Positions 1-47,781 of a stretch of DNA of 47,781 nt are shown piece by piece. This stretch comes from Deltaproteobacteria bacterium (GTDB lineage Bacteria > Desulfobacterota > Desulfobacteria > Desulfobacterales > Desulfosarcinaceae): positions 1 to 47,781 of the forward strand of contig JAHLLR010000001.1 in assembly GCA_020444075.1 (NCBI GenBank), written 5' to 3'. The notes below the pieces were generated by a model. That model was not told the origin of the DNA. It ran no database searches and saw nothing but the letters and a program-made list of their open reading frames with translations. The first letter of the stretch is position 1. Each line of letters opens with the position of its first letter. The translations under genes and the position numbers were made by a program.

Positions 1-1847
1 ACATCGAAGCCGGCAAGATCTGGGTGGGCCCGGCCGACGACACCATCCTGAGAAAACGCGGCGTGGAGTTCGTGGACGGCTCGGCACCCGGTTTTGCCGC
101 CATGGTCGGCGCCGCCCCCAACCCGGAGATCGCCAAGGAGATCGTCGAAGAGTACCAGAGAAGAAGCCTCTACATTTTCTGCGCCGCCAACCACAACGGC
201 ACCACGCTTATCGACCAACTCCTGGAAGCCGGCGTTCAGATCGGCTGGAACACCCGTATCGTTCCCTTCGGACCGGACATCTCCTCGGCCGTCTTCGCCC
301 TTGGATTTGCCAACCGTGCGGCCATGGCCTTCGGTGGTGTCAAACCCGGTGACCACAAAAAGATCCTCATGTACAACAAAGACCGCGTGTTTGCCTTCGT
401 CAACGCCCTGGGCGACATCGGTACCGAGTGGGGCGTAGCCGCCGCCGGGTGCGTCAACTGGGGCTTCCCGACCCTGGCGGACACCGACATCCCCGAAATC
501 CTGCCCACGGGTATCTGTACCTACGAGCACGTCGTAGCCAATGTTCCCCACAGTGAAATGTGCCAGCGCTCTGTCGAGGTTCGCGGCCTGAAGACCATCG
601 TGGCCGACATCGACATTCCCTGTTCCTTCGGTCCGGCTTACGAGGGTGAACGTGTGCGCGGCGCCGACCTGTTCGCCCAGTGTGGCGGCGGCAAGACCCA
701 GTGCACCGAACTGGTCAAGATGGCGGAGATGAGCGAGATCGAAGACGGCAAGGTCATCGTCGACGGTCCGGACGTGGACAAGCTCAAGGAAGGCGGCACC
801 TTCCCCATGGGCATCTATATCCAGGTGGCCGGCCGGGAATTTCAGACCGACTTCGAGCCGATCCTGGAACGCCAGATCCACCACCTGATCAACTACATCC
901 AGGGCGTCATGCACATCGGTCAGCGCGACATCTCCTGGGTGCGCATCAGTAAAGCCGCCATCGAGAAGGGTTTTACCCTGAAGGACATCGGTGTCGTCCT
1001 GCATGCGAAGTTCCACCAGGACTTCGGCAAAATTCTGGACAAAGTCCAGGTGACCCTGATGACCAAGAAAGACGACGTGGAAAAACTCACCAAGAGAGCC
1101 CGCGCCGAGTACAAAACGCGTGACGAGCGGGTCGAGAAAATGACCGACGAGGATGTGGAAATCTATTACTCCTGCACCCTGTGCCAGTCGTTCGCCCCCA
1201 GCCATGTGTGCTCGGTGAGCCCGGAAAGAACCGGCCTGTGCGGCGCCTACAACTGGATGGACTGCAAGGCCTCCTACGAAATCAATCCCACCGGCCCCAA
1301 CCAGCCCATTGAAAAAGGCGAGTGCCTCGACCCGAAGATGGGTCAGTGGAAGGGTGTCAACGACTTCGTCTACAAGGCCTCCCGCGGGGCCGTCACCCAT
1401 TACAACTTCTACTCCATGGTCACCGACCCCATGACCACCTGCGGCTGCTGCGAGTGCATCGCGGCCATGCTGCCTTCGTGCAATGGGGTCATGACGGTCA
1501 ACCGCGACTACGCCGGGGAAACCCCCTGCGGCATGAAATTCACCACCCTGGCCGGCGTCATGGGCGGCGGTGCCTCCTCGCCCGGATTCGTGGGTCACTC
1601 CAAGTTCAACATCACCCAGGGCAAGTTCATCAAGGGTGACGGCGGCCTGGCACGCATGGTCTGGATGCCCAAGATCCTCAAGGAAGAGATCAAGGAGCGC
1701 CTGGAAAAAGCCGGCAAGGCCATGGGAATCGATAATTTTTACGATATGATCGCAGATGAAACCGTGGGCATCACCGAAGAGGAGATCCTGCCCTTCCTCC
1801 AGGAAAAAGGCCACCCGGCCCTGTCCATGGATCCGCTCATCGGATAA
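1..1847 (+). CDS. acsB: CO dehydrogenase/acetyl-CoA synthase, ACS (beta) subunit, 5' partial
   Basis: This is the acetyl-CoA synthase catalytic subunit of the Wood-Ljungdahl pathway. It condenses CO, a methyl group from the corrinoid protein and CoA into acetyl-CoA in the cytoplasm. The frame is already open at the window edge (first full codon at 3), so the start lies upstream; about 615 residues are visible of a family length near 730. The A-cluster is complete. A C-x2-C-x8-C-x9-C set (CTLC...C...C, about bases 1170-1240) binds the [4Fe-4S] cluster, and a later C-G-C (about 1440-1450) is the dinickel-site tripeptide. The gene is followed by acsC about 110 bp downstream with a small hairpin between them. 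The CODH subunit and acsD are not in the window. The identification is very secure. Confidence 0.97.
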   Translation, partial: IEAGKIWVGPADDTILRKRGVEFVDGSAPGFAAMVGAAPNPEIAKEIVEEYQRRSLYIFCAANHNGTTLIDQLLEAGVQIGWNTRIVPFGPDISSAVFALGFANRAAMAFGGVKPGDHKKILMYNKDRVFAFVNALGDIGTEWGVAAAGCVNWGFPTLADTDIPEILPTGICTYEHVVANVPHSEMCQRSVEVRGLKTIVADIDIPCSFGPAYEGERVRGADLFAQCGGGKTQCTELVKMAEMSEIEDGKVIVDGPDVDKLKEGGTFPMGIYIQVAGREFQTDFEPILERQIHHLINYIQGVMHIGQRDISWVRISKAAIEKGFTLKDIGVVLHAKFHQDFGKILDKVQVTLMTKKDDVEKLTKRARAEYKTRDERVEKMTDEDVEIYYSCTLCQSFAPSHVCSVSPERTGLCGAYNWMDCKASYEINPTGPNQPIEKGECLDPKMGQWKGVNDFVYKASRGAVTHYNFYSMVTDPMTTCGCCECIAAMLPSCNGVMTVNRDYAGETPCGMKFTTLAGVMGGGASSPGFVGHSKFNITQGKFIKGDGGLARMVWMPKILKEEIKERLEKAGKAMGIDNFYDMIADETVGITEEEILPFLQEKGHPALSMDPLIG

Positions 1848-1857
1848 GAGGCAAGAC

Positions 1858-1887
1858 GACGGGGTGGACAGTTCCGCCTGCCCCGTC
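1858..1887 (+). other. Hairpin in the acsB-acsC spacer
   Basis: GACGGGG (1858-1864) pairs perfectly with CCCCGTC (1881-1887) across a 16-nt loop. No T run follows, so it is more likely an mRNA-stability or processing element between two cotranscribed acs genes than a terminator. The function is inferred. Confidence 0.4.
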
Positions 1888-1955
1888 TTCTCATACGAAC
1901 CGATTCCCCGGTCGCTTCGACCGGGAGAATTGCCCATACAGACAAGGAGAATAGT

Positions 1956-3293
1956 ATGGCATTAACCGGTATTCAGATTTTCAAACTCCTGCCCAAGACC
2001 AACTGTAAGGAATGCGGGGTCCCCACCTGTCTTGCCTTTGCCATGAACCTGGCATCCGGCAAGGCCGAGTTGGACAGCTGCCCCTACGTCTCCGATGATG
2101 CACGGGAAAAACTTTCCGAAGCCTCCGCACCGCCCATCCGTCCTGTCGTGGTGGGCAAGGGCGTGCGCAAGGCCACCACCGGTGGCGAGACGGTGCAGTA
2201 CCGCCATGAAAAAACCTTTTACAACCCGACTCTGCTGGCCGCGCAGGTGGGTTCCGACATCGCCGCAGCGGACCTGGAAACCAAGCTCAAAGGATGGAAT
2301 GCCCTGCAGTACGAACGCGTGGGCCTGAACCTGCGGCCGGAACTGGTGGCCGTCAAGGATGTCGGCGGCAATGCCGACGCCTTTGCCGCCGTCGCCAAAC
2401 AGGTCGCCGAGACCTCGGAATTCAACGTAATCCTGATGACCGAAGATGCCGGCGTGATGAAAGCCGGCATAGCGGCCTGCGGCTTCAAGCGCCCCCTGAT
2501 GTACGCCGCCACCGCAGCCAATGCAGACGCCTTCGGCGCCATGGCCAAGGAGAACGACCTGCCCCTGGCCATCAAGGCGGATTCCATCGACGGCCTGACG
2601 TCACTGTCGGAAAAACTCACCGGCATGGGCCTCAAGGACCTGGTGATGGACCCCGGTTCACGGGATCCCAAACAGTCCCACCAGGACATGATCGCTCTCC
2701 GCCGCGCGGCCCTGAAGAACGGCAACCGGGCCGTGGGCTTCCCCACCATCGCCTTTCCCTGTGAAATGGCCTCCAATCTGGACACGGAGACCATGCTGAG
2801 CGCCATGTACGTAGCCAAGTATGGCGGTATCGTGGTAATGTCCGACTTCGCCGGCGAGTCCCTGTTCCCGCTGCTGCTCGAACGCCTCAACATCTTCACG
2901 GACCCGCAGCGGCCCATGACCGTTACCGAAGGCATCTACCCGATCAACAACCCCGACGAAAACGCGAGGGTGCTGGTGACCACCAACTTTGCCCTGACCT
3001 ACTTCATCGTATCCGGGGAAATCGAGGCCAGCAAGGTACCTACCTGGCTGCTCATCAAGGACTCCGAGGGATTGTCCGTACTCACCGCCTGGGCGGCCGG
3101 CAAGTTCGCCGGCGATGACGTGGGCATGTTCGTTAAAAAAAGCGGCATCACCGACAAGATCAAGCATCAGGAACTGGTCATTCCCGGCTATGCCGCCTCC
3201 ATCGTAGGCGACGTGGAAGAGGAACTGCCCGGCTGGACCATTACTGTCGGTCCCCGGGAGGCCGCCCATATTCCCGGCTTCCTCAGAGCGTAA
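1956..3293 (+). CDS. acsC: Corrinoid/iron-sulfur protein large (gamma) subunit
   Basis: This is the large subunit of the corrinoid Fe-S protein. It carries the methyl group from methyl-tetrahydrofolate methyltransferase (AcsE) to acetyl-CoA synthase (AcsB). The protein has 445 residues, the usual family length. The N-terminal domain holds the [4Fe-4S] motif C-x2-C-x4-C-x16-C (NCKECGVPTC...DSC, residues about 17-42). A TIM-barrel domain and the C-terminal corrinoid-binding domain follow. The ATG at 1956 is preceded by an AAGGAGAA ribosome site. It lies between acsB and acsE in one transcription unit. The partner small subunit AcsD is not in the visible part and is presumably upstream. No damage is seen. 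Confidence 0.96.
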   Translation: MALTGIQIFKLLPKTNCKECGVPTCLAFAMNLASGKAELDSCPYVSDDAREKLSEASAPPIRPVVVGKGVRKATTGGETVQYRHEKTFYNPTLLAAQVGSDIAAADLETKLKGWNALQYERVGLNLRPELVAVKDVGGNADAFAAVAKQVAETSEFNVILMTEDAGVMKAGIAACGFKRPLMYAATAANADAFGAMAKENDLPLAIKADSIDGLTSLSEKLTGMGLKDLVMDPGSRDPKQSHQDMIALRRAALKNGNRAVGFPTIAFPCEMASNLDTETMLSAMYVAKYGGIVVMSDFAGESLFPLLLERLNIFTDPQRPMTVTEGIYPINNPDENARVLVTTNFALTYFIVSGEIEASKVPTWLLIKDSEGLSVLTAWAAGKFAGDDVGMFVKKSGITDKIKHQELVIPGYAASIVGDVEEELPGWTITVGPREAAHIPGFLRA

Positions 3294-3308
3294 CCGTTGT
3301 GTGATCTA

Positions 3309-3343
3309 ACGGTCGGGGTGGTCGTCAAGTCCGCCCTGACCGT
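3309..3343 (+). other. Hairpin in the acsC-acsE spacer
   Basis: ACGGTCGGGGTGG (from 3309) pairs with CCGCCCTGACCGT (to 3343) with two mismatches and a short loop. Only a CGTTT follows, so it is a weak terminator at best. It could attenuate or stabilise the message between acsC and acsE. Confidence 0.4.
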
Positions 3344-3444
3344 CGTTTCCTGGCCGGCACGCCGGCCATCATGTTGGCAATAGCGTCATCCGTGGCCAAA
3401 GCACTGGCCGGAGCATGATGCCGAGAAAAAGAAAGGAAAGTCGT

Positions 3445-4341
3445 ATGCTACTTATCGGCGAGAGTTTGAATGTTATTTCCAAAAAGATCGGCCGCGCCTT
3501 CAAGGAGCGGGATCCCAAACCGATCCAGGAAGAGGCCCTTTTCCAAAAAGAGAAAAGGATGGACTATATCGATATCAACCTGGGTCCCGCCAAGAAAGAT
3601 GGTCACGAGTTGATGCCATGGGTGGTCCAGGTAGTTCAGGACGTAGTGCCTGATCTGCCCCTGGCCCTGGACACCTCCAACATCGATGCCATCGAAGCGG
3701 CTCTGAAGGTGATCAAGCAGGTCCCCAGCGGCACCCCGCACATCGTCAATTCCATCATGTGCCGACCGGAGCGCTACGAGCGCATGGTGCCGATGACGGC
3801 CGAGTACAATGCCGATTTCGTCGCCCTGATGTGGGGGCCCGAAGGCCTGCCCCGCGATGAGAACGAGCGCGCCGCCCTGTGCGTGGAACTGCTTTACTTC
3901 GCCAACGAAGCCGGCATTCCCAACGAGAAAATCTGGGTGGACGGCATCGTGACCCCGGTGAACATCCAACAGCCCCAGGCCATCAGCCTCATGGAGTTCC
4001 AGAAGATGATCCCGGATATCGCCCCGGGAGCCAGGAGCACCTGCGGCCTTTCGAACATCTCCAACGGGCCGCCCGATCACCTGCGCCCTATCCTGAACCA
4101 GACCTACACGGTGATGCTCATGAAAGCCGGCATGCAATCGATCATCACCGATCCGCGCGACGAGCAGCAAACCGCCATCTGCAAGGGCGAACGCCAGGAT
4201 ATCGTGGATCTGATTTACGGCATGCTGGACGGAACCGAGCCCGATCGCGGCAGCCTATCCAAGGAGATGCTGGACTATGCCAAGACCGTGGACGTCATCC
4301 TCGGTAAAACCCTGTACTCCGACTCCTGGCTGGAAATATAG
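3445..4341 (+). CDS. acsE: Methyltetrahydrofolate:corrinoid/iron-sulfur protein methyltransferase
   Basis: AcsE transfers the methyl group of 5-methyltetrahydrofolate to the cobalt of the corrinoid Fe-S protein (AcsC/AcsD), linking the methyl branch to acetyl-CoA synthesis. It is a 298-residue single TIM barrel of the pterin-binding (DHPS-like) family. Visible family features are the N-terminal GESLN segment, YIDINLGP (residues about 43-50) and LALDTSN (about 73-79), where pterin-contacting Asp/Asn residues lie. The start at 3445 is chosen over an upstream ATG at 3415 because an AAGGAAAG ribosome site lies just before it and the protein then begins at the conserved MLLIGE. It is the last gene of the acs cluster and ends before a strong terminator. 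Confidence 0.95.
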   Translation: MLLIGESLNVISKKIGRAFKERDPKPIQEEALFQKEKRMDYIDINLGPAKKDGHELMPWVVQVVQDVVPDLPLALDTSNIDAIEAALKVIKQVPSGTPHIVNSIMCRPERYERMVPMTAEYNADFVALMWGPEGLPRDENERAALCVELLYFANEAGIPNEKIWVDGIVTPVNIQQPQAISLMEFQKMIPDIAPGARSTCGLSNISNGPPDHLRPILNQTYTVMLMKAGMQSIITDPRDEQQTAICKGERQDIVDLIYGMLDGTEPDRGSLSKEMLDYAKTVDVILGKTLYSDSWLEI

Positions 4342-4367
4342 GCGCCCGCAAGAAGCGTCAAGCACAA

Positions 4368-4405
4368 CAAGCCCCCTCCAGAATCTGGAGGGGGCTTGTT
4401 TTTTT
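4368..4405 (+). terminator. Rho-independent terminator of the acs operon
   Basis: A near-perfect GC-rich stem (CAAGCCCCCTCCAG pairing with CTGGAGGGGGCTTG, 4368-4398) is followed at once by seven T (4399-4405). It sits 27 bp after the acsE stop and separates the acs genes from the convergent redox operon. Confidence 0.93.
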
Positions 4406-4452
4406 GGCAGGCTGGTGCCGATTTTAAATCTCAAATTTGAAATTTCAAATCA

Positions 4453-5232
4453 TCAGTGTCCGGGCATTCGGGTTTTCACGGAATGATCGGATAGCGCACG
4501 CGTCCGGTTGGAAAAGAGCTTGGCGCAGGTGGGGCAGTATTTGTGGGTCTCCTTCACATGGGGATGGGGGGCGGTACGGCGCTCGATGTAGTCGATAAAC
4601 CGGGTGGTGGCGAACCAGCGGCCGCATCCCTCGCAACGTTCCAGGGGGTGCTTACCAATCAGTTCATCCCGGATCATTATGGTACGGACGTTTTCACGAT
4701 CTTCCACCTGAATCGCCCCAGTGGGGCAGATATTGGCGCAGGTGCCGCAGCCGATGCAACGGTCCGTCTCCGGCACCACCCAACTGACCCCATCAACCTT
4801 CTTCATTTTCAGGGCATCGGCGCCGACGATCTCTTTGCACACACGGACGCACAAGCGACAGCGCACGCACCCGTCCGGCGGCGGATCGAGATCCACCCCG
4901 TGATCCGTGGCCATCCGGCGCAGCCGGGTGGATTGAGGCGCCATGCGCAGCAGATTTTTAAAGGCCTTTTTGCGTGCCGCTTCCACGATGGGCCCTGTGG
5001 TTTTAATCTCCAGACCATCGGAAACCTTAAGGATGCACGACAGCATGGCGATCTGCCGGCCGCCGGTCCGTCCGGTCACCTCAACCGCGCAAAGCTTGCA
5101 CGACCCGGAGGGTTTCAACGCCGGATGGTAACACAGGGTCGGGATGCTGATTCCGTTTTGCCGGGCAATCTCGAGGGCCGTCTGACCCTCTTCGGCTGGG
5201 TAGGGGGTACCGTCAACAATTATCGTGATCAT
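4453..5232 (-). CDS. [2Fe-2S]/[4Fe-4S] electron-transfer protein (HydA/NuoG N-terminal type)
   Basis: This 259-residue soluble electron-transfer protein is the last gene of the minus-strand redox operon. The order of domains is an N-terminal [2Fe-2S] ferredoxin fold with Cys in LCYHP, SCKLC and MLSC (residues about 33-70), then two [4Fe-4S] motifs CVRCRLCVRVC and CIGCGTCANICP (about 123-160), and a C-terminal tail with CEGC and CPTC that looks like a zinc ribbon. Such modules sit at the N-terminus of NuoG and Fe-hydrogenases or act as separate diaphorase partners. The tail resembles that of the FAD protein in the same operon. The start at 5232 lies 4 nt after the CBS gene's TAA and is preferred over 5256, which would overlap it. 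It probably relays electrons within the complex; the partner is inferred from context. Confidence 0.85.
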   Translation of the reverse strand: MITIIVDGTPYPAEEGQTALEIARQNGISIPTLCYHPALKPSGSCKLCAVEVTGRTGGRQIAMLSCILKVSDGLEIKTTGPIVEAARKKAFKNLLRMAPQSTRLRRMATDHGVDLDPPPDGCVRCRLCVRVCKEIVGADALKMKKVDGVSWVVPETDRCIGCGTCANICPTGAIQVEDRENVRTIMIRDELIGKHPLERCEGCGRWFATTRFIDYIERRTAPHPHVKETHKYCPTCAKLFSNRTRALSDHSVKTRMPGH

Positions 5233-5236
5233 ATCT

Positions 5237-5686
5237 TTAATCCTGTACGGCATCATGAAGATCGGTGATGTATTCCTGAAGGTAGTGCAGTTCGGCGGTC
5301 AGCTCGCCCACGTGGTGCTTCACCAGGTCGGAAATGGTAAGCATGCAGGCAATCTGCTGGTCTTCCACCACCGGCAGATGCCTGATATCCGCTTTGATCA
5401 TCATCGCCATTGCGCTGCTTGCCAGGTCATCCGGCCGGGCCACGATCAATTTCTCGGTCATGGCTTCGGAAAGAGGCATTTCCCGAAACAGGCGGTCGCG
5501 CCACGCCACGTGGCACCGGAGGACATCCCGCTCGGTAAAAATACCCACCGGGGTCTCACCGTCCATAACGATGAGCGCAGAAGTCCGCTGTTCGGTCATC
5601 TTGACGATAGCGTCCTCGGCGGTCCGTTGTACAGAAATAGTATGGACCACACGGCTTTTTTGGCTCATCACGTCCTGAACACGCAT
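5237..5686 (-). CDS. CBS-domain pair protein
   Basis: This 149-residue protein consists of two CBS repeats (residues about 1-60 and 70-128: MRVQDVMS..., PVGIFTERDVLR; LSEAMTEK..., DIRHLPVV) plus a short helical tail. CBS pairs bind adenosine nucleotides (AMP, ATP, NADH or SAM in different proteins) and act as energy-state sensors. There is no catalytic domain. Its place between the 70-aa gene and the [2Fe-2S] gene suggests that it regulates or assembles the redox complex, which is inference. Spacing to the next gene is 4 nt, so translation is probably coupled. Confidence 0.87.
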   Translation of the reverse strand: MRVQDVMSQKSRVVHTISVQRTAEDAIVKMTEQRTSALIVMDGETPVGIFTERDVLRCHVAWRDRLFREMPLSEAMTEKLIVARPDDLASSAMAMMIKADIRHLPVVEDQQIACMLTISDLVKHHVGELTAELHYLQEYITDLHDAVQD

Positions 5687-5728
5687 ATTCCCCCTGTTTC
5701 TTCAAAAGCGCATAGCCCGCGCGCTGCT

Positions 5729-5941
5729 TCAATTGTCGATAGGCCTCAGACAGTCCTGGGGAAGACGGTGCGTGCCCTTCCCTTCAAGGCTCACTTCGAC
5801 CAGCGCATCCGGGTCGTTGATAGCCGTATCCGGATCGGTGATGATGCCGTGAAGGCCGACGAACCGGTCCATGTAGGCTTCCCAGCTCTCGTCTTCACTA
5901 CGTTTGAAAACTTCGATTTTCTGTCCCTTGCGGTAAATCAT
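5729..5941 (-). CDS. Small conserved-looking protein of unknown function (70 aa)
   Basis: The product has 70 residues, is acidic and appears beta-rich, and no family is recognised. The start at 5941 (MIYRKGQK...) is chosen because GGGGAG lies six bases upstream; 5947 would have no spacing. The C-terminal half (GLHGIITDPDTAI...ALVEVSLEG...) looks like a small SH3-like barrel, but this is only an impression. It lies between the FAD protein and the CBS protein, and a run of 12 G (5991-6002) separates it from the preceding stop. It may be an accessory subunit or assembly factor of the redox complex. Confidence 0.65.
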   Translation of the reverse strand: MIYRKGQKIEVFKRSEDESWEAYMDRFVGLHGIITDPDTAINDPDALVEVSLEGKGTHRLPQDCLRPIDN

Positions 5942-5990
5942 GGCCATCTCCCCGTTGAATTCGTCAATACCTATCCACCGCGCCCTGTAT

Positions 5991-6002
5991 GGGGGGGGGG
6001 GG
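5991..6002. repeat. 12-bp homopolymeric G tract (C on the coding strand)
   Basis: Twelve consecutive G lie directly after the stop codon of the FAD protein gene (6003) and about 50 bp before the ribosome site of the 70-aa gene. Tracts this long slip easily. The tract lies outside coding sequence, so any effect would be on spacing or mRNA structure. A sequencing artefact in tract length is possible. Confidence 0.9.
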
Positions 6003-8159
6003 CTAAACCGGCAGCGAATCCACACTAAACCGGGCGGTTTTGGTCCGGGAGCAGCTTTCGCACACCAGGGCGTTTTCCGGCTTCTGGGCCACCGTTTTAA
6101 CCCGATTTTTTATAAAATCCAAATATTTTTTCGGTCCCATCGCTTTCCCGCAGGAACTGCAGAATACCAGCTTCTGACGGTTGAGGATCGTTCCGCAAAG
6201 GATCAACAAACGCTCGTCGCCTCGATCTTCAATTTGCATGGCACCAGTAGGACAGTTGGCCGCACAGGCCCCGCAGGTTATACAGCGCTCCTCGGTGACC
6301 CTCAGATCCGTGTAGCCGGGACGGTCGAAATCCAGGTAGCCCAGCTCAAGAGCAGTGATGCCCATCTTGTCCCGACAGACCTCCACGCAGCGACCGCAGC
6401 GGCGGCAGATATCACAACGCAGGCAGCGGCGGGCCTCCTCGCGGACCATGTTTTCCGTATACCCCAACTCCACCTGCTGGAAGGTGGTCCGGCGGCGGTC
6501 CAGGTTCAGCATGTCCATGGCCGGCCGTTTGATGACGGTTTTCGTGCTGGCCGGCACCTCGATACATGCTTCCCGGCGTCGTCGGACAGGAACCGGCGGC
6601 ATCTGGGGCTGGGGAATACCCAGCAGGTATCGGTCGATGGCTTCGGCCGCCCGCTTGCCCCCGCCGATGGCTTCGATCACCGTGGCCGGTCCCGTTACCG
6701 CATCTCCGGCGGCAAAGATACCCTCCACCGATGTTTCCATGGTGACCATGTTCACATCGATGGTACCGCGCCGGGTCCAGCCCATGGATTTCAATTCGCC
6801 CATGCACAGCTGGTCCACCTTCTGGCCGATAGCGCTGATCACGACGTCAGCGTCCATGGTATACTCACTGCCCAGAATCGGGACGGGCGACATCCGACTG
6901 CTGCCCTCGCGCTTCACCAACTGGGCACGGACGCAATTCAATCCGGTAATCGTGTTGCCTTCGCCAACAATTTTGGCCGGAATGGTGAGAAAAGAAAAGT
7001 GCACCCCCTCTTCCTCAGCCTGTTCCACCTCTTCTTCGTCGGCCGGCATTTCATGGCGGGTCCGCCGATAGGCGATGGTCACTTCAGGACATCCCAGGCG
7101 CAGGCAGGTTCGCGCGGCATCGATGGCCACGTTGCCGCCACCGATCACCACCACCCGTTTTCCCGGCAACCGCCGCTCACCCAGGGCTACCCGGCGAAGC
7201 AGGTCGATGGCTTCCAGGGTCTGGGGAAAATCAGTCTCGCCGGGGATTCCTAATTTATAGGCCTTATGAGCACCGATGGCAAAGAAAAAGGCGTCATAGC
7301 CCTGGGACTTCAATTCGTCCAGGGTCACATCCTCACCAAACCGGGTGTTGAACGCAAAGGTAACACCCAGATCTTCCAGCATGGCCACTTCCCGGTCGAT
7401 CACCTCCCGGGGCAGCCGGTAGCGGGGAATGCCCACCATGATCATGCCGCCAGCGGTAGGCAGCGCCTCGATCACGTGAACCCCGTACCCTTTCAGGGCC
7501 AGATAGTAGGCTGCACTGAGGCCGCCGGGTCCGGCCCCGATTACGCAGATCCGTTTGCCCTGATCCGTCCCTTTGTCCGGGTTGTGATAAGTACCCTCCG
7601 ACATGGCCCGTTCGGCGGCAAAAGCCTTAAGGAATTTGATGGAAACCGGCGTGTCGATGCGGCCGCGCACACACATGAACTCGCAGGGACGGGTGCACAC
7701 CAGACCGCATACCCAGGGAAAGGGGTTGTCCTGCCGGATCACGTCGATGGCCTCGGCGTCTCGCCCCTGGCCGATGAGGGTCACATACGTAGGAACGTCA
7801 ATGCCCGCCGGGCAGGCCATCTGGCAGGGTGCCGGCGTCAGCCACTCACAGGTTCCCGTGGGGCAGTTGTGGGTCTTCACATGGCTTTCGAAGACTTCAC
7901 CGTGGACCTCCATCATCTGGTGAAGGTGTTCTGCGAGCCGGTATCCTTCAGGCTCATCGGTGTCCATGAGAAGATCTCGGATCAACGCCTGAACAGCCGG
8001 CAGATGATCGCCACCGGCACGTCCCCAGGCCACATCATCCAGGAGGCTGTGAATTTCTTCGGCGATGCGCCGGCTTCTCGGGTGCGTCAATCCACCATTG
8101 CCGATGGCATCATCGATAAAATGAATGCTTTCCGTAACCGGACATTGGCTGTCAGACAT
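6003..8159 (-). CDS. FAD/NAD(P)H-dependent Fe-S oxidoreductase (GltD-like)
   Basis: This 718-residue protein resembles the NADPH-dependent glutamate synthase small chain and related electron-bifurcating subunits. Order: a helical N-terminal region; a Cys-rich segment (NCPTGTC, PCQMACPAG, CGLVC, CEFMCVRG) that normally holds [4Fe-4S] clusters; an FAD Rossmann motif VIGAGPGGLSAA; an NAD(P)H Rossmann motif VVIGGGNVAIDAA; the C-terminal FAD motif GIFAAGDAVTGP; then two [4Fe-4S] motifs (CDICRRCGRCVEVC, CITCGACAANCP) and a CxxC...CxxC tail. The start at 8159 has GAGG six bases upstream, better than 8177. It most likely passes electrons between NAD(P)H and the molybdopterin subunits encoded upstream. 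There is no glutamate synthase large chain nearby, so a GOGAT role is unlikely. Confidence 0.88.
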   Translation of the reverse strand: MSDSQCPVTESIHFIDDAIGNGGLTHPRSRRIAEEIHSLLDDVAWGRAGGDHLPAVQALIRDLLMDTDEPEGYRLAEHLHQMMEVHGEVFESHVKTHNCPTGTCEWLTPAPCQMACPAGIDVPTYVTLIGQGRDAEAIDVIRQDNPFPWVCGLVCTRPCEFMCVRGRIDTPVSIKFLKAFAAERAMSEGTYHNPDKGTDQGKRICVIGAGPGGLSAAYYLALKGYGVHVIEALPTAGGMIMVGIPRYRLPREVIDREVAMLEDLGVTFAFNTRFGEDVTLDELKSQGYDAFFFAIGAHKAYKLGIPGETDFPQTLEAIDLLRRVALGERRLPGKRVVVIGGGNVAIDAARTCLRLGCPEVTIAYRRTRHEMPADEEEVEQAEEEGVHFSFLTIPAKIVGEGNTITGLNCVRAQLVKREGSSRMSPVPILGSEYTMDADVVISAIGQKVDQLCMGELKSMGWTRRGTIDVNMVTMETSVEGIFAAGDAVTGPATVIEAIGGGKRAAEAIDRYLLGIPQPQMPPVPVRRRREACIEVPASTKTVIKRPAMDMLNLDRRRTTFQQVELGYTENMVREEARRCLRCDICRRCGRCVEVCRDKMGITALELGYLDFDRPGYTDLRVTEERCITCGACAANCPTGAMQIEDRGDERLLILCGTILNRQKLVFCSSCGKAMGPKKYLDFIKNRVKTVAQKPENALVCESCSRTKTARFSVDSLPV

Positions 8160-8259
8160 GAATAACCTCGTGTCCACCTGTGAGACCCTTGATCCCCACC
8201 GCTCGTGCCTTGGCCGGTTTTTGACAGCAGATGCTTACGACCCGGGCCATAAGCGGAGT

Positions 8260-8288
8260 GGTCCCCCCGGGGATAGCCCGGGGGGACC
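8260..8288 (-). other. Strong 12-bp hairpin between the ferredoxin and FAD-protein genes
   Basis: GGTCCCCCCGGG (8260-8271) pairs perfectly with CCCGGGGGGACC (8277-8288) around GATAG. There is no T tract on either side, so it is not a normal terminator. In the operon it could set different mRNA levels for the molybdopterin/ferredoxin genes and the downstream FAD/CBS genes by blocking 3' exonucleases. That role is inferred. Confidence 0.6.
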
Positions 8289-8339
8289 TGGAGGGAGGGG
8301 TATGGGTGCTGTGAACATCGTAAACAGTTAATAGTTGCC

Positions 8340-8855
8340 TCAGAACGCGCAGTGCTCCAGTGATGCGACGGTCTGGGCGTGGCGCTCCCGGCGGATCTGC
8401 GTCATATCTTCCACCTTGCCGAACTTCAGGCAGTGGGTCGTACAGGTGGTCACGCAGGCGGGATTCAGCCCCTGGTCAACACGATCCTTGCAGTAGTCGC
8501 ACTTGACGACCTTGCCGGTTTCCGGATTCCATTGGGGCGCCCCCCAGGGGCAGGCGGAAATGCAGGTTTTGCAGCCCACGCAAAGGCTGTGGTCCACAAA
8601 AACGATGCCGTCGCTGCTGCGCTGCTGCATGGCACCGGTGGGGCAGGCAGCCACGCACCAGGGGTTTTCACAGTGAAAACAGGGCATGAAAATATAGGCG
8701 GCCCGGGGAAGCCCGCCGATCATCTTGGGCCCCACCTGAATAATCTGGCACAGCCGGGGGCCGATGGGGAGATTCTTATTGGCCTTGCACTGCACTTCAC
8801 AGGCATGGCATCCGATGCACTTCTTGGTATCCTGAAACAGATAGTATTGGCTCAT
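8340..8855 (-). CDS. Four-cluster [4Fe-4S] ferredoxin subunit (PsrB/DmsB type)
   Basis: This 171-residue electron-transfer subunit belongs to the family that partners molybdopterin oxidoreductases. Four Cys groups are visible: CIGCHACEVQC (residues about 13-23), CFHCENPWCVAAC, CVGCKTCISAC and CDYCKDRVDQGLNPACVTTC. This is the classic DmsB/PsrB arrangement, enough for four [4Fe-4S] clusters. There is no Tat signal or membrane segment, so it is cytoplasmic like its partner. It lies 69 bp downstream of the catalytic subunit gene. GAGG precedes the ATG at 8855. A membrane-anchor (PsrC/DmsC) gene is absent, so electrons probably go to the soluble FAD protein. Confidence 0.92.
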   Translation of the reverse strand: MSQYYLFQDTKKCIGCHACEVQCKANKNLPIGPRLCQIIQVGPKMIGGLPRAAYIFMPCFHCENPWCVAACPTGAMQQRSSDGIVFVDHSLCVGCKTCISACPWGAPQWNPETGKVVKCDYCKDRVDQGLNPACVTTCTTHCLKFGKVEDMTQIRRERHAQTVASLEHCAF

Positions 8856-8924
8856 AATCCTCGCATCCTATGTATGACCCGCGGAAACCGCTCCGACAGC
8901 GCTCTCCGGTTGTTAATCGGCCTG

Positions 8925-11009
8925 TCAGGCGGCCTTCACATTGACAAAAGTATCGTGATAGGCAGGACTTCCGCCCACCTTGTCGAAAACGTTCTCCTGA
9001 AGGGCCGCATCGCTGACGCCCCTGTTATAGGACCGTTCGGCACGCTTGGCCTGATGACCGAACCCATGCAGCAGGAATACACATTCCGGGTGGATCAGGT
9101 CGGTGACATACGCGCGCATCTTGCCGCTGTGACGGCTGGAGGCAATCTCCACCATGGCGCGGTCGGCGATGCCCAGTTCGGCAGCCTTTCGGTTGTTTAT
9201 CCACAGCAGGTTCTCCCCGCACAACTCATTGAGGTATTCCACATTCTGGGTGGATACATGGGTGTGAAGTGCCGACCGACCGGTGACCAGCCGAAACTTA
9301 CCCGGCTCTGCCGACGGCATCGGTTCGTATGCGGGGAAAGACTCAAACCCCGCGTCCTCCAGAAGTGAGGACTTGAACTCGATCTTCTGGGAGGGCGTTT
9401 TGAGTTTAAGGCCATCCATCCGGTCCCAGAATATCTGTTTTTTGCCGTAGGCCACGAAGCCCTTGGCGTCGAAGTCTTCCATGGTAAATCCGGTGCCCTC
9501 GAGCTGCCAGCGGACGAGTTCATCCATATTCTCATAGGGAAAATAATTGCCGGTACCGATGCGGTCGGCAATCTGCTTGAGAATCATGGCCCCTTCCCGC
9601 GTGTCGTATCGCGGGGTTACTGCCTGCCGTCGCAGGAACATCTGGGGTTTGAGGCCGTTGGCCTGCTGGATGCAGTCTGTGCGCTCCAGGTAGGTGGATT
9701 CGGGGAGGATCACGTCGCTGTACCAGGCAATGTCGCTGTAATTGATGTCGATGGTAACGATGAGGTCCAGCTGGTCCAGCGCCTTGCGGGTCAACTCGGT
9801 GTCGGCGATGGACATAAGCGGTTCGAAGCGATAGTTGAACAGGGCCTTGATGGGGTAGGGGTCGGCGTTAATGATGGCATGGGGAAGCCGATGAGGAACC
9901 CCGTGGGCCGGGTCCGGCAGGGGGAAATCGGGTGTACCCACCTTGTCGAAACGCGGCACCTTGATCTTCGGGAACTTCTGGTCCACCAGCTTGCGGGCCG
10001 CCTTGCCGCCCGCTTCGCCGGGACCTTTCTTAAAAAAGATCCCGCCTTTGGTCTCGATGGACCCCATGAGGGCATTGAGCATGAGAATGGATCGTCTCAG
10101 GTAGATTTCATTGGTGTGGCTGGCGCCGCGGTAGCCGTAATGGAAAGCCACGGCCGGCCGGTCCTTGGCCAGTTCCCGGGCAAAGGCCACAATCTCCGAG
10201 GCAGGAATTCCCGTCTCCGTTTCCGCCCACTGGGGCGTATAAGGAGCGACGAAATCCTGTAGCTCGGCCAGGCCATGCACCCAGCGGTCCACAAATGCCG
10301 CATCATAGAGCCGTTCGTCCAGGATCACGTGCATCAGGGCGTAATTGAGCGCCAGGTCGGTACCCGGGCGAACCATCCAGTAGCGGTGGGCCTTGGTGGC
10401 GGTGATCGAGACACGAGGGTCGATGTAGGTCATCTTGGCCCCGTCTTCCATGGCTGCCATCAGGTTGTTGACTTCTTTGACCGAGAGGGCCTCGAAGATA
10501 TTGCGGCCATACAGCACGATGTGTCGCGTATTCCGGTAATCGACGCCGATCTGCCCGTCGGTAAGACCGAAGAGCGAGCGGCAGGCAGTGTTAACGGATC
10601 CCTTGCACAGGGCATCATGGGTGAAATGGTTGGGAGAACCGATAGCCTTCAAAAAAGTCTTGCTCACATGCGTTGCCAACTGAGTCCGTTCACCGAGAAC
10701 GACACTGTGGCCGCCGTACTCACCGATGATTGCCTTGAGCTTGTCCCCCACGTAATCCAGTGCCTCATCCCAGCTGGCTTTACGCCAGTTTCCCGATCCC
10801 CGGTCGCCGACACGGATCATCGGGCTCTGCACCCGCTGGCGATCGTATAGCAGCGAGGTCCCCGCCGCACCGCGGGGGCACAAACTACCCTCCATGCCGG
10901 CCACATGCGGATTTCCTTCGATCCAGGTAACCTGCCCATCCTTGACCTTGACCTTGATAGGGCATCGGACCGAACACATAAAACAGAGACTGTAAACTTC
11001 TTTTTCCAT
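8925..11009 (-). CDS. Molybdopterin oxidoreductase catalytic subunit (PsrA/PhsA-like, cytoplasmic)
   Basis: This 694-residue enzyme of the DMSO-reductase superfamily binds bis-MGD and Mo or W. The N-terminal [4Fe-4S] motif is C9-x2-C12-x3-C16-x27-C44. The probable metal-ligand residue is Cys135 (DALCKGSVNTAC). It is not followed by the His-Gly of formate dehydrogenases, so sulfur-compound (polysulfide/thiosulfate) type chemistry fits better, but the substrate is unknown. The C-terminal molybdopterin dinucleotide-binding domain (from about residue 570, GKFRLVTGRSALHTHVSTQN) is complete. There is no twin-arginine signal, unlike most PsrA/PhsA proteins. A GGAGGA ribosome site precedes the ATG. 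It is the first gene of the minus-strand operon, behind a near-consensus sigma-54 promoter. Coupled to the ferredoxin and FAD subunits it would form a soluble NAD(P)H-linked complex. Confidence 0.88.
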   Translation of the reverse strand: MEKEVYSLCFMCSVRCPIKVKVKDGQVTWIEGNPHVAGMEGSLCPRGAAGTSLLYDRQRVQSPMIRVGDRGSGNWRKASWDEALDYVGDKLKAIIGEYGGHSVVLGERTQLATHVSKTFLKAIGSPNHFTHDALCKGSVNTACRSLFGLTDGQIGVDYRNTRHIVLYGRNIFEALSVKEVNNLMAAMEDGAKMTYIDPRVSITATKAHRYWMVRPGTDLALNYALMHVILDERLYDAAFVDRWVHGLAELQDFVAPYTPQWAETETGIPASEIVAFARELAKDRPAVAFHYGYRGASHTNEIYLRRSILMLNALMGSIETKGGIFFKKGPGEAGGKAARKLVDQKFPKIKVPRFDKVGTPDFPLPDPAHGVPHRLPHAIINADPYPIKALFNYRFEPLMSIADTELTRKALDQLDLIVTIDINYSDIAWYSDVILPESTYLERTDCIQQANGLKPQMFLRRQAVTPRYDTREGAMILKQIADRIGTGNYFPYENMDELVRWQLEGTGFTMEDFDAKGFVAYGKKQIFWDRMDGLKLKTPSQKIEFKSSLLEDAGFESFPAYEPMPSAEPGKFRLVTGRSALHTHVSTQNVEYLNELCGENLLWINNRKAAELGIADRAMVEIASSRHSGKMRAYVTDLIHPECVFLLHGFGHQAKRAERSYNRGVSDAALQENVFDKVGGSPAYHDTFVNVKAA

Positions 11010-11097
11010 TAGATTCCTCCAGTAGATTCCTCAAGCAAAGTGAACCGCCAGGCGGTGTTGATCATTAAAAAATCCAGTATCGGCTTCTGCAACAGAT

Positions 11098-11113
11098 AGC
11101 AACAAGCATACCA
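11098..11113 (-). promoter_or_regulatory. Candidate sigma-54 promoter of the molybdopterin operon
   Basis: The minus strand reads TGGTATGCTTGTTGCT. This fits the -24/-12 consensus TGGCAYRNNNNTTGCW at every defined position except one (T for C), with GG and GC correctly spaced. Transcription would start near 11087, giving a leader of about 80 nt before the ATG at 11009. Confidence 0.6.
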
Positions 11114-11235
11114 TGTTTTTCCCTTGCGGCAGCGCGCCGGCAATTCATTTTAAAAAAAATAAACCGTCATTTCAAGTTATTACACACCAATAAAAAAAGG
11201 TGCAGGTCATTTTTGGTTAGTATTTATACCCTTCT

Positions 11236-11248
11236 GCACGGAGCGTGC
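11236..11248. promoter_or_regulatory. Small palindrome between the divergent promoters
   Basis: GCACG-GAG-CGTGC is a perfect 5-bp inverted repeat, followed by TCTTTTTTT on the + strand. It could be half of an enhancer site for the sigma-54 activator, or a weak terminator-like hairpin. It is listed because it lies between two sigma-54 promoters; no second copy was found. Confidence 0.25.
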
Positions 11249-11475
11249 TCTTTTTTTAATGCGGCGCTATATTTTTATTGCATTTTTTTGTTTTTTAATA
11301 AATACAATATAATCGGTTGCATACAGGAATGGCAATAAAAATTTTGCACATGGACAACAGGTAATGTCGGATCAAATTACGCCATGATGGCGAACAGGGA
11401 GGGAACTAAAATTATATCCCACTGTTTTTATTAATTTATTAATCTTCCCCGGCGCATGCTCCATCATAACCTCCA

Positions 11476-11491
11476 TGGCATGTAACTTGCT
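11476..11491 (+). promoter_or_regulatory. Sigma-54 promoter upstream of the TauE/SafE permease
   Basis: TGGCATGTAACTTGCT matches TGGCAYRNNNNTTGCW at every defined position, with GG (-24) and GC (-12) correctly spaced. The predicted start is about 11503, 140 nt before the permease ATG. A sigma-54-dependent response regulator is encoded about 4 kb downstream. Confidence 0.75.
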
Positions 11492-11642
11492 CGATACCGG
11501 GCAATCATTTTATATGACGGGAGGTGATTTTTGGAATAGGTTACATATTGATTTTGAAAGCGGATGAATATCTTTCATCCAGAAATTTGGAAGATGGCCG
11601 ATGTGGATTCGGCCGATATTATCAACATCCTGGAGGAGAATC

Positions 11643-12791
11643 ATGAACAAAAACGTAACCTTGCTTATGGTGCTGCTGACGATCTTTTCCATTGTGGCCG
11701 TACCGGTTTTCTTGACCACCGGCAATGCGGTTGCCGCCAGCCTGGAGGAAGCTATTGCCAAGGCACCCCAGGGAACGGAAAAGGGTCACATCGACCCCAA
11801 TGCCAAACCCGGCTATCTTGGCATTCCCGGCGCCCCGCAGCTTAACCCGATCATTGGCTTCTTGTGGGCGATCTGGGTAGGCTGGATTTTTTCGACAGTC
11901 GGGGCCTTTGGCGGCATTATGGCCGGTGTCGGTCACATCACCATCTATGGGCTGGGTGCCTATGCCAAAACCTTTAAGGATACGGCTCCCGGTTTGAACA
12001 AATCCATTACCGACAGTATCCGTGTGTCCAACCAGTGGTTGGTGGGAACGTCCGCCCTGGTCTCCAGTTTCAACTACTGGAAGCAGAAACGACTGGTCGC
12101 CTCCCTGGGAGTCTTCCTGGGCATCGGTGCCCTGCTGGCCACCCTGATCGTGGTATACACCAGTGCGGGCAAAGTCAAATTCTCCCAGTACCAGGGTTAC
12201 TTCGGCCTGGTAGTGTTCATCATCGGCGGTTTCATGGTCTATGAAATGACGCCTAAAGGACAGGCTTCCAAAAAAGCGGCCAAAGCCGCCGCCAAGGCCT
12301 TTGAAGAGGCTGCAAAAAAGAAAGTCGCCATTGAAGATCAGGGTGTCAAAACCTCAAAATGGAGCCTGGCCGAAACCGAAATCTCCTTTTTCGGTCAAAC
12401 TTTTACCTTCAGTCCGCTCTGGGCGCTGGCAGGCGGTTTCTTCATTTCCGCACTGGCTTCGTTCCTGGGCATCGGTGGCGGATTCCTGTATGTTCCGTTC
12501 CTCACCAGCGTGGTAGGCCTCCCCATGTTCGTCGTAGCAGGCACCTCAGCCCTCTCGGTGCTGATCGGCATGATCTTCGCCATTTTCAACTTCATGATCC
12601 TAAAAGGAGTCATGGTTCACTGGCCCCTGATCGGCGTCGAATTGATCGGTATTTTCATCGGATCCATGATCGGACCGAGGACCGGCAAATACATCCCCGA
12701 AAAGGTCCTCAAGGGGATTTTCATCGTCCTGGCGCTTTACATCGGACTGCGTTATACGATGAGAGGATTCTTCGGCATAGCAATGCTGTAG
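11643..12791 (+). CDS. TauE/SafE-family sulfite/organosulfonate exporter-like permease
   Basis: This 382-residue integral membrane protein of the TauE/SafE (COG0730) family is expected to move small sulfur anions such as sulfite or sulfonates. An N-terminal hydrophobic segment (residues about 5-32, ending in AVAA) may be a signal peptide and precedes a short periplasmic stretch. Two membrane halves follow, about 58-215 and 270-380. The second carries the family's ASFLGIGGGFLYVPFL motif (around residue 280). The halves are joined by an Ala/Lys-rich cytoplasmic loop (about 208-240) that is longer than usual. The start at 11643 has GGAGG upstream. A sigma-54 promoter precedes it, and a two-component system lies downstream. 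The substrate is not proven, but sulfite or sulfate handling would suit a sulfate reducer. Confidence 0.86.
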   Translation: MNKNVTLLMVLLTIFSIVAVPVFLTTGNAVAASLEEAIAKAPQGTEKGHIDPNAKPGYLGIPGAPQLNPIIGFLWAIWVGWIFSTVGAFGGIMAGVGHITIYGLGAYAKTFKDTAPGLNKSITDSIRVSNQWLVGTSALVSSFNYWKQKRLVASLGVFLGIGALLATLIVVYTSAGKVKFSQYQGYFGLVVFIIGGFMVYEMTPKGQASKKAAKAAAKAFEEAAKKKVAIEDQGVKTSKWSLAETEISFFGQTFTFSPLWALAGGFFISALASFLGIGGGFLYVPFLTSVVGLPMFVVAGTSALSVLIGMIFAIFNFMILKGVMVHWPLIGVELIGIFIGSMIGPRTGKYIPEKVLKGIFIVLALYIGLRYTMRGFFGIAML

Positions 12792-12830
12792 AATCCCGTT
12801 AATTGGTGGTTTTTTGACCTGACGAAAAGG

Positions 12831-12859
12831 CCGGTGCCGGGATGGATAAGCGGCACCGG
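12831..12859 (+). terminator. Possible weak terminator after the permease gene
   Basis: CCGGTGCCG (12831-12839) pairs with CGGCACCGG (12851-12859) around an 11-nt loop. A TTTT occurs eight bases later, so termination is likely partial. It lies 40 bp after the permease stop. Confidence 0.45.
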
Positions 12860-12924
12860 TCTCAGTTTTGGATTGCAACGCTGCGGATTCGCAGAAGGAT
12901 AACAGTTTTTTTCTTTAAATATCA

Positions 12925-13488
12925 ATGGGAAACATCTTTCACAGCATTTATGTCAACACCGATCTCTTCCTGATTTTTTTTTACAGGTTGACCGATATCC
13001 CTATCCTCAATTTCCTGATCGGGACCTTCAACCTGTCTTTCATCTGCGTCGTCGTCGGTGAGATTTCCGTTTCCCTGGCTATAAAATTCAACAAGCGCTA
13101 CGTGGATCAAATGACGGAGGATATGCTGGAAAAAGAGCGCTTGTCCATGGTGGCTTACCGGGCCGGCGACAAAACGAGCTACAAGGCATTAAACAAAGAG
13201 GCCACGGATGTCTGGGGGAAGGGTTTCTTCACCATGGCGGCTTACAGTGCAGGCATTTTGTGGCCACTCCCCTTTGCCATGGGATGGCTGGGCTCACGCT
13301 TCGCCGAAGTGGATTTCCCGGTAGCCGCGCCCCTTTCCCTCGTGTTCGACAAGGGTGTGGGTTACATGTTCACATTCATTCCGATGTACATCCTCAGCCG
13401 GATTCTGTTTAAGTACATGAGGCCCTATCTTCCCTATTTCAAGGGAGTGCAGAAAATGCTGGATGCCGCAGACAAACCCGGTCAATAG
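12925..13488 (+). CDS. Membrane protein of unknown function (187 aa)
   Basis: No family is recognised with confidence. About three to four hydrophobic segments are visible (residues about 14-30, 32-55, 98-118 and 140-160). A charged cytoplasmic helix (residues about 56-95, rich in K/R/E) separates the first two from the rest. The ATG at 12925 is the earliest possible start because an in-frame TAA lies at 12916; no good ribosome site precedes it. Its position between the permease and the sensor genes suggests a role in the same transport or signalling function. An insertase-like (EMC3/TMCO1) topology came to mind but cannot be supported from sequence alone. Confidence 0.7.
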   Translation: MGNIFHSIYVNTDLFLIFFYRLTDIPILNFLIGTFNLSFICVVVGEISVSLAIKFNKRYVDQMTEDMLEKERLSMVAYRAGDKTSYKALNKEATDVWGKGFFTMAAYSAGILWPLPFAMGWLGSRFAEVDFPVAAPLSLVFDKGVGYMFTFIPMYILSRILFKYMRPYLPYFKGVQKMLDAADKPGQ

Positions 13489-13548
13489 AACAAAGCCAAA
13501 TTATCGCAAGCATCCCCCCGGCCATCGATCAACCGCGGCTACGTGACA

Positions 13549-13664
13549 CTTAGTGCCCTTGTTCGTAAATACGGTGACGCACCGAAATTGCCGAGGCGTG
13601 CGGATCGCAAGGCGGGATGCATCGGCGATCGAATGCCATCGTATTTATGAACAGGGGCACTTAG
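13549..13664. repeat. 116-bp imperfect palindrome, MITE- or REP-like element
   Basis: Left arm 13549-13576 (CTTAGTGCCCTTGTTCGTAAATACGGTG) pairs with right arm 13637-13664 over 28 bases with four mismatches. The inner part continues as a weaker inverted repeat (GCCGAGGCGT against ATGCATCGGC), so the whole element could fold into one long hairpin. It sits in a spacer between two genes and codes for nothing visible. This is the form of a non-autonomous mobile palindrome. No second copy is present in the window. Confidence 0.7.
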
Positions 13665-13708
13665 CCAATCCTTAGGCCGGCCCTTCAGAGGTTGTCAACC
13701 AAACAACA

Positions 13709-14218
13709 GTGAACATCATCCGAAAAATGAGGGACAGGATATCGCGTTACGCTACGGCGGCATGGTGTTTATGCGTCACGTTGTTCTCAAGTACACCTGC
13801 CTTTGCCACCCAGGGTCATGCGGGCATCGAAGGGGTATGGGTCCACCAGTTCGCCCATCTGTTCTTCCTCTTTTCGATGATGCTCCTGATCTATTGGCTC
13901 CGGCAGGCGGGATTGGTGAAAGTGCCCGGATGGCGCTACATTCAGTATGCCGCTCTGTTCTTCATCCTCTGGAACGTGGACACCATACTCGTTCACTTTC
14001 TGGATGAGCAGATCCAGGCCGTCAGCGTGGAAAACCTTGCCGGTTGGCGGATTCAAGTCGCAACCGCCGATGGCCGCGGATGGCTGGCCACCTTCTATTA
14101 CCTCGTAAAACTGGATCATTTGCTGTGTGTCCCGGCCATGGTCTACTTGTGGATAGGGTTGCGCCACATGCTGAAAGAAGTCCGGCCGAGTGAATCCGGT
14201 GAAGGTGTCCGGAGATGA
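13709..14218 (+). CDS. Membrane protein upstream of a histidine kinase (169 aa)
   Basis: The function is unknown. The N-terminus looks like a signal peptide (hydrophobic stretch ending in PAFA, about residues 17-34 from the GTG start). Three further hydrophobic segments follow (about 50-65, 75-90 and 135-152). The GTG at 13709 is the listed start; the ATG at 13727 is an alternative. The stop overlaps the start of the histidine kinase (ATGA at 14215-14218), so the two are translationally coupled and the protein is probably a membrane partner or input module of the kinase. Confidence 0.75.
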   Translation: MNIIRKMRDRISRYATAAWCLCVTLFSSTPAFATQGHAGIEGVWVHQFAHLFFLFSMMLLIYWLRQAGLVKVPGWRYIQYAALFFILWNVDTILVHFLDEQIQAVSVENLAGWRIQVATADGRGWLATFYYLVKLDHLLCVPAMVYLWIGLRHMLKEVRPSESGEGVRR

Positions 14219-15729
14219 ACGTATCTTTGATTCCCATCTGGACCGTGGATGTGGTCGGCTCCATCCTGATGATCCTTTTCGCTTTTCTCAGTTTCGGGTT
14301 GAGCCTGCGACTCAAAAAAATGGACCCCAACAACATCATCGTCACCTACCTGTTGTGGGTATGCCTCGCTCTTTTCGTATTTGCCATCTCACGGTCCGCC
14401 GGCCATCTGCTCAAACAAATTTTTCTGCTGTCCCATCGGCAGGACCTATGGTCCGCCATACAGCCCTTTTCAGGCGCCATCAACACCTTTACCTTCGTCA
14501 TGGTGGGATCGGTCACCCTCTTCTTCGAACGCACATGGGCCATTTACGGAACTATTATGAAGGACCGGCAGGCCCTGCAGAATGCCCATGAAGAACTGCT
14601 TTACCTCAACCAAAACCTGGAGCAGCTGGTGGAAAAGCGCACCGAGGCCCTGGTCATTTCGGAACAGAAGTACCGCCGGATCTTCGAAGTTTCCAAAGAT
14701 ATGATTCTGGTGACGCGGACCGACGGCCGGATCGTCAACCTCAACCCGGCCGGCAAACAGATGATAGGGTTGGGCGTCTCTGGTGACGGCAATGTCGAGG
14801 GACGTTTTTTCCAGTCGTTTTTATCCTCCCCCGAAGACTGGAACACCATCAGCCGGCATATTGAAGATCGTGGCTTTATTTCCAGCGAGGAATTCGACCT
14901 CATTTTAGAAGGCGGCGCCCAACGCCGGGTACTGCTTTCAGGCAGCCTGGCCAAGAGCCCCTCCGACGAGGGAGAAACCATTCACTTTCTGGTCAAGGAC
15001 ATCGAGCAGCGCCGATTAATGCAAAAACAGATGGCCCAGGCGGAGAAACTGGCCTCCATCGGCGAACTCTCCTCCGGAATCGCCCACGAGATCAACAATC
15101 CGCTGGGCATCATTTTAGGCTACACCCAACTTCTGCTGCGCGGGGAGGAGCCCCGGTCCGATCGCTTTAACGATTTGAAAACAATTGAAAAACATGTAAA
15201 ATCCTGCAAAGCCATCGTGGAAGACCTGCTCAATTTTGCCCGGACATCCAGTCCCCAGAAGGAGTATCTGGATATCCAAGCCGTCATTGACGATGTAATC
15301 GGTTTTGTGCGTCACCACAGCAACCTGGAAAATATTCAGATCGAAACCCATTTTGCACCAGGCCTTCCACCGGCGCTCATGGATGAGAAAAAGATCAAGC
15401 AGGTGCTCATCAACCTGCTGATGAACGCCATCCATGCGGTGGACCGCAAAGGCACCATTACCATTACCACCAGGCTCAACCAACCGGCCAATCGGATCAC
15501 GGTGGAGGTATCGGATACCGGGCATGGCATTGAAAAAGAAAACCTGCTGCGGATCTTCGATCCTTTTTTCACGACTAAACCCACCGGCGAAGGCACGGGG
15601 CTCGGGCTCTCGGTCAGCTACGGCATTATCAAAGGACACGGCGGCAACATTACGGTAAAAAGCGAGCTGGGCAAAGGGGCGGCCTTTACGCTGTCCCTGC
15701 CCGTCTCACCCCCGCTTTCTGGGAGGTAA
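14215..15729 (+). CDS. PAS-domain sensor histidine kinase (membrane)
   Basis: This 504-residue sensor kinase pairs with the next gene. Order: three N-terminal membrane segments (about 12-32, 42-60 and 90-106), a coiled coil (about 115-150), one PAS domain (about 150-262), a HisKA dimerisation domain with phospho-acceptor His291 in SSGIAHEINNPL, and a HATPase_c domain with N box (LINLLMNAIHAV), G1 (DTGHGI) and G2 (GEGTGLGLS) motifs. It is an NtrB-like kinase class that typically works with sigma-54 activators. It overlaps the preceding membrane protein by 4 bp, and 3 bp separate it from the regulator. The input signal is unknown. Confidence 0.94.
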   Translation: MNVSLIPIWTVDVVGSILMILFAFLSFGLSLRLKKMDPNNIIVTYLLWVCLALFVFAISRSAGHLLKQIFLLSHRQDLWSAIQPFSGAINTFTFVMVGSVTLFFERTWAIYGTIMKDRQALQNAHEELLYLNQNLEQLVEKRTEALVISEQKYRRIFEVSKDMILVTRTDGRIVNLNPAGKQMIGLGVSGDGNVEGRFFQSFLSSPEDWNTISRHIEDRGFISSEEFDLILEGGAQRRVLLSGSLAKSPSDEGETIHFLVKDIEQRRLMQKQMAQAEKLASIGELSSGIAHEINNPLGIILGYTQLLLRGEEPRSDRFNDLKTIEKHVKSCKAIVEDLLNFARTSSPQKEYLDIQAVIDDVIGFVRHHSNLENIQIETHFAPGLPPALMDEKKIKQVLINLLMNAIHAVDRKGTITITTRLNQPANRITVEVSDTGHGIEKENLLRIFDPFFTTKPTGEGTGLGLSVSYGIIKGHGGNITVKSELGKGAAFTLSLPVSPPLSGR

Positions 15730-15732
15730 ACC

Positions 15733-17136
15733 ATGGCACAGAATCTTCTAATCGTTGACGACGAACCGGACATGCTCTCCTTGCTGAAACGCAGTCTGGA
15801 GCCTGAATTGGGATGTCAGGTGGATACCGCATCCTCGGGAGAAGCCGCCCTGGAAATGATCCGCGCCGCCGACTACGACCTGGTGCTGGCAGATATCAAA
15901 ATGCCCGGTATCAGCGGACTCGAAGTGCTGGACCGAATTAAGGCAGACCGGGGTGAAGAAATCACGGTGGTGATGATGACTGCCTACGGGCACATCGAAA
16001 TGGCCGTGGAGGCCATGAAGCGGGGTGCCTATGACTTCGTCACCAAGCCTTTCGATCATGATGCCCTGGTCATGCGCCTGGATAAGGCCTTCGAGCGCAG
16101 CAGCCTGCTGAAAGAGAACCTGAGGCTTCACCACGAGTGCCACTCCACGGAAATGTTTCAGGAACTGGTGGGCAAGAGCCCCATCATGCAGAGGGTTTAT
16201 GAAACCATCCAAATGGTTGCAAAAAACGATCTCACCGTACTGATCACCGGCGAATCCGGCACCGGCAAGGATCTGACCGCCCGTGCGATTCACGCCTTGA
16301 GCAATCGCAGCAAGCGCCCTTTCATCGCCGTAAACTGTCCCACCGTTCCGGAGCTTATTCTGGAAAGCGAGCTGTTCGGCTATAAAAAAGGGGCCTTTAC
16401 CCATGCCACCCGGGACAAGAAGGGCCTGTTCCAGGAAGCCCACACCGGCACGATCTTCCTGGATGAGATCGGAGACATCACTCCTACCATCCAGACCAAA
16501 CTGCTGCGGGTACTGCAGGAAAAGGAAATCAAATCCCTGGGCGACGCCCGACCTGTCCACGTTGATGTCAGAATCATCGCCTCCACCAATCAGCCTTTGC
16601 CGGAAAAAATAAAATCGGGTGCGTTCCGGGAGGATTTTTTCTACCGCCTCAACGTCCTGCCCATTCGATTGCCGCCGCTTCGTGAACGTCCTGGAGACAT
16701 CCCGCTGATCGCCAACCATCTGCTGGAAAAGCATTGCACCAAGCTGGATAAGCCCATCAAACGTTTTTCGCCGGAATTGATGGACATCTTTGTCGGCAGC
16801 CGCTGGGAGGGTAACGTCCGTCAGATGGAAAACATGATCATGCAGGGGATTCTCTTTTCCGCTGGCGATGAAATTACGCCCAAGGATGTGGGCATCGGGC
16901 GCAAGCCGTCATCGGGGGCAATCGCGGAAATTAACCATTTTCTGGACATGCCCTACAAGGAGGCCAAAGAGAATAATCTGAGCGCCTTCAATGCCGCCTA
17001 TATCGGGCACATGCTTACCCTGAGTCAGGGAAATGTCACCCAGGCGGCCAAAGCCTGCGGGCTGGAACGTCAGGCCCTTCAGCAGATCATGCGCCGCTAC
17101 GGCATCACCGCGGACCCTTACCGGCGATCGTCATAA
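15733..17136 (+). CDS. Sigma-54-dependent response regulator (NtrC family)
   Basis: This 467-residue transcription activator has a receiver domain (residues 1-120; phospho-acceptor Asp54, Lys105 in TKPFD), an AAA+ sigma-54 interaction domain (about 145-380; Walker A GESGTGK at 173-179, Walker B IFLDEIGD), and a Fis-type helix-turn-helix at the C-terminus (about 420-460; GNVTQAAKACGLERQALQQ). The sigma-54-contacting loop reads GAFTHA (220-225) instead of GAFTGA. A GGGAGG site precedes the ATG. With the upstream kinase it is the natural candidate for activating the paired sigma-54 promoters at 11098-11113 and 11476-11491; that link is inferred. A terminator follows. Confidence 0.95.
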   Translation: MAQNLLIVDDEPDMLSLLKRSLEPELGCQVDTASSGEAALEMIRAADYDLVLADIKMPGISGLEVLDRIKADRGEEITVVMMTAYGHIEMAVEAMKRGAYDFVTKPFDHDALVMRLDKAFERSSLLKENLRLHHECHSTEMFQELVGKSPIMQRVYETIQMVAKNDLTVLITGESGTGKDLTARAIHALSNRSKRPFIAVNCPTVPELILESELFGYKKGAFTHATRDKKGLFQEAHTGTIFLDEIGDITPTIQTKLLRVLQEKEIKSLGDARPVHVDVRIIASTNQPLPEKIKSGAFREDFFYRLNVLPIRLPPLRERPGDIPLIANHLLEKHCTKLDKPIKRFSPELMDIFVGSRWEGNVRQMENMIMQGILFSAGDEITPKDVGIGRKPSSGAIAEINHFLDMPYKEAKENNLSAFNAAYIGHMLTLSQGNVTQAAKACGLERQALQQIMRRYGITADPYRRSS

Positions 17137-17141
17137 GAGAC

Positions 17142-17179
17142 AAAAGGGTATGGGTGCAAAAAACGCCCATATCCTTTTT
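17142..17179 (+). terminator. Rho-independent terminator after the response regulator
   Basis: AAAAGGGTATGGG (17142-17154) pairs with CCCATATCCTTTT (17166-17178), with one G-T pair, and the stem runs into a T tract. The A-rich left side lets it also serve the minus-strand rhodanese/Hsp20-fragment unit that ends here. Confidence 0.8.
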
Positions 17180-17313
17180 CATGAGATCTTTTCAGTTTGA
17201 TCTATGGTGATCTGCTTTGGCTTGCCGGACCCGGGCTTGGGGATGTTGAGCGTGAGCAGGCTGTCCCTGTACTCCACGGCGGGCAGGTCGTCCTTCATGC
17301 GAATTTGAATCAT
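17179..17313 (-). pseudogene. Hsp20-like C-terminal fragment (44 aa)
   Basis: This short open frame translates to the end of an alpha-crystallin/Hsp20 small heat-shock protein: AVEYRDSLLTLNIPK matches the family's last beta strands, followed by KPKQITID, the usual C-terminal end. The rest of the Hsp20 domain is absent, because the rhodanese gene occupies the sequence where it would be. Its ATG overlaps the rhodanese TGA (ATGA), so it could be translated by coupling. A remnant is more likely than a working gene. It is too short to chaperone by itself. Confidence 0.6.
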
Positions 17314-17786
17314 TCCACGGGAAATCCGCTTTCACGCCATCGTGTCCAGCCGTTTTTGAGGTAGCGGACGTTATCGAATCCGTTGAAAAACAGGAGTTCG
17401 GCAAGTGCCTGGGCCAGGTGGCAGTCTTCCCCATCGCAATAGGTAATGATTACTTTTGCAGGGTCGGTAGCTGCCAGAAAATCATGCAGCCAGGCCTCCT
17501 GATCCGCTGCATATAGGTTAACGGCCCCCTTGATGTGCCCGGCTTCGAAATCGGCGGCATGTCGCGAGTCGGCAAAAATGGCACCTTTTTTATCATACAG
17601 GCGCAGCGCATCCTCGATGGAAATTTCAGAAAAACCGCTGTCGGCTGCTGACTGCCGGACGTTGCCGTTGTTCACCACTGCAGGAGCAACCCCTATCTTA
17701 TCCGGTCTGACCGCATAAACGGCAAGGGCGATGCCGATAGCGGCAAGGATAAGGATCAATGCTTCTTTGGTTGCCTGTTTGACCAT
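17310..17786 (-). CDS. Membrane-anchored rhodanese-like protein
   Basis: This 158-residue protein has an N-terminal membrane segment (residues about 8-27) and a single rhodanese domain (about 55-155). The active-site Cys lies in ITYCDGEDC (about 115-123), followed by the family's GW..W...G.PVE ending. Such proteins bind or transfer sulfane sulfur outside the cytoplasmic membrane. The domain is complete. It ends in an ATGA overlap with an Hsp20-like fragment. Its substrate is unknown, but sulfur handling fits a sulfate reducer. Confidence 0.88.
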   Translation of the reverse strand: MVKQATKEALILILAAIGIALAVYAVRPDKIGVAPAVVNNGNVRQSAADSGFSEISIEDALRLYDKKGAIFADSRHAADFEAGHIKGAVNLYAADQEAWLHDFLAATDPAKVIITYCDGEDCHLAQALAELLFFNGFDNVRYLKNGWTRWRESGFPVE

Positions 17787-17999
17787 CGAATACCAATTTT
17801 TTATTCTTGAGGGGTAATATCGCTCAGTGGAGCCAACATAGCCATTTTAGGATCACAATCAACCCGTCAGTCGCGGTCCGATGAAAACGGACACGGGAAA
17901 ACGGATATTGCATTTGGTGAACGAATTATCCACAATACCTGTCGGCCGGAACCTGGCGGGTAAAGCCATAACACACTTTCATGATCAAGGAGAAGCGTC

Positions 18000-18188
18000 A
18001 TGTGCGACGTCAACGTCTTTGTCGTAAAAAACGGGGTTGAAGAAAAAGTGCTGGAAAATGTGGACCTCATCGAGGAAGTGGACGACGGCATGCGGTTGGT
18101 CAATATCTTTGGCGAAGAACGGACGCTGAAGGCCAAAATGGTGCGCTACGACAACAGTGAAAAGCGGATGGTTTTTCGGCCGGTGTAA
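18000..18188 (+). CDS. cooT: CooT-family nickel-binding protein
   Basis: This 62-residue protein belongs to the family of Rhodospirillum rubrum CooT, a homodimeric nickel-binding protein linked to CO dehydrogenase maturation, where Cys2 is a metal ligand. Here the protein starts MCDVNVFV, keeping Cys2, and continues with the typical short beta-rich sequence (MRLVNIFGEERTLKAKM). AAGGAGAA lies before the ATG. It agrees with the nickel need of the CODH/ACS system at the start of the window, although it is 14 kb away. Its stop codon directly abuts the stop of the convergent oxidoreductase gene (zero spacing). Confidence 0.83.
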   Translation: MCDVNVFVVKNGVEEKVLENVDLIEEVDDGMRLVNIFGEERTLKAKMVRYDNSEKRMVFRPV

Positions 18189-18869
18189 TCAATCGTAGGA
18201 CTCGATAAAAAGCCGCGAATCGCTGAAGTGGTCGTCAATTAATTCCGTAACATCACGGATCATGGTCCCCCGACCGCACAGGTAAAAGTCATAGGTGCCC
18301 GGTGTCAGCTGCTGCTTAAGATAACCCGTGACACGGCCCGAATATGCCCTCTCCACGCTATCCCTATTTTCAAAAGGTCGACTGATGCAGGGGATATAGT
18401 CTCGCAGCGTCGATTGGAAAATTTCCCGGTAAATCAGACGGTCTGGTGTGTCCACCCCGTGGAGCAGAAGGCCGGCGTCCACCCCGACCCCGCTCCGACA
18501 GAAAGCAACAAAAGGGGCAACGCCGGTCCCCGTAGCCACGAACACCGCCGGATTCGCCGGACCCTGGAAAACGAAATGGCCGTGGGGCCCGGTCAGCTGG
18601 AACCGTTTCCCGATGTCGGCTCTCAGGATATCTCTGGAAAACCGTCCCCCGTCCACAACGGCGACGCAGAAATCGATGGTCTCGGCATCCGGGGTCGAAA
18701 CCATGGTGTAGTCCCGCTCGTAGCCATCCATCGCAAATCGCATAAACTGCCCGGGAATAAAGTCGATTTCCACCGGTCGGGTCAGACGCAGTTCAAGGAT
18801 GCCGGGGGCCAGCCAGTGCCGGTCGACCAGGCTGGCGGTAAAGCGGGGTGTGTCGCTTACCCTTGCCAC
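18189..18869 (-). CDS. Ferredoxin-NADP reductase-like FAD oxidoreductase
   Basis: This 226-residue flavoprotein has an FAD-binding barrel with RDYTMVS (residues about 52-58, the RxYS-type flavin motif) and an NAD(P)-binding domain with ATGTGVAPF (about 111-119) and LCGRGTM near the C-terminus. It has no [2Fe-2S] domain, unlike oxygenase reductases, so it probably exchanges electrons with a separate ferredoxin or flavodoxin. The start is a GTG at 18869 that overlaps the end of the adenosyltransferase gene by 13 bp, so the two are coupled. It might serve as the reductase that supplies Co(I) for the adenosyltransferase; this comes from gene order only. Confidence 0.85.
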   Translation of the reverse strand: MARVSDTPRFTASLVDRHWLAPGILELRLTRPVEIDFIPGQFMRFAMDGYERDYTMVSTPDAETIDFCVAVVDGGRFSRDILRADIGKRFQLTGPHGHFVFQGPANPAVFVATGTGVAPFVAFCRSGVGVDAGLLLHGVDTPDRLIYREIFQSTLRDYIPCISRPFENRDSVERAYSGRVTGYLKQQLTPGTYDFYLCGRGTMIRDVTELIDDHFSDSRLFIESYD

Positions 18870-19429
18870 GGCACATCCCCTTGCCCCTGGATATGATTGC
18901 AGTATCGGGCCAGAACAAAAAGGTAATCGGAAAGCCGGTTGAGAAACACCAGGATATGCGTCAGGGTGTCGGTAGGCCCCGAATCCCCGTCCTCATGTTC
19001 AGCCAGTTCAATGACGCGTCGTTCCGTTCGCCGGCAGACGGTGCGGGCCATATGGGCCAGCGAAGCAGACAGATGCCCGCCGGGCAGGATAAAATGCTTC
19101 AATTCGGGCAAGGGTGCGTTCATCCGGTCGATGGCGATTTCCAGCATTTCAGCGGGGTCCTTCGTGAACGGTTTCAAAAAACGGGTGGACGCGGCGCCGG
19201 GGGTCGTCGCCAGCCAGGCGCCGGCTTCCAGAAGCAGCGCCTGAATAGCCATAATCTCACCCTTCAGCGCCGGTTGATCCTCGTCCATCGCAGCAACCAC
19301 AGCTCCGATCACGGAATTGAGTTCGTCCAGATCGCCATAGGCCTCGAGGCGCGGGCTGCTCTTGGAGATCCGTTCTCCACTGAAGAGGCTGGTCTTGCCC
19401 CGATCTCCCGTGCCGGTATAAATTTTCAT
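18857..19429 (-). CDS. Cob(I)alamin adenosyltransferase, PduO/MMAB type
   Basis: This 190-residue enzyme makes adenosylcobalamin from cob(I)alamin and ATP. The N-terminal ATP-binding signature KIYTGTGDRGKTSLFSG (residues 2-18) is complete, and the helical core with Arg residues in RTVCRRTERR and the C-terminal NRLSDYLFVLAR matches the PduO-type family. The start at 19429 is chosen over 19453 because GGGAG precedes it and the family begins here. It overlaps the flavoprotein gene by 13 bp. It supports corrinoid metabolism needed for the acetyl-CoA pathway and B12-dependent mutases. Confidence 0.93.
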   Translation of the reverse strand: MKIYTGTGDRGKTSLFSGERISKSSPRLEAYGDLDELNSVIGAVVAAMDEDQPALKGEIMAIQALLLEAGAWLATTPGAASTRFLKPFTKDPAEMLEIAIDRMNAPLPELKHFILPGGHLSASLAHMARTVCRRTERRVIELAEHEDGDSGPTDTLTHILVFLNRLSDYLFVLARYCNHIQGQGDVPWQG

Positions 19430-19469
19430 GAATGTCTCCCGTCGTGTTGCCAAAGGCGGATTGGTGGCA

Positions 19470-20705
19470 CTATTTCTTTCCGCGGTTCCTGATCATCCGG
19501 CTGGCTGTGAAAAACCAGAGCAAGGTCATCGTCTGGATGGCCAGCATGACGAAAAAACCGGTGCGATAGCCCTCCAGGGCGTAATGCCCGCTTGCATCGA
19601 CAGGCCAGCGGCCGATGATGGCCCCGATGGCCCACTGCCCGATGAAGGCGGCGATAAACACCAGCAGATTGACGGCCGTGGTGACCCGCCCGGACAATTG
19701 CACCGGAAATCGCTGGGAAAGTGCCGCATAGGCGATGATGCCCGACGTGCCGAAAAAGCCGAACAGCACCCACACGGGCATCGCCCAGCGAACCGGGGCC
19801 GCCAGAACCAGCACCTGCACGGCCATGAACAGGATCATCCCGGTCACGGCGGTGGCGAGAACGCTGACGCCTGAGCGGCTCAATCGCTCGGCCAGCGATC
19901 CCAGCAGAATAAAGCCTGCGATCATTGCCACGGCAATCCATAGCAGCACATTGGCCACCGCCATGCGCTCCAGTCCGGCCACATCCTTGAGCCAGGGCCC
20001 GGCCCAAAGCCCCTGTATGGAAAGAAAGGACGCCTGAGACATAGTGGTCAACGGGGCTGTTCGCCAGAAGTCAAGGCTGGTAAACACCTTCCTGACGCCC
20101 CGCAGCTGATGGTTGAAGCTTTCGCCAGCACCGCTGGACGGCTTTTCGGGAACCACGGTGTATACGGCCACGGCCACCATCAGGGTGAGCACCGCCAGCA
20201 CCATGAAAACGCCACGCCAGTCGGTCACCTGCAGGGCCGCCTCCACCGGTGCCGTCGCCGCCAAGGCACCGAGTCCCCCGGCGGCCATTTGAAAACCGTT
20301 CACCAAAGGCCATTTCTCTTTGGGAAACCACAGGGTATATGCTTTAAAGGCCGCCATGAGACAGGCCGACACACCAAAGCCGATAAAGGCGCGGGCCACC
20401 ACCAGACCGGCCAACGATCCGGACCGGGAGAACAGGTAGGCACCCAGCCCGGCAAAAAGCAGCAGAAAGGCTTCCATTCGCCGAGGGCCGAAACGATCCA
20501 GCAGCACACCCAGCGGCAACTGCGATGAGGCAAAGGAAATGAAATAGGTGGCGGTCAGCAGACCCAGGGACGACGGGCCGATGCCCAGATCTCCCACCAG
20601 GTCCGGAGCGATAACCGCATTGACCACGCGGTAGAGGTAAGAGAGGAAATATCCGGCGGCAAAGGGAACGAATACACGCAGTGTGGTCAACAAAGATGGG
20701 TTCAT
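19470..20705 (-). CDS. Major facilitator superfamily transporter
   Basis: This 411-residue protein has about 12 membrane segments and the MFS loop 2-3 motif (GVLLDRFGPRRM, residues about 65-76). The start at 20705 (MNPSLLTTLRVFVPF...) is used because GAGGCCGGGA precedes it; an upstream ATG would add a non-hydrophobic tail not typical of the family. The substrate is not readable from sequence. It lies 40 bp before the adenosyltransferase start on the same strand and may be cotranscribed. Confidence 0.88.
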   Translation of the reverse strand: MNPSLLTTLRVFVPFAAGYFLSYLYRVVNAVIAPDLVGDLGIGPSSLGLLTATYFISFASSQLPLGVLLDRFGPRRMEAFLLLFAGLGAYLFSRSGSLAGLVVARAFIGFGVSACLMAAFKAYTLWFPKEKWPLVNGFQMAAGGLGALAATAPVEAALQVTDWRGVFMVLAVLTLMVAVAVYTVVPEKPSSGAGESFNHQLRGVRKVFTSLDFWRTAPLTTMSQASFLSIQGLWAGPWLKDVAGLERMAVANVLLWIAVAMIAGFILLGSLAERLSRSGVSVLATAVTGMILFMAVQVLVLAAPVRWAMPVWVLFGFFGTSGIIAYAALSQRFPVQLSGRVTTAVNLLVFIAAFIGQWAIGAIIGRWPVDASGHYALEGYRTGFFVMLAIQTMTLLWFFTASRMIRNRGKK

Positions 20706-20840
20706 GGATCCCGGCCTCGCGATACGCTCAGCCGATGGGCGTGTAAATAAACCCAGCCCCCGGTCAAGCGGGATGCCCTGCAGATAGAACCGATGCAGGC
20801 AGTGGTTTATCATGATTATTATTTTAAATGTTGCAGATAT

Positions 20841-20867
20841 AAAAAACGCCCGGCTGTCAACCGGGCG
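20841..20867 (-). terminator. Rho-independent terminator of upp
   Basis: On the minus strand CGCCCGG, a 7-nt loop and CCGGGCG form a perfect 7-bp stem, followed by TTTTTT (20846-20841). It sits 33 bp after the upp stop. Confidence 0.88.
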
Positions 20868-20899
20868 CTGAATGAAAACCGTTTTCGCGGGAGTCCGGG

Positions 20900-21526
20900 T
20901 TACTTGGTCCCGAAAATTTTATCTCCCGCATCGCCTAACCCCGGAATGATATAACCGATATCGTTCAGTTTGTCATCGATGGCCGCCACGTAGATATCCA
21001 CATCGGGATGGACCTTTTCCAGCCGTTTGAGCCCCTCGGGTGCGGCAACGAGGAACAGCCCCCGGATCTGCCGGCAGCCTGATTCCTTCAGGAGGTCGAT
21101 GGTGGCCACCAGGGTACCTCCGGTGGCCAGCATGGGATCCAGGATCAGGGCGATCCGCTCTTCCATGTTGCTGGTCATCTTGACATAATAGCGCACCGGC
21201 TCCAGGGTCTCCTCGTTGCGATACAACCCCACAACGCTCACCCTGGCCGACGGAATCAGGTTCAGCACCCCGTCCATCATCCCTAATCCCGCGCGAAGGA
21301 TCGGGACCACGGTGATCTTCTTGCCCTTGATATTTTCGACGACCACGTCACCCGCCCATCCCCGGATGGTCATGGTTTCGGTCTCCAGGTCCTTGGTGGC
21401 CTCATAGGTGAGCAACGTAGCCAGTTCATTAGCCAGCTCCCTGAAATTTTTTGTTGAAACATCATGCCCACGCATGAGGCCAATTTTGTGTCTGATCAGC
21501 GGGTGTTCAACGAGATGTACGGGCAC
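20900..21526 (-). CDS. upp: Uracil phosphoribosyltransferase
   Basis: Upp salvages uracil to UMP with PRPP. It has 208 residues, the normal length. The PRPP-binding motif [18 protein letters not shown] (residues about 129-146) and the uracil-binding end [17 protein letters not shown] are complete. The start is a GTG at 21526 with a strong AGGAGG site five bases upstream. A stable hairpin (21540-21567) lies just upstream of that ribosome site. The gene stands alone with its own terminator. Confidence 0.96.
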
Positions 21527-21539
21527 ACATCCTCCTTTT

Positions 21540-21567
21540 CATGCCCGGTGGTGCATCACCGGGCATG
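21540..21567 (-). promoter_or_regulatory. 11-bp hairpin just upstream of the upp ribosome site
   Basis: CATGCCCGGTG (21540-21550) pairs perfectly with CACCGGGCATG (21557-21567). On the upp strand it ends a few bases before AAAAGGAGG. There is no T tract on the upp side, though TTT follows on the + side. It may be a leader structure or the end of the upstream gene's message. Confidence 0.45.
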
Positions 21568-21600
21568 TTTCGTATCACAGGGATTGGGTTGAATGGAAAG

Positions 21601-21900
21601 TTAGAACTCACCCAGCGGCCTGCTGAAGGTGAATTTGAAAGGATTTGCCAGCAGGTAGTCATAGGCGGGTTTGGTATTTCCGCCCAGGGCGGAGAACGGC
21701 AGGGATACGACAAAAATCGCTCCGCCGATCACCGTGGCACAAAGTCCCAAGGGCCTGGCAACCAGCGCATCACCAGCCATTTTCCCGGCAATGACATCGT
21801 CATCCTGTTCCAATCCCTCGGCAAAGCAGGTCATGCAGGGAACCGCGACCAGTGCAATCGCGGTCAGCAGGATAATCACGCGTTTTAGGATCCCGTTCAT
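21601..21900 (-). CDS. Small exported or membrane protein of unknown function (99 aa)
   Basis: The N-terminus is a signal peptide (hydrophobic 7-22, ending CFA around residue 26). A second hydrophobic stretch (about 48-68, LGLCATVIGGAIFVVSLPFSALGG) is probably a membrane span or hairpin. No family is recognised. AAGGAGGA precedes the ATG. It is on the same strand as upp, with about 75 bp between. Nothing indicates damage. Confidence 0.75.
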   Translation of the reverse strand: MNGILKRVIILLTAIALVAVPCMTCFAEGLEQDDDVIAGKMAGDALVARPLGLCATVIGGAIFVVSLPFSALGGNTKPAYDYLLANPFKFTFSRPLGEF

Positions 21901-22089
21901 ACCGATTCCTCCTTTGTTGTTTTATGATTGCCTGCACATCGTTGCGGCAGGCGGATAAACCATCGAATTTAAAGATGTTAGCAGGTATTGGGGACACTTG
22001 CAACGCACGATATGGTTGAAACCGCATCTTTCCGGGGCTATAATGCGCCGAGTCGGCGGCGTGCCTTTGGGGCAATTGTTCGCAACACC

Positions 22090-24579
22090 ATGAAATTCAA
22101 ACTAAAAGATGCCGTGATCCCTGTCAAGCAAAATCAAATCATTCATCACCGGCAAATTGTTTCGGTGGCCGTGGCCCTTCCGGTCCATGGCACCTTCAGC
22201 TACAGCATCCCGGCGCATTTTGCCCCGCACGCCTGTCCGGGCAAGCGGGTGCTGGTCCCCTTTGGCAGGCGCACAGTCACCGGGTACCTGATCGGCCCGG
22301 CCCTGGAGACGGATCCTCTGGAAATCAAGCATATCCTGGATGTGCTCGACGACACGCCCCTTTTTCCGGCAACCATGATCCCGTTTTTCAAATGGATCGC
22401 CGCCTATTACATGCACCCCTTGGGACAGGTAATCAATACCGCCCTGCCGGCCGGGCTGAATCTTACCGACATCGCCATCCTGACCCTCGGCGAAGCTGGC
22501 GCGCAGGCCCTGGAGTCGTCACCCCTTTCGCCCCTGGAAGGAATCGTCCTGTCAGCGTTGGCCAAACGACCGGCCGGTATCAAGCAATTGCAGAAAGCGA
22601 TCGGTCAGCCCGTTTCATGGGCCTTGGTCCATCTGATGCGCCAGCGGGGATGGATTCAGGTGGATCGTCAGATCAAAGCCCGCCAGGTCCAGCCGAAAAC
22701 CATCCGGTGGGTGACTGTTCATGGGGTCGCACCCGTCTCCACCGGGATGTCTGTGCAGCGACAGAGCATTCGGACCATGTTGGAAACTGAAGGCGACCTG
22801 AGTATCCCGGCGCTGAAAGCACGCATCCCCACCGCCCCGCCACTGATCCGGGCGATGCAGAAATCCGGCCAGGTGGCCGTTTATGAAAGGACGGTCTACC
22901 GGGATCCGTTCGGCGACCCCATCGAACCGGATACACCGCCCCGGCTCACCGTCGAGCAGGCTGAAGCGGTAAGCACCATGGCTCCGATGCTCGGTAAAGG
23001 ATTCAAAACGGTTCTGCTGGCCGGGGTCACCGGCAGCGGAAAAACCGAAATCTACCTTCGCCTGACGCAGGCCGCCCTGGACAAGGGGCTTCGTGTGCTG
23101 GTGCTGGTACCGGAAATCGCCCTTATCTCCCAGACCGAACGCCGGTTCCGCGCCCGCTTCGGAGAAACGGTGGCGGTACTCCACAGCGGCCTGTCCCAGG
23201 GCGAACGCTATGACCAGTGGCTTCGCATTGCCAAAGCGGATGCGACCATTGCCATTGGCGCCCGGTCATGCATCTTCGCACCCTTTGGCGATGTCGGTTT
23301 GATCATTGTGGACGAGGAACACGACGCCTCCTACAAACAGGAAGGCGGACTGAGCTACAACGCCAGAGACCTGGCCGTAGTCCGGGCCCGTCACCACAAC
23401 GCCCTGGCCATCCTGGGATCGGCGACGCCTTCGGTGCAGTCCTGGTACAACGTCACCGTTGGCAAATACGAAACCGCCGGCCTGACCCGGCGGGTCAACC
23501 GACAACCCCTGCCGGCCATCCAGACCGTGGATCTTTCCCGGAGTCGTGACGACCGGGGCATTCGCCGCTACATCACCGCACCGCTTCAGCAGGCAATCCG
23601 GGAAACCCTGGACGATGGAAACCAGGCCCTTATTTTTCTCAATCGGCGGGGCTTTTCCGCCTTTCCCATCTGCGGGCGCTGCGGGCAGCCCATTCGATGT
23701 AAAAACTGTGATATTTCCCTGACCCTGCACAAACGGGCCAATGCCTTTCGCTGCCACTATTGCGGCTTTTCCAAAGCGGCCGCATCCACCTGCCCGTCCT
23801 GCGGCTCCGACAAAACCAGGCTGCTGGGCGTGGGAACCGAAAAAATCCAGGAGGCAATGAACCAGTTGTTTCCCGAGGCCCGCGTGGCACGCATGGATCG
23901 GGACACAATGACCCGCAAAGGCTCGATCGTCAGCCTGCTGAAAAATCTGAAGCACCGCCGGATCGACATCCTGGTGGGCACCCAGATGGTGGCCAAAGGA
24001 CACGATTTCCCGGGCATCACCCTGGTGGGGGTGATATGCGCCGACCTGACCCTGAATTTCCCGGACTTTCGCGCAGGGGAGCGGACTTTTCAGCTGCTCG
24101 CCCAGGTGGCGGGACGGGCGGGGCGGGGTGATCAGCCCGGCCGGGTAATCCTTCAGACGTATAACCCTGACCATTTCAGCATCCTTGCTGCAAAAGATCA
24201 GGATTTCAAGGCGTTTTTCAATCATGAAATCGGCTTTCGGAAAGCCCTGGGGTATCCGCCCTATGCCCGCATGATTGCCGTGCGCATATCCGGCAAGAAT
24301 CCTCAGCAAACCGCCGCCCATGCCAGGGCTCTGGGAGAAAACTGCCGGGAAATGCTGGCTGCGTGCGCATCGTTTCACGAACAGATTCACGTGATGGGCC
24401 CCATTGAAGCGCCGTTGTCCCGCATTGCCAACCACCACCGCTGGCAGATCCTGCTCAAAAGCACGGACACGGTCGAACTTCACCGGTTTGCCCATGAACT
24501 GATCCTGGGCCACCACGCCACATCCACCGGCCGGCACGTCAAGGTCACCGTTGACGTTGACCCGTTTTTTCTGATGTAA
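22090..24579 (+). CDS. priA: Primosomal protein N' (replication restart helicase PriA)
   Basis: PriA is a 3'-5' DNA helicase that reloads the replisome at stalled forks. Order: an N-terminal 3'-DNA-end-binding domain; a winged-helix segment; a helicase core with Walker A GVTGSGKTEIYL (about base 23025), DEEH box VDEEHD and a Walker-type C-half; a zinc-binding insert with eight Cys (CGRCGQPIRCKNC ... CHYCGF ... CPSCGS, bases 23670-23810); and the C-terminal domain to 24579. The start is uncertain. The ATG at 22090 gives about 829 residues; the frame is open back to 21988, but there is no clear ribosome site at either, and GTG codons near 22164 are also possible. The domains are complete. Confidence 0.94.
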   Translation: MKFKLKDAVIPVKQNQIIHHRQIVSVAVALPVHGTFSYSIPAHFAPHACPGKRVLVPFGRRTVTGYLIGPALETDPLEIKHILDVLDDTPLFPATMIPFFKWIAAYYMHPLGQVINTALPAGLNLTDIAILTLGEAGAQALESSPLSPLEGIVLSALAKRPAGIKQLQKAIGQPVSWALVHLMRQRGWIQVDRQIKARQVQPKTIRWVTVHGVAPVSTGMSVQRQSIRTMLETEGDLSIPALKARIPTAPPLIRAMQKSGQVAVYERTVYRDPFGDPIEPDTPPRLTVEQAEAVSTMAPMLGKGFKTVLLAGVTGSGKTEIYLRLTQAALDKGLRVLVLVPEIALISQTERRFRARFGETVAVLHSGLSQGERYDQWLRIAKADATIAIGARSCIFAPFGDVGLIIVDEEHDASYKQEGGLSYNARDLAVVRARHHNALAILGSATPSVQSWYNVTVGKYETAGLTRRVNRQPLPAIQTVDLSRSRDDRGIRRYITAPLQQAIRETLDDGNQALIFLNRRGFSAFPICGRCGQPIRCKNCDISLTLHKRANAFRCHYCGFSKAAASTCPSCGSDKTRLLGVGTEKIQEAMNQLFPEARVARMDRDTMTRKGSIVSLLKNLKHRRIDILVGTQMVAKGHDFPGITLVGVICADLTLNFPDFRAGERTFQLLAQVAGRAGRGDQPGRVILQTYNPDHFSILAAKDQDFKAFFNHEIGFRKALGYPPYARMIAVRISGKNPQQTAAHARALGENCREMLAACASFHEQIHVMGPIEAPLSRIANHHRWQILLKSTDTVELHRFAHELILGHHATSTGRHVKVTVDVDPFFLM

Positions 24580-24674
24580 CTTGACAGGATCAGCGCCGAA
24601 GCTTAAACATAGTGACTCGATCAATAGGAAGAAACGACGTTTATCCGCATATTTTCCAGCAAGGAGAACAACCC

Positions 24675-25478
24675 ATGAAATTCCGTATTCTTGCGATCAC
24701 AGCAATGGTTGTATTGCTGTGGGCCGCCGCAGCCATCGTCAGCGCGTCGGACCAGGCCGCCGGCAAGGATTCAACCACCCAGGCATCACCTGCCGTTGCA
24801 GCCGTCGAAAAGCCTGCTGCGGTGTTGCCCGAACTGAAATATGAGTTCGACCCGGTCGTGGACGGTACCCAGATCACCCATGACTTTGCGATCAAAAATA
24901 CCGGCGCCGGTCCCCTGTCCATAACCCAGGTCAAGACCGGCTGAGGGTGCTCGGTCGCCTCATACCCGAGGCAGATCCCCGCCGGCGGCGAGGGAACCAT
25001 CAGCATCAAGGTCAACACCAGCGGTTACGGCGGCAGGTCCCTGAAGAAGAACATCGATGTCTTCACCAACGACACGGCCAACACCCGGGTCACATTGAAC
25101 ATTACCGGGACGGTACTGAACTTTGCCCGAATGGACCCCGCCTATGCCCGTCTGGTCGGCCAGGCGGGAACCGATATTAAAAAAGCGATCACCATCACCC
25201 GCGAAAAGGCCTATCCATTCAAAATTCTCGAAGCAAAGGCCAGAAACGGAAACGATATCGCTTTTGATGTCCAGGAATTCAGCAAGGCCGATGAAGACGG
25301 TTATATCCTGACCATTGAAAACAAAAAAACGGATGCCGGGCGCTACGCGGACACGGTGATCCTGACCACGGACAGCGATATCAAGCCCACGATAATCATT
25401 CCGGTATACGGCCAGATCATTGCGGCGACACCTCCATCCGCGCCCACCCCGCCGAAAAAAAATGCCAGTGACGGGTAG
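24675..25478 (+). CDS. DUF1573 exported protein with in-frame TGA, probable selenoprotein (UGC motif)
   Basis: The protein is a predicted exported DUF1573 (Ig-like fold) product of 267 residues if TGA 24942-24944 is read through. The start at 24675 has AAGGAGAA upstream and a signal peptide (about residues 4-25). Residues about 55-90 (ELKYEFDPVVDGTQITHDFAIKN) are the family's first strand region. The TGA is codon 90 and reads QVKTG-TGA-GCSVASYP; the family has Cys here in a CGC motif, so selenocysteine is the simple explanation, giving U-G-C. After it the frame stays open for 178 codons and keeps the family pattern (IPAGGEGTISIKVNTSG, NITGTV). Short hairpins follow the TGA (see separate entry). 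The alternative is a Cys-to-stop mutation. Function of the family is unknown; a redox or metal role is a guess. Confidence 0.78.
24942..24973 (+). promoter_or_regulatory. Candidate selenocysteine codon and hairpin (SECIS-like)
   Basis: Right after TGA 24942-24944, TGCTCGG (24948-24954) can pair with CCGAG-G-CA (24966-24973, one bulged G). Alternatively GCCTC (24957-24961) pairs with GAGGC (24968-24972) around a 6-nt loop 17 nt past the TGA. Neither fully fits the known bacterial rule of a G in the first loop positions at the right distance, so support is moderate. Confidence 0.45.
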
Positions 25479-25561
25479 TCGGAAACAGCTATCGATACCA
25501 TCGAAAAGCATCGACACAGGTCTGCCGGTGCTTTTTAATTTCCTCGCAAGGAGAGTTGACA

Positions 25562-26182
25562 GTGAAGCGCCCTGTAAAGGTCGTTGCCTTCGACTGCGAC
25601 GGCGTCATGTTCGATTCCCAGGAAGCCAACCGGGCCTACTACAACCAGGTGCTTGACCATTGCCACCTGCCGGCCATGGTGCCGGAACAGATGGCCTATG
25701 TCCACATGCACACCGTCGATGAATCCCTGGCGTACCTGATCCGCGACAAGGCGACCCGCGACGCCGCCCAGGCTTACCGCAGACAGCTGGGATACCTGCC
25801 CTTTTTGAAATTCATGCGGATGGAACCGGGATTGGTGCCGTTGCTGGAAACGCTTCGCCCCCGCTTTAAAACGGCGGTGGCCACCAACCGCACCGACACC
25901 ATGGCCCGCGTGATGGCGGACCACCACATCGACCACCTCTTCGACCTGGTCGTCTGCGCTTTGGACGTTCAGTTTCCCAAACCGCACCCTGAAGCCCTGG
26001 TCAAGGTTATCGACCACTTTTCGGTTTCACCTGAAGAGGTGGTCTATGTGGGCGACTCGCCAGTGGATGAAACAGCGGCCAAGGCTGCCGGCATTCCCTT
26101 TGTGGCCTACCGCAACCGGGAACTGGCGGCCGACCACCACATCCGGCACCTGGCCGAGATTGCCGGTCTGCTGGGCCTGTAG
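25562..26182 (+). CDS. HAD-superfamily phosphatase (phosphoglycolate phosphatase-like)
   Basis: This 206-residue HAD hydrolase has all four motifs: motif I FDCDGVMFD with nucleophile and acid Asp (residues about 8-16), motif II ATNRTD, motif III Lys in FPKPHPE and motif IV VGDSPVDETAAKAAG. It fits the Gph/PGMB-like subfamily with a helical cap (about 17-85). The GTG at 25562 is used because AGGAG lies about eight bases upstream; a TTG at 25556 would be too close. The natural substrate is unknown. The next gene starts 21 bp later, so they are probably cotranscribed. Confidence 0.88.
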   Translation: MKRPVKVVAFDCDGVMFDSQEANRAYYNQVLDHCHLPAMVPEQMAYVHMHTVDESLAYLIRDKATRDAAQAYRRQLGYLPFLKFMRMEPGLVPLLETLRPRFKTAVATNRTDTMARVMADHHIDHLFDLVVCALDVQFPKPHPEALVKVIDHFSVSPEEVVYVGDSPVDETAAKAAGIPFVAYRNRELAADHHIRHLAEIAGLLGL

Positions 26183-26203
26183 GCGATTTGGAAGACCTGC
26201 AAG

Positions 26204-27793
26204 ATGAACACCTTCCCCTACACCCTGAAAAGCCGCGCCGAAGCCGCCCTGAATGATCCTCACTTTGATTTCATCGCCACGTACCACGCCGTGGCCGACC
26301 TTCGCCGGCTGGCGCGAAAGCACCCCGGCGTTCTTGACGGACAGACCATTTTGGCCCTGGAGCGGCTCCTGCGGTCCAACGCCTTTCGCCGTGTCCGACA
26401 AGCCTATTTTCTCTTCCGGGAAGCCGCGTCGGTAATGACCGACATGGCCACCGCGCCAGGACACAACGGCCTGGGATCGAAAGCGCTGGCGTCCCTGGGC
26501 CATCTTCTCCTAAAAACGGACGGCAGCGCTCACCGGGGTATTGCCGAAGCGCTGGGCAGCCTGCCGGTCAGCATTGCCGGGCCACGGATCGGCGAGAGGA
26601 TGGGTACATCCCGGCCGACCATCTCATGGACGACCCTGCTTTCATCAAACGGGCTGACAAAGAGCGGCACCCCCCGGTATATCGGCAGGAGCCTGGTGGT
26701 TGAAACGTCTGAAAAAAACCATCTGCTGGTTGTCAAGCTGGCTAAAAAAGGAGACACGGCAGCGGGTCTGGCCAAGGAAATCAGCTGGATGGAAGCGCTC
26801 AAGAAACCGGATTATAGCGTCGACTGCCGGTTTCACATTCCCGCGCCCCTGAGTGTTGACAACCAGCGTGTGTTTCGCCTCAAGGGCATTCCACTGGCGC
26901 CGCCTGAAACCGTCAGCAGGCACCCCGATGCGTTGGCCATCGCCTTTATCGCCCACCGGGACTATTTCGTCTACCCCAACCACCACCGGGTCGACGCCTT
27001 ATCCGCCCGGGAGATGCTTGGACGCAACGCCTTCCTCCTGGGAAGGCTTACCGCCAAAGGGGTGATCCACGATGCGCCCATCGCGCTGTTTCATAACCGC
27101 ACCCAGCGGTTGCGCCGGGATGACCAGGGACGCTACCAGTGGTTCCGATCGGGGCGACTGGACCAGTGGCTGGATTCCTGTGCATTCCCCAATCTCGGGT
27201 TGTCCGGGCTGCGGGACTTCGAACACCTGGAATCCTTCAGCGGTGACAGCCGCCTTCTGTACCGGCACATCGGCAGCCACTTCCTGAGTCTGCTGCTGGT
27301 GGCCGGCAGCCATTTCCGCTGTCGGGATAAATCGAAAGTCGGGCTGGACAACAACGGTCAGCCGGTAGATGCAAGAGACCTGTTTGACCGACAGCTGTTA
27401 AAGTCGATGGTCCTGGAGATATTCGAAAATTATTATTTCGGTTTTACCGGCAATGCGGCAAACGGTTTCCTGCCGGTGGATCTGGATGGTCTCATTGGTC
27501 GCATGATCGCGGAGATGGGCGTGGACCGCTACATGACCGAACTGTTGCGCCGTACCGATCAGAACGCCTTGACCGACGGCGAATTTATCGCCTTCTTGAA
27601 GGAACGGGGATATCCGGCCGAGCAACTCGATGGATTGACCCGAGGGGAGAAGGACATCCAGATCAAGAGCGGCCCCCACCTGGGTGGTTTCAACCGCCAG
27701 ATCTCCCTGCCCGAACTCATCGAAGCCGTGGCCGGGATGTCCGCGGTGTGCATCGCCGGCCGGTTTATCTCCGAAGGGGGAAACCGCACGTAA
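26204..27793 (+). CDS. Large protein of unknown function (529 aa), kinase-like hints
   Basis: The gene is not recognised. The first 130 residues are helical and repeat-like. The middle has VVKLAKKGDTAAGLAKEISWMEAL (about 175-200), which resembles a kinase beta-3 lysine followed by a helix-C Glu, then GVIHDAPIALFHN (about 286-298), with an H-D-x5-F-H-N spacing a little like a catalytic loop, and later FLPVDLDG (about 423-430), reminiscent of a DFG Asp. There are no membrane segments or signal peptide, so it is cytoplasmic. It follows the HAD phosphatase by 21 bp. A divergent protein-kinase or pseudokinase fold is a weak hypothesis only. Confidence 0.6.
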   Translation: MNTFPYTLKSRAEAALNDPHFDFIATYHAVADLRRLARKHPGVLDGQTILALERLLRSNAFRRVRQAYFLFREAASVMTDMATAPGHNGLGSKALASLGHLLLKTDGSAHRGIAEALGSLPVSIAGPRIGERMGTSRPTISWTTLLSSNGLTKSGTPRYIGRSLVVETSEKNHLLVVKLAKKGDTAAGLAKEISWMEALKKPDYSVDCRFHIPAPLSVDNQRVFRLKGIPLAPPETVSRHPDALAIAFIAHRDYFVYPNHHRVDALSAREMLGRNAFLLGRLTAKGVIHDAPIALFHNRTQRLRRDDQGRYQWFRSGRLDQWLDSCAFPNLGLSGLRDFEHLESFSGDSRLLYRHIGSHFLSLLLVAGSHFRCRDKSKVGLDNNGQPVDARDLFDRQLLKSMVLEIFENYYFGFTGNAANGFLPVDLDGLIGRMIAEMGVDRYMTELLRRTDQNALTDGEFIAFLKERGYPAEQLDGLTRGEKDIQIKSGPHLGGFNRQISLPELIEAVAGMSAVCIAGRFISEGGNRT

Positions 27794-27834
27794 CAGCATT
27801 CACCCCAGATCTACGGTTGGGGGGGAAACATCGC

Positions 27835-28842
27835 TTACAAGGCCTCCCGGGCCCGGTCAATATTCTCGATATCCCCCATGACGATCAGGGTCATCCCCGC
27901 TTCGAGGACAAAAGAACTGGGCGGCCGGAATTCAAATTCTCCATCTTTCCGCCGCACGCCCAACAGCAGCAGGTTGAACTGGTCCCTGAGGCCGGATTTC
28001 ATGATCGCCTTTCCCGCCAGGGTGGAGCTGCCGTGAACGTCAAGCTGGTTGATGCGCAGCTCTCCGCGCTCGCTTCTGAGCATGTTGTCGAGAAAGTCCA
28101 CGGCCGCCGGTCGAATCATCTCGGAAGCCATACGCAACGCGCCGATGGCGTTGGGGGAGACCACGGAGGTAGCGCCGGCTTTGAGCAGTTTGGGCTTGAG
28201 CCGGCTGTTGGTCATGCGGCTGATGATTCGTGCCGTGGAATTGAGCATGCGGGCGGTCATGGTGATATACAGGTTGTCGTTGTCCGACGGCAGGCAGATG
28301 GTAATGCCGGTAGCCCGCTCGATCCCGGCGGCAATCAGGTTCTTGTCGTCGGTGGCATCCCCATGGACATGGAAGAGGCCCTTGATCTGACGGCATCGTT
28401 CGATGACGGCGTTGTCCTGTTCGATAAGCACCACACTGGCCTTGCTGGTCACCAGTTCAACCGCCAGGGGAAAGCCGGTTTCTCCGCCGCCGCAGACGAT
28501 ATAGTGGCCGGACAGGGCATTGATCTTGTTTTCCATTTTTCTTCTCCTGAGCATGCCGGTCAACTCGCCTTCGATCAGCATGGCCGTCACGGTACTGATG
28601 CTGTAAAGGATGATACCCATGCCGAAGGTGATCAGCAGCATGGTGAAAATCTGGGCGCGGACGTTTCCGGTAATCCCCAGCACTTCGCCGTAACCCACGG
28701 TGGTCAGGGAAATGACGGTCATGTAAAGGCAATCGATATAGCTTGATTTCCCTTCGAAGAGAATATAGTAGCCCGTGCTTCCCATCAGTATGGTCCCGAT
28801 GAGGATGGCCGCCGCAAAGTATAATCGTCTTCTGATTCCCAT
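27835..28842 (-). CDS. Two-TM potassium channel with RCK domains
   Basis: This 335-residue protein has a first membrane helix (about 7-26), pore loop with selectivity filter TTVGYGE (about 47-53) and a second helix (about 65-85). An RCK/TrkA_N domain follows (IVCGGGETGFPLAVELV, about 115-131, a Rossmann start) and a TrkA_C domain (about 250-335). This is the MthK/KCh-type K+ channel gated by ligand. The gene is convergent with the 529-aa gene. No charged insertion or truncation is seen. Confidence 0.92.
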   Translation of the reverse strand: MGIRRRLYFAAAILIGTILMGSTGYYILFEGKSSYIDCLYMTVISLTTVGYGEVLGITGNVRAQIFTMLLITFGMGIILYSISTVTAMLIEGELTGMLRRRKMENKINALSGHYIVCGGGETGFPLAVELVTSKASVVLIEQDNAVIERCRQIKGLFHVHGDATDDKNLIAAGIERATGITICLPSDNDNLYITMTARMLNSTARIISRMTNSRLKPKLLKAGATSVVSPNAIGALRMASEMIRPAAVDFLDNMLRSERGELRINQLDVHGSSTLAGKAIMKSGLRDQFNLLLLGVRRKDGEFEFRPPSSFVLEAGMTLIVMGDIENIDRAREAL

Positions 28843-28863
28843 CGGTGCTATATGCCTACCTAA

Positions 28864-29826
28864 TCACATTGAACGGATCAGCCGTTTAAACAAGGTCACA
28901 TCGATATTTCCGCCACAGATCACCAGGGCGACCGTCTTACCGGTTAATTGGGGAGCCATCTTGAGAAAGCCGGCCACCGCCACCCCTGCCGCCCCTTCGA
29001 TCACCAGCCGGTGATTGTCGAATACCCGAACCATCGCGCCGCGAATTTCATCCTCGGTCACCAGCACCCAGTCATCAACCAGCCTTCGGCAAGGGTCGAA
29101 GGTGATGGCGCCCGGTTCGATGCCGCCGGCCGTTCCATCGGAGAGGGTGTCCCGGGTTTCAAGGTCCAGAATCCGGCCCGCCTGAACGGATGCGGCCATG
29201 ACCGGGGAGTGGTCCGGCAGGCATCCCACGATGCGGGTTTCTTTGCGAAGCGCCTTGACCACCCCGGCGATGCCGGCAATCAGGCCGCCGCCGCCCACCG
29301 ACACCATGATGCAGTCCACCAGAGGCAGCCGGTCCAGGATCTCCAGCCCGACCGTCCCCTGCCCGCCCACCACGAACTGATCGTTGTAAGGAGAAATATA
29401 TACCTGGCCGGTTTTCTCAGCCTGCCGCCGGGCGTGAGCTTCGGTCACCTCGCAGTGCGATCCGTGAAAACGGATCGTGGCTCCCAAGTTGTGAAGCATT
29501 TGAACCTTCAGTGGGGAAGCGCCCTCGGGCAGGTAAATGACACCTTTTATTCCCAGCCGGTTCATGCCGAAAGCCACCGCCAGGCCGTGGTTGCCGGAAG
29601 AGGCGGTGACGATGCCGGCCCTTCTCTGATCCGGGTCCAGGGCCATCAGGCGATTGAGGGCGCCGCGAACCTTGAAGGAACCCGTATGCTGGATGTTTTC
29701 CAGCTTGAGAAACACCGCCCCGCCGCTCTCGCGGCCCAGGTCAGCAGACGGTTCGAGAGGTGTCTGGCGGATGTGGGGCCCGATTCGCGTTGCCGCAGCC
29801 TGGGAAAGTCCATGGATGTCAAGCAT
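28864..29826 (-). CDS. PLP-dependent threonine/serine dehydratase
   Basis: This 320-residue fold-type II PLP enzyme of the IlvA/TdcB/serine racemase group has its PLP Lys in GSFKVRGALNRL (about residues 50-61), the substrate loop SSGNHGLAVA and the phosphate-binding glycine loop VGGGGLIAG. It has no ACT regulatory domain, so it is a short, non-allosteric form (catabolic threonine dehydratase or serine racemase type). It lies 30 bp downstream of thiE on the same strand. The exact substrate cannot be decided. Confidence 0.88.
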   Translation of the reverse strand: MLDIHGLSQAAATRIGPHIRQTPLEPSADLGRESGGAVFLKLENIQHTGSFKVRGALNRLMALDPDQRRAGIVTASSGNHGLAVAFGMNRLGIKGVIYLPEGASPLKVQMLHNLGATIRFHGSHCEVTEAHARRQAEKTGQVYISPYNDQFVVGGQGTVGLEILDRLPLVDCIMVSVGGGGLIAGIAGVVKALRKETRIVGCLPDHSPVMAASVQAGRILDLETRDTLSDGTAGGIEPGAITFDPCRRLVDDWVLVTEDEIRGAMVRVFDNHRLVIEGAAGVAVAGFLKMAPQLTGKTVALVICGGNIDVTLFKRLIRSM

Positions 29827-29856
29827 AGTCGGCGCCGATGACAGTCGATGTATCCA

Positions 29857-30507
29857 TCACCACCCCTGTCGGGCCGGGACGCCGCATGCAGCGGCCATCG
29901 CCGCGGCAGCTTCAACGGGGTCGTTGGAACGGGTAATGCAACTGATGACGGCGACGCCCGCGGCGCCGTGGGCAAAGCAGTCCAACGCATTGGCCGGACC
30001 GATGCCACCGATGGCCACTGCCGGGACAGGGGACCGGTTGACAATATCCCGAAGCCCGGAAAGTCCGTGGGCCGCCTTGGCATCGGCCTTGGTACCGGTA
30101 GGAAAGGTGGGACCGGTGCCGATGTAGTCGCAAAAAGCCAGATCGGTACGCTCCAGTTCGGCCATGGTCGAGACCGATACGCCGACAATGGCCTTCGGCC
30201 CCACCACCCGCCGGGCCAGGCGGGGCGATGCATCTCCTTGTCCCACGTGAACACCGTCGGCGCCGACAGCCCTGGCCAGCAGCACGTTGTCGTTCACGAT
30301 AAAAGGCACCCGGTTTTCCCGACAGATCCGGCCGATGGCCTCAACCGCTTCGAAAGCGTCCAGGGAAAAAGACTTGTTGCGGTACTGGACCATGGTGGCA
30401 CCGGCTTCAATGGCCACGCGCACCTGATCCAGTGCGGGAAAACCATCCACCCCGTCATCGGTGATAAAATAGAATCGAAGTGCGTCGCGAATGTCGTCCG
30501 GAGTCAT
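29857..30507 (-). CDS. thiE: Thiamine-phosphate synthase
   Basis: ThiE joins hydroxymethylpyrimidine diphosphate and thiazole phosphate to make thiamine phosphate. The product has 216 residues and a TIM barrel with MVQYRNKSF (about residues 38-46), NDNVLLARAVGADGVHVGQGD (about 70-90) and YIGTGPTFPTGTK (about 134-146), all typical of the family. The ATG at 30507 overlaps the HD-hydrolase stop (ATGA at 30504-30507). No other thi genes are in the window, so it is an unlinked thiE. Confidence 0.94.
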   Translation of the reverse strand: MTPDDIRDALRFYFITDDGVDGFPALDQVRVAIEAGATMVQYRNKSFSLDAFEAVEAIGRICRENRVPFIVNDNVLLARAVGADGVHVGQGDASPRLARRVVGPKAIVGVSVSTMAELERTDLAFCDYIGTGPTFPTGTKADAKAAHGLSGLRDIVNRSPVPAVAIGGIGPANALDCFAHGAAGVAVISCITRSNDPVEAAAAMAAACGVPARQGW

Positions 30508-31166
30508 GACTGGGTTTTCCCATGCATTGAAAGGTTGCCTGCGAACCCGGCCGCATCGACCGGGTTCCGGTTAAACAACCGATGAAGCGTCAGGAAACGG
30601 TCCGCATATTCCGCTTCGTATCGGGTCAGGCCGGCGATGATTTCATCGATGGTTTTTTCATGCCTGCCGTTGTCTGTCTTTGAAAAGAATTTGTCCGCGT
30701 AACAGATCAGTCGTTCTTCAACGGAAAGGGGAAGCATGTCCCGGGCCGGCAGGGGCAGCCTCCGCCGCATGGCTTGATCCGCACTGATTCCCACACCCAC
30801 ATGACGCTCGCAGACCAGCCCATGGCGGCCAAGGCCCAGTTCATCGAGAATCGCCCGGCCCTCGACGCCATGGCACACATAGGGCAGGGTTCCCGTGCAT
30901 CCCAGTTCCGGGCATCGGGTCCGGCCGATGCCGATGTCGTGAAACACCGCGGCCTGGACGACAAACTCTCGATCGGCATCAATCCACGGGGACCGGTCAA
31001 GGATTTCGATCGCCTTGCGGCCCACCAGTTCACCGTGGCGCAGAAGCAGGTTCCGGGTAACACTGCCGGCGGGATAGAAGCGGGTGATGATGGCTTCCGT
31101 GTCGATACCTGGGTTGACTGATCTCACCTGCGCACGATCTCTGATATTTGATCCAAATAAAAGCAC
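30504..31166 (-). CDS. HD-domain phosphohydrolase
   Basis: This 220-residue metal-dependent phosphohydrolase belongs to the HD superfamily. Motifs seen are H (LLRHGELVGRKA), the HD pair AAVFHDIGIGR (about residues 72-82) and later H and D (HVGVG, CYADKFFSK). The start is listed as the GTG at 31166; the first 20 residues are weak, so the true start may be further in, at the GTG reading MRSVNPGID. It overlaps thiE by 4 bp. Its substrate (nucleotide or a cyclic dinucleotide) is not predictable. Confidence 0.82.
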   Translation of the reverse strand: MLLFGSNIRDRAQVRSVNPGIDTEAIITRFYPAGSVTRNLLLRHGELVGRKAIEILDRSPWIDADREFVVQAAVFHDIGIGRTRCPELGCTGTLPYVCHGVEGRAILDELGLGRHGLVCERHVGVGISADQAMRRRLPLPARDMLPLSVEERLICYADKFFSKTDNGRHEKTIDEIIAGLTRYEAEYADRFLTLHRLFNRNPVDAAGFAGNLSMHGKTQS

Positions 31167-31208
31167 AAAAACCTGGGCAAAAAGATGCCGTTTCCGGATG
31201 GCCCCGAA

Positions 31209-32307
31209 CTATGCCTTGCCCGACAGCAATACGCCTTCGATGAACACGTCGATATCCCCGTCCAGCACGCTGTTCACATTGCCTACATCCAATCCGATCC
31301 GGTGGTCCTTGACCATCTGGTACGGGTGCAGCACGTACGAGCGGATCTGACTGCCGAAGCCAATATCGTCCTTGCCGTCGTGGATCTCCTGCAGCCGCTC
31401 GTCCTGCTTGCGCTTTTCAGCTTGGTAAAGCCTCGATTTAAGCACCTTCATCGCCATGTCCTTGTTCCGGTGCTGGGATTTTTCCTGCTGACACTGGACC
31501 ACGATTCCGGTGGGCAGGTGGGTGATGCGCACGGCGCTGCTGGTCTTGTTCACGTGCTGCCCCCCGGCGCCACTGGCACGGAAGACATCGATGCGGAGAT
31601 CCTTATCCTCCACCTCAATCTCGATCTCATTGTCCAGTTCCGGATAGACAAAAACAGAAGCAAAAGATGTGTGGCGCTTGCCGCTGGCATTGAAGGGAGA
31701 AATTCTCACCAGCCGATGGACGCCGCTCTCCGACTTGAGATAGCCATAGGCGTATTGACCGGCGGCGGTAAAGGTAACACTTTTGATCCCCGCCTCTTCC
31801 CCGGGCTGAAAATCGACAATGCCGGCTTTAAAACCCTTGCCCTCCACCCATCTCAAATACATGCGGAACAGCATCTCGGCCCAATCCTGGGCCTCGGTTC
31901 CGCCGGCGCCGGCATTAATAGAGATGATGGCATTGTTCTGATCGTCGTCGCCGTCCAGCATCATATCCAGGGAGAATTGGTGCAACCGCCGGCCCAGTTC
32001 GCTGATCTGGCCGGATACTTCCGTCATCGTATCGGCATCCGCCTCTTCTACAGCCAGTTCCAGAAGAATTCCCGCCTCCTCCAGGTCTTTTTCCAGGCCG
32101 TGAAAGGCGCCGAGCCGCAGGCCCAGAAGCGTACGCTCTTTCAAAATGGCGGTGGTGGCTTCCGGGACGTCCCAGAACCCATCCCGGGAAATTTCCGCTT
32201 CGATTTCCTGGAGTCGTTTTTCCTGGCCAGCCAGGTCAAAGATACTCCTTGAGCTGTTCGAGCTTCTGTCTATGTTCCTTCAATGTCTGTTTGGCTTCGG
32301 TACTCAT
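31209..32307 (-). CDS. prfB: Peptide chain release factor 2, with programmed +1 frameshift
   Basis: RF2 recognises UAA/UGA stop codons. The start is ATG at 32307 with AGGAGA upstream. The first 23 codons (MSTEAKQ...KEYL) end at an in-frame TGA (32238-32236) in the context CTT-TGA-C, with AAGGAG just upstream: the classic prfB autoregulatory +1 shift, as in E. coli. After the shift the frame runs from 32237 to 31209, giving 365 residues, the standard RF2 length. The GGQ motif (GAGGQHVNK) and the RF2-specific SPF tripeptide (RISPFN) are present. lnt lies a few bases upstream on the same strand. Confidence 0.96.
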
Positions 32308-32310
32308 TGT

Positions 32311-33948
32311 TTATCTCCTCTTGTCAACCATCCGGCTGACCCGTCGTTTAACCCAATCAGGAATTTTCAGCAGAACGCCGCCATATGCCTCCTGCCGCAC
32401 TCGACGCACGGACCACCCCATCAGCGCAATCATCACGATCAGGCAGGCAATGGGCAATGCATCCCCCATCCGGGTATAGATGGTTTTTTCGGTCAGCACG
32501 GGAACCGCTCGGACGACCACCGCATCTTCAAACAGGGCGGTGCTCGCCGCAATCCGGCCGGCGGGGTCCACAAAGCCACTGATCCCCGTGTTGGCACAGC
32601 GCACCAGGCTGCGGCGGTTCTCGACCGCCCGGAAAACCGCCATGGAAAAATGTTGGTACGCCGCACTGCTTTTTCCGAACCAGGCATCGTTGGTCAGGTT
32701 GACCAGCAGGCCGGCACCATTTTTTACCAGGGATCGGGAAAGTCCCGGGAAAATGATCTCAAAACAGATCTGTACACCGACAGGGGGTTCATTTTCTCCC
32801 CAGGCAAGGGTTCGGCCTTTCTCTCCGGATGAGAAGTCACCCACCTGTGCCACCATCTTGCCTACAAACGACAGCAAGCGTTTGAGGGGCACATACTCGC
32901 CGAAGGGTACCAGGTGAACCTTGTCGTACCGACCGGTGGCTCGGCCGTCCGGCGCCACCATATAGGCACTGTTGTAATAAGCATAATGGCCGGGCTGCCC
33001 CTGAACGCTGGGGCTTCCCACCAGCAGATGGACGCCTGCCTGCCGGACGGCATCGGTCACCAGCCGCGTGAGCTTGGGGCTGGCCTCGAAGTAAAACGGG
33101 GTGGCCGTTTCCGGCCACACCACCAGATCCGGATGATGAGGGACAGCCGACAGCGTCAGCTCCGCATATTTTTTCGTGGTGCCGATCTGAAAGGCCGGAT
33201 TCCATTTCCGGGCCTGATCGATATTGCCCTGAACCACCGCCACACGGGGTGATGAAGCCCCTGCCACGGCCTCATCCATGGCCTTGATCCGCAGATTCCC
33301 GTAAATCAGCCCAAGACTTATCAGAAGAAGGGGCAGCAAGGTAGCCAGCAGGGCCTGCTTCCTGTCCACCGGATACCCCCGCCATTTTTTCTGCGCAAGA
33401 AACAGCAGCAGCATATAAATGGCAGCGTTGAAAAGCACCACCAGAAAAGAGATCCCATACACTCCAAATATATCGGAGATCTGAATGATATGCAACCGAT
33501 TAAACTGGGAATATCCGACAATTCCCCAAGGGAACCCGGTCAATAGAAAGCTTCGGGCATACTCCAGCGCCACCCAGAAAACCGGTGCAAGCAGAACCAG
33601 GTGTAGGGGTTTCCGGCAAAGATGGGTCAATGCCAGCGCGAAAAACCCGAAATAAAGGGCCAGGTATGCGGCAAGCAGCACCAGGAGGGAGACACACTGC
33701 CACCATGGCAAGTATCCGTAGGTACGCATGGTGAACACCACCCAGTACAACAAGGTCAGGTAGTGGGCCAGGCCGGCGATCATACCGATCCTGAACGCTT
33801 CTTTGGGGTGAAGATCCCTCAGCGCGATAAACAGGGGCACCAGAGCGAGCCAGGCCAGCGGCGAAATCCCCATTTTGGGAAATGCCGCCGTCAGCAACAG
33901 ACCGCTGACGACGGCCGGCAGCCATTTCGATTTAAAAGCAATGGTCAC
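32311..33948 (-). CDS. lnt: Apolipoprotein N-acyltransferase
   Basis: Lnt adds the third acyl chain to bacterial lipoproteins in the inner membrane. It has 545 residues. Several N-terminal membrane segments (about 6-190) precede a carbon-nitrogen hydrolase domain. The catalytic Glu is in VVWPETATPFY, Lys in YDKVHLVPFGEYVP and Cys in VQICFEIIFPGL, and a final membrane helix lies near the C-terminus. The GTG at 33948 is one base after the preceding gene's stop (33950), so the two are coupled. The start is three bases from prfB's end region and the genes run prfB-lnt-unknown in one unit. Confidence 0.95.
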   Translation of the reverse strand: MTIAFKSKWLPAVVSGLLLTAAFPKMGISPLAWLALVPLFIALRDLHPKEAFRIGMIAGLAHYLTLLYWVVFTMRTYGYLPWWQCVSLLVLLAAYLALYFGFFALALTHLCRKPLHLVLLAPVFWVALEYARSFLLTGFPWGIVGYSQFNRLHIIQISDIFGVYGISFLVVLFNAAIYMLLLFLAQKKWRGYPVDRKQALLATLLPLLLISLGLIYGNLRIKAMDEAVAGASSPRVAVVQGNIDQARKWNPAFQIGTTKKYAELTLSAVPHHPDLVVWPETATPFYFEASPKLTRLVTDAVRQAGVHLLVGSPSVQGQPGHYAYYNSAYMVAPDGRATGRYDKVHLVPFGEYVPLKRLLSFVGKMVAQVGDFSSGEKGRTLAWGENEPPVGVQICFEIIFPGLSRSLVKNGAGLLVNLTNDAWFGKSSAAYQHFSMAVFRAVENRRSLVRCANTGISGFVDPAGRIAASTALFEDAVVVRAVPVLTEKTIYTRMGDALPIACLIVMIALMGWSVRRVRQEAYGGVLLKIPDWVKRRVSRMVDKRR

Positions 33949-33949
33949 A

Positions 33950-34480
33950 TCAATCCTGTTTGACAGCAGCCTCGCCCAGGTAATCCCGGACGGCTTTGAT
34001 GGTGATGGTAAACATTTTGCTGCCTGCCAATATGGCACAGGCATCTTCCTTATCGCCGCAGACCCCGGCAAAAGCCGGGCCAATGGCCATGGCCGGTTCT
34101 GGAATCTGCCCGGCCGCATCCAGCGCACCCACATAAAAATCAAGGCGCTGCTTGAGGATGTCGAAATAGTCGATGTCCGATCCCATGGTCAGCGATGCGG
34201 AGGCGGAAAGCGTCGTGGAAAAGGCTCTGACATTCTCCCAGAAATGCTGGCCAAGGCTTGTTTTCAGTCCGCTGTCGGCCAGAAAAAAAGCAATCGCCCA
34301 TCCTACCGAGATGATTCTCAGCAGTTGGATCTCGTATTCCAAAGTCACCCGCTTTTCATGTACGTGCCGCAGCGGCACAGCATCCAGGATGGTGTTCATG
34401 TCGCCGCGATCGATGGCAAATTGAAACAACTGCTCACCGGCGCGGGCAACCGGGTTTTCTGTTTTTTCGGTATCGGTCAT
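33950..34480 (-). CDS. Protein of unknown function (176 aa) upstream of lnt
   Basis: No recognised family. It is a soluble, mostly helical protein with no signal peptide. A hydrophobic stretch (about residues 55-68, IISVGWAIAFFLA) may be a buried helix or a single span. It ends one base before the lnt start, so translation is coupled and it probably acts with Lnt or the prfB-lnt unit. The ATG at 34480 is the most upstream start in frame. A minus-strand terminator-like hairpin lies just upstream (34525-34557). Confidence 0.75.
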   Translation of the reverse strand: MTDTEKTENPVARAGEQLFQFAIDRGDMNTILDAVPLRHVHEKRVTLEYEIQLLRIISVGWAIAFFLADSGLKTSLGQHFWENVRAFSTTLSASASLTMGSDIDYFDILKQRLDFYVGALDAAGQIPEPAMAIGPAFAGVCGDKEDACAILAGSKMFTITIKAVRDYLGEAAVKQD

Positions 34481-34839
34481 GGAGCCTTCGGACCTTCTGT
34501 CGGAGTTGATGATTGCCGAGGCCTAAAAAAGCAGCGCCGTTTTTTTTCGGGCGCTGCCTCGAATTGAAAAACAACCGCCGCATCATTCAACAAATAAAAC
34601 GCATTTCAAACCACCGTCCGGGCCACCGCTATCGTGGGCTGAACGTTAAGCGGCCCAACCTTAAATCACCAATCCGGGCAAGTCAAGCCGGCTGTTACCA
34701 CCCAGAAAGCTTGAATTTCATCCGATTTCATGAGATGACAACTACCGATACCCGGGGCAGACATCCGCCACAGATGCGATTCATCCGGGCCCATTTTTAT
34801 ATACGAACCGCGGCTGCGATTCCTAGAAAGAGACGGCTC
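34481..34839. other. 359-bp intergenic region, no gene seen
   Basis: This lies between the unknown gene on the minus strand and the outer-membrane gene on the plus strand (divergent). It holds the hairpin at 34525-34557. No clear sigma-70 or sigma-54 promoter was seen for the outer-membrane gene. The long poly-T in the loop of the hairpin is its only distinctive feature. Confidence 0.6.
34525..34557 (-). terminator. Terminator-like hairpin with no obvious upstream gene
   Basis: Read on the minus strand, GCAGCGCC and GGCGCTGC form an 8-bp stem with a poly-A loop, followed by TTTTTT (34530-34525). It lies just upstream of the 34480 gene. No minus-strand gene precedes it, so it may attenuate a leader or stop antisense transcripts. 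Confidence 0.55.
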
Positions 34840-35847
34840 ATGCGATACCTCATTACGGCGCTGATTCTTTGTTTGTATGTTTCTCTTCCTGTTCCCCGGG
34901 TTTTTTCACAATCCCCTGCACCCGACGATCGAACCACCGCCGAAAAATCCAAAACCGGTGATGCCTATCTCAGTTGGGCTGCCGTCACTGTTGAACTGTC
35001 CGCCGGCTACCGCAGTGACAGACTGAACTGGCATATCGCCGGAAACGCCCAGGGAGGCGATCCCAACGTCCGCTCCGAACTCACCTGGTCGGACATTAAA
35101 ATCTATCAGCTCAAACTGGCCAATCGCACCGTTATCATGGATCGTGTCTATGTGCGGGGCTACCTGGACTTCGGAACGGTGGTCACCGGCAGCAATCATG
35201 ATTCTGACTATGATGACGACAACCGGACCCAGGAATTCTCCCGCTCCCTTAACGGGGTTGACGGCAACGATGTTTGGGACGGATCCGTCGGGATCGGCCC
35301 CCGCTTTTCCTTTTTTGAGTCGACCATGGTCCTCTGCCCCATGCTTGGCTATGCCGTCTCCGAACAGGATCTGAACATCGTTGACGGCTATCAGGTTATT
35401 TCACCCGATCCATCAATCATCGGACCCATCGCCGGCCTGGACAGCCGCTATCAGACCCGCTGGAAGGGCCCCTGGCTCGGCGCGGATCTCCTGTTTTCGA
35501 TTCCCGGCACAAACACGCCATTTACCAAGGTCGGGATCATGTTCACCGGTGAATATCACTGGGTGGATTATAGTGCCGACGCCAACTGGAACCTGCGCGA
35601 AGATTACGCCCACCCCGTCAGCTTTTCCCACGACGCCGAGGGCAACGGATATGTGGTCGGGGCAGCGATCCTGCTCGAGATCAAAAACCGCTGGGGTATC
35701 CATGCGGGAATGAACGTCAAGGAAATGACTACCGACGCCGGGATAGACCGCATCTACAAAGATGACGGCACCACCTCCGACACCCGTCTCAATGAGGTCG
35801 TCTGGCGTTCATTTACTTTTGAAGCGGGCGTATCCTGCCAATTCTGA
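34840..35847 (+). CDS. Outer-membrane beta-barrel protein (omptin-like appearance)
   Basis: This 335-residue exported protein has a signal peptide of about 24 residues (hydrophobic LITALILCLYVSLPVPRVFSQ). The body is a regular series of alternating strands with many aromatics, and the last residue is Phe (SCQF), the outer-membrane barrel signature. The pattern SELTWSDIK, RGYLDFG and DSDYDDDNR.EFSRS is like omptin-type or similar barrels, but no catalytic residue set can be confirmed. The ATG at 34840 is the first start that gives the signal peptide. It is convergent with asd. Confidence 0.78.
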   Translation: MRYLITALILCLYVSLPVPRVFSQSPAPDDRTTAEKSKTGDAYLSWAAVTVELSAGYRSDRLNWHIAGNAQGGDPNVRSELTWSDIKIYQLKLANRTVIMDRVYVRGYLDFGTVVTGSNHDSDYDDDNRTQEFSRSLNGVDGNDVWDGSVGIGPRFSFFESTMVLCPMLGYAVSEQDLNIVDGYQVISPDPSIIGPIAGLDSRYQTRWKGPWLGADLLFSIPGTNTPFTKVGIMFTGEYHWVDYSADANWNLREDYAHPVSFSHDAEGNGYVVGAAILLEIKNRWGIHAGMNVKEMTTDAGIDRIYKDDGTTSDTRLNEVVWRSFTFEAGVSCQF

Positions 35848-36238
35848 TTTCATTCCTGGCCGCTGACCCCAGCGTAAAAGCGAAAGTCCGACAGAAAAAC
35901 AAGTAACCGGGTTCGAAATATAAAGGTTGCCATCTTCAGACTTGCCGCGGGTCAGGGAGGGATTGCAGGACCGCCATCGGACCGATGTATAAAAGCATGC
36001 CGATTGGCGGCCTGCGGCAGGCGGGACTTCAACAGAGTAGGGCTCAAAAAAAGCTCCTCGAATCCGGTGGATCAGAGGAGCTAAAACTAAAAGTGCACAC
36101 CCATTGTTTGTATAGTACAGCAATATAGACAAAACACAACACTCGAAAATTTGGTATAGATTACGTGTTTATAACACGTAGTCTGTTTCATGCTCCAGCC
36201 GCTGGGACAACGGATGGAATTCAACGCCGATTTTGGTG
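35848..36238. other. 391-bp intergenic region with asd terminator
   Basis: This lies between convergent genes. The right part holds the terminator at 36045-36082. The left part (35848-36040) has no gene; GCCTG-CGG-CAGGC (about 36010-36022) is a small palindrome of the REP type. Nothing else is supported. Sequence around 35900-35915 (GGGTTCGAAAT) resembles a tRNA T-loop but no tRNA can be folded. Confidence 0.6.
36045..36082 (-). terminator. Rho-independent terminator downstream of asd
   Basis: AGCTCCTC (36052-36059) and GAGGAGCT (36075-36082) form a perfect 8-bp stem with further pairing in the loop (ATCC with GGAT). On the minus strand TTTTTT follows (complement of 36051-36046). It is about 160 bp after the asd stop codon. 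Confidence 0.85.
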
Positions 36239-37366
36239 TCAGGCCGTGCCGTTGATACGGTCGAGGATAATGTTGAGTACCCGACGCAAGGGTTCGGCCG
36301 CCCCCCAAAGCAACTGGTCGCCCACGGTAAAGGCGGTCAGATAGCATGGCCCCATGATCATTTTGCGAATACGCCCCACGGGTATGGAAAGCGTCCCGGA
36401 AACCGCTGCCGGGCTGAGTTGGGCCAGGGTGGCAGCCTTTTCATTGGGCACCACCGTTACCCAGTCGTTGGCCGATGCAATGGCGTTTTCAATAACGTCC
36501 AAAGGAATCTCTTCGGTCAGCTTGATGGTTAGTGCCTGACTGTGGCAGCGCATCGCTCCCACGCGGACACATTGCCCGTCAATGGGAATGGGACGGTCTG
36601 ACCGCCCGAGGATCTTGTTCGTCTCCACCAGCCCCTTCCACTCTTCCCGGGTCTGGCCATTATCCAAGGCCCGATCGATCCAGGGGATCAGACTGGCCGC
36701 CAGGGGCGCACCGAAGTACTGGATCGGGAATTCCGGTTCGGCGAGCGTCCGGGTAATCTGACGGTCAATATCAAGGATGGACGATGCCGGTTCACGCAAC
36801 AGCGCTTTGGCGCTGTCGCCCAGGATCCCCATCTGCATCACCAGTTCACGCATGTTGTTTGCCCCTGCTCCTGAGGCGCTCTGGTAGGTCATGGAGGTCA
36901 TCCACTCCACCCAGTTCTTTGCAAACAATCCGCCAAGGGCCATGAGCATCAGGGAGACCGTACAGTTGCCACCGATAAAATCGTTGATGCCGGTTTCAAG
37001 GGCCTTGTCGATTACGTTGCGGTTGACCGGGTCTAATACGATGACGCTGTTGTCTTTCATTCTCAATGTGGATGCGGCATCGATCCAGTATCCGTTCCAT
37101 CCCTTTTGCCGCAGCGCGGGGTGTGTCTGCTCCGAATAGCTGCCGCCCTGGCATGAAACAATCACCGCCATGTCGGCCAGCTGGCCCAGATCATTCGCAT
37201 CCAATACCGGCCGAGGTCCGGTGCCGATGTCCGGACCGGTTTTTCCAGCCTGGGACGTGGAAAAAAATACCGGTTCAAAGCCTGCAAAATCGTTTTCCGC
37301 CTTCATACGATCCATGAGGACCGACCCGACCATCCCGCGCCATCCGACGATGCCTACGCTGACCAT
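36239..37366 (-). CDS. asd: Aspartate-semialdehyde dehydrogenase
   Basis: Asd makes aspartate semialdehyde for lysine (including diaminopimelate), threonine and methionine synthesis. It has about 375 residues, like the E. coli form (the long type). The NADP-binding start VGIVGWRGMVGS (about residues 4-15) and the catalytic Cys in IGGNCTVSLMLMALGG (about 132-147) are present, and the C-terminus is complete. The start at 37366 is used because the E. coli-like N-terminus begins here; a GTG at 37378 adds four residues and is close to the AAAGGAG site, so it is also possible. A sigma-70-like promoter is seen at 37462-37489. Confidence 0.94.
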   Translation of the reverse strand: MVSVGIVGWRGMVGSVLMDRMKAENDFAGFEPVFFSTSQAGKTGPDIGTGPRPVLDANDLGQLADMAVIVSCQGGSYSEQTHPALRQKGWNGYWIDAASTLRMKDNSVIVLDPVNRNVIDKALETGINDFIGGNCTVSLMLMALGGLFAKNWVEWMTSMTYQSASGAGANNMRELVMQMGILGDSAKALLREPASSILDIDRQITRTLAEPEFPIQYFGAPLAASLIPWIDRALDNGQTREEWKGLVETNKILGRSDRPIPIDGQCVRVGAMRCHSQALTIKLTEEIPLDVIENAIASANDWVTVVPNEKAATLAQLSPAAVSGTLSIPVGRIRKMIMGPCYLTAFTVGDQLLWGAAEPLRRVLNIILDRINGTA

Positions 37367-37461
37367 TTTTTTCACCACTCCTTTACCTTAGTATCAAATC
37401 CCTGCGGGGAAGGATGCAATCTGCCTGCCCGAAGCTGCCCCTTTGGTGCATGCCTTATTCC

Positions 37462-37489
37462 AATAAAGTTCGCGCTGTCAGGTTGTCAA
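37462..37489 (-). promoter_or_regulatory. Candidate sigma-70 promoter of asd
   Basis: On the minus strand TTGACA (37489-37484), a 16-bp spacer and TTTATT (37467-37462, four of six matches to the -10 consensus) lie about 100 bp upstream of the asd start. The -35 is perfect, the -10 is weak. Confidence 0.5.
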
Positions 37490-37523
37490 GGTGTTTTGTA
37501 AATAATTGACGGCCAGATAGACG

Positions 37524-39344
37524 ATGGCTTCTATCTGGAAAGCTCACTCACGCCAAGCCAAACAATCACAGGATGCCCGCCAGGTCGCCACTGTAAACAA
37601 GGTTGGGGAAAGCATCAAATTCATGGCTGACTTTGCCGGTCAGATAAATATTACCCGAGGCAGCTACGTGAAAACAACGGCCGCCCTGGCCCAGTTCATT
37701 TGCGCCAGCGAGTTATGGCAGGCCGCCGTCTATGATCAAAAAAGATCGGTCATCTCATTGCCCCAGACCATGGCGGATAAGACCCTGACAACCGGCTATG
37801 CATATGGTGCAGGCAAACCCACTTTTGAGCATGCCCGCATCAATGCCGGGAACCCTTTGAATGAGGCCGACTGGAAAAAATCCGACGCTTCTCCCCTACC
37901 CACCATCGCTGATCAATTTTCCAGCAACCCGGTCGGAGAGCGGTTTTTCCAATACCACCGCCAAACTGTCCGGGATGGATATCAACCTTTTCTCCGGCCA
38001 GGAGGCATTGAATGACGGCACCCTGCCCGAATACAGCCAGCTGGGAGGGGTCACCCACACGGATGCAGAAACCACCACCCGGACCATCGACACTCAGCCG
38101 TTCGTATCCAACGAAATCACGGTGAACGACAACGGCTATTTCCAGGCGGCGCTCCCGCTCCACGACGGATCACGGGTCACCGGGTGGGTGGTTGCCGCTG
38201 TTTCCAGGGAGACCATTGTTGCCAATACCCGTCAGATGGTCATTTTAATGGGGTTGGTCTATCTGGGGTGTCTGGTTGTGGTCGTCCCCCTGGTTTATGT
38301 CTTTGCCACCTCCTTCTCCCGCCTGGTCAACAATGTGGTGGATGGGTTGAAGGACATTGCCGAGGGCGAAGGGGACCTGAACCGGCGACTCGAAGAGAAC
38401 AGCAATGACGAACTGGGAGATCTGGCCCGCTGATTCAACACCTTCATCCAGCGGCTGCAGGGACTCATCAAGGAAATCGCAGAAAATGCCGGTCGTTTAG
38501 GCGCCTCCTCTGCCGCCCTGAAAGGCCTTTCCGAAAAGATGGCCGCTAGTGCGACAGACATGTCCAATGAATCGGCGGCGGTTTCCTCGGCATCGGAAGC
38601 GGTCAGTCTGAGCACCAGTTCCATTGCTTCGGCCATGGAACAATCCAGTGTGAACTTTAGCACGGTGGCCGCCGCCGAAGAGATGACGGCCACCATCAAT
38701 GACATTGTCCGCAACGCCGAGACAGCCAACCAGATTACGGGAACGGCGGTCGACCAGGTGGAAAGCGCATCACAACGCGTCTCCATCCTGGGCACCGCTG
38801 CCCAGGAAATAGGCAAGGTCACCGAAACCATCACCGAGATATCCGACCCGACCAACCTGCTGGCCTTTAACGCCACCATCGAGGCGGCCAGGGCCGGAGA
38901 GGCGGGAAAAGGGTTTGCCGTGGTGGCCAACGAAATCAAGGAACTGGCCCGGCAGACAGCGGCGGCAACTGCGGAAATAAAACAGAAAATCAGCGAGATA
39001 CAGCTTACACCCATGGCACCATTTCCGAAATTGAAAACATCTCTGGTGTCATCGATGAGGTGAATCAGATCGTTTCAACGATTTCAACAGCAGTGGAAGA
39101 GCAGTCCAACACCACCAGCGAGATGGCCGGCAATGTTGCTCAGGCGTCCCAAGGAGTCCAGGAAGTCAATGAAACCGTCGCTGAAAGTACGCTGGCCGTC
39201 GAACAGGTATCTCAGACGCTGACCCGGGTCAACCGTGCATCCAGCGATATGTCCAGCCAGAGTCGGGCTGTCGATGACAGCACCCACACCCTGTCTCGTC
39301 TTGCGGAAGAACTGAACCGGCTCGCGGGGTGTTTTAGGGTATAA
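37524..39344 (+). pseudogene. Broken methyl-accepting chemotaxis protein
   Basis: The gene encodes remains of a methyl-accepting chemotaxis receptor with a Cache-like sensor, TM helix (about 38232-38310), HAMP and signalling domain. It has three disruptions. There is a frameshift near the TTTTT run at 37944-37948. A TGA at 38431-38433 stands where a HAMP domain normally has Trp (DLAR-stop-FNTF), i.e. TGG changed to TGA. A second frameshift near 39003 separates KQKISEIQ from [13 protein letters not shown]. The N-terminal membrane helix is also missing, as a stop lies just upstream of 37524. The remaining pieces keep the signalling tip ([25 protein letters not shown]-like, 38850-38920). It is clearly inactive. 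Confidence 0.88.
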
Positions 39345-39371
39345 ACATGACCGCTTAATGCCGGGAGAAAG

Positions 39372-40196
39372 TCAGATGGCCTCCGGCATATCCGTCCAGC
39401 GACCCGACAAAAATTGCGCAATGGTCTTCAGGAACAGCTCGGGCGCCTCTACCGGGATGGAATGTCCGGCACCCTTGACCACCAGATGCCGGCCCCCGCT
39501 TTTCTCGGCCACCTCCGCCGCTCCGTTGACGCTTACCAGGGGGTCGTCCGAACCACACATCACCAGCGCGGGCGCATCCAGCTTTTCCAGCATGGATCTC
39601 AGGCTTGGGTAACCGGTCATGGCCGATAAGTGCGCCAACAGGGACGACGCCCGGTTACGTCGAATGATGGTTTTGGCGATGCGATCAAGAATCCGGCTGT
39701 TCCGGATAAGGTAGTCCTCGCCAAAAACATGCGGCAACGCTGCGCTCACCAAGGCCTCGATCCCTCCATCCTCGATGATCTTCAGCCATGACCGGACAAT
39801 GAGCCGGGCGCGAATCGGTGCCCGAACCCCTATGGAGCAAATGACCAGTCGACTGACCGTCTTTGGCTTCCGTCGGGCCATGGCATAGGCCAACAGCGCC
39901 CCATGACTCAATCCCACCAGACAGACCGGCCCCAGTTCGAGGTGACGAATCAGGGCGGAAAGGTCCTCAGCATGCAAATCCAGGGAAAGCGGCAGTTCGC
40001 CCAGTTCGCTCTCTCCTTGTCCCCTGGCATCGTATAGCAGGGAGCGGAACTCGGGTTTTAACGACGCCGCGATCACCTTCCAGTACATGGTCGTCTGCAG
40101 GGTGCCGTTCAAAAAAATAACCACCGGCCTGGCGAGCTCGAAGCCTATGGTTTCATAATAGAGGCTGCATCCGTCCTGGGTCCTGAAATAGGCCAT
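39372..40196 (-). CDS. Alpha/beta-hydrolase
   Basis: This 274-residue serine hydrolase has the oxyanion-hole motif FLNGTLQTT (about residues 28-36), nucleophile elbow GLSHGA (about 94-99), acid Asp in CGSDDPLV (about 215-222) and catalytic His in GAGHSIPVEAP (about 242-252). It is cytoplasmic, without a signal peptide. It could be a hydrolase or lactonase of the 3-oxoadipate enol-lactonase/BioH type. The gene is alone, convergent with the MCP pseudogene. Confidence 0.88.
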   Translation of the reverse strand: MAYFRTQDGCSLYYETIGFELARPVVIFLNGTLQTTMYWKVIAASLKPEFRSLLYDARGQGESELGELPLSLDLHAEDLSALIRHLELGPVCLVGLSHGALLAYAMARRKPKTVSRLVICSIGVRAPIRARLIVRSWLKIIEDGGIEALVSAALPHVFGEDYLIRNSRILDRIAKTIIRRNRASSLLAHLSAMTGYPSLRSMLEKLDAPALVMCGSDDPLVSVNGAAEVAEKSGGRHLVVKGAGHSIPVEAPELFLKTIAQFLSGRWTDMPEAI

Positions 40197-40463
40197 TTCC
40201 CGGCCATCCTTTGTTTGTCGGGTTGCCGCTTAAGGCTCACCATGATGCATACCATACTCTCGGTCAATTCTGAAGATGCTGCCATGTGATTTCAAAACCA
40301 CGGTCGGTCTTGACTCCAATAGCATCCACATTTAAAAGGAACTTTTATTTTGAATACTGCGAGGTACCCATCGTCCATGATCGATCATGCATAAGAATTT
40401 CACAGAAACGCCATAGCCCTGATCCCTCCCGCCGAGGATCGTCATCCGGGCATCGCTTTTTAC

Positions 40464-43265
40464 GTGGGCGGCAACCCACCCCAACATTACTGCACCTGTC
40501 AGAAAAAGACCAAAAAAACCTGCTCGCATCTAAAATCATTATTTAAGACCATCGACAAGGGAATGAATCTGGAGGCACAATTTCGCAGCAGTGTCTGGCA
40601 TGATCTGGCCACCGTGTTGAGCCAGGGCGACCGGCTGACACCCAAAACCACGAAGGCGCGGTTTTACATGAGCGAAAACCAGACGCTGCTGAAGGTGCTG
40701 ACTCCTGACGGAAACGTCGTAATCACTTATGGGTCGGCCAACGGTGACAGGAACCGGTTTGCCGAACGGCTCGGGGCATTTTCATCGGAAGGGGACGAGC
40801 AGGTTCCGGACCGGGCGGAAATCCTCCATCGCCTCGGACTGTTGACAATGACCGATTCGGAACGGCAACTGGACGACCTGAAAATGAAATCCAGGCGCCA
40901 GGCACTCGAAGGCAGCCTGTGGTTTCGGCTGGCCTATCACTGCTTCCTTGAATTCGGCATAGACGGATGCCGGTTTCATCCGTCGGTGGATGAAGCGACC
41001 GGCACCTTCATCATGACCTGCAAAACCCCGCAACGGGGCACCATCTTTCACGCCAGCATTGCACGAAACCGGGTTCGTCCCCTATTGGACGCCTTCCGCC
41101 AACACCTTCCCAACCAGCACGACCTGCCCATCCACCCGATCCCCCTGAAAAGTCTTTTCAGGGGGAGTCAGCATACCGAAACGGACCTGGATATATATCC
41201 CGTCATCCAACTGCTGCAGGCCGAAGGTGAGCAGCGGTTTTTTTCCCGGGAAGGGCTCGAACGGTTCATTTACGGGGATATCGTGTATATCCCTGAGCTC
41301 AAGCTCCTGGCAGAACTTGAAAAACCGGGCAACGCCCGTCAGTTCAGCACCCCCCGGCGAATGACCTTCAAACACTATCAGATCCCCAGCTTCCTGGAAT
41401 CGGTCGGCGACGAACTCGATGGAGACCGATTCGTCATCGATCCCGATGTCAAGGGACTTCAACTGCTGCGCCGCTGGAACACCATGACGCTGGCACCCAC
41501 GGCCATCGACAAGGACTGGTGCTGGCTCTCCATCACCTATGGTTTTGGAGACCAATCCGTCTCGTTGGCGGACCTGCTGCGCGCGCGAAGGGAAGCCACC
41601 CGATATATCGGTACCGCCAGCGGGTGGGTGGACACCCAATCGCCCGCCATTGAAACCATGGCAGCCCTTGCCGTCACATTGCCTCCGGACCGTTTCAGCG
41701 AAAAAGAAGACACGGTAAGATTAAGCCGGCAGGAGTTGATTCAATTCTCCGCCCTGGAAGGTAACGAGCCCATCGTCGCCGGCACGGATGCCAGCGCCGG
41801 CCGCCTCTCCCGTTTTCTGGGGATGGAATCCGCCTCACCGCCGGAAAATCCGGGGCTTACCACCGCCCTTCGCAAATACCAGCGTGCGGGACTCAAATGG
41901 CTCTGGTGGTTGAGGGAGAATCGCCTTGGTGGTTTGCTGTGCGATGACATGGGATTGGGCAAAACCCATCAAATCATGGCGATGATGGCGTGCATCCAGC
42001 AGCGGGACAAAGAGAAAAAACCTTTTCTCGTGGTCTGCCCGACAACCGTATTGAGTCACTGGATGTTGAAACTCAAGCAGCACGCCCCGACGCTGAAAAC
42101 AATTGTTTACTACGGCGGCGACCGGGACCTGTCCGCGGCCATGCAGGATACGGAAGTACTGATCACCTCCTATGGTCTTCTCCTCAGGGACATTGACCAA
42201 CTCAGGGAGATCCCCTTTTCCCTGGGTGTGTTTGACGAAATTCAGTATATCAAGAATGCGGATACGAAAACCCATGTGGCTGCCCGCCAGTTCAATGCAG
42301 CCGTTAAACTGGGGCTGACCGGCACACCCATCGAGAATTCAATACTGGAGCTCAAAGCCTTGATGGATGTGGTGGCTCCCGGATACCTCGGATCAGACCA
42401 GGCGTTTTGTCAGCGGTTCGTGCCGGAGACCACGGTGGACCGGACAACATCGCAGAATCGGGAGCAGTTGCGCCGCCTGATCTTCCCCTTTACCTTGCGG
42501 CGGCTCAAAAGTCGCGTACTGGACGAACTGCCCGAAAAAATCGAGGACATCCGCTTCTGTGAACTCACCGAAAGGCAGGTCAAGCTGTACCGGGACGCCA
42601 TCGACTCCCGAGCCAAGGGACTCGTGTCCTCGTTGAAGGATGAAAATACAGCGATCCCCTTTATCCCTATATTCGCCCTGCTCACCCTGCTCAAACAGAT
42701 CTGCAACCACCCCGCCCTGGTGGACAAGCAACCGGCGCACCCCGACCGGCAGGATTCGGGGAAATGGGAACTGTTCAAGGAACTGCTGGAAGAGAGCCTG
42801 ACATCGGGACAGAAGGTGGTGGTTTACAGCCAGTTCACCGAAATGATCGCCATCATCGCCGCCCACTTGGACCGGAGCGGCATCGGCCACGTGGTCCTCA
42901 CCGGCGCCAGCCGGAATCGCGGCAGGCTGATCGAAACGTTCAACACCGAACCGGACTGCCGTGTTTTTGTGGGCAGCCTGAAAGCCGGCGGCACCGGCAT
43001 CGACCTGGTGGCCGGATCGGTCGTCATCCACTACGACCGCTGGTGGAATGCGGCCAAGGAAGATCAGGCCACCGACCGGGTGCATCGCATCGGCCAGCGA
43101 CGTGGCGTACAGGTTTTCAAACTGGTCACACTCGGGACGCTCGAAGAAAAGATCTCGGCCATCATTGAAAAAAAACGTAAGCTGATGGCCGACATCGTGC
43201 GCGAAGACGACCCGGGGCTGCTCAAATCATTCAATAGACAGGAATTGCTTGCGTTTTTATCCTGA
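40464..43265 (+). CDS. SNF2-family helicase with SWIM zinc finger
   Basis: This 933-residue (or slightly longer) protein is a SWI2/SNF2-type DNA translocase. The SWIM zinc finger CTCQKKTKKTCSH (residues about 10-22) sits at the N-terminus. A bacterial SNF2-associated region follows, then Walker A CDDMGLGKTHQI (about base 41940), the DExQ-like box FDEIQYIKN, LTGTPIEN and the helicase C half ending RVHRIGQRRGVQVFKLVTLGTLEEKI. The GTG at 40464 cuts into the SWIM domain; the frame is open upstream to 40395 with matching residues (PPAEDRHPGIAFYVGG), but no start codon. An ATG at 40388 (MHKNFTETP) in another frame looks like the missing start, so a frameshift near 40410 is possible. Confidence 0.88.
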   Translation: MGGNPPQHYCTCQKKTKKTCSHLKSLFKTIDKGMNLEAQFRSSVWHDLATVLSQGDRLTPKTTKARFYMSENQTLLKVLTPDGNVVITYGSANGDRNRFAERLGAFSSEGDEQVPDRAEILHRLGLLTMTDSERQLDDLKMKSRRQALEGSLWFRLAYHCFLEFGIDGCRFHPSVDEATGTFIMTCKTPQRGTIFHASIARNRVRPLLDAFRQHLPNQHDLPIHPIPLKSLFRGSQHTETDLDIYPVIQLLQAEGEQRFFSREGLERFIYGDIVYIPELKLLAELEKPGNARQFSTPRRMTFKHYQIPSFLESVGDELDGDRFVIDPDVKGLQLLRRWNTMTLAPTAIDKDWCWLSITYGFGDQSVSLADLLRARREATRYIGTASGWVDTQSPAIETMAALAVTLPPDRFSEKEDTVRLSRQELIQFSALEGNEPIVAGTDASAGRLSRFLGMESASPPENPGLTTALRKYQRAGLKWLWWLRENRLGGLLCDDMGLGKTHQIMAMMACIQQRDKEKKPFLVVCPTTVLSHWMLKLKQHAPTLKTIVYYGGDRDLSAAMQDTEVLITSYGLLLRDIDQLREIPFSLGVFDEIQYIKNADTKTHVAARQFNAAVKLGLTGTPIENSILELKALMDVVAPGYLGSDQAFCQRFVPETTVDRTTSQNREQLRRLIFPFTLRRLKSRVLDELPEKIEDIRFCELTERQVKLYRDAIDSRAKGLVSSLKDENTAIPFIPIFALLTLLKQICNHPALVDKQPAHPDRQDSGKWELFKELLEESLTSGQKVVVYSQFTEMIAIIAAHLDRSGIGHVVLTGASRNRGRLIETFNTEPDCRVFVGSLKAGGTGIDLVAGSVVIHYDRWWNAAKEDQATDRVHRIGQRRGVQVFKLVTLGTLEEKISAIIEKKRKLMADIVREDDPGLLKSFNRQELLAFLS

Positions 43266-43524
43266 AAGCCCCGAGCAGGCGGCGACCCGTTTTTTGGATG
43301 CTGTTTTTGACATCCGCCGATATCGGTCGCATTATGAAAAATATGAAAAAACACGAGCGGCCTAATTGTCTGCTAACAAAAGACCGATAAAATAGCGGCA
43401 GGCGGTTAAGGGGTGGGAAGTTGCCACGCCACTGAAAAACGACCGGCGATTCATTGGTTTGCCTATTGAATACCCAACAGGTTAATTAAATGCCTTTTCA
43501 GGATCCAGACAAGGAGTATTGATC

Positions 43525-43881
43525 ATGTCGACGAAATTCTACTGCAACAGTGAAATCTGCACTCATGCGGACAAAGGGCCCTTCGTTCTCGAACTGTCCC
43601 AGGAATCGGTGATGGACGGCAACAATCTGGCCACCATCTTCTGCCCCCGGTGCAGCCAACCCATGAAACCATTGCCATCCGATTCGCAGAAAAGTACCAG
43701 CAATCATCGCTTTTACTGTCACAGGGATGCCTGCAACCAGAACAAAAATGGTCTTTTTTTCATTGATCTGCCGGGTGAAGCGATCATGGATAAAAACAAC
43801 ATGGCCACCATCTTTTGCCCCAAATGCGGGAAAGAGATGAAACCGTTCAGCCAGGAACCCAGTTCGGCCGTTAACTTCTGA
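43525..43881 (+). CDS. Duplicated zinc-ribbon protein (118 aa)
   Basis: This small cytoplasmic protein is two tandem copies of a zinc-ribbon-like repeat: residues about 5-51 (FYCNSEIC ... NNLATIFCPRCSQPMKPL) and about 64-110 (FYCHRDAC ... NNMATIFCPKCGKEMKPF). Each has a C-x4-C pair and a CPxC pair, enough to hold one zinc. Function is unknown. The start at 43525 has AAGGAG upstream. A terminator follows. It stands alone. Confidence 0.8.
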   Translation: MSTKFYCNSEICTHADKGPFVLELSQESVMDGNNLATIFCPRCSQPMKPLPSDSQKSTSNHRFYCHRDACNQNKNGLFFIDLPGEAIMDKNNMATIFCPKCGKEMKPFSQEPSSAVNF

Positions 43882-44252
43882 CAGGGTCTTGAAACAGGAA
43901 ATCAGCAACGGCCATACAAGGCTGAGTTCAGCGGTCATTGAATGCCGGTTATGGCAGGCGGACTTCCAATTGAGGATGTCCGCTTTTTTTGTCAGGGTCA
44001 ACCAACCCCAACCTATCGGGTATCCATGAGCCCTATTTCACGATCGATTCCGGTTCAGGACGGAAACCTTCGAACAGCGACGCGTCACCTTGAGGCCATG
44101 ATGATCCCCTGCCTGGTAACCGGCCGATAATTTTCGGACGAGGCGTATAAAGATTGGGCAAACTGATTTGACAAATGGCAGAGGTACTGGCAAGATTTAC
44201 CTATCCCTTTGTATAAACAGGATGATCAAGTTACCGAGTCCACGGTGTCCTG
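43882..44252. other. 371-bp intergenic region with terminator
   Basis: This holds the terminator of the zinc-ribbon gene (43958-43990) and a small palindrome GCTGAGTTCAGC at 43921-43932. The rest to 44252 has no convincing gene, and no clear promoter for the solute-binding protein gene was seen. Confidence 0.6.
43958..43990 (+). terminator. Rho-independent terminator after the zinc-ribbon gene
   Basis: GCGGAC (43958-43963) pairs with GTCCGC (43978-43983), with TCC/GGA pairs continuing inward, followed by seven T (43984-43990). It is 77 bp after the stop. Confidence 0.85.
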
Positions 44253-45017
44253 ATGAAATCACTCTGCATCATCACCTTGCTGTTGAGTCTGTCCATGCCC
44301 GCATCTGCCCAGGATACGGTCAAATGGGTGTTTACCAATTATCCGCCGGCAAACTTTCAGACGGAGGACGGCCACTTCCAAGGGTTTTTCCATGATATTG
44401 TGATGGAGGTGTTTGACCAGGGACTGGGCATCCATGTGGACATTGCCGTTTATCCCTGGAAGCGCTGCCAATCCATGGTCAAAGAGGGTGCCGCCGACAT
44501 CCTGGTCACCATCCCCACAGCGGAACGGCTGGAATACGCCGTCACCCACAGCCGGCCGGTCTGGACCAAACGCCGGATTCTCTATACTTATCAAGATCAT
44601 CCGAGAATCCAGGACATTCAGCGGATCAACGGACTGGACGATATCCATCGCGGTGGATACAAGGTCATCTCCTATCTCGGCAACGGATGGATGGAAAAAG
44701 AAGTCCAAGGAATCGGCATCCCCGTCACCTATGCCACAACCGTAGACGGCATGTACCGCATGCTGGCTGCCAAACGCGGAGACCTGATCATTGAAGAAAA
44801 AAGTCTGGCGGCACCGCGGATAACCGAGAAAGACCTTTCCGAAAGAATCGTTGAAACACGCGGTGTCGGCAGCGAAAGTGGTTTTCACATTCTGATCAGC
44901 AAAAAATCTCCTGCCGCCGGATTGATTTCCCGGATTGACCGGGAAGTTGAATCGATGCGAAGCCGTGGCCGACTGGATCAGATTTTTGCGGTTTACGGTA
45001 TGGCTGACGCAAGATAG
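44253..45017 (+). CDS. Periplasmic amino-acid-type solute-binding protein (SBP_bac_3)
   Basis: This 254-residue exported protein has a signal peptide (MKSLCIITLLLSLSMPASA-QDT, cleavage about residue 19) and a family 3 extracellular solute-binding domain over the rest. No transport permease or ATPase is next to it. The domain resembles the sensor part of the following gene, so it may work as a sensor or be a paralogue of that input domain rather than a transporter component. The start codon lacks a strong ribosome site. Confidence 0.83.
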   Translation: MKSLCIITLLLSLSMPASAQDTVKWVFTNYPPANFQTEDGHFQGFFHDIVMEVFDQGLGIHVDIAVYPWKRCQSMVKEGAADILVTIPTAERLEYAVTHSRPVWTKRRILYTYQDHPRIQDIQRINGLDDIHRGGYKVISYLGNGWMEKEVQGIGIPVTYATTVDGMYRMLAAKRGDLIIEEKSLAAPRITEKDLSERIVETRGVGSESGFHILISKKSPAAGLISRIDREVESMRSRGRLDQIFAVYGMADAR

Positions 45018-45206
45018 AGATCCCCACCAGTGCGCACCCGGCGCTTTTTGCAAACACGGGCAGGTCTTTTAAAAATAGAACATGATCGGCATGGCATAAC
45101 ACACCATCAGGGTTCGGTACGCCTGTACCGGTCCACAACTGGCCCGGCCGCTTTAAGTATGCCTCGGTTGACCTTCCTGCCCATTTAGATGTAAAAGCGT
45201 AAAATT

Positions 45207-45229
45207 GCTGCCCGTGAGCCACGGGCAGC
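45207..45229. other. Perfect 10-bp hairpin upstream of the phosphatase gene
   Basis: GCTGCCCGTG (45207-45216) pairs perfectly with CACGGGCAGC (45220-45229) around AGC. On the minus strand AATTTTA follows, so it could be a weak minus-strand terminator; on the + strand it is 53 bp before the start of the next gene and might act on its leader. Confidence 0.5.
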
Positions 45230-45281
45230 ATCGGTTTGGACGCAAACTGTTTTTTAGACATAAAAACAGAATACTATCCCC

Positions 45282-47354
45282 GTGGAAATACGAACCCGAT
45301 CCTTCTTTCTGCTCTTGCTCCTTGGCCTGTTATCGGCGATTGATGTATCTGCCGCCGGCCAGCGGATCATCGTGGGCCTTCATGACAACACACCCTTGAT
45401 CTTCACCGATTCGGACAGCCAGGTGAAGGGCATCGCTGTCGACCTTCTTACTTACATCGCCCGGAAAGAGGGTTGGGATATCCAATACTTTCAAGGCTCC
45501 TATGCCCAGTGTACCCAACGCCTGGAAACCGGCGTCATCGATCTGTTGCCGGGTATGGCGATGTCGGCACAGTTGGAAGATAAATTTACCTTCGGCAAGG
45601 AAACCATCGTTGCGAACTGGGGACAGCTCTATATCGCTTCAGATGCCACCTTCTCGGATATCCTTGACTTCCACGACAAGGATGTGGCGGCGGTTGAGGG
45701 GGATGTCTATTTTCAATTTTTTGAAACCATCCTGGAAAAATTCGAAATTCGCCCCCGATTTATCCTGGTGGACGACTATAGGCAAGTTTTGAAACTGGTC
45801 CACCAGAAGAAAGTCTCCGCCGGCATCGTTCCCCGGCTTTACGGCGTTTACTATGAAAAACGGTTCAGGGTACGCCAGAGTCCGATCAGTTTCAGGCCGA
45901 CGGATCTGCGGTTCGCCGTGGCCAGGGGCCGCAACGCATCCGTTATCCGTGCCTTGGACCGCCACCTGAAACAGCTGAAGGAAAACCCCAATTCGATCTT
46001 CTACCAATCGCTGGACCGGTGGACCCAAGGCGTCCGCAAAGTGACACTGCCCTTGTGGCTGCGCCCCTTGTGGGTACTGGGCATCATCGCCGGCATCATG
46101 GGGTTGATTATTGTGGGAAATGTATTTCTCAGAAAGCAGGTCAAACTGCGGACCGAGGCCTTGAAAACCACCATCGCGGAAAAAGAGAAGATCGAAAGTG
46201 AGCTGGCGGTGGCGCGGGAAATCCAGTTACAGCTGTTGCCAGGCAACTTCCCGGCAGCTCCCAGCCGGAAAGAGTTCGACATTTACGCCAGCCTGGAGCC
46301 GGCCCGCGAAGTGGGGGGAGATTTTTACGACTTTTTTTTCATCGATCGCAACTCCTTGTGTATCGTCATCGGGGATGTATCCGGCAAGGGGGTGCCCGCG
46401 GCCCTGTTCATGGCAATGACCAAAACCATGATCAAAGCCACGGCACGGCTGTTGGTGGAGCCGGAATACATTCTGGCCGATGTCAACCGGGAGATCTCCA
46501 GAAACAATCCGTCGCTCACTTTCGTAACGGTTTTCCTGGGTGTGCTGGACCTCAATACCGGAAACCTGACCTATACCTGCGCCGGCCACAATCCCCAGCT
46601 GTTTATCGGCCAAAAAGGAAATACGGTGCTTCTTGGCGACGCGCAATGTCCGGCCATCGGCCTGGACGATGCCTTCCAGTACCGGCAGGCCACCGTGCAG
46701 CTGCGGCATAAAGAGGGCCTGCTGTTGTATACCGACGGCGTTACCGAGGCACAAAATGACAAGAACCGTCTGTTTACGCAGGAATCCCTCATGAACACCG
46801 TCTCCCTGACCGCCGGCGTTACCCCCAAAGAACGGGTCATGGCGATCTTGTCCCAAATCCGGGAATTTACCGGGAGTCGCCCGCTGGATGATGATATGAC
46901 CCTGCTGGCGCTGTCCTATTTCTCGCCGAATCGGGTCAGTGAAGCCCACCAAACCATGGTGCTGAGAAATGACATCCGTGAAATGAGCCGAATTATAGAC
47001 GCGATCACCCGGATCGCGGATTCGGTTGACTGCCCACCGGTGGTGGTTCATGACGTCACTCTGGCCATGGAGGAGATATTCTCCAATATCGTCTTTTACG
47101 GATTCGGTGACGACCTGGATCACAACATCACCCTCCATCTGGTTATCGAAGGAGATGCCCTGATTCTGACGCTGCAGGATGAAGGCATTCCCTTCAACCC
47201 CTTGAATGTCCGCATCGGCCGTCGGGACAAGCCCCTGGAAGAGCGGGACAAGGGAGGGATGGGAATCACCCTGGCAAAAAATCTCATGGATCAGATGGAA
47301 TACCGTCGTGAGCGGGGTAAGAATATCATGCGAATGGAGAAACGATATCGGTAA
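45282..47354 (+). CDS. Sensor PP2C phosphatase with fused HATPase (RsbU/SpoIIE type)
   Basis: This 690-residue membrane protein has a signal peptide/anchor (about 5-25), a periplasmic SBP_bac_3 domain (about 28-245), a membrane helix (about 262-283), a coiled coil (about 285-315), a PP2C/SpoIIE phosphatase domain (about 320-520; Asp residues in REVGGDFYD, VIGDVSGKG and DDDMTLLAL) and a C-terminal HATPase_c/RsbW-like domain (about 545-680; N-box AMEEIFSNIVFYGF and GGMGITLAK). The start is GTG at 45282. It should sense a small solute and control a downstream STAS protein by dephosphorylation, with its own kinase domain as the opposite activity. The next gene is the STAS protein 18 bp away. Confidence 0.9.
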   Translation: MEIRTRSFFLLLLLGLLSAIDVSAAGQRIIVGLHDNTPLIFTDSDSQVKGIAVDLLTYIARKEGWDIQYFQGSYAQCTQRLETGVIDLLPGMAMSAQLEDKFTFGKETIVANWGQLYIASDATFSDILDFHDKDVAAVEGDVYFQFFETILEKFEIRPRFILVDDYRQVLKLVHQKKVSAGIVPRLYGVYYEKRFRVRQSPISFRPTDLRFAVARGRNASVIRALDRHLKQLKENPNSIFYQSLDRWTQGVRKVTLPLWLRPLWVLGIIAGIMGLIIVGNVFLRKQVKLRTEALKTTIAEKEKIESELAVAREIQLQLLPGNFPAAPSRKEFDIYASLEPAREVGGDFYDFFFIDRNSLCIVIGDVSGKGVPAALFMAMTKTMIKATARLLVEPEYILADVNREISRNNPSLTFVTVFLGVLDLNTGNLTYTCAGHNPQLFIGQKGNTVLLGDAQCPAIGLDDAFQYRQATVQLRHKEGLLLYTDGVTEAQNDKNRLFTQESLMNTVSLTAGVTPKERVMAILSQIREFTGSRPLDDDMTLLALSYFSPNRVSEAHQTMVLRNDIREMSRIIDAITRIADSVDCPPVVVHDVTLAMEEIFSNIVFYGFGDDLDHNITLHLVIEGDALILTLQDEGIPFNPLNVRIGRRDKPLEERDKGGMGITLAKNLMDQMEYRRERGKNIMRMEKRYR

Positions 47355-47372
47355 CCCGACAAGGAGAAACCA

Positions 47373-47741
47373 ATGAATTTATCGGTAACATCGAAGCAGA
47401 AAATGGACGGGGTTTACATGCTGTCGCCCTCCGGCCGACTGGACACCAGCACCTTTCCCATATTGGAGGAGCGGGTGGACAGAATACTCCAGGAAAAGCC
47501 CCACACCCTGGTGTTCGACATGGAAATGCTTGACTACATCTCCAGCATGGGAGTGCGGGTAATCGCCAAAGCCCAGAAAGCCATGAAGAGTTACAACGGC
47601 AAGGTGGTGCTGCTGAACCTGCAGCCCCAGATCCAAAAAGTATTCGACATCATCAAGGCCCTGCCATCCCAGCAGGTCTTTTCCACCATGGGAGAACTGG
47701 ACGACTACCTGGATCGCATGCAGCGGCAGGTAACGGGATAA
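47373..47741 (+). CDS. STAS-domain anti-sigma factor antagonist
   Basis: This 122-residue protein is a single STAS domain, like SpoIIAA/RsbV. The phospho-acceptor Ser is in the conserved LDYISSMGVRVI (residues about 49-60). AAGGAG precedes the ATG. It follows the PP2C/HATPase fusion by 18 bp and should be its substrate in a partner-switching system that ends in a sigma factor or other output, not seen in the window. Confidence 0.92.
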   Translation: MNLSVTSKQKMDGVYMLSPSGRLDTSTFPILEERVDRILQEKPHTLVFDMEMLDYISSMGVRVIAKAQKAMKSYNGKVVLLNLQPQIQKVFDIIKALPSQQVFSTMGELDDYLDRMQRQVTG

Positions 47742-47781
47742 TAATTGAAGGGGAATGATCACTTTCAAAAACAACGCTTCT

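Follow-up and report, generated by a model that had tools for sequence, protein, structure and literature searches.

A conserved in-frame UGA in a DUF1573 protein of the OS_HP2 family: selenocysteine decoding and gene context in the Desulfobacterales

The locus described here poses the question of whether a gene carrying a single in-frame TGA is read through that codon as a selenoprotein, and what such a protein might do. The window, that is, the whole stretch of DNA analysed, comprises 47,781 nucleotides from a deltaproteobacterium of the Desulfosarcinaceae. The gene lies on the forward strand at 24675..25478, encodes 267 residues and ends in a TAG stop (25476-25478, + strand); it is defined by its translation, its matches to PF07610 and NF041425, and its homologues. 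By eye, a Shine-Dalgarno-like AAGGAG (24661..24666, + strand) lies 5' of the ATG at 24675, and a likely signal peptide (24675..24749, + strand) is indicated by a hydrophobic N-terminus, also read by eye, and by a helix at residues 4-19 of the structural model, its 3' limit being a guess. As the original prediction stated, translation of 24675-25478 finds only one internal stop, the TGA at codon 90 (24942..24944, + strand), in the context KTG-U-G-C-SVASY. The PF07610 (DUF1573) match of 70.5 bits (gathering cut-off 26.1) covers residues 54-147 and encloses the TGA, in agreement with the earlier claim of family resemblance on both sides of the stop.

Whether selenocysteine-containing DUF1573 proteins had been described was left open by the original prediction. 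They have been. The NCBIfam model NF041425, "OS_HP2 family (seleno)protein", matches residues 52-147 with 146.2 bits (cut-off 100), and the U90-G91-C92 motif lies in the DUF1573 domain, as it does in NF041425. In its passages on this family, PMC2398784 (2008) gives OS_HP2 (pfam07610) as a UxC selenoprotein; in its corresponding passages PMC9312934 (2022), citing Zhang and Gladyshev 2007, gives a DUF1573 selenoprotein with a UGC motif, as does PMC13188914 (2026). The window gene is one more member of a selenoprotein family catalogued by 2008. The listing in PMC2398784 also contains an arsenite S-adenosylmethyltransferase selenoprotein, and DUF1573 is mentioned once in a Bacteroidetes iron study. 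Our literature search found no published function for OS_HP2, searches of open-access literature found no report of an association between OS_HP2 and arsenic, and the terms arsen, MauE and OS_HP are absent from the main text of PMC8318568. With the selenoprotein family itself already catalogued, it is the gene context that is added here.

The distribution of the TGA among relatives was examined in 60 genomes, consisting of the window's own genome and 59 relatives. The search returned 75 matching places in 56 of the 60 genomes and no family match in G007, G009, G031 and G036. We extracted 71 of the 75 places, counting the window gene; the remaining rows were two of G027, one of G029 (later read as L168) and a short one of G003. 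The motif codon is TGA in 56 of the 71 loci and Cys in 14, while L074 has no motif. The 56 Sec loci fall in 52 of the 60 genomes, four of which hold two, and G038 and G040 hold Cys copies only. In the alignment, C-G-C stands in Cys relatives at the place of U-G-C, so the TGA corresponds to Cys in the Cys forms and to a TGA in the Sec relatives, as had been expected. Desulfosarcina widdelii and D. alkanivorans each have an orthologue. Both Cys92 (TGC, 24948..24950, + strand) and the motif U/C-G-C as a whole are invariant in the 48-row alignment A1. Among the 14 Cys loci, the motif is altered in L070 (CNC), L073 (CSC) and L072 (CCG), and two more, L075 and L076, are remote, with 22-24% identity. 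Across the phylum, at least 146 of 395 genomes match the family profile at E 1e-20; among the loci examined from these 146 (L088-L117 and the fetched neighbourhood regions), Sec forms occur outside the order as well, for example in L095, L099, L104, L109, L115 and L117. In family f32, OS_HP2 copies lie next to each other (L105/L106), as Sec and Cys in G095 and as Sec and Sec in G444, which suggests a fairly recent switch between Sec and Cys. G242 (89% complete) and G289 (78%) each carry one TGA and have no tRNA-Sec among the matches listed.

Several readings of the TGA other than selenocysteine were weighed against these data. A nonsense mutation, a pseudogene or an assembly error at codon 90 would fit the fact that there is a single stop only, and the original prediction had named a TGA confined to this strain as the finding that would speak for a nonsense mutation. 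The same TGA is instead present in 56 loci of 52 genomes, and purifying selection continues downstream of it. Comparisons with same-genus relatives give dN/dS values near 0.2 on either side of the TGA: 0.10-0.27 in codons 47-89, before the TGA, in five comparisons (a sixth could not be computed because dS was saturated), and 0.18-0.29 in codons 94-267, after the TGA, in six of six. The shared TGA and the dN/dS values 3' of it refute a pseudogene or a sequencing error, to which we assign a negligible probability. Equally small is the chance that TGA is a general sense codon, such as Trp, in this organism, since the genome's own paralogue (L010) and several same-genus orthologues use TGA as their stop codon. 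That general reassignment is refuted, and no evidence in its support was found; the motif codon is TGA or Cys in those extracted loci that have a motif, and a tRNA-Sec with a TCA anticodon is present. Translation might also restart 3' of the TGA. The original prediction held that no start follows it, which was wrong: in-frame start-type codons occur at 25095 (TTG), 25131 (ATG) and 25356 (GTG), and a 127-aa ORF is called from 25095. Although these candidate codons exist, homology runs unbroken through the TGA, and an internal restart is unnecessary because of that homology together with the RNA hairpin described below.

A selenocysteine reading calls up the genes selA, selB, selC and selD, whose absence the original prediction had regarded as decisive against it. 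All four are present above their cut-offs. The tRNA-Sec gene (selC) lies at G000:C148:23176-23267, has the anticodon TCA and scores 50.6 bits (cut-off 47), being the only one of the nine tRNA-Sec matches listed for this genome to exceed the cut-off; selB follows directly (295.9 bits; cut-off 242.25). The selA gene is on contig C67 (607.9 bits; cut-off 267.9) and selD on C88 (371.5 bits; cut-off 125). In 14 control genomes, matches over the cut-off were seen for tRNA-Sec in 5, selA in 1 and selD in 2, with weaker, sub-cut-off sel matches in further control genomes. Across the 395 genomes of the phylum, tRNA-Sec is matched at E 1e-7 in at least 367 and above the cut-off in at least 355. The best places listed in the phylum score about 74-86 bits, compared with 50.6 for the window's genome, and by E-value the tRNA-Sec of some other genomes, for example G032, G063 and G150, is as weak as this one. 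The genome's SelD (L179, G000:C88:25157-26083) has one TGA inside its frame and may itself be a selenoprotein.

Bacterial selenocysteine insertion is directed by a hairpin, and the original prediction had called for a SECIS search immediately 3' of the TGA. We found a SECIS-like hairpin at 24957..24972 (+ strand), with arms at 24957-24961 and 24968-24972 and a 6-nt loop, ATACCC, at 24962-24967. Counted from the TGA, positions +13 to +17 pair with +24 to +28 without gaps, the first base of the loop being at +18. Across 56 Sec genes 90.7% of cells are standard pairs, as against 41.4% across 14 Cys genes, and C-G to U-A changes covary at +14/+27 and +15/+26. When codons were exchanged between sequences sharing the amino acid at a position, a shuffle in which relatedness is not preserved, pairing averaged 83.7% versus an observed 92.6% in 54 Sec genes (the 56 minus L033 and L068), and none of 5000 shuffles reached the observed value. 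Because this shuffle ignores relatedness, all 1035 possible five-pair helices were scored in the same way with 400 shuffles each. By pairing, the hairpin comes out top of the 1035; by z, only the helix shifted from it by one step scores higher. The ranking is the same in a thinned set of 35 genes from which 19 more close relatives had been removed. The z of the hairpin is 9.9 in the 54 genes and 7.9 in the thinned 35, where the 99th percentiles of all helices are 5.0 and 3.7.

Taken by itself, the window sequence has no unusual folding stability (z -0.5 to -1.5 in four stretches), and Rfam gave no match over the hairpin; the element is visible only by cross-species comparison. Bacterial SECIS elements usually have a G at one of the first two apical-loop positions. 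Only 13 of the 54 Sec genes have a G in these positions, the loops being mostly Y-U-A-Y-M-C, and the window gene, with AUACCC, does not. The expectation of a SECIS element was borne out as to a conserved, covarying hairpin 3' of the TGA, but its loop departs from the usual G rule. A possible second helix lies at 24976-24994 of the window (+32..+36 with +46..+50), with z 5.9 across the 54 genes; among the best eight helices of the thinned set it appears only through its overlapping registers +33/+49 and +34/+48, with z 3.9. Judging from the comparisons of sequence, the UGA at codon 90 is almost certainly read as selenocysteine by SelB and tRNA-Sec under the direction of the first hairpin.

To consider what the product may look like, we modelled it with AlphaFold2 on alignment A1, with Sec entered as Cys (mean pLDDT 90.7, pTM 0.72). 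Strands 81-88 and 92-96 flank U90 in the model, and the strand order reads as two predicted Ig-like beta domains, with U90-G-C92 placed at a turn between strands of the first. The best Foldseek matches are chains of the ciliary central apparatus, together with 2qsv. In the best 50 rows, query TM-scores are 0.22-0.42 with large rmsd; because of these low scores and large deviations, the matches speak for a kind of fold rather than for close kinship. No thioredoxin fold was recognised, the model consisting of two beta domains with Ig-like matches, and since the fold is Ig-like rather than thioredoxin-like, no catalytic precedent carries over to this protein.

Gene neighbourhoods were compared in 60 regions, the window and L045 by mapping fourteen query genes with tblastn. 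In the window the gene lies between priA (21988..24579, + strand; Pfam PriA domains) and a gene for a HAD-family hydrolase (25556..26182, + strand; Pfam HAD_2), both conserved as neighbours in many genomes across the order. In context 1 the HAD gene adjoins the OS_HP2 copy; this is the arrangement of 36 of the first 40 regions, of L174 among the other 20, and of the window. Of those first 40 regions, 28 also have priA, as does the window; the window copy is part of a conserved priA-OS_HP2-HAD locus. At the 38 places of context 1 (37 regions and the window), the redox and arsenic queries gave a single match, a rhodanese in L150 at a distance of about 5 kb. In 16 of the 60 regions (L128, L147, L155, L157-L168 and L176; context 2), Sec copies stand by redox or arsenic genes. 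Genes for thioredoxin, CcdA/DsbD, rhodanese, MauE or a DsbA-like protein, one or more of them, occur in 15 of these 16, the queries having come from L128, L155 and L157, which therefore match by construction; L167 has ArsP and ArsR only. By type, the 16 regions include MauE in 12, rhodanese in 12, thioredoxin-type genes in 11, CcdA in 9 and DsbA-like genes in 4. ACR3, ArsP or ArsM is present in 11, or in 13 if ArsR-type regulators alone are counted. Pfam names were obtained for ten context-2 genes. The other seven regions (L169-L173, L175 and L177) belong to neither context; rhodanese alone is present in L172 and L173 and was not counted.

The manner in which the context-2 regions were chosen bears on these counts. 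L158-L165 were selected for the S-S form of the motif shared with the first context-2 copies, before their neighbours had been viewed, and each of the eight carries one or more redox genes (a single one in L158 and L163). L166 and L167 were chosen for kinship with other context-2 genomes. The L161 and L162 proteins are nearly identical and hardly independent, and several contigs are short. A plasmid search with one context-2 protein gave no match. A pattern search for ArsM with an in-frame TGA found one candidate Sec-ArsM site each in L128, L158, L165 and L166, and none in L161 and L162.

The phylogeny of the domain was reconstructed from 129 rows, of which 97 remained once contained duplicates and rows lacking a motif had been removed. 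The tree has 94 inner branches, 37 of them unresolved; bootstrap values had not yet stabilised, and long branches drew a warning from the program. Thirteen of the 16 context-2 rows form one clade (99/97), and L036, L083 and L085 lie elsewhere. The tree requires three changes of the context-2 label, of which well-supported branches force only one; repeated entry into context 2 may have occurred. Nine of 17 Cys rows form a further clade (99/94), and among them is the paralogue in the window's own genome. In that genome only the window Sec gene and this one Cys paralogue (G000:C148:20071-20700) were matched, with no second Sec copy. The Sec gene and its Cys paralogue, side by side in one genome, offer a natural set for comparing Sec with Cys. 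The paralogue (L045 6066-6803) lies about 2.5 kb from selC-selB (selC at L045 9177-9268), and between it and selC there is a gene resembling HmcF/TmcB/DsrK, below cut-offs. Located 3' of selB, L045 11354-12554 partly matches, below cut-off, the BT_3928 family and the rhodanese selenoprotein TsoB, and tblastn marks a MauE-like stretch at L045 11549-11833.

What, then, might the selenocysteine do? A redox motif on an exported protein, as first proposed, is plausible. Our best explanation as a whole, which we consider probable, is that OS_HP2 is decoded with Sec, is exported as an Ig-like protein and serves in periplasmic selenol/thiol exchange. By this mechanism, SelB and tRNA-Sec, guided by the hairpin, would decode the UGA; the product would be exported, to judge by eye from its N-terminus, and would fold into two Ig-like beta domains; U90 and C92 would form a selenenylsulfide or selenol-thiol couple; and this couple would act as a partner in thiol-disulfide exchange in the periplasm, receiving electrons through a CcdA/thioredoxin-type path. 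On its own, the last step, a U90/C92 exchange partner fed by such a path, has in our estimate an even chance of being right. A redox-partner role is proposed because related Sec copies adjoin genes for thioredoxin, CcdA/DsbD, rhodanese, MauE and DsbA-like proteins, often with arsenic genes; the window copy has no redox neighbours, and therefore the redox reading reaches it by homology only. More tentatively, and at somewhat less than even odds, OS_HP2 selenoproteins may be the selenol part of a periplasmic thiol-redox module, a distinct clade of these proteins having been recruited to metalloid-resistance islands (ArsP, ArsM, ACR3), where U-G-C might reduce, exchange or capture trivalent arsenicals or shield periplasmic thiols, with a Sec hairpin whose loop lacks the usual G.

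Two other functions compete with thiol exchange. Selenocysteine may be inserted while U90 and C92 constitute a ligand site for a soft metal or metalloid, for example trivalent arsenic, copper or mercury, in a protein that buffers or delivers ions in the periplasm. The arsenic genes of context 2 (ACR3, ArsP or ArsM in 11 of 16 regions, 13 with ArsR-type regulators alone) fit such a site, as does a gene between rhodanese and MauE in L160 (3514-4618) and L161 (5526-6635) that, by eye, resembles a cation diffusion facilitator. However, 15 of the same 16 regions carry thioredoxin, CcdA, rhodanese, MauE or DsbA-like genes, with which thiol exchange fits better, and no arsenic-gene query matched beside the window copy; we hold a ligand site to be unlikely. 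The Foldseek matches to the ciliary central apparatus and a further Pfam match of the protein, HYDIN_VesB_CFA65-like, would suit a structural Ig-like (ASH/HYDIN-type) adhesion or scaffold protein to whose role Sec and Cys would be incidental. An invariant U/C-G-C in 48 rows and a Sec codon kept in 52 of 60 genomes are more than a scaffold requires, and this reading is improbable. Periplasmic selenol/thiol exchange, perhaps in metalloid stress, is the testable role to which the gene context leads.

Compared with known systems, the window gene shares with OS_HP2 and NF041425 the pfam07610 domain and the U-G-C motif, and no difference was found in the gene itself. The passages on this family in PMC2398784, PMC9312934 and PMC13188914 mention neither the neighbourhoods nor an arsenic-linked clade. 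The Cys forms of PF07610 have the same domain but a Cys codon, most of the 14 loci having CGC in place of UGC, and they show only slight pairing at the hairpin (41% of cells). Among solved structures, 2qsv, a Porphyromonas gingivalis protein of unknown function in which no Sec is noted, is the only chain with a profile E-value under 0.001 (1.3e-4; Foldseek E 2.1e-8). The closest parallel for the hairpin is the SECIS element of E. coli fdhF, in which 17 nt separate the UGA from a 6-nt apical loop (AGGUCU) with a closing C-G pair. RNAfold of fdhF alone gives a 4-nt loop, with one A-U pair formed inside the 6-nt loop. The two hairpins are alike in that the apical loop starts 18 nt after the UGA, the fdhF sequence having been confirmed, and they differ in that fdhF has a G in loop position 2, whereas OS_HP2 loops are mostly Y-U-A-Y-M-C.
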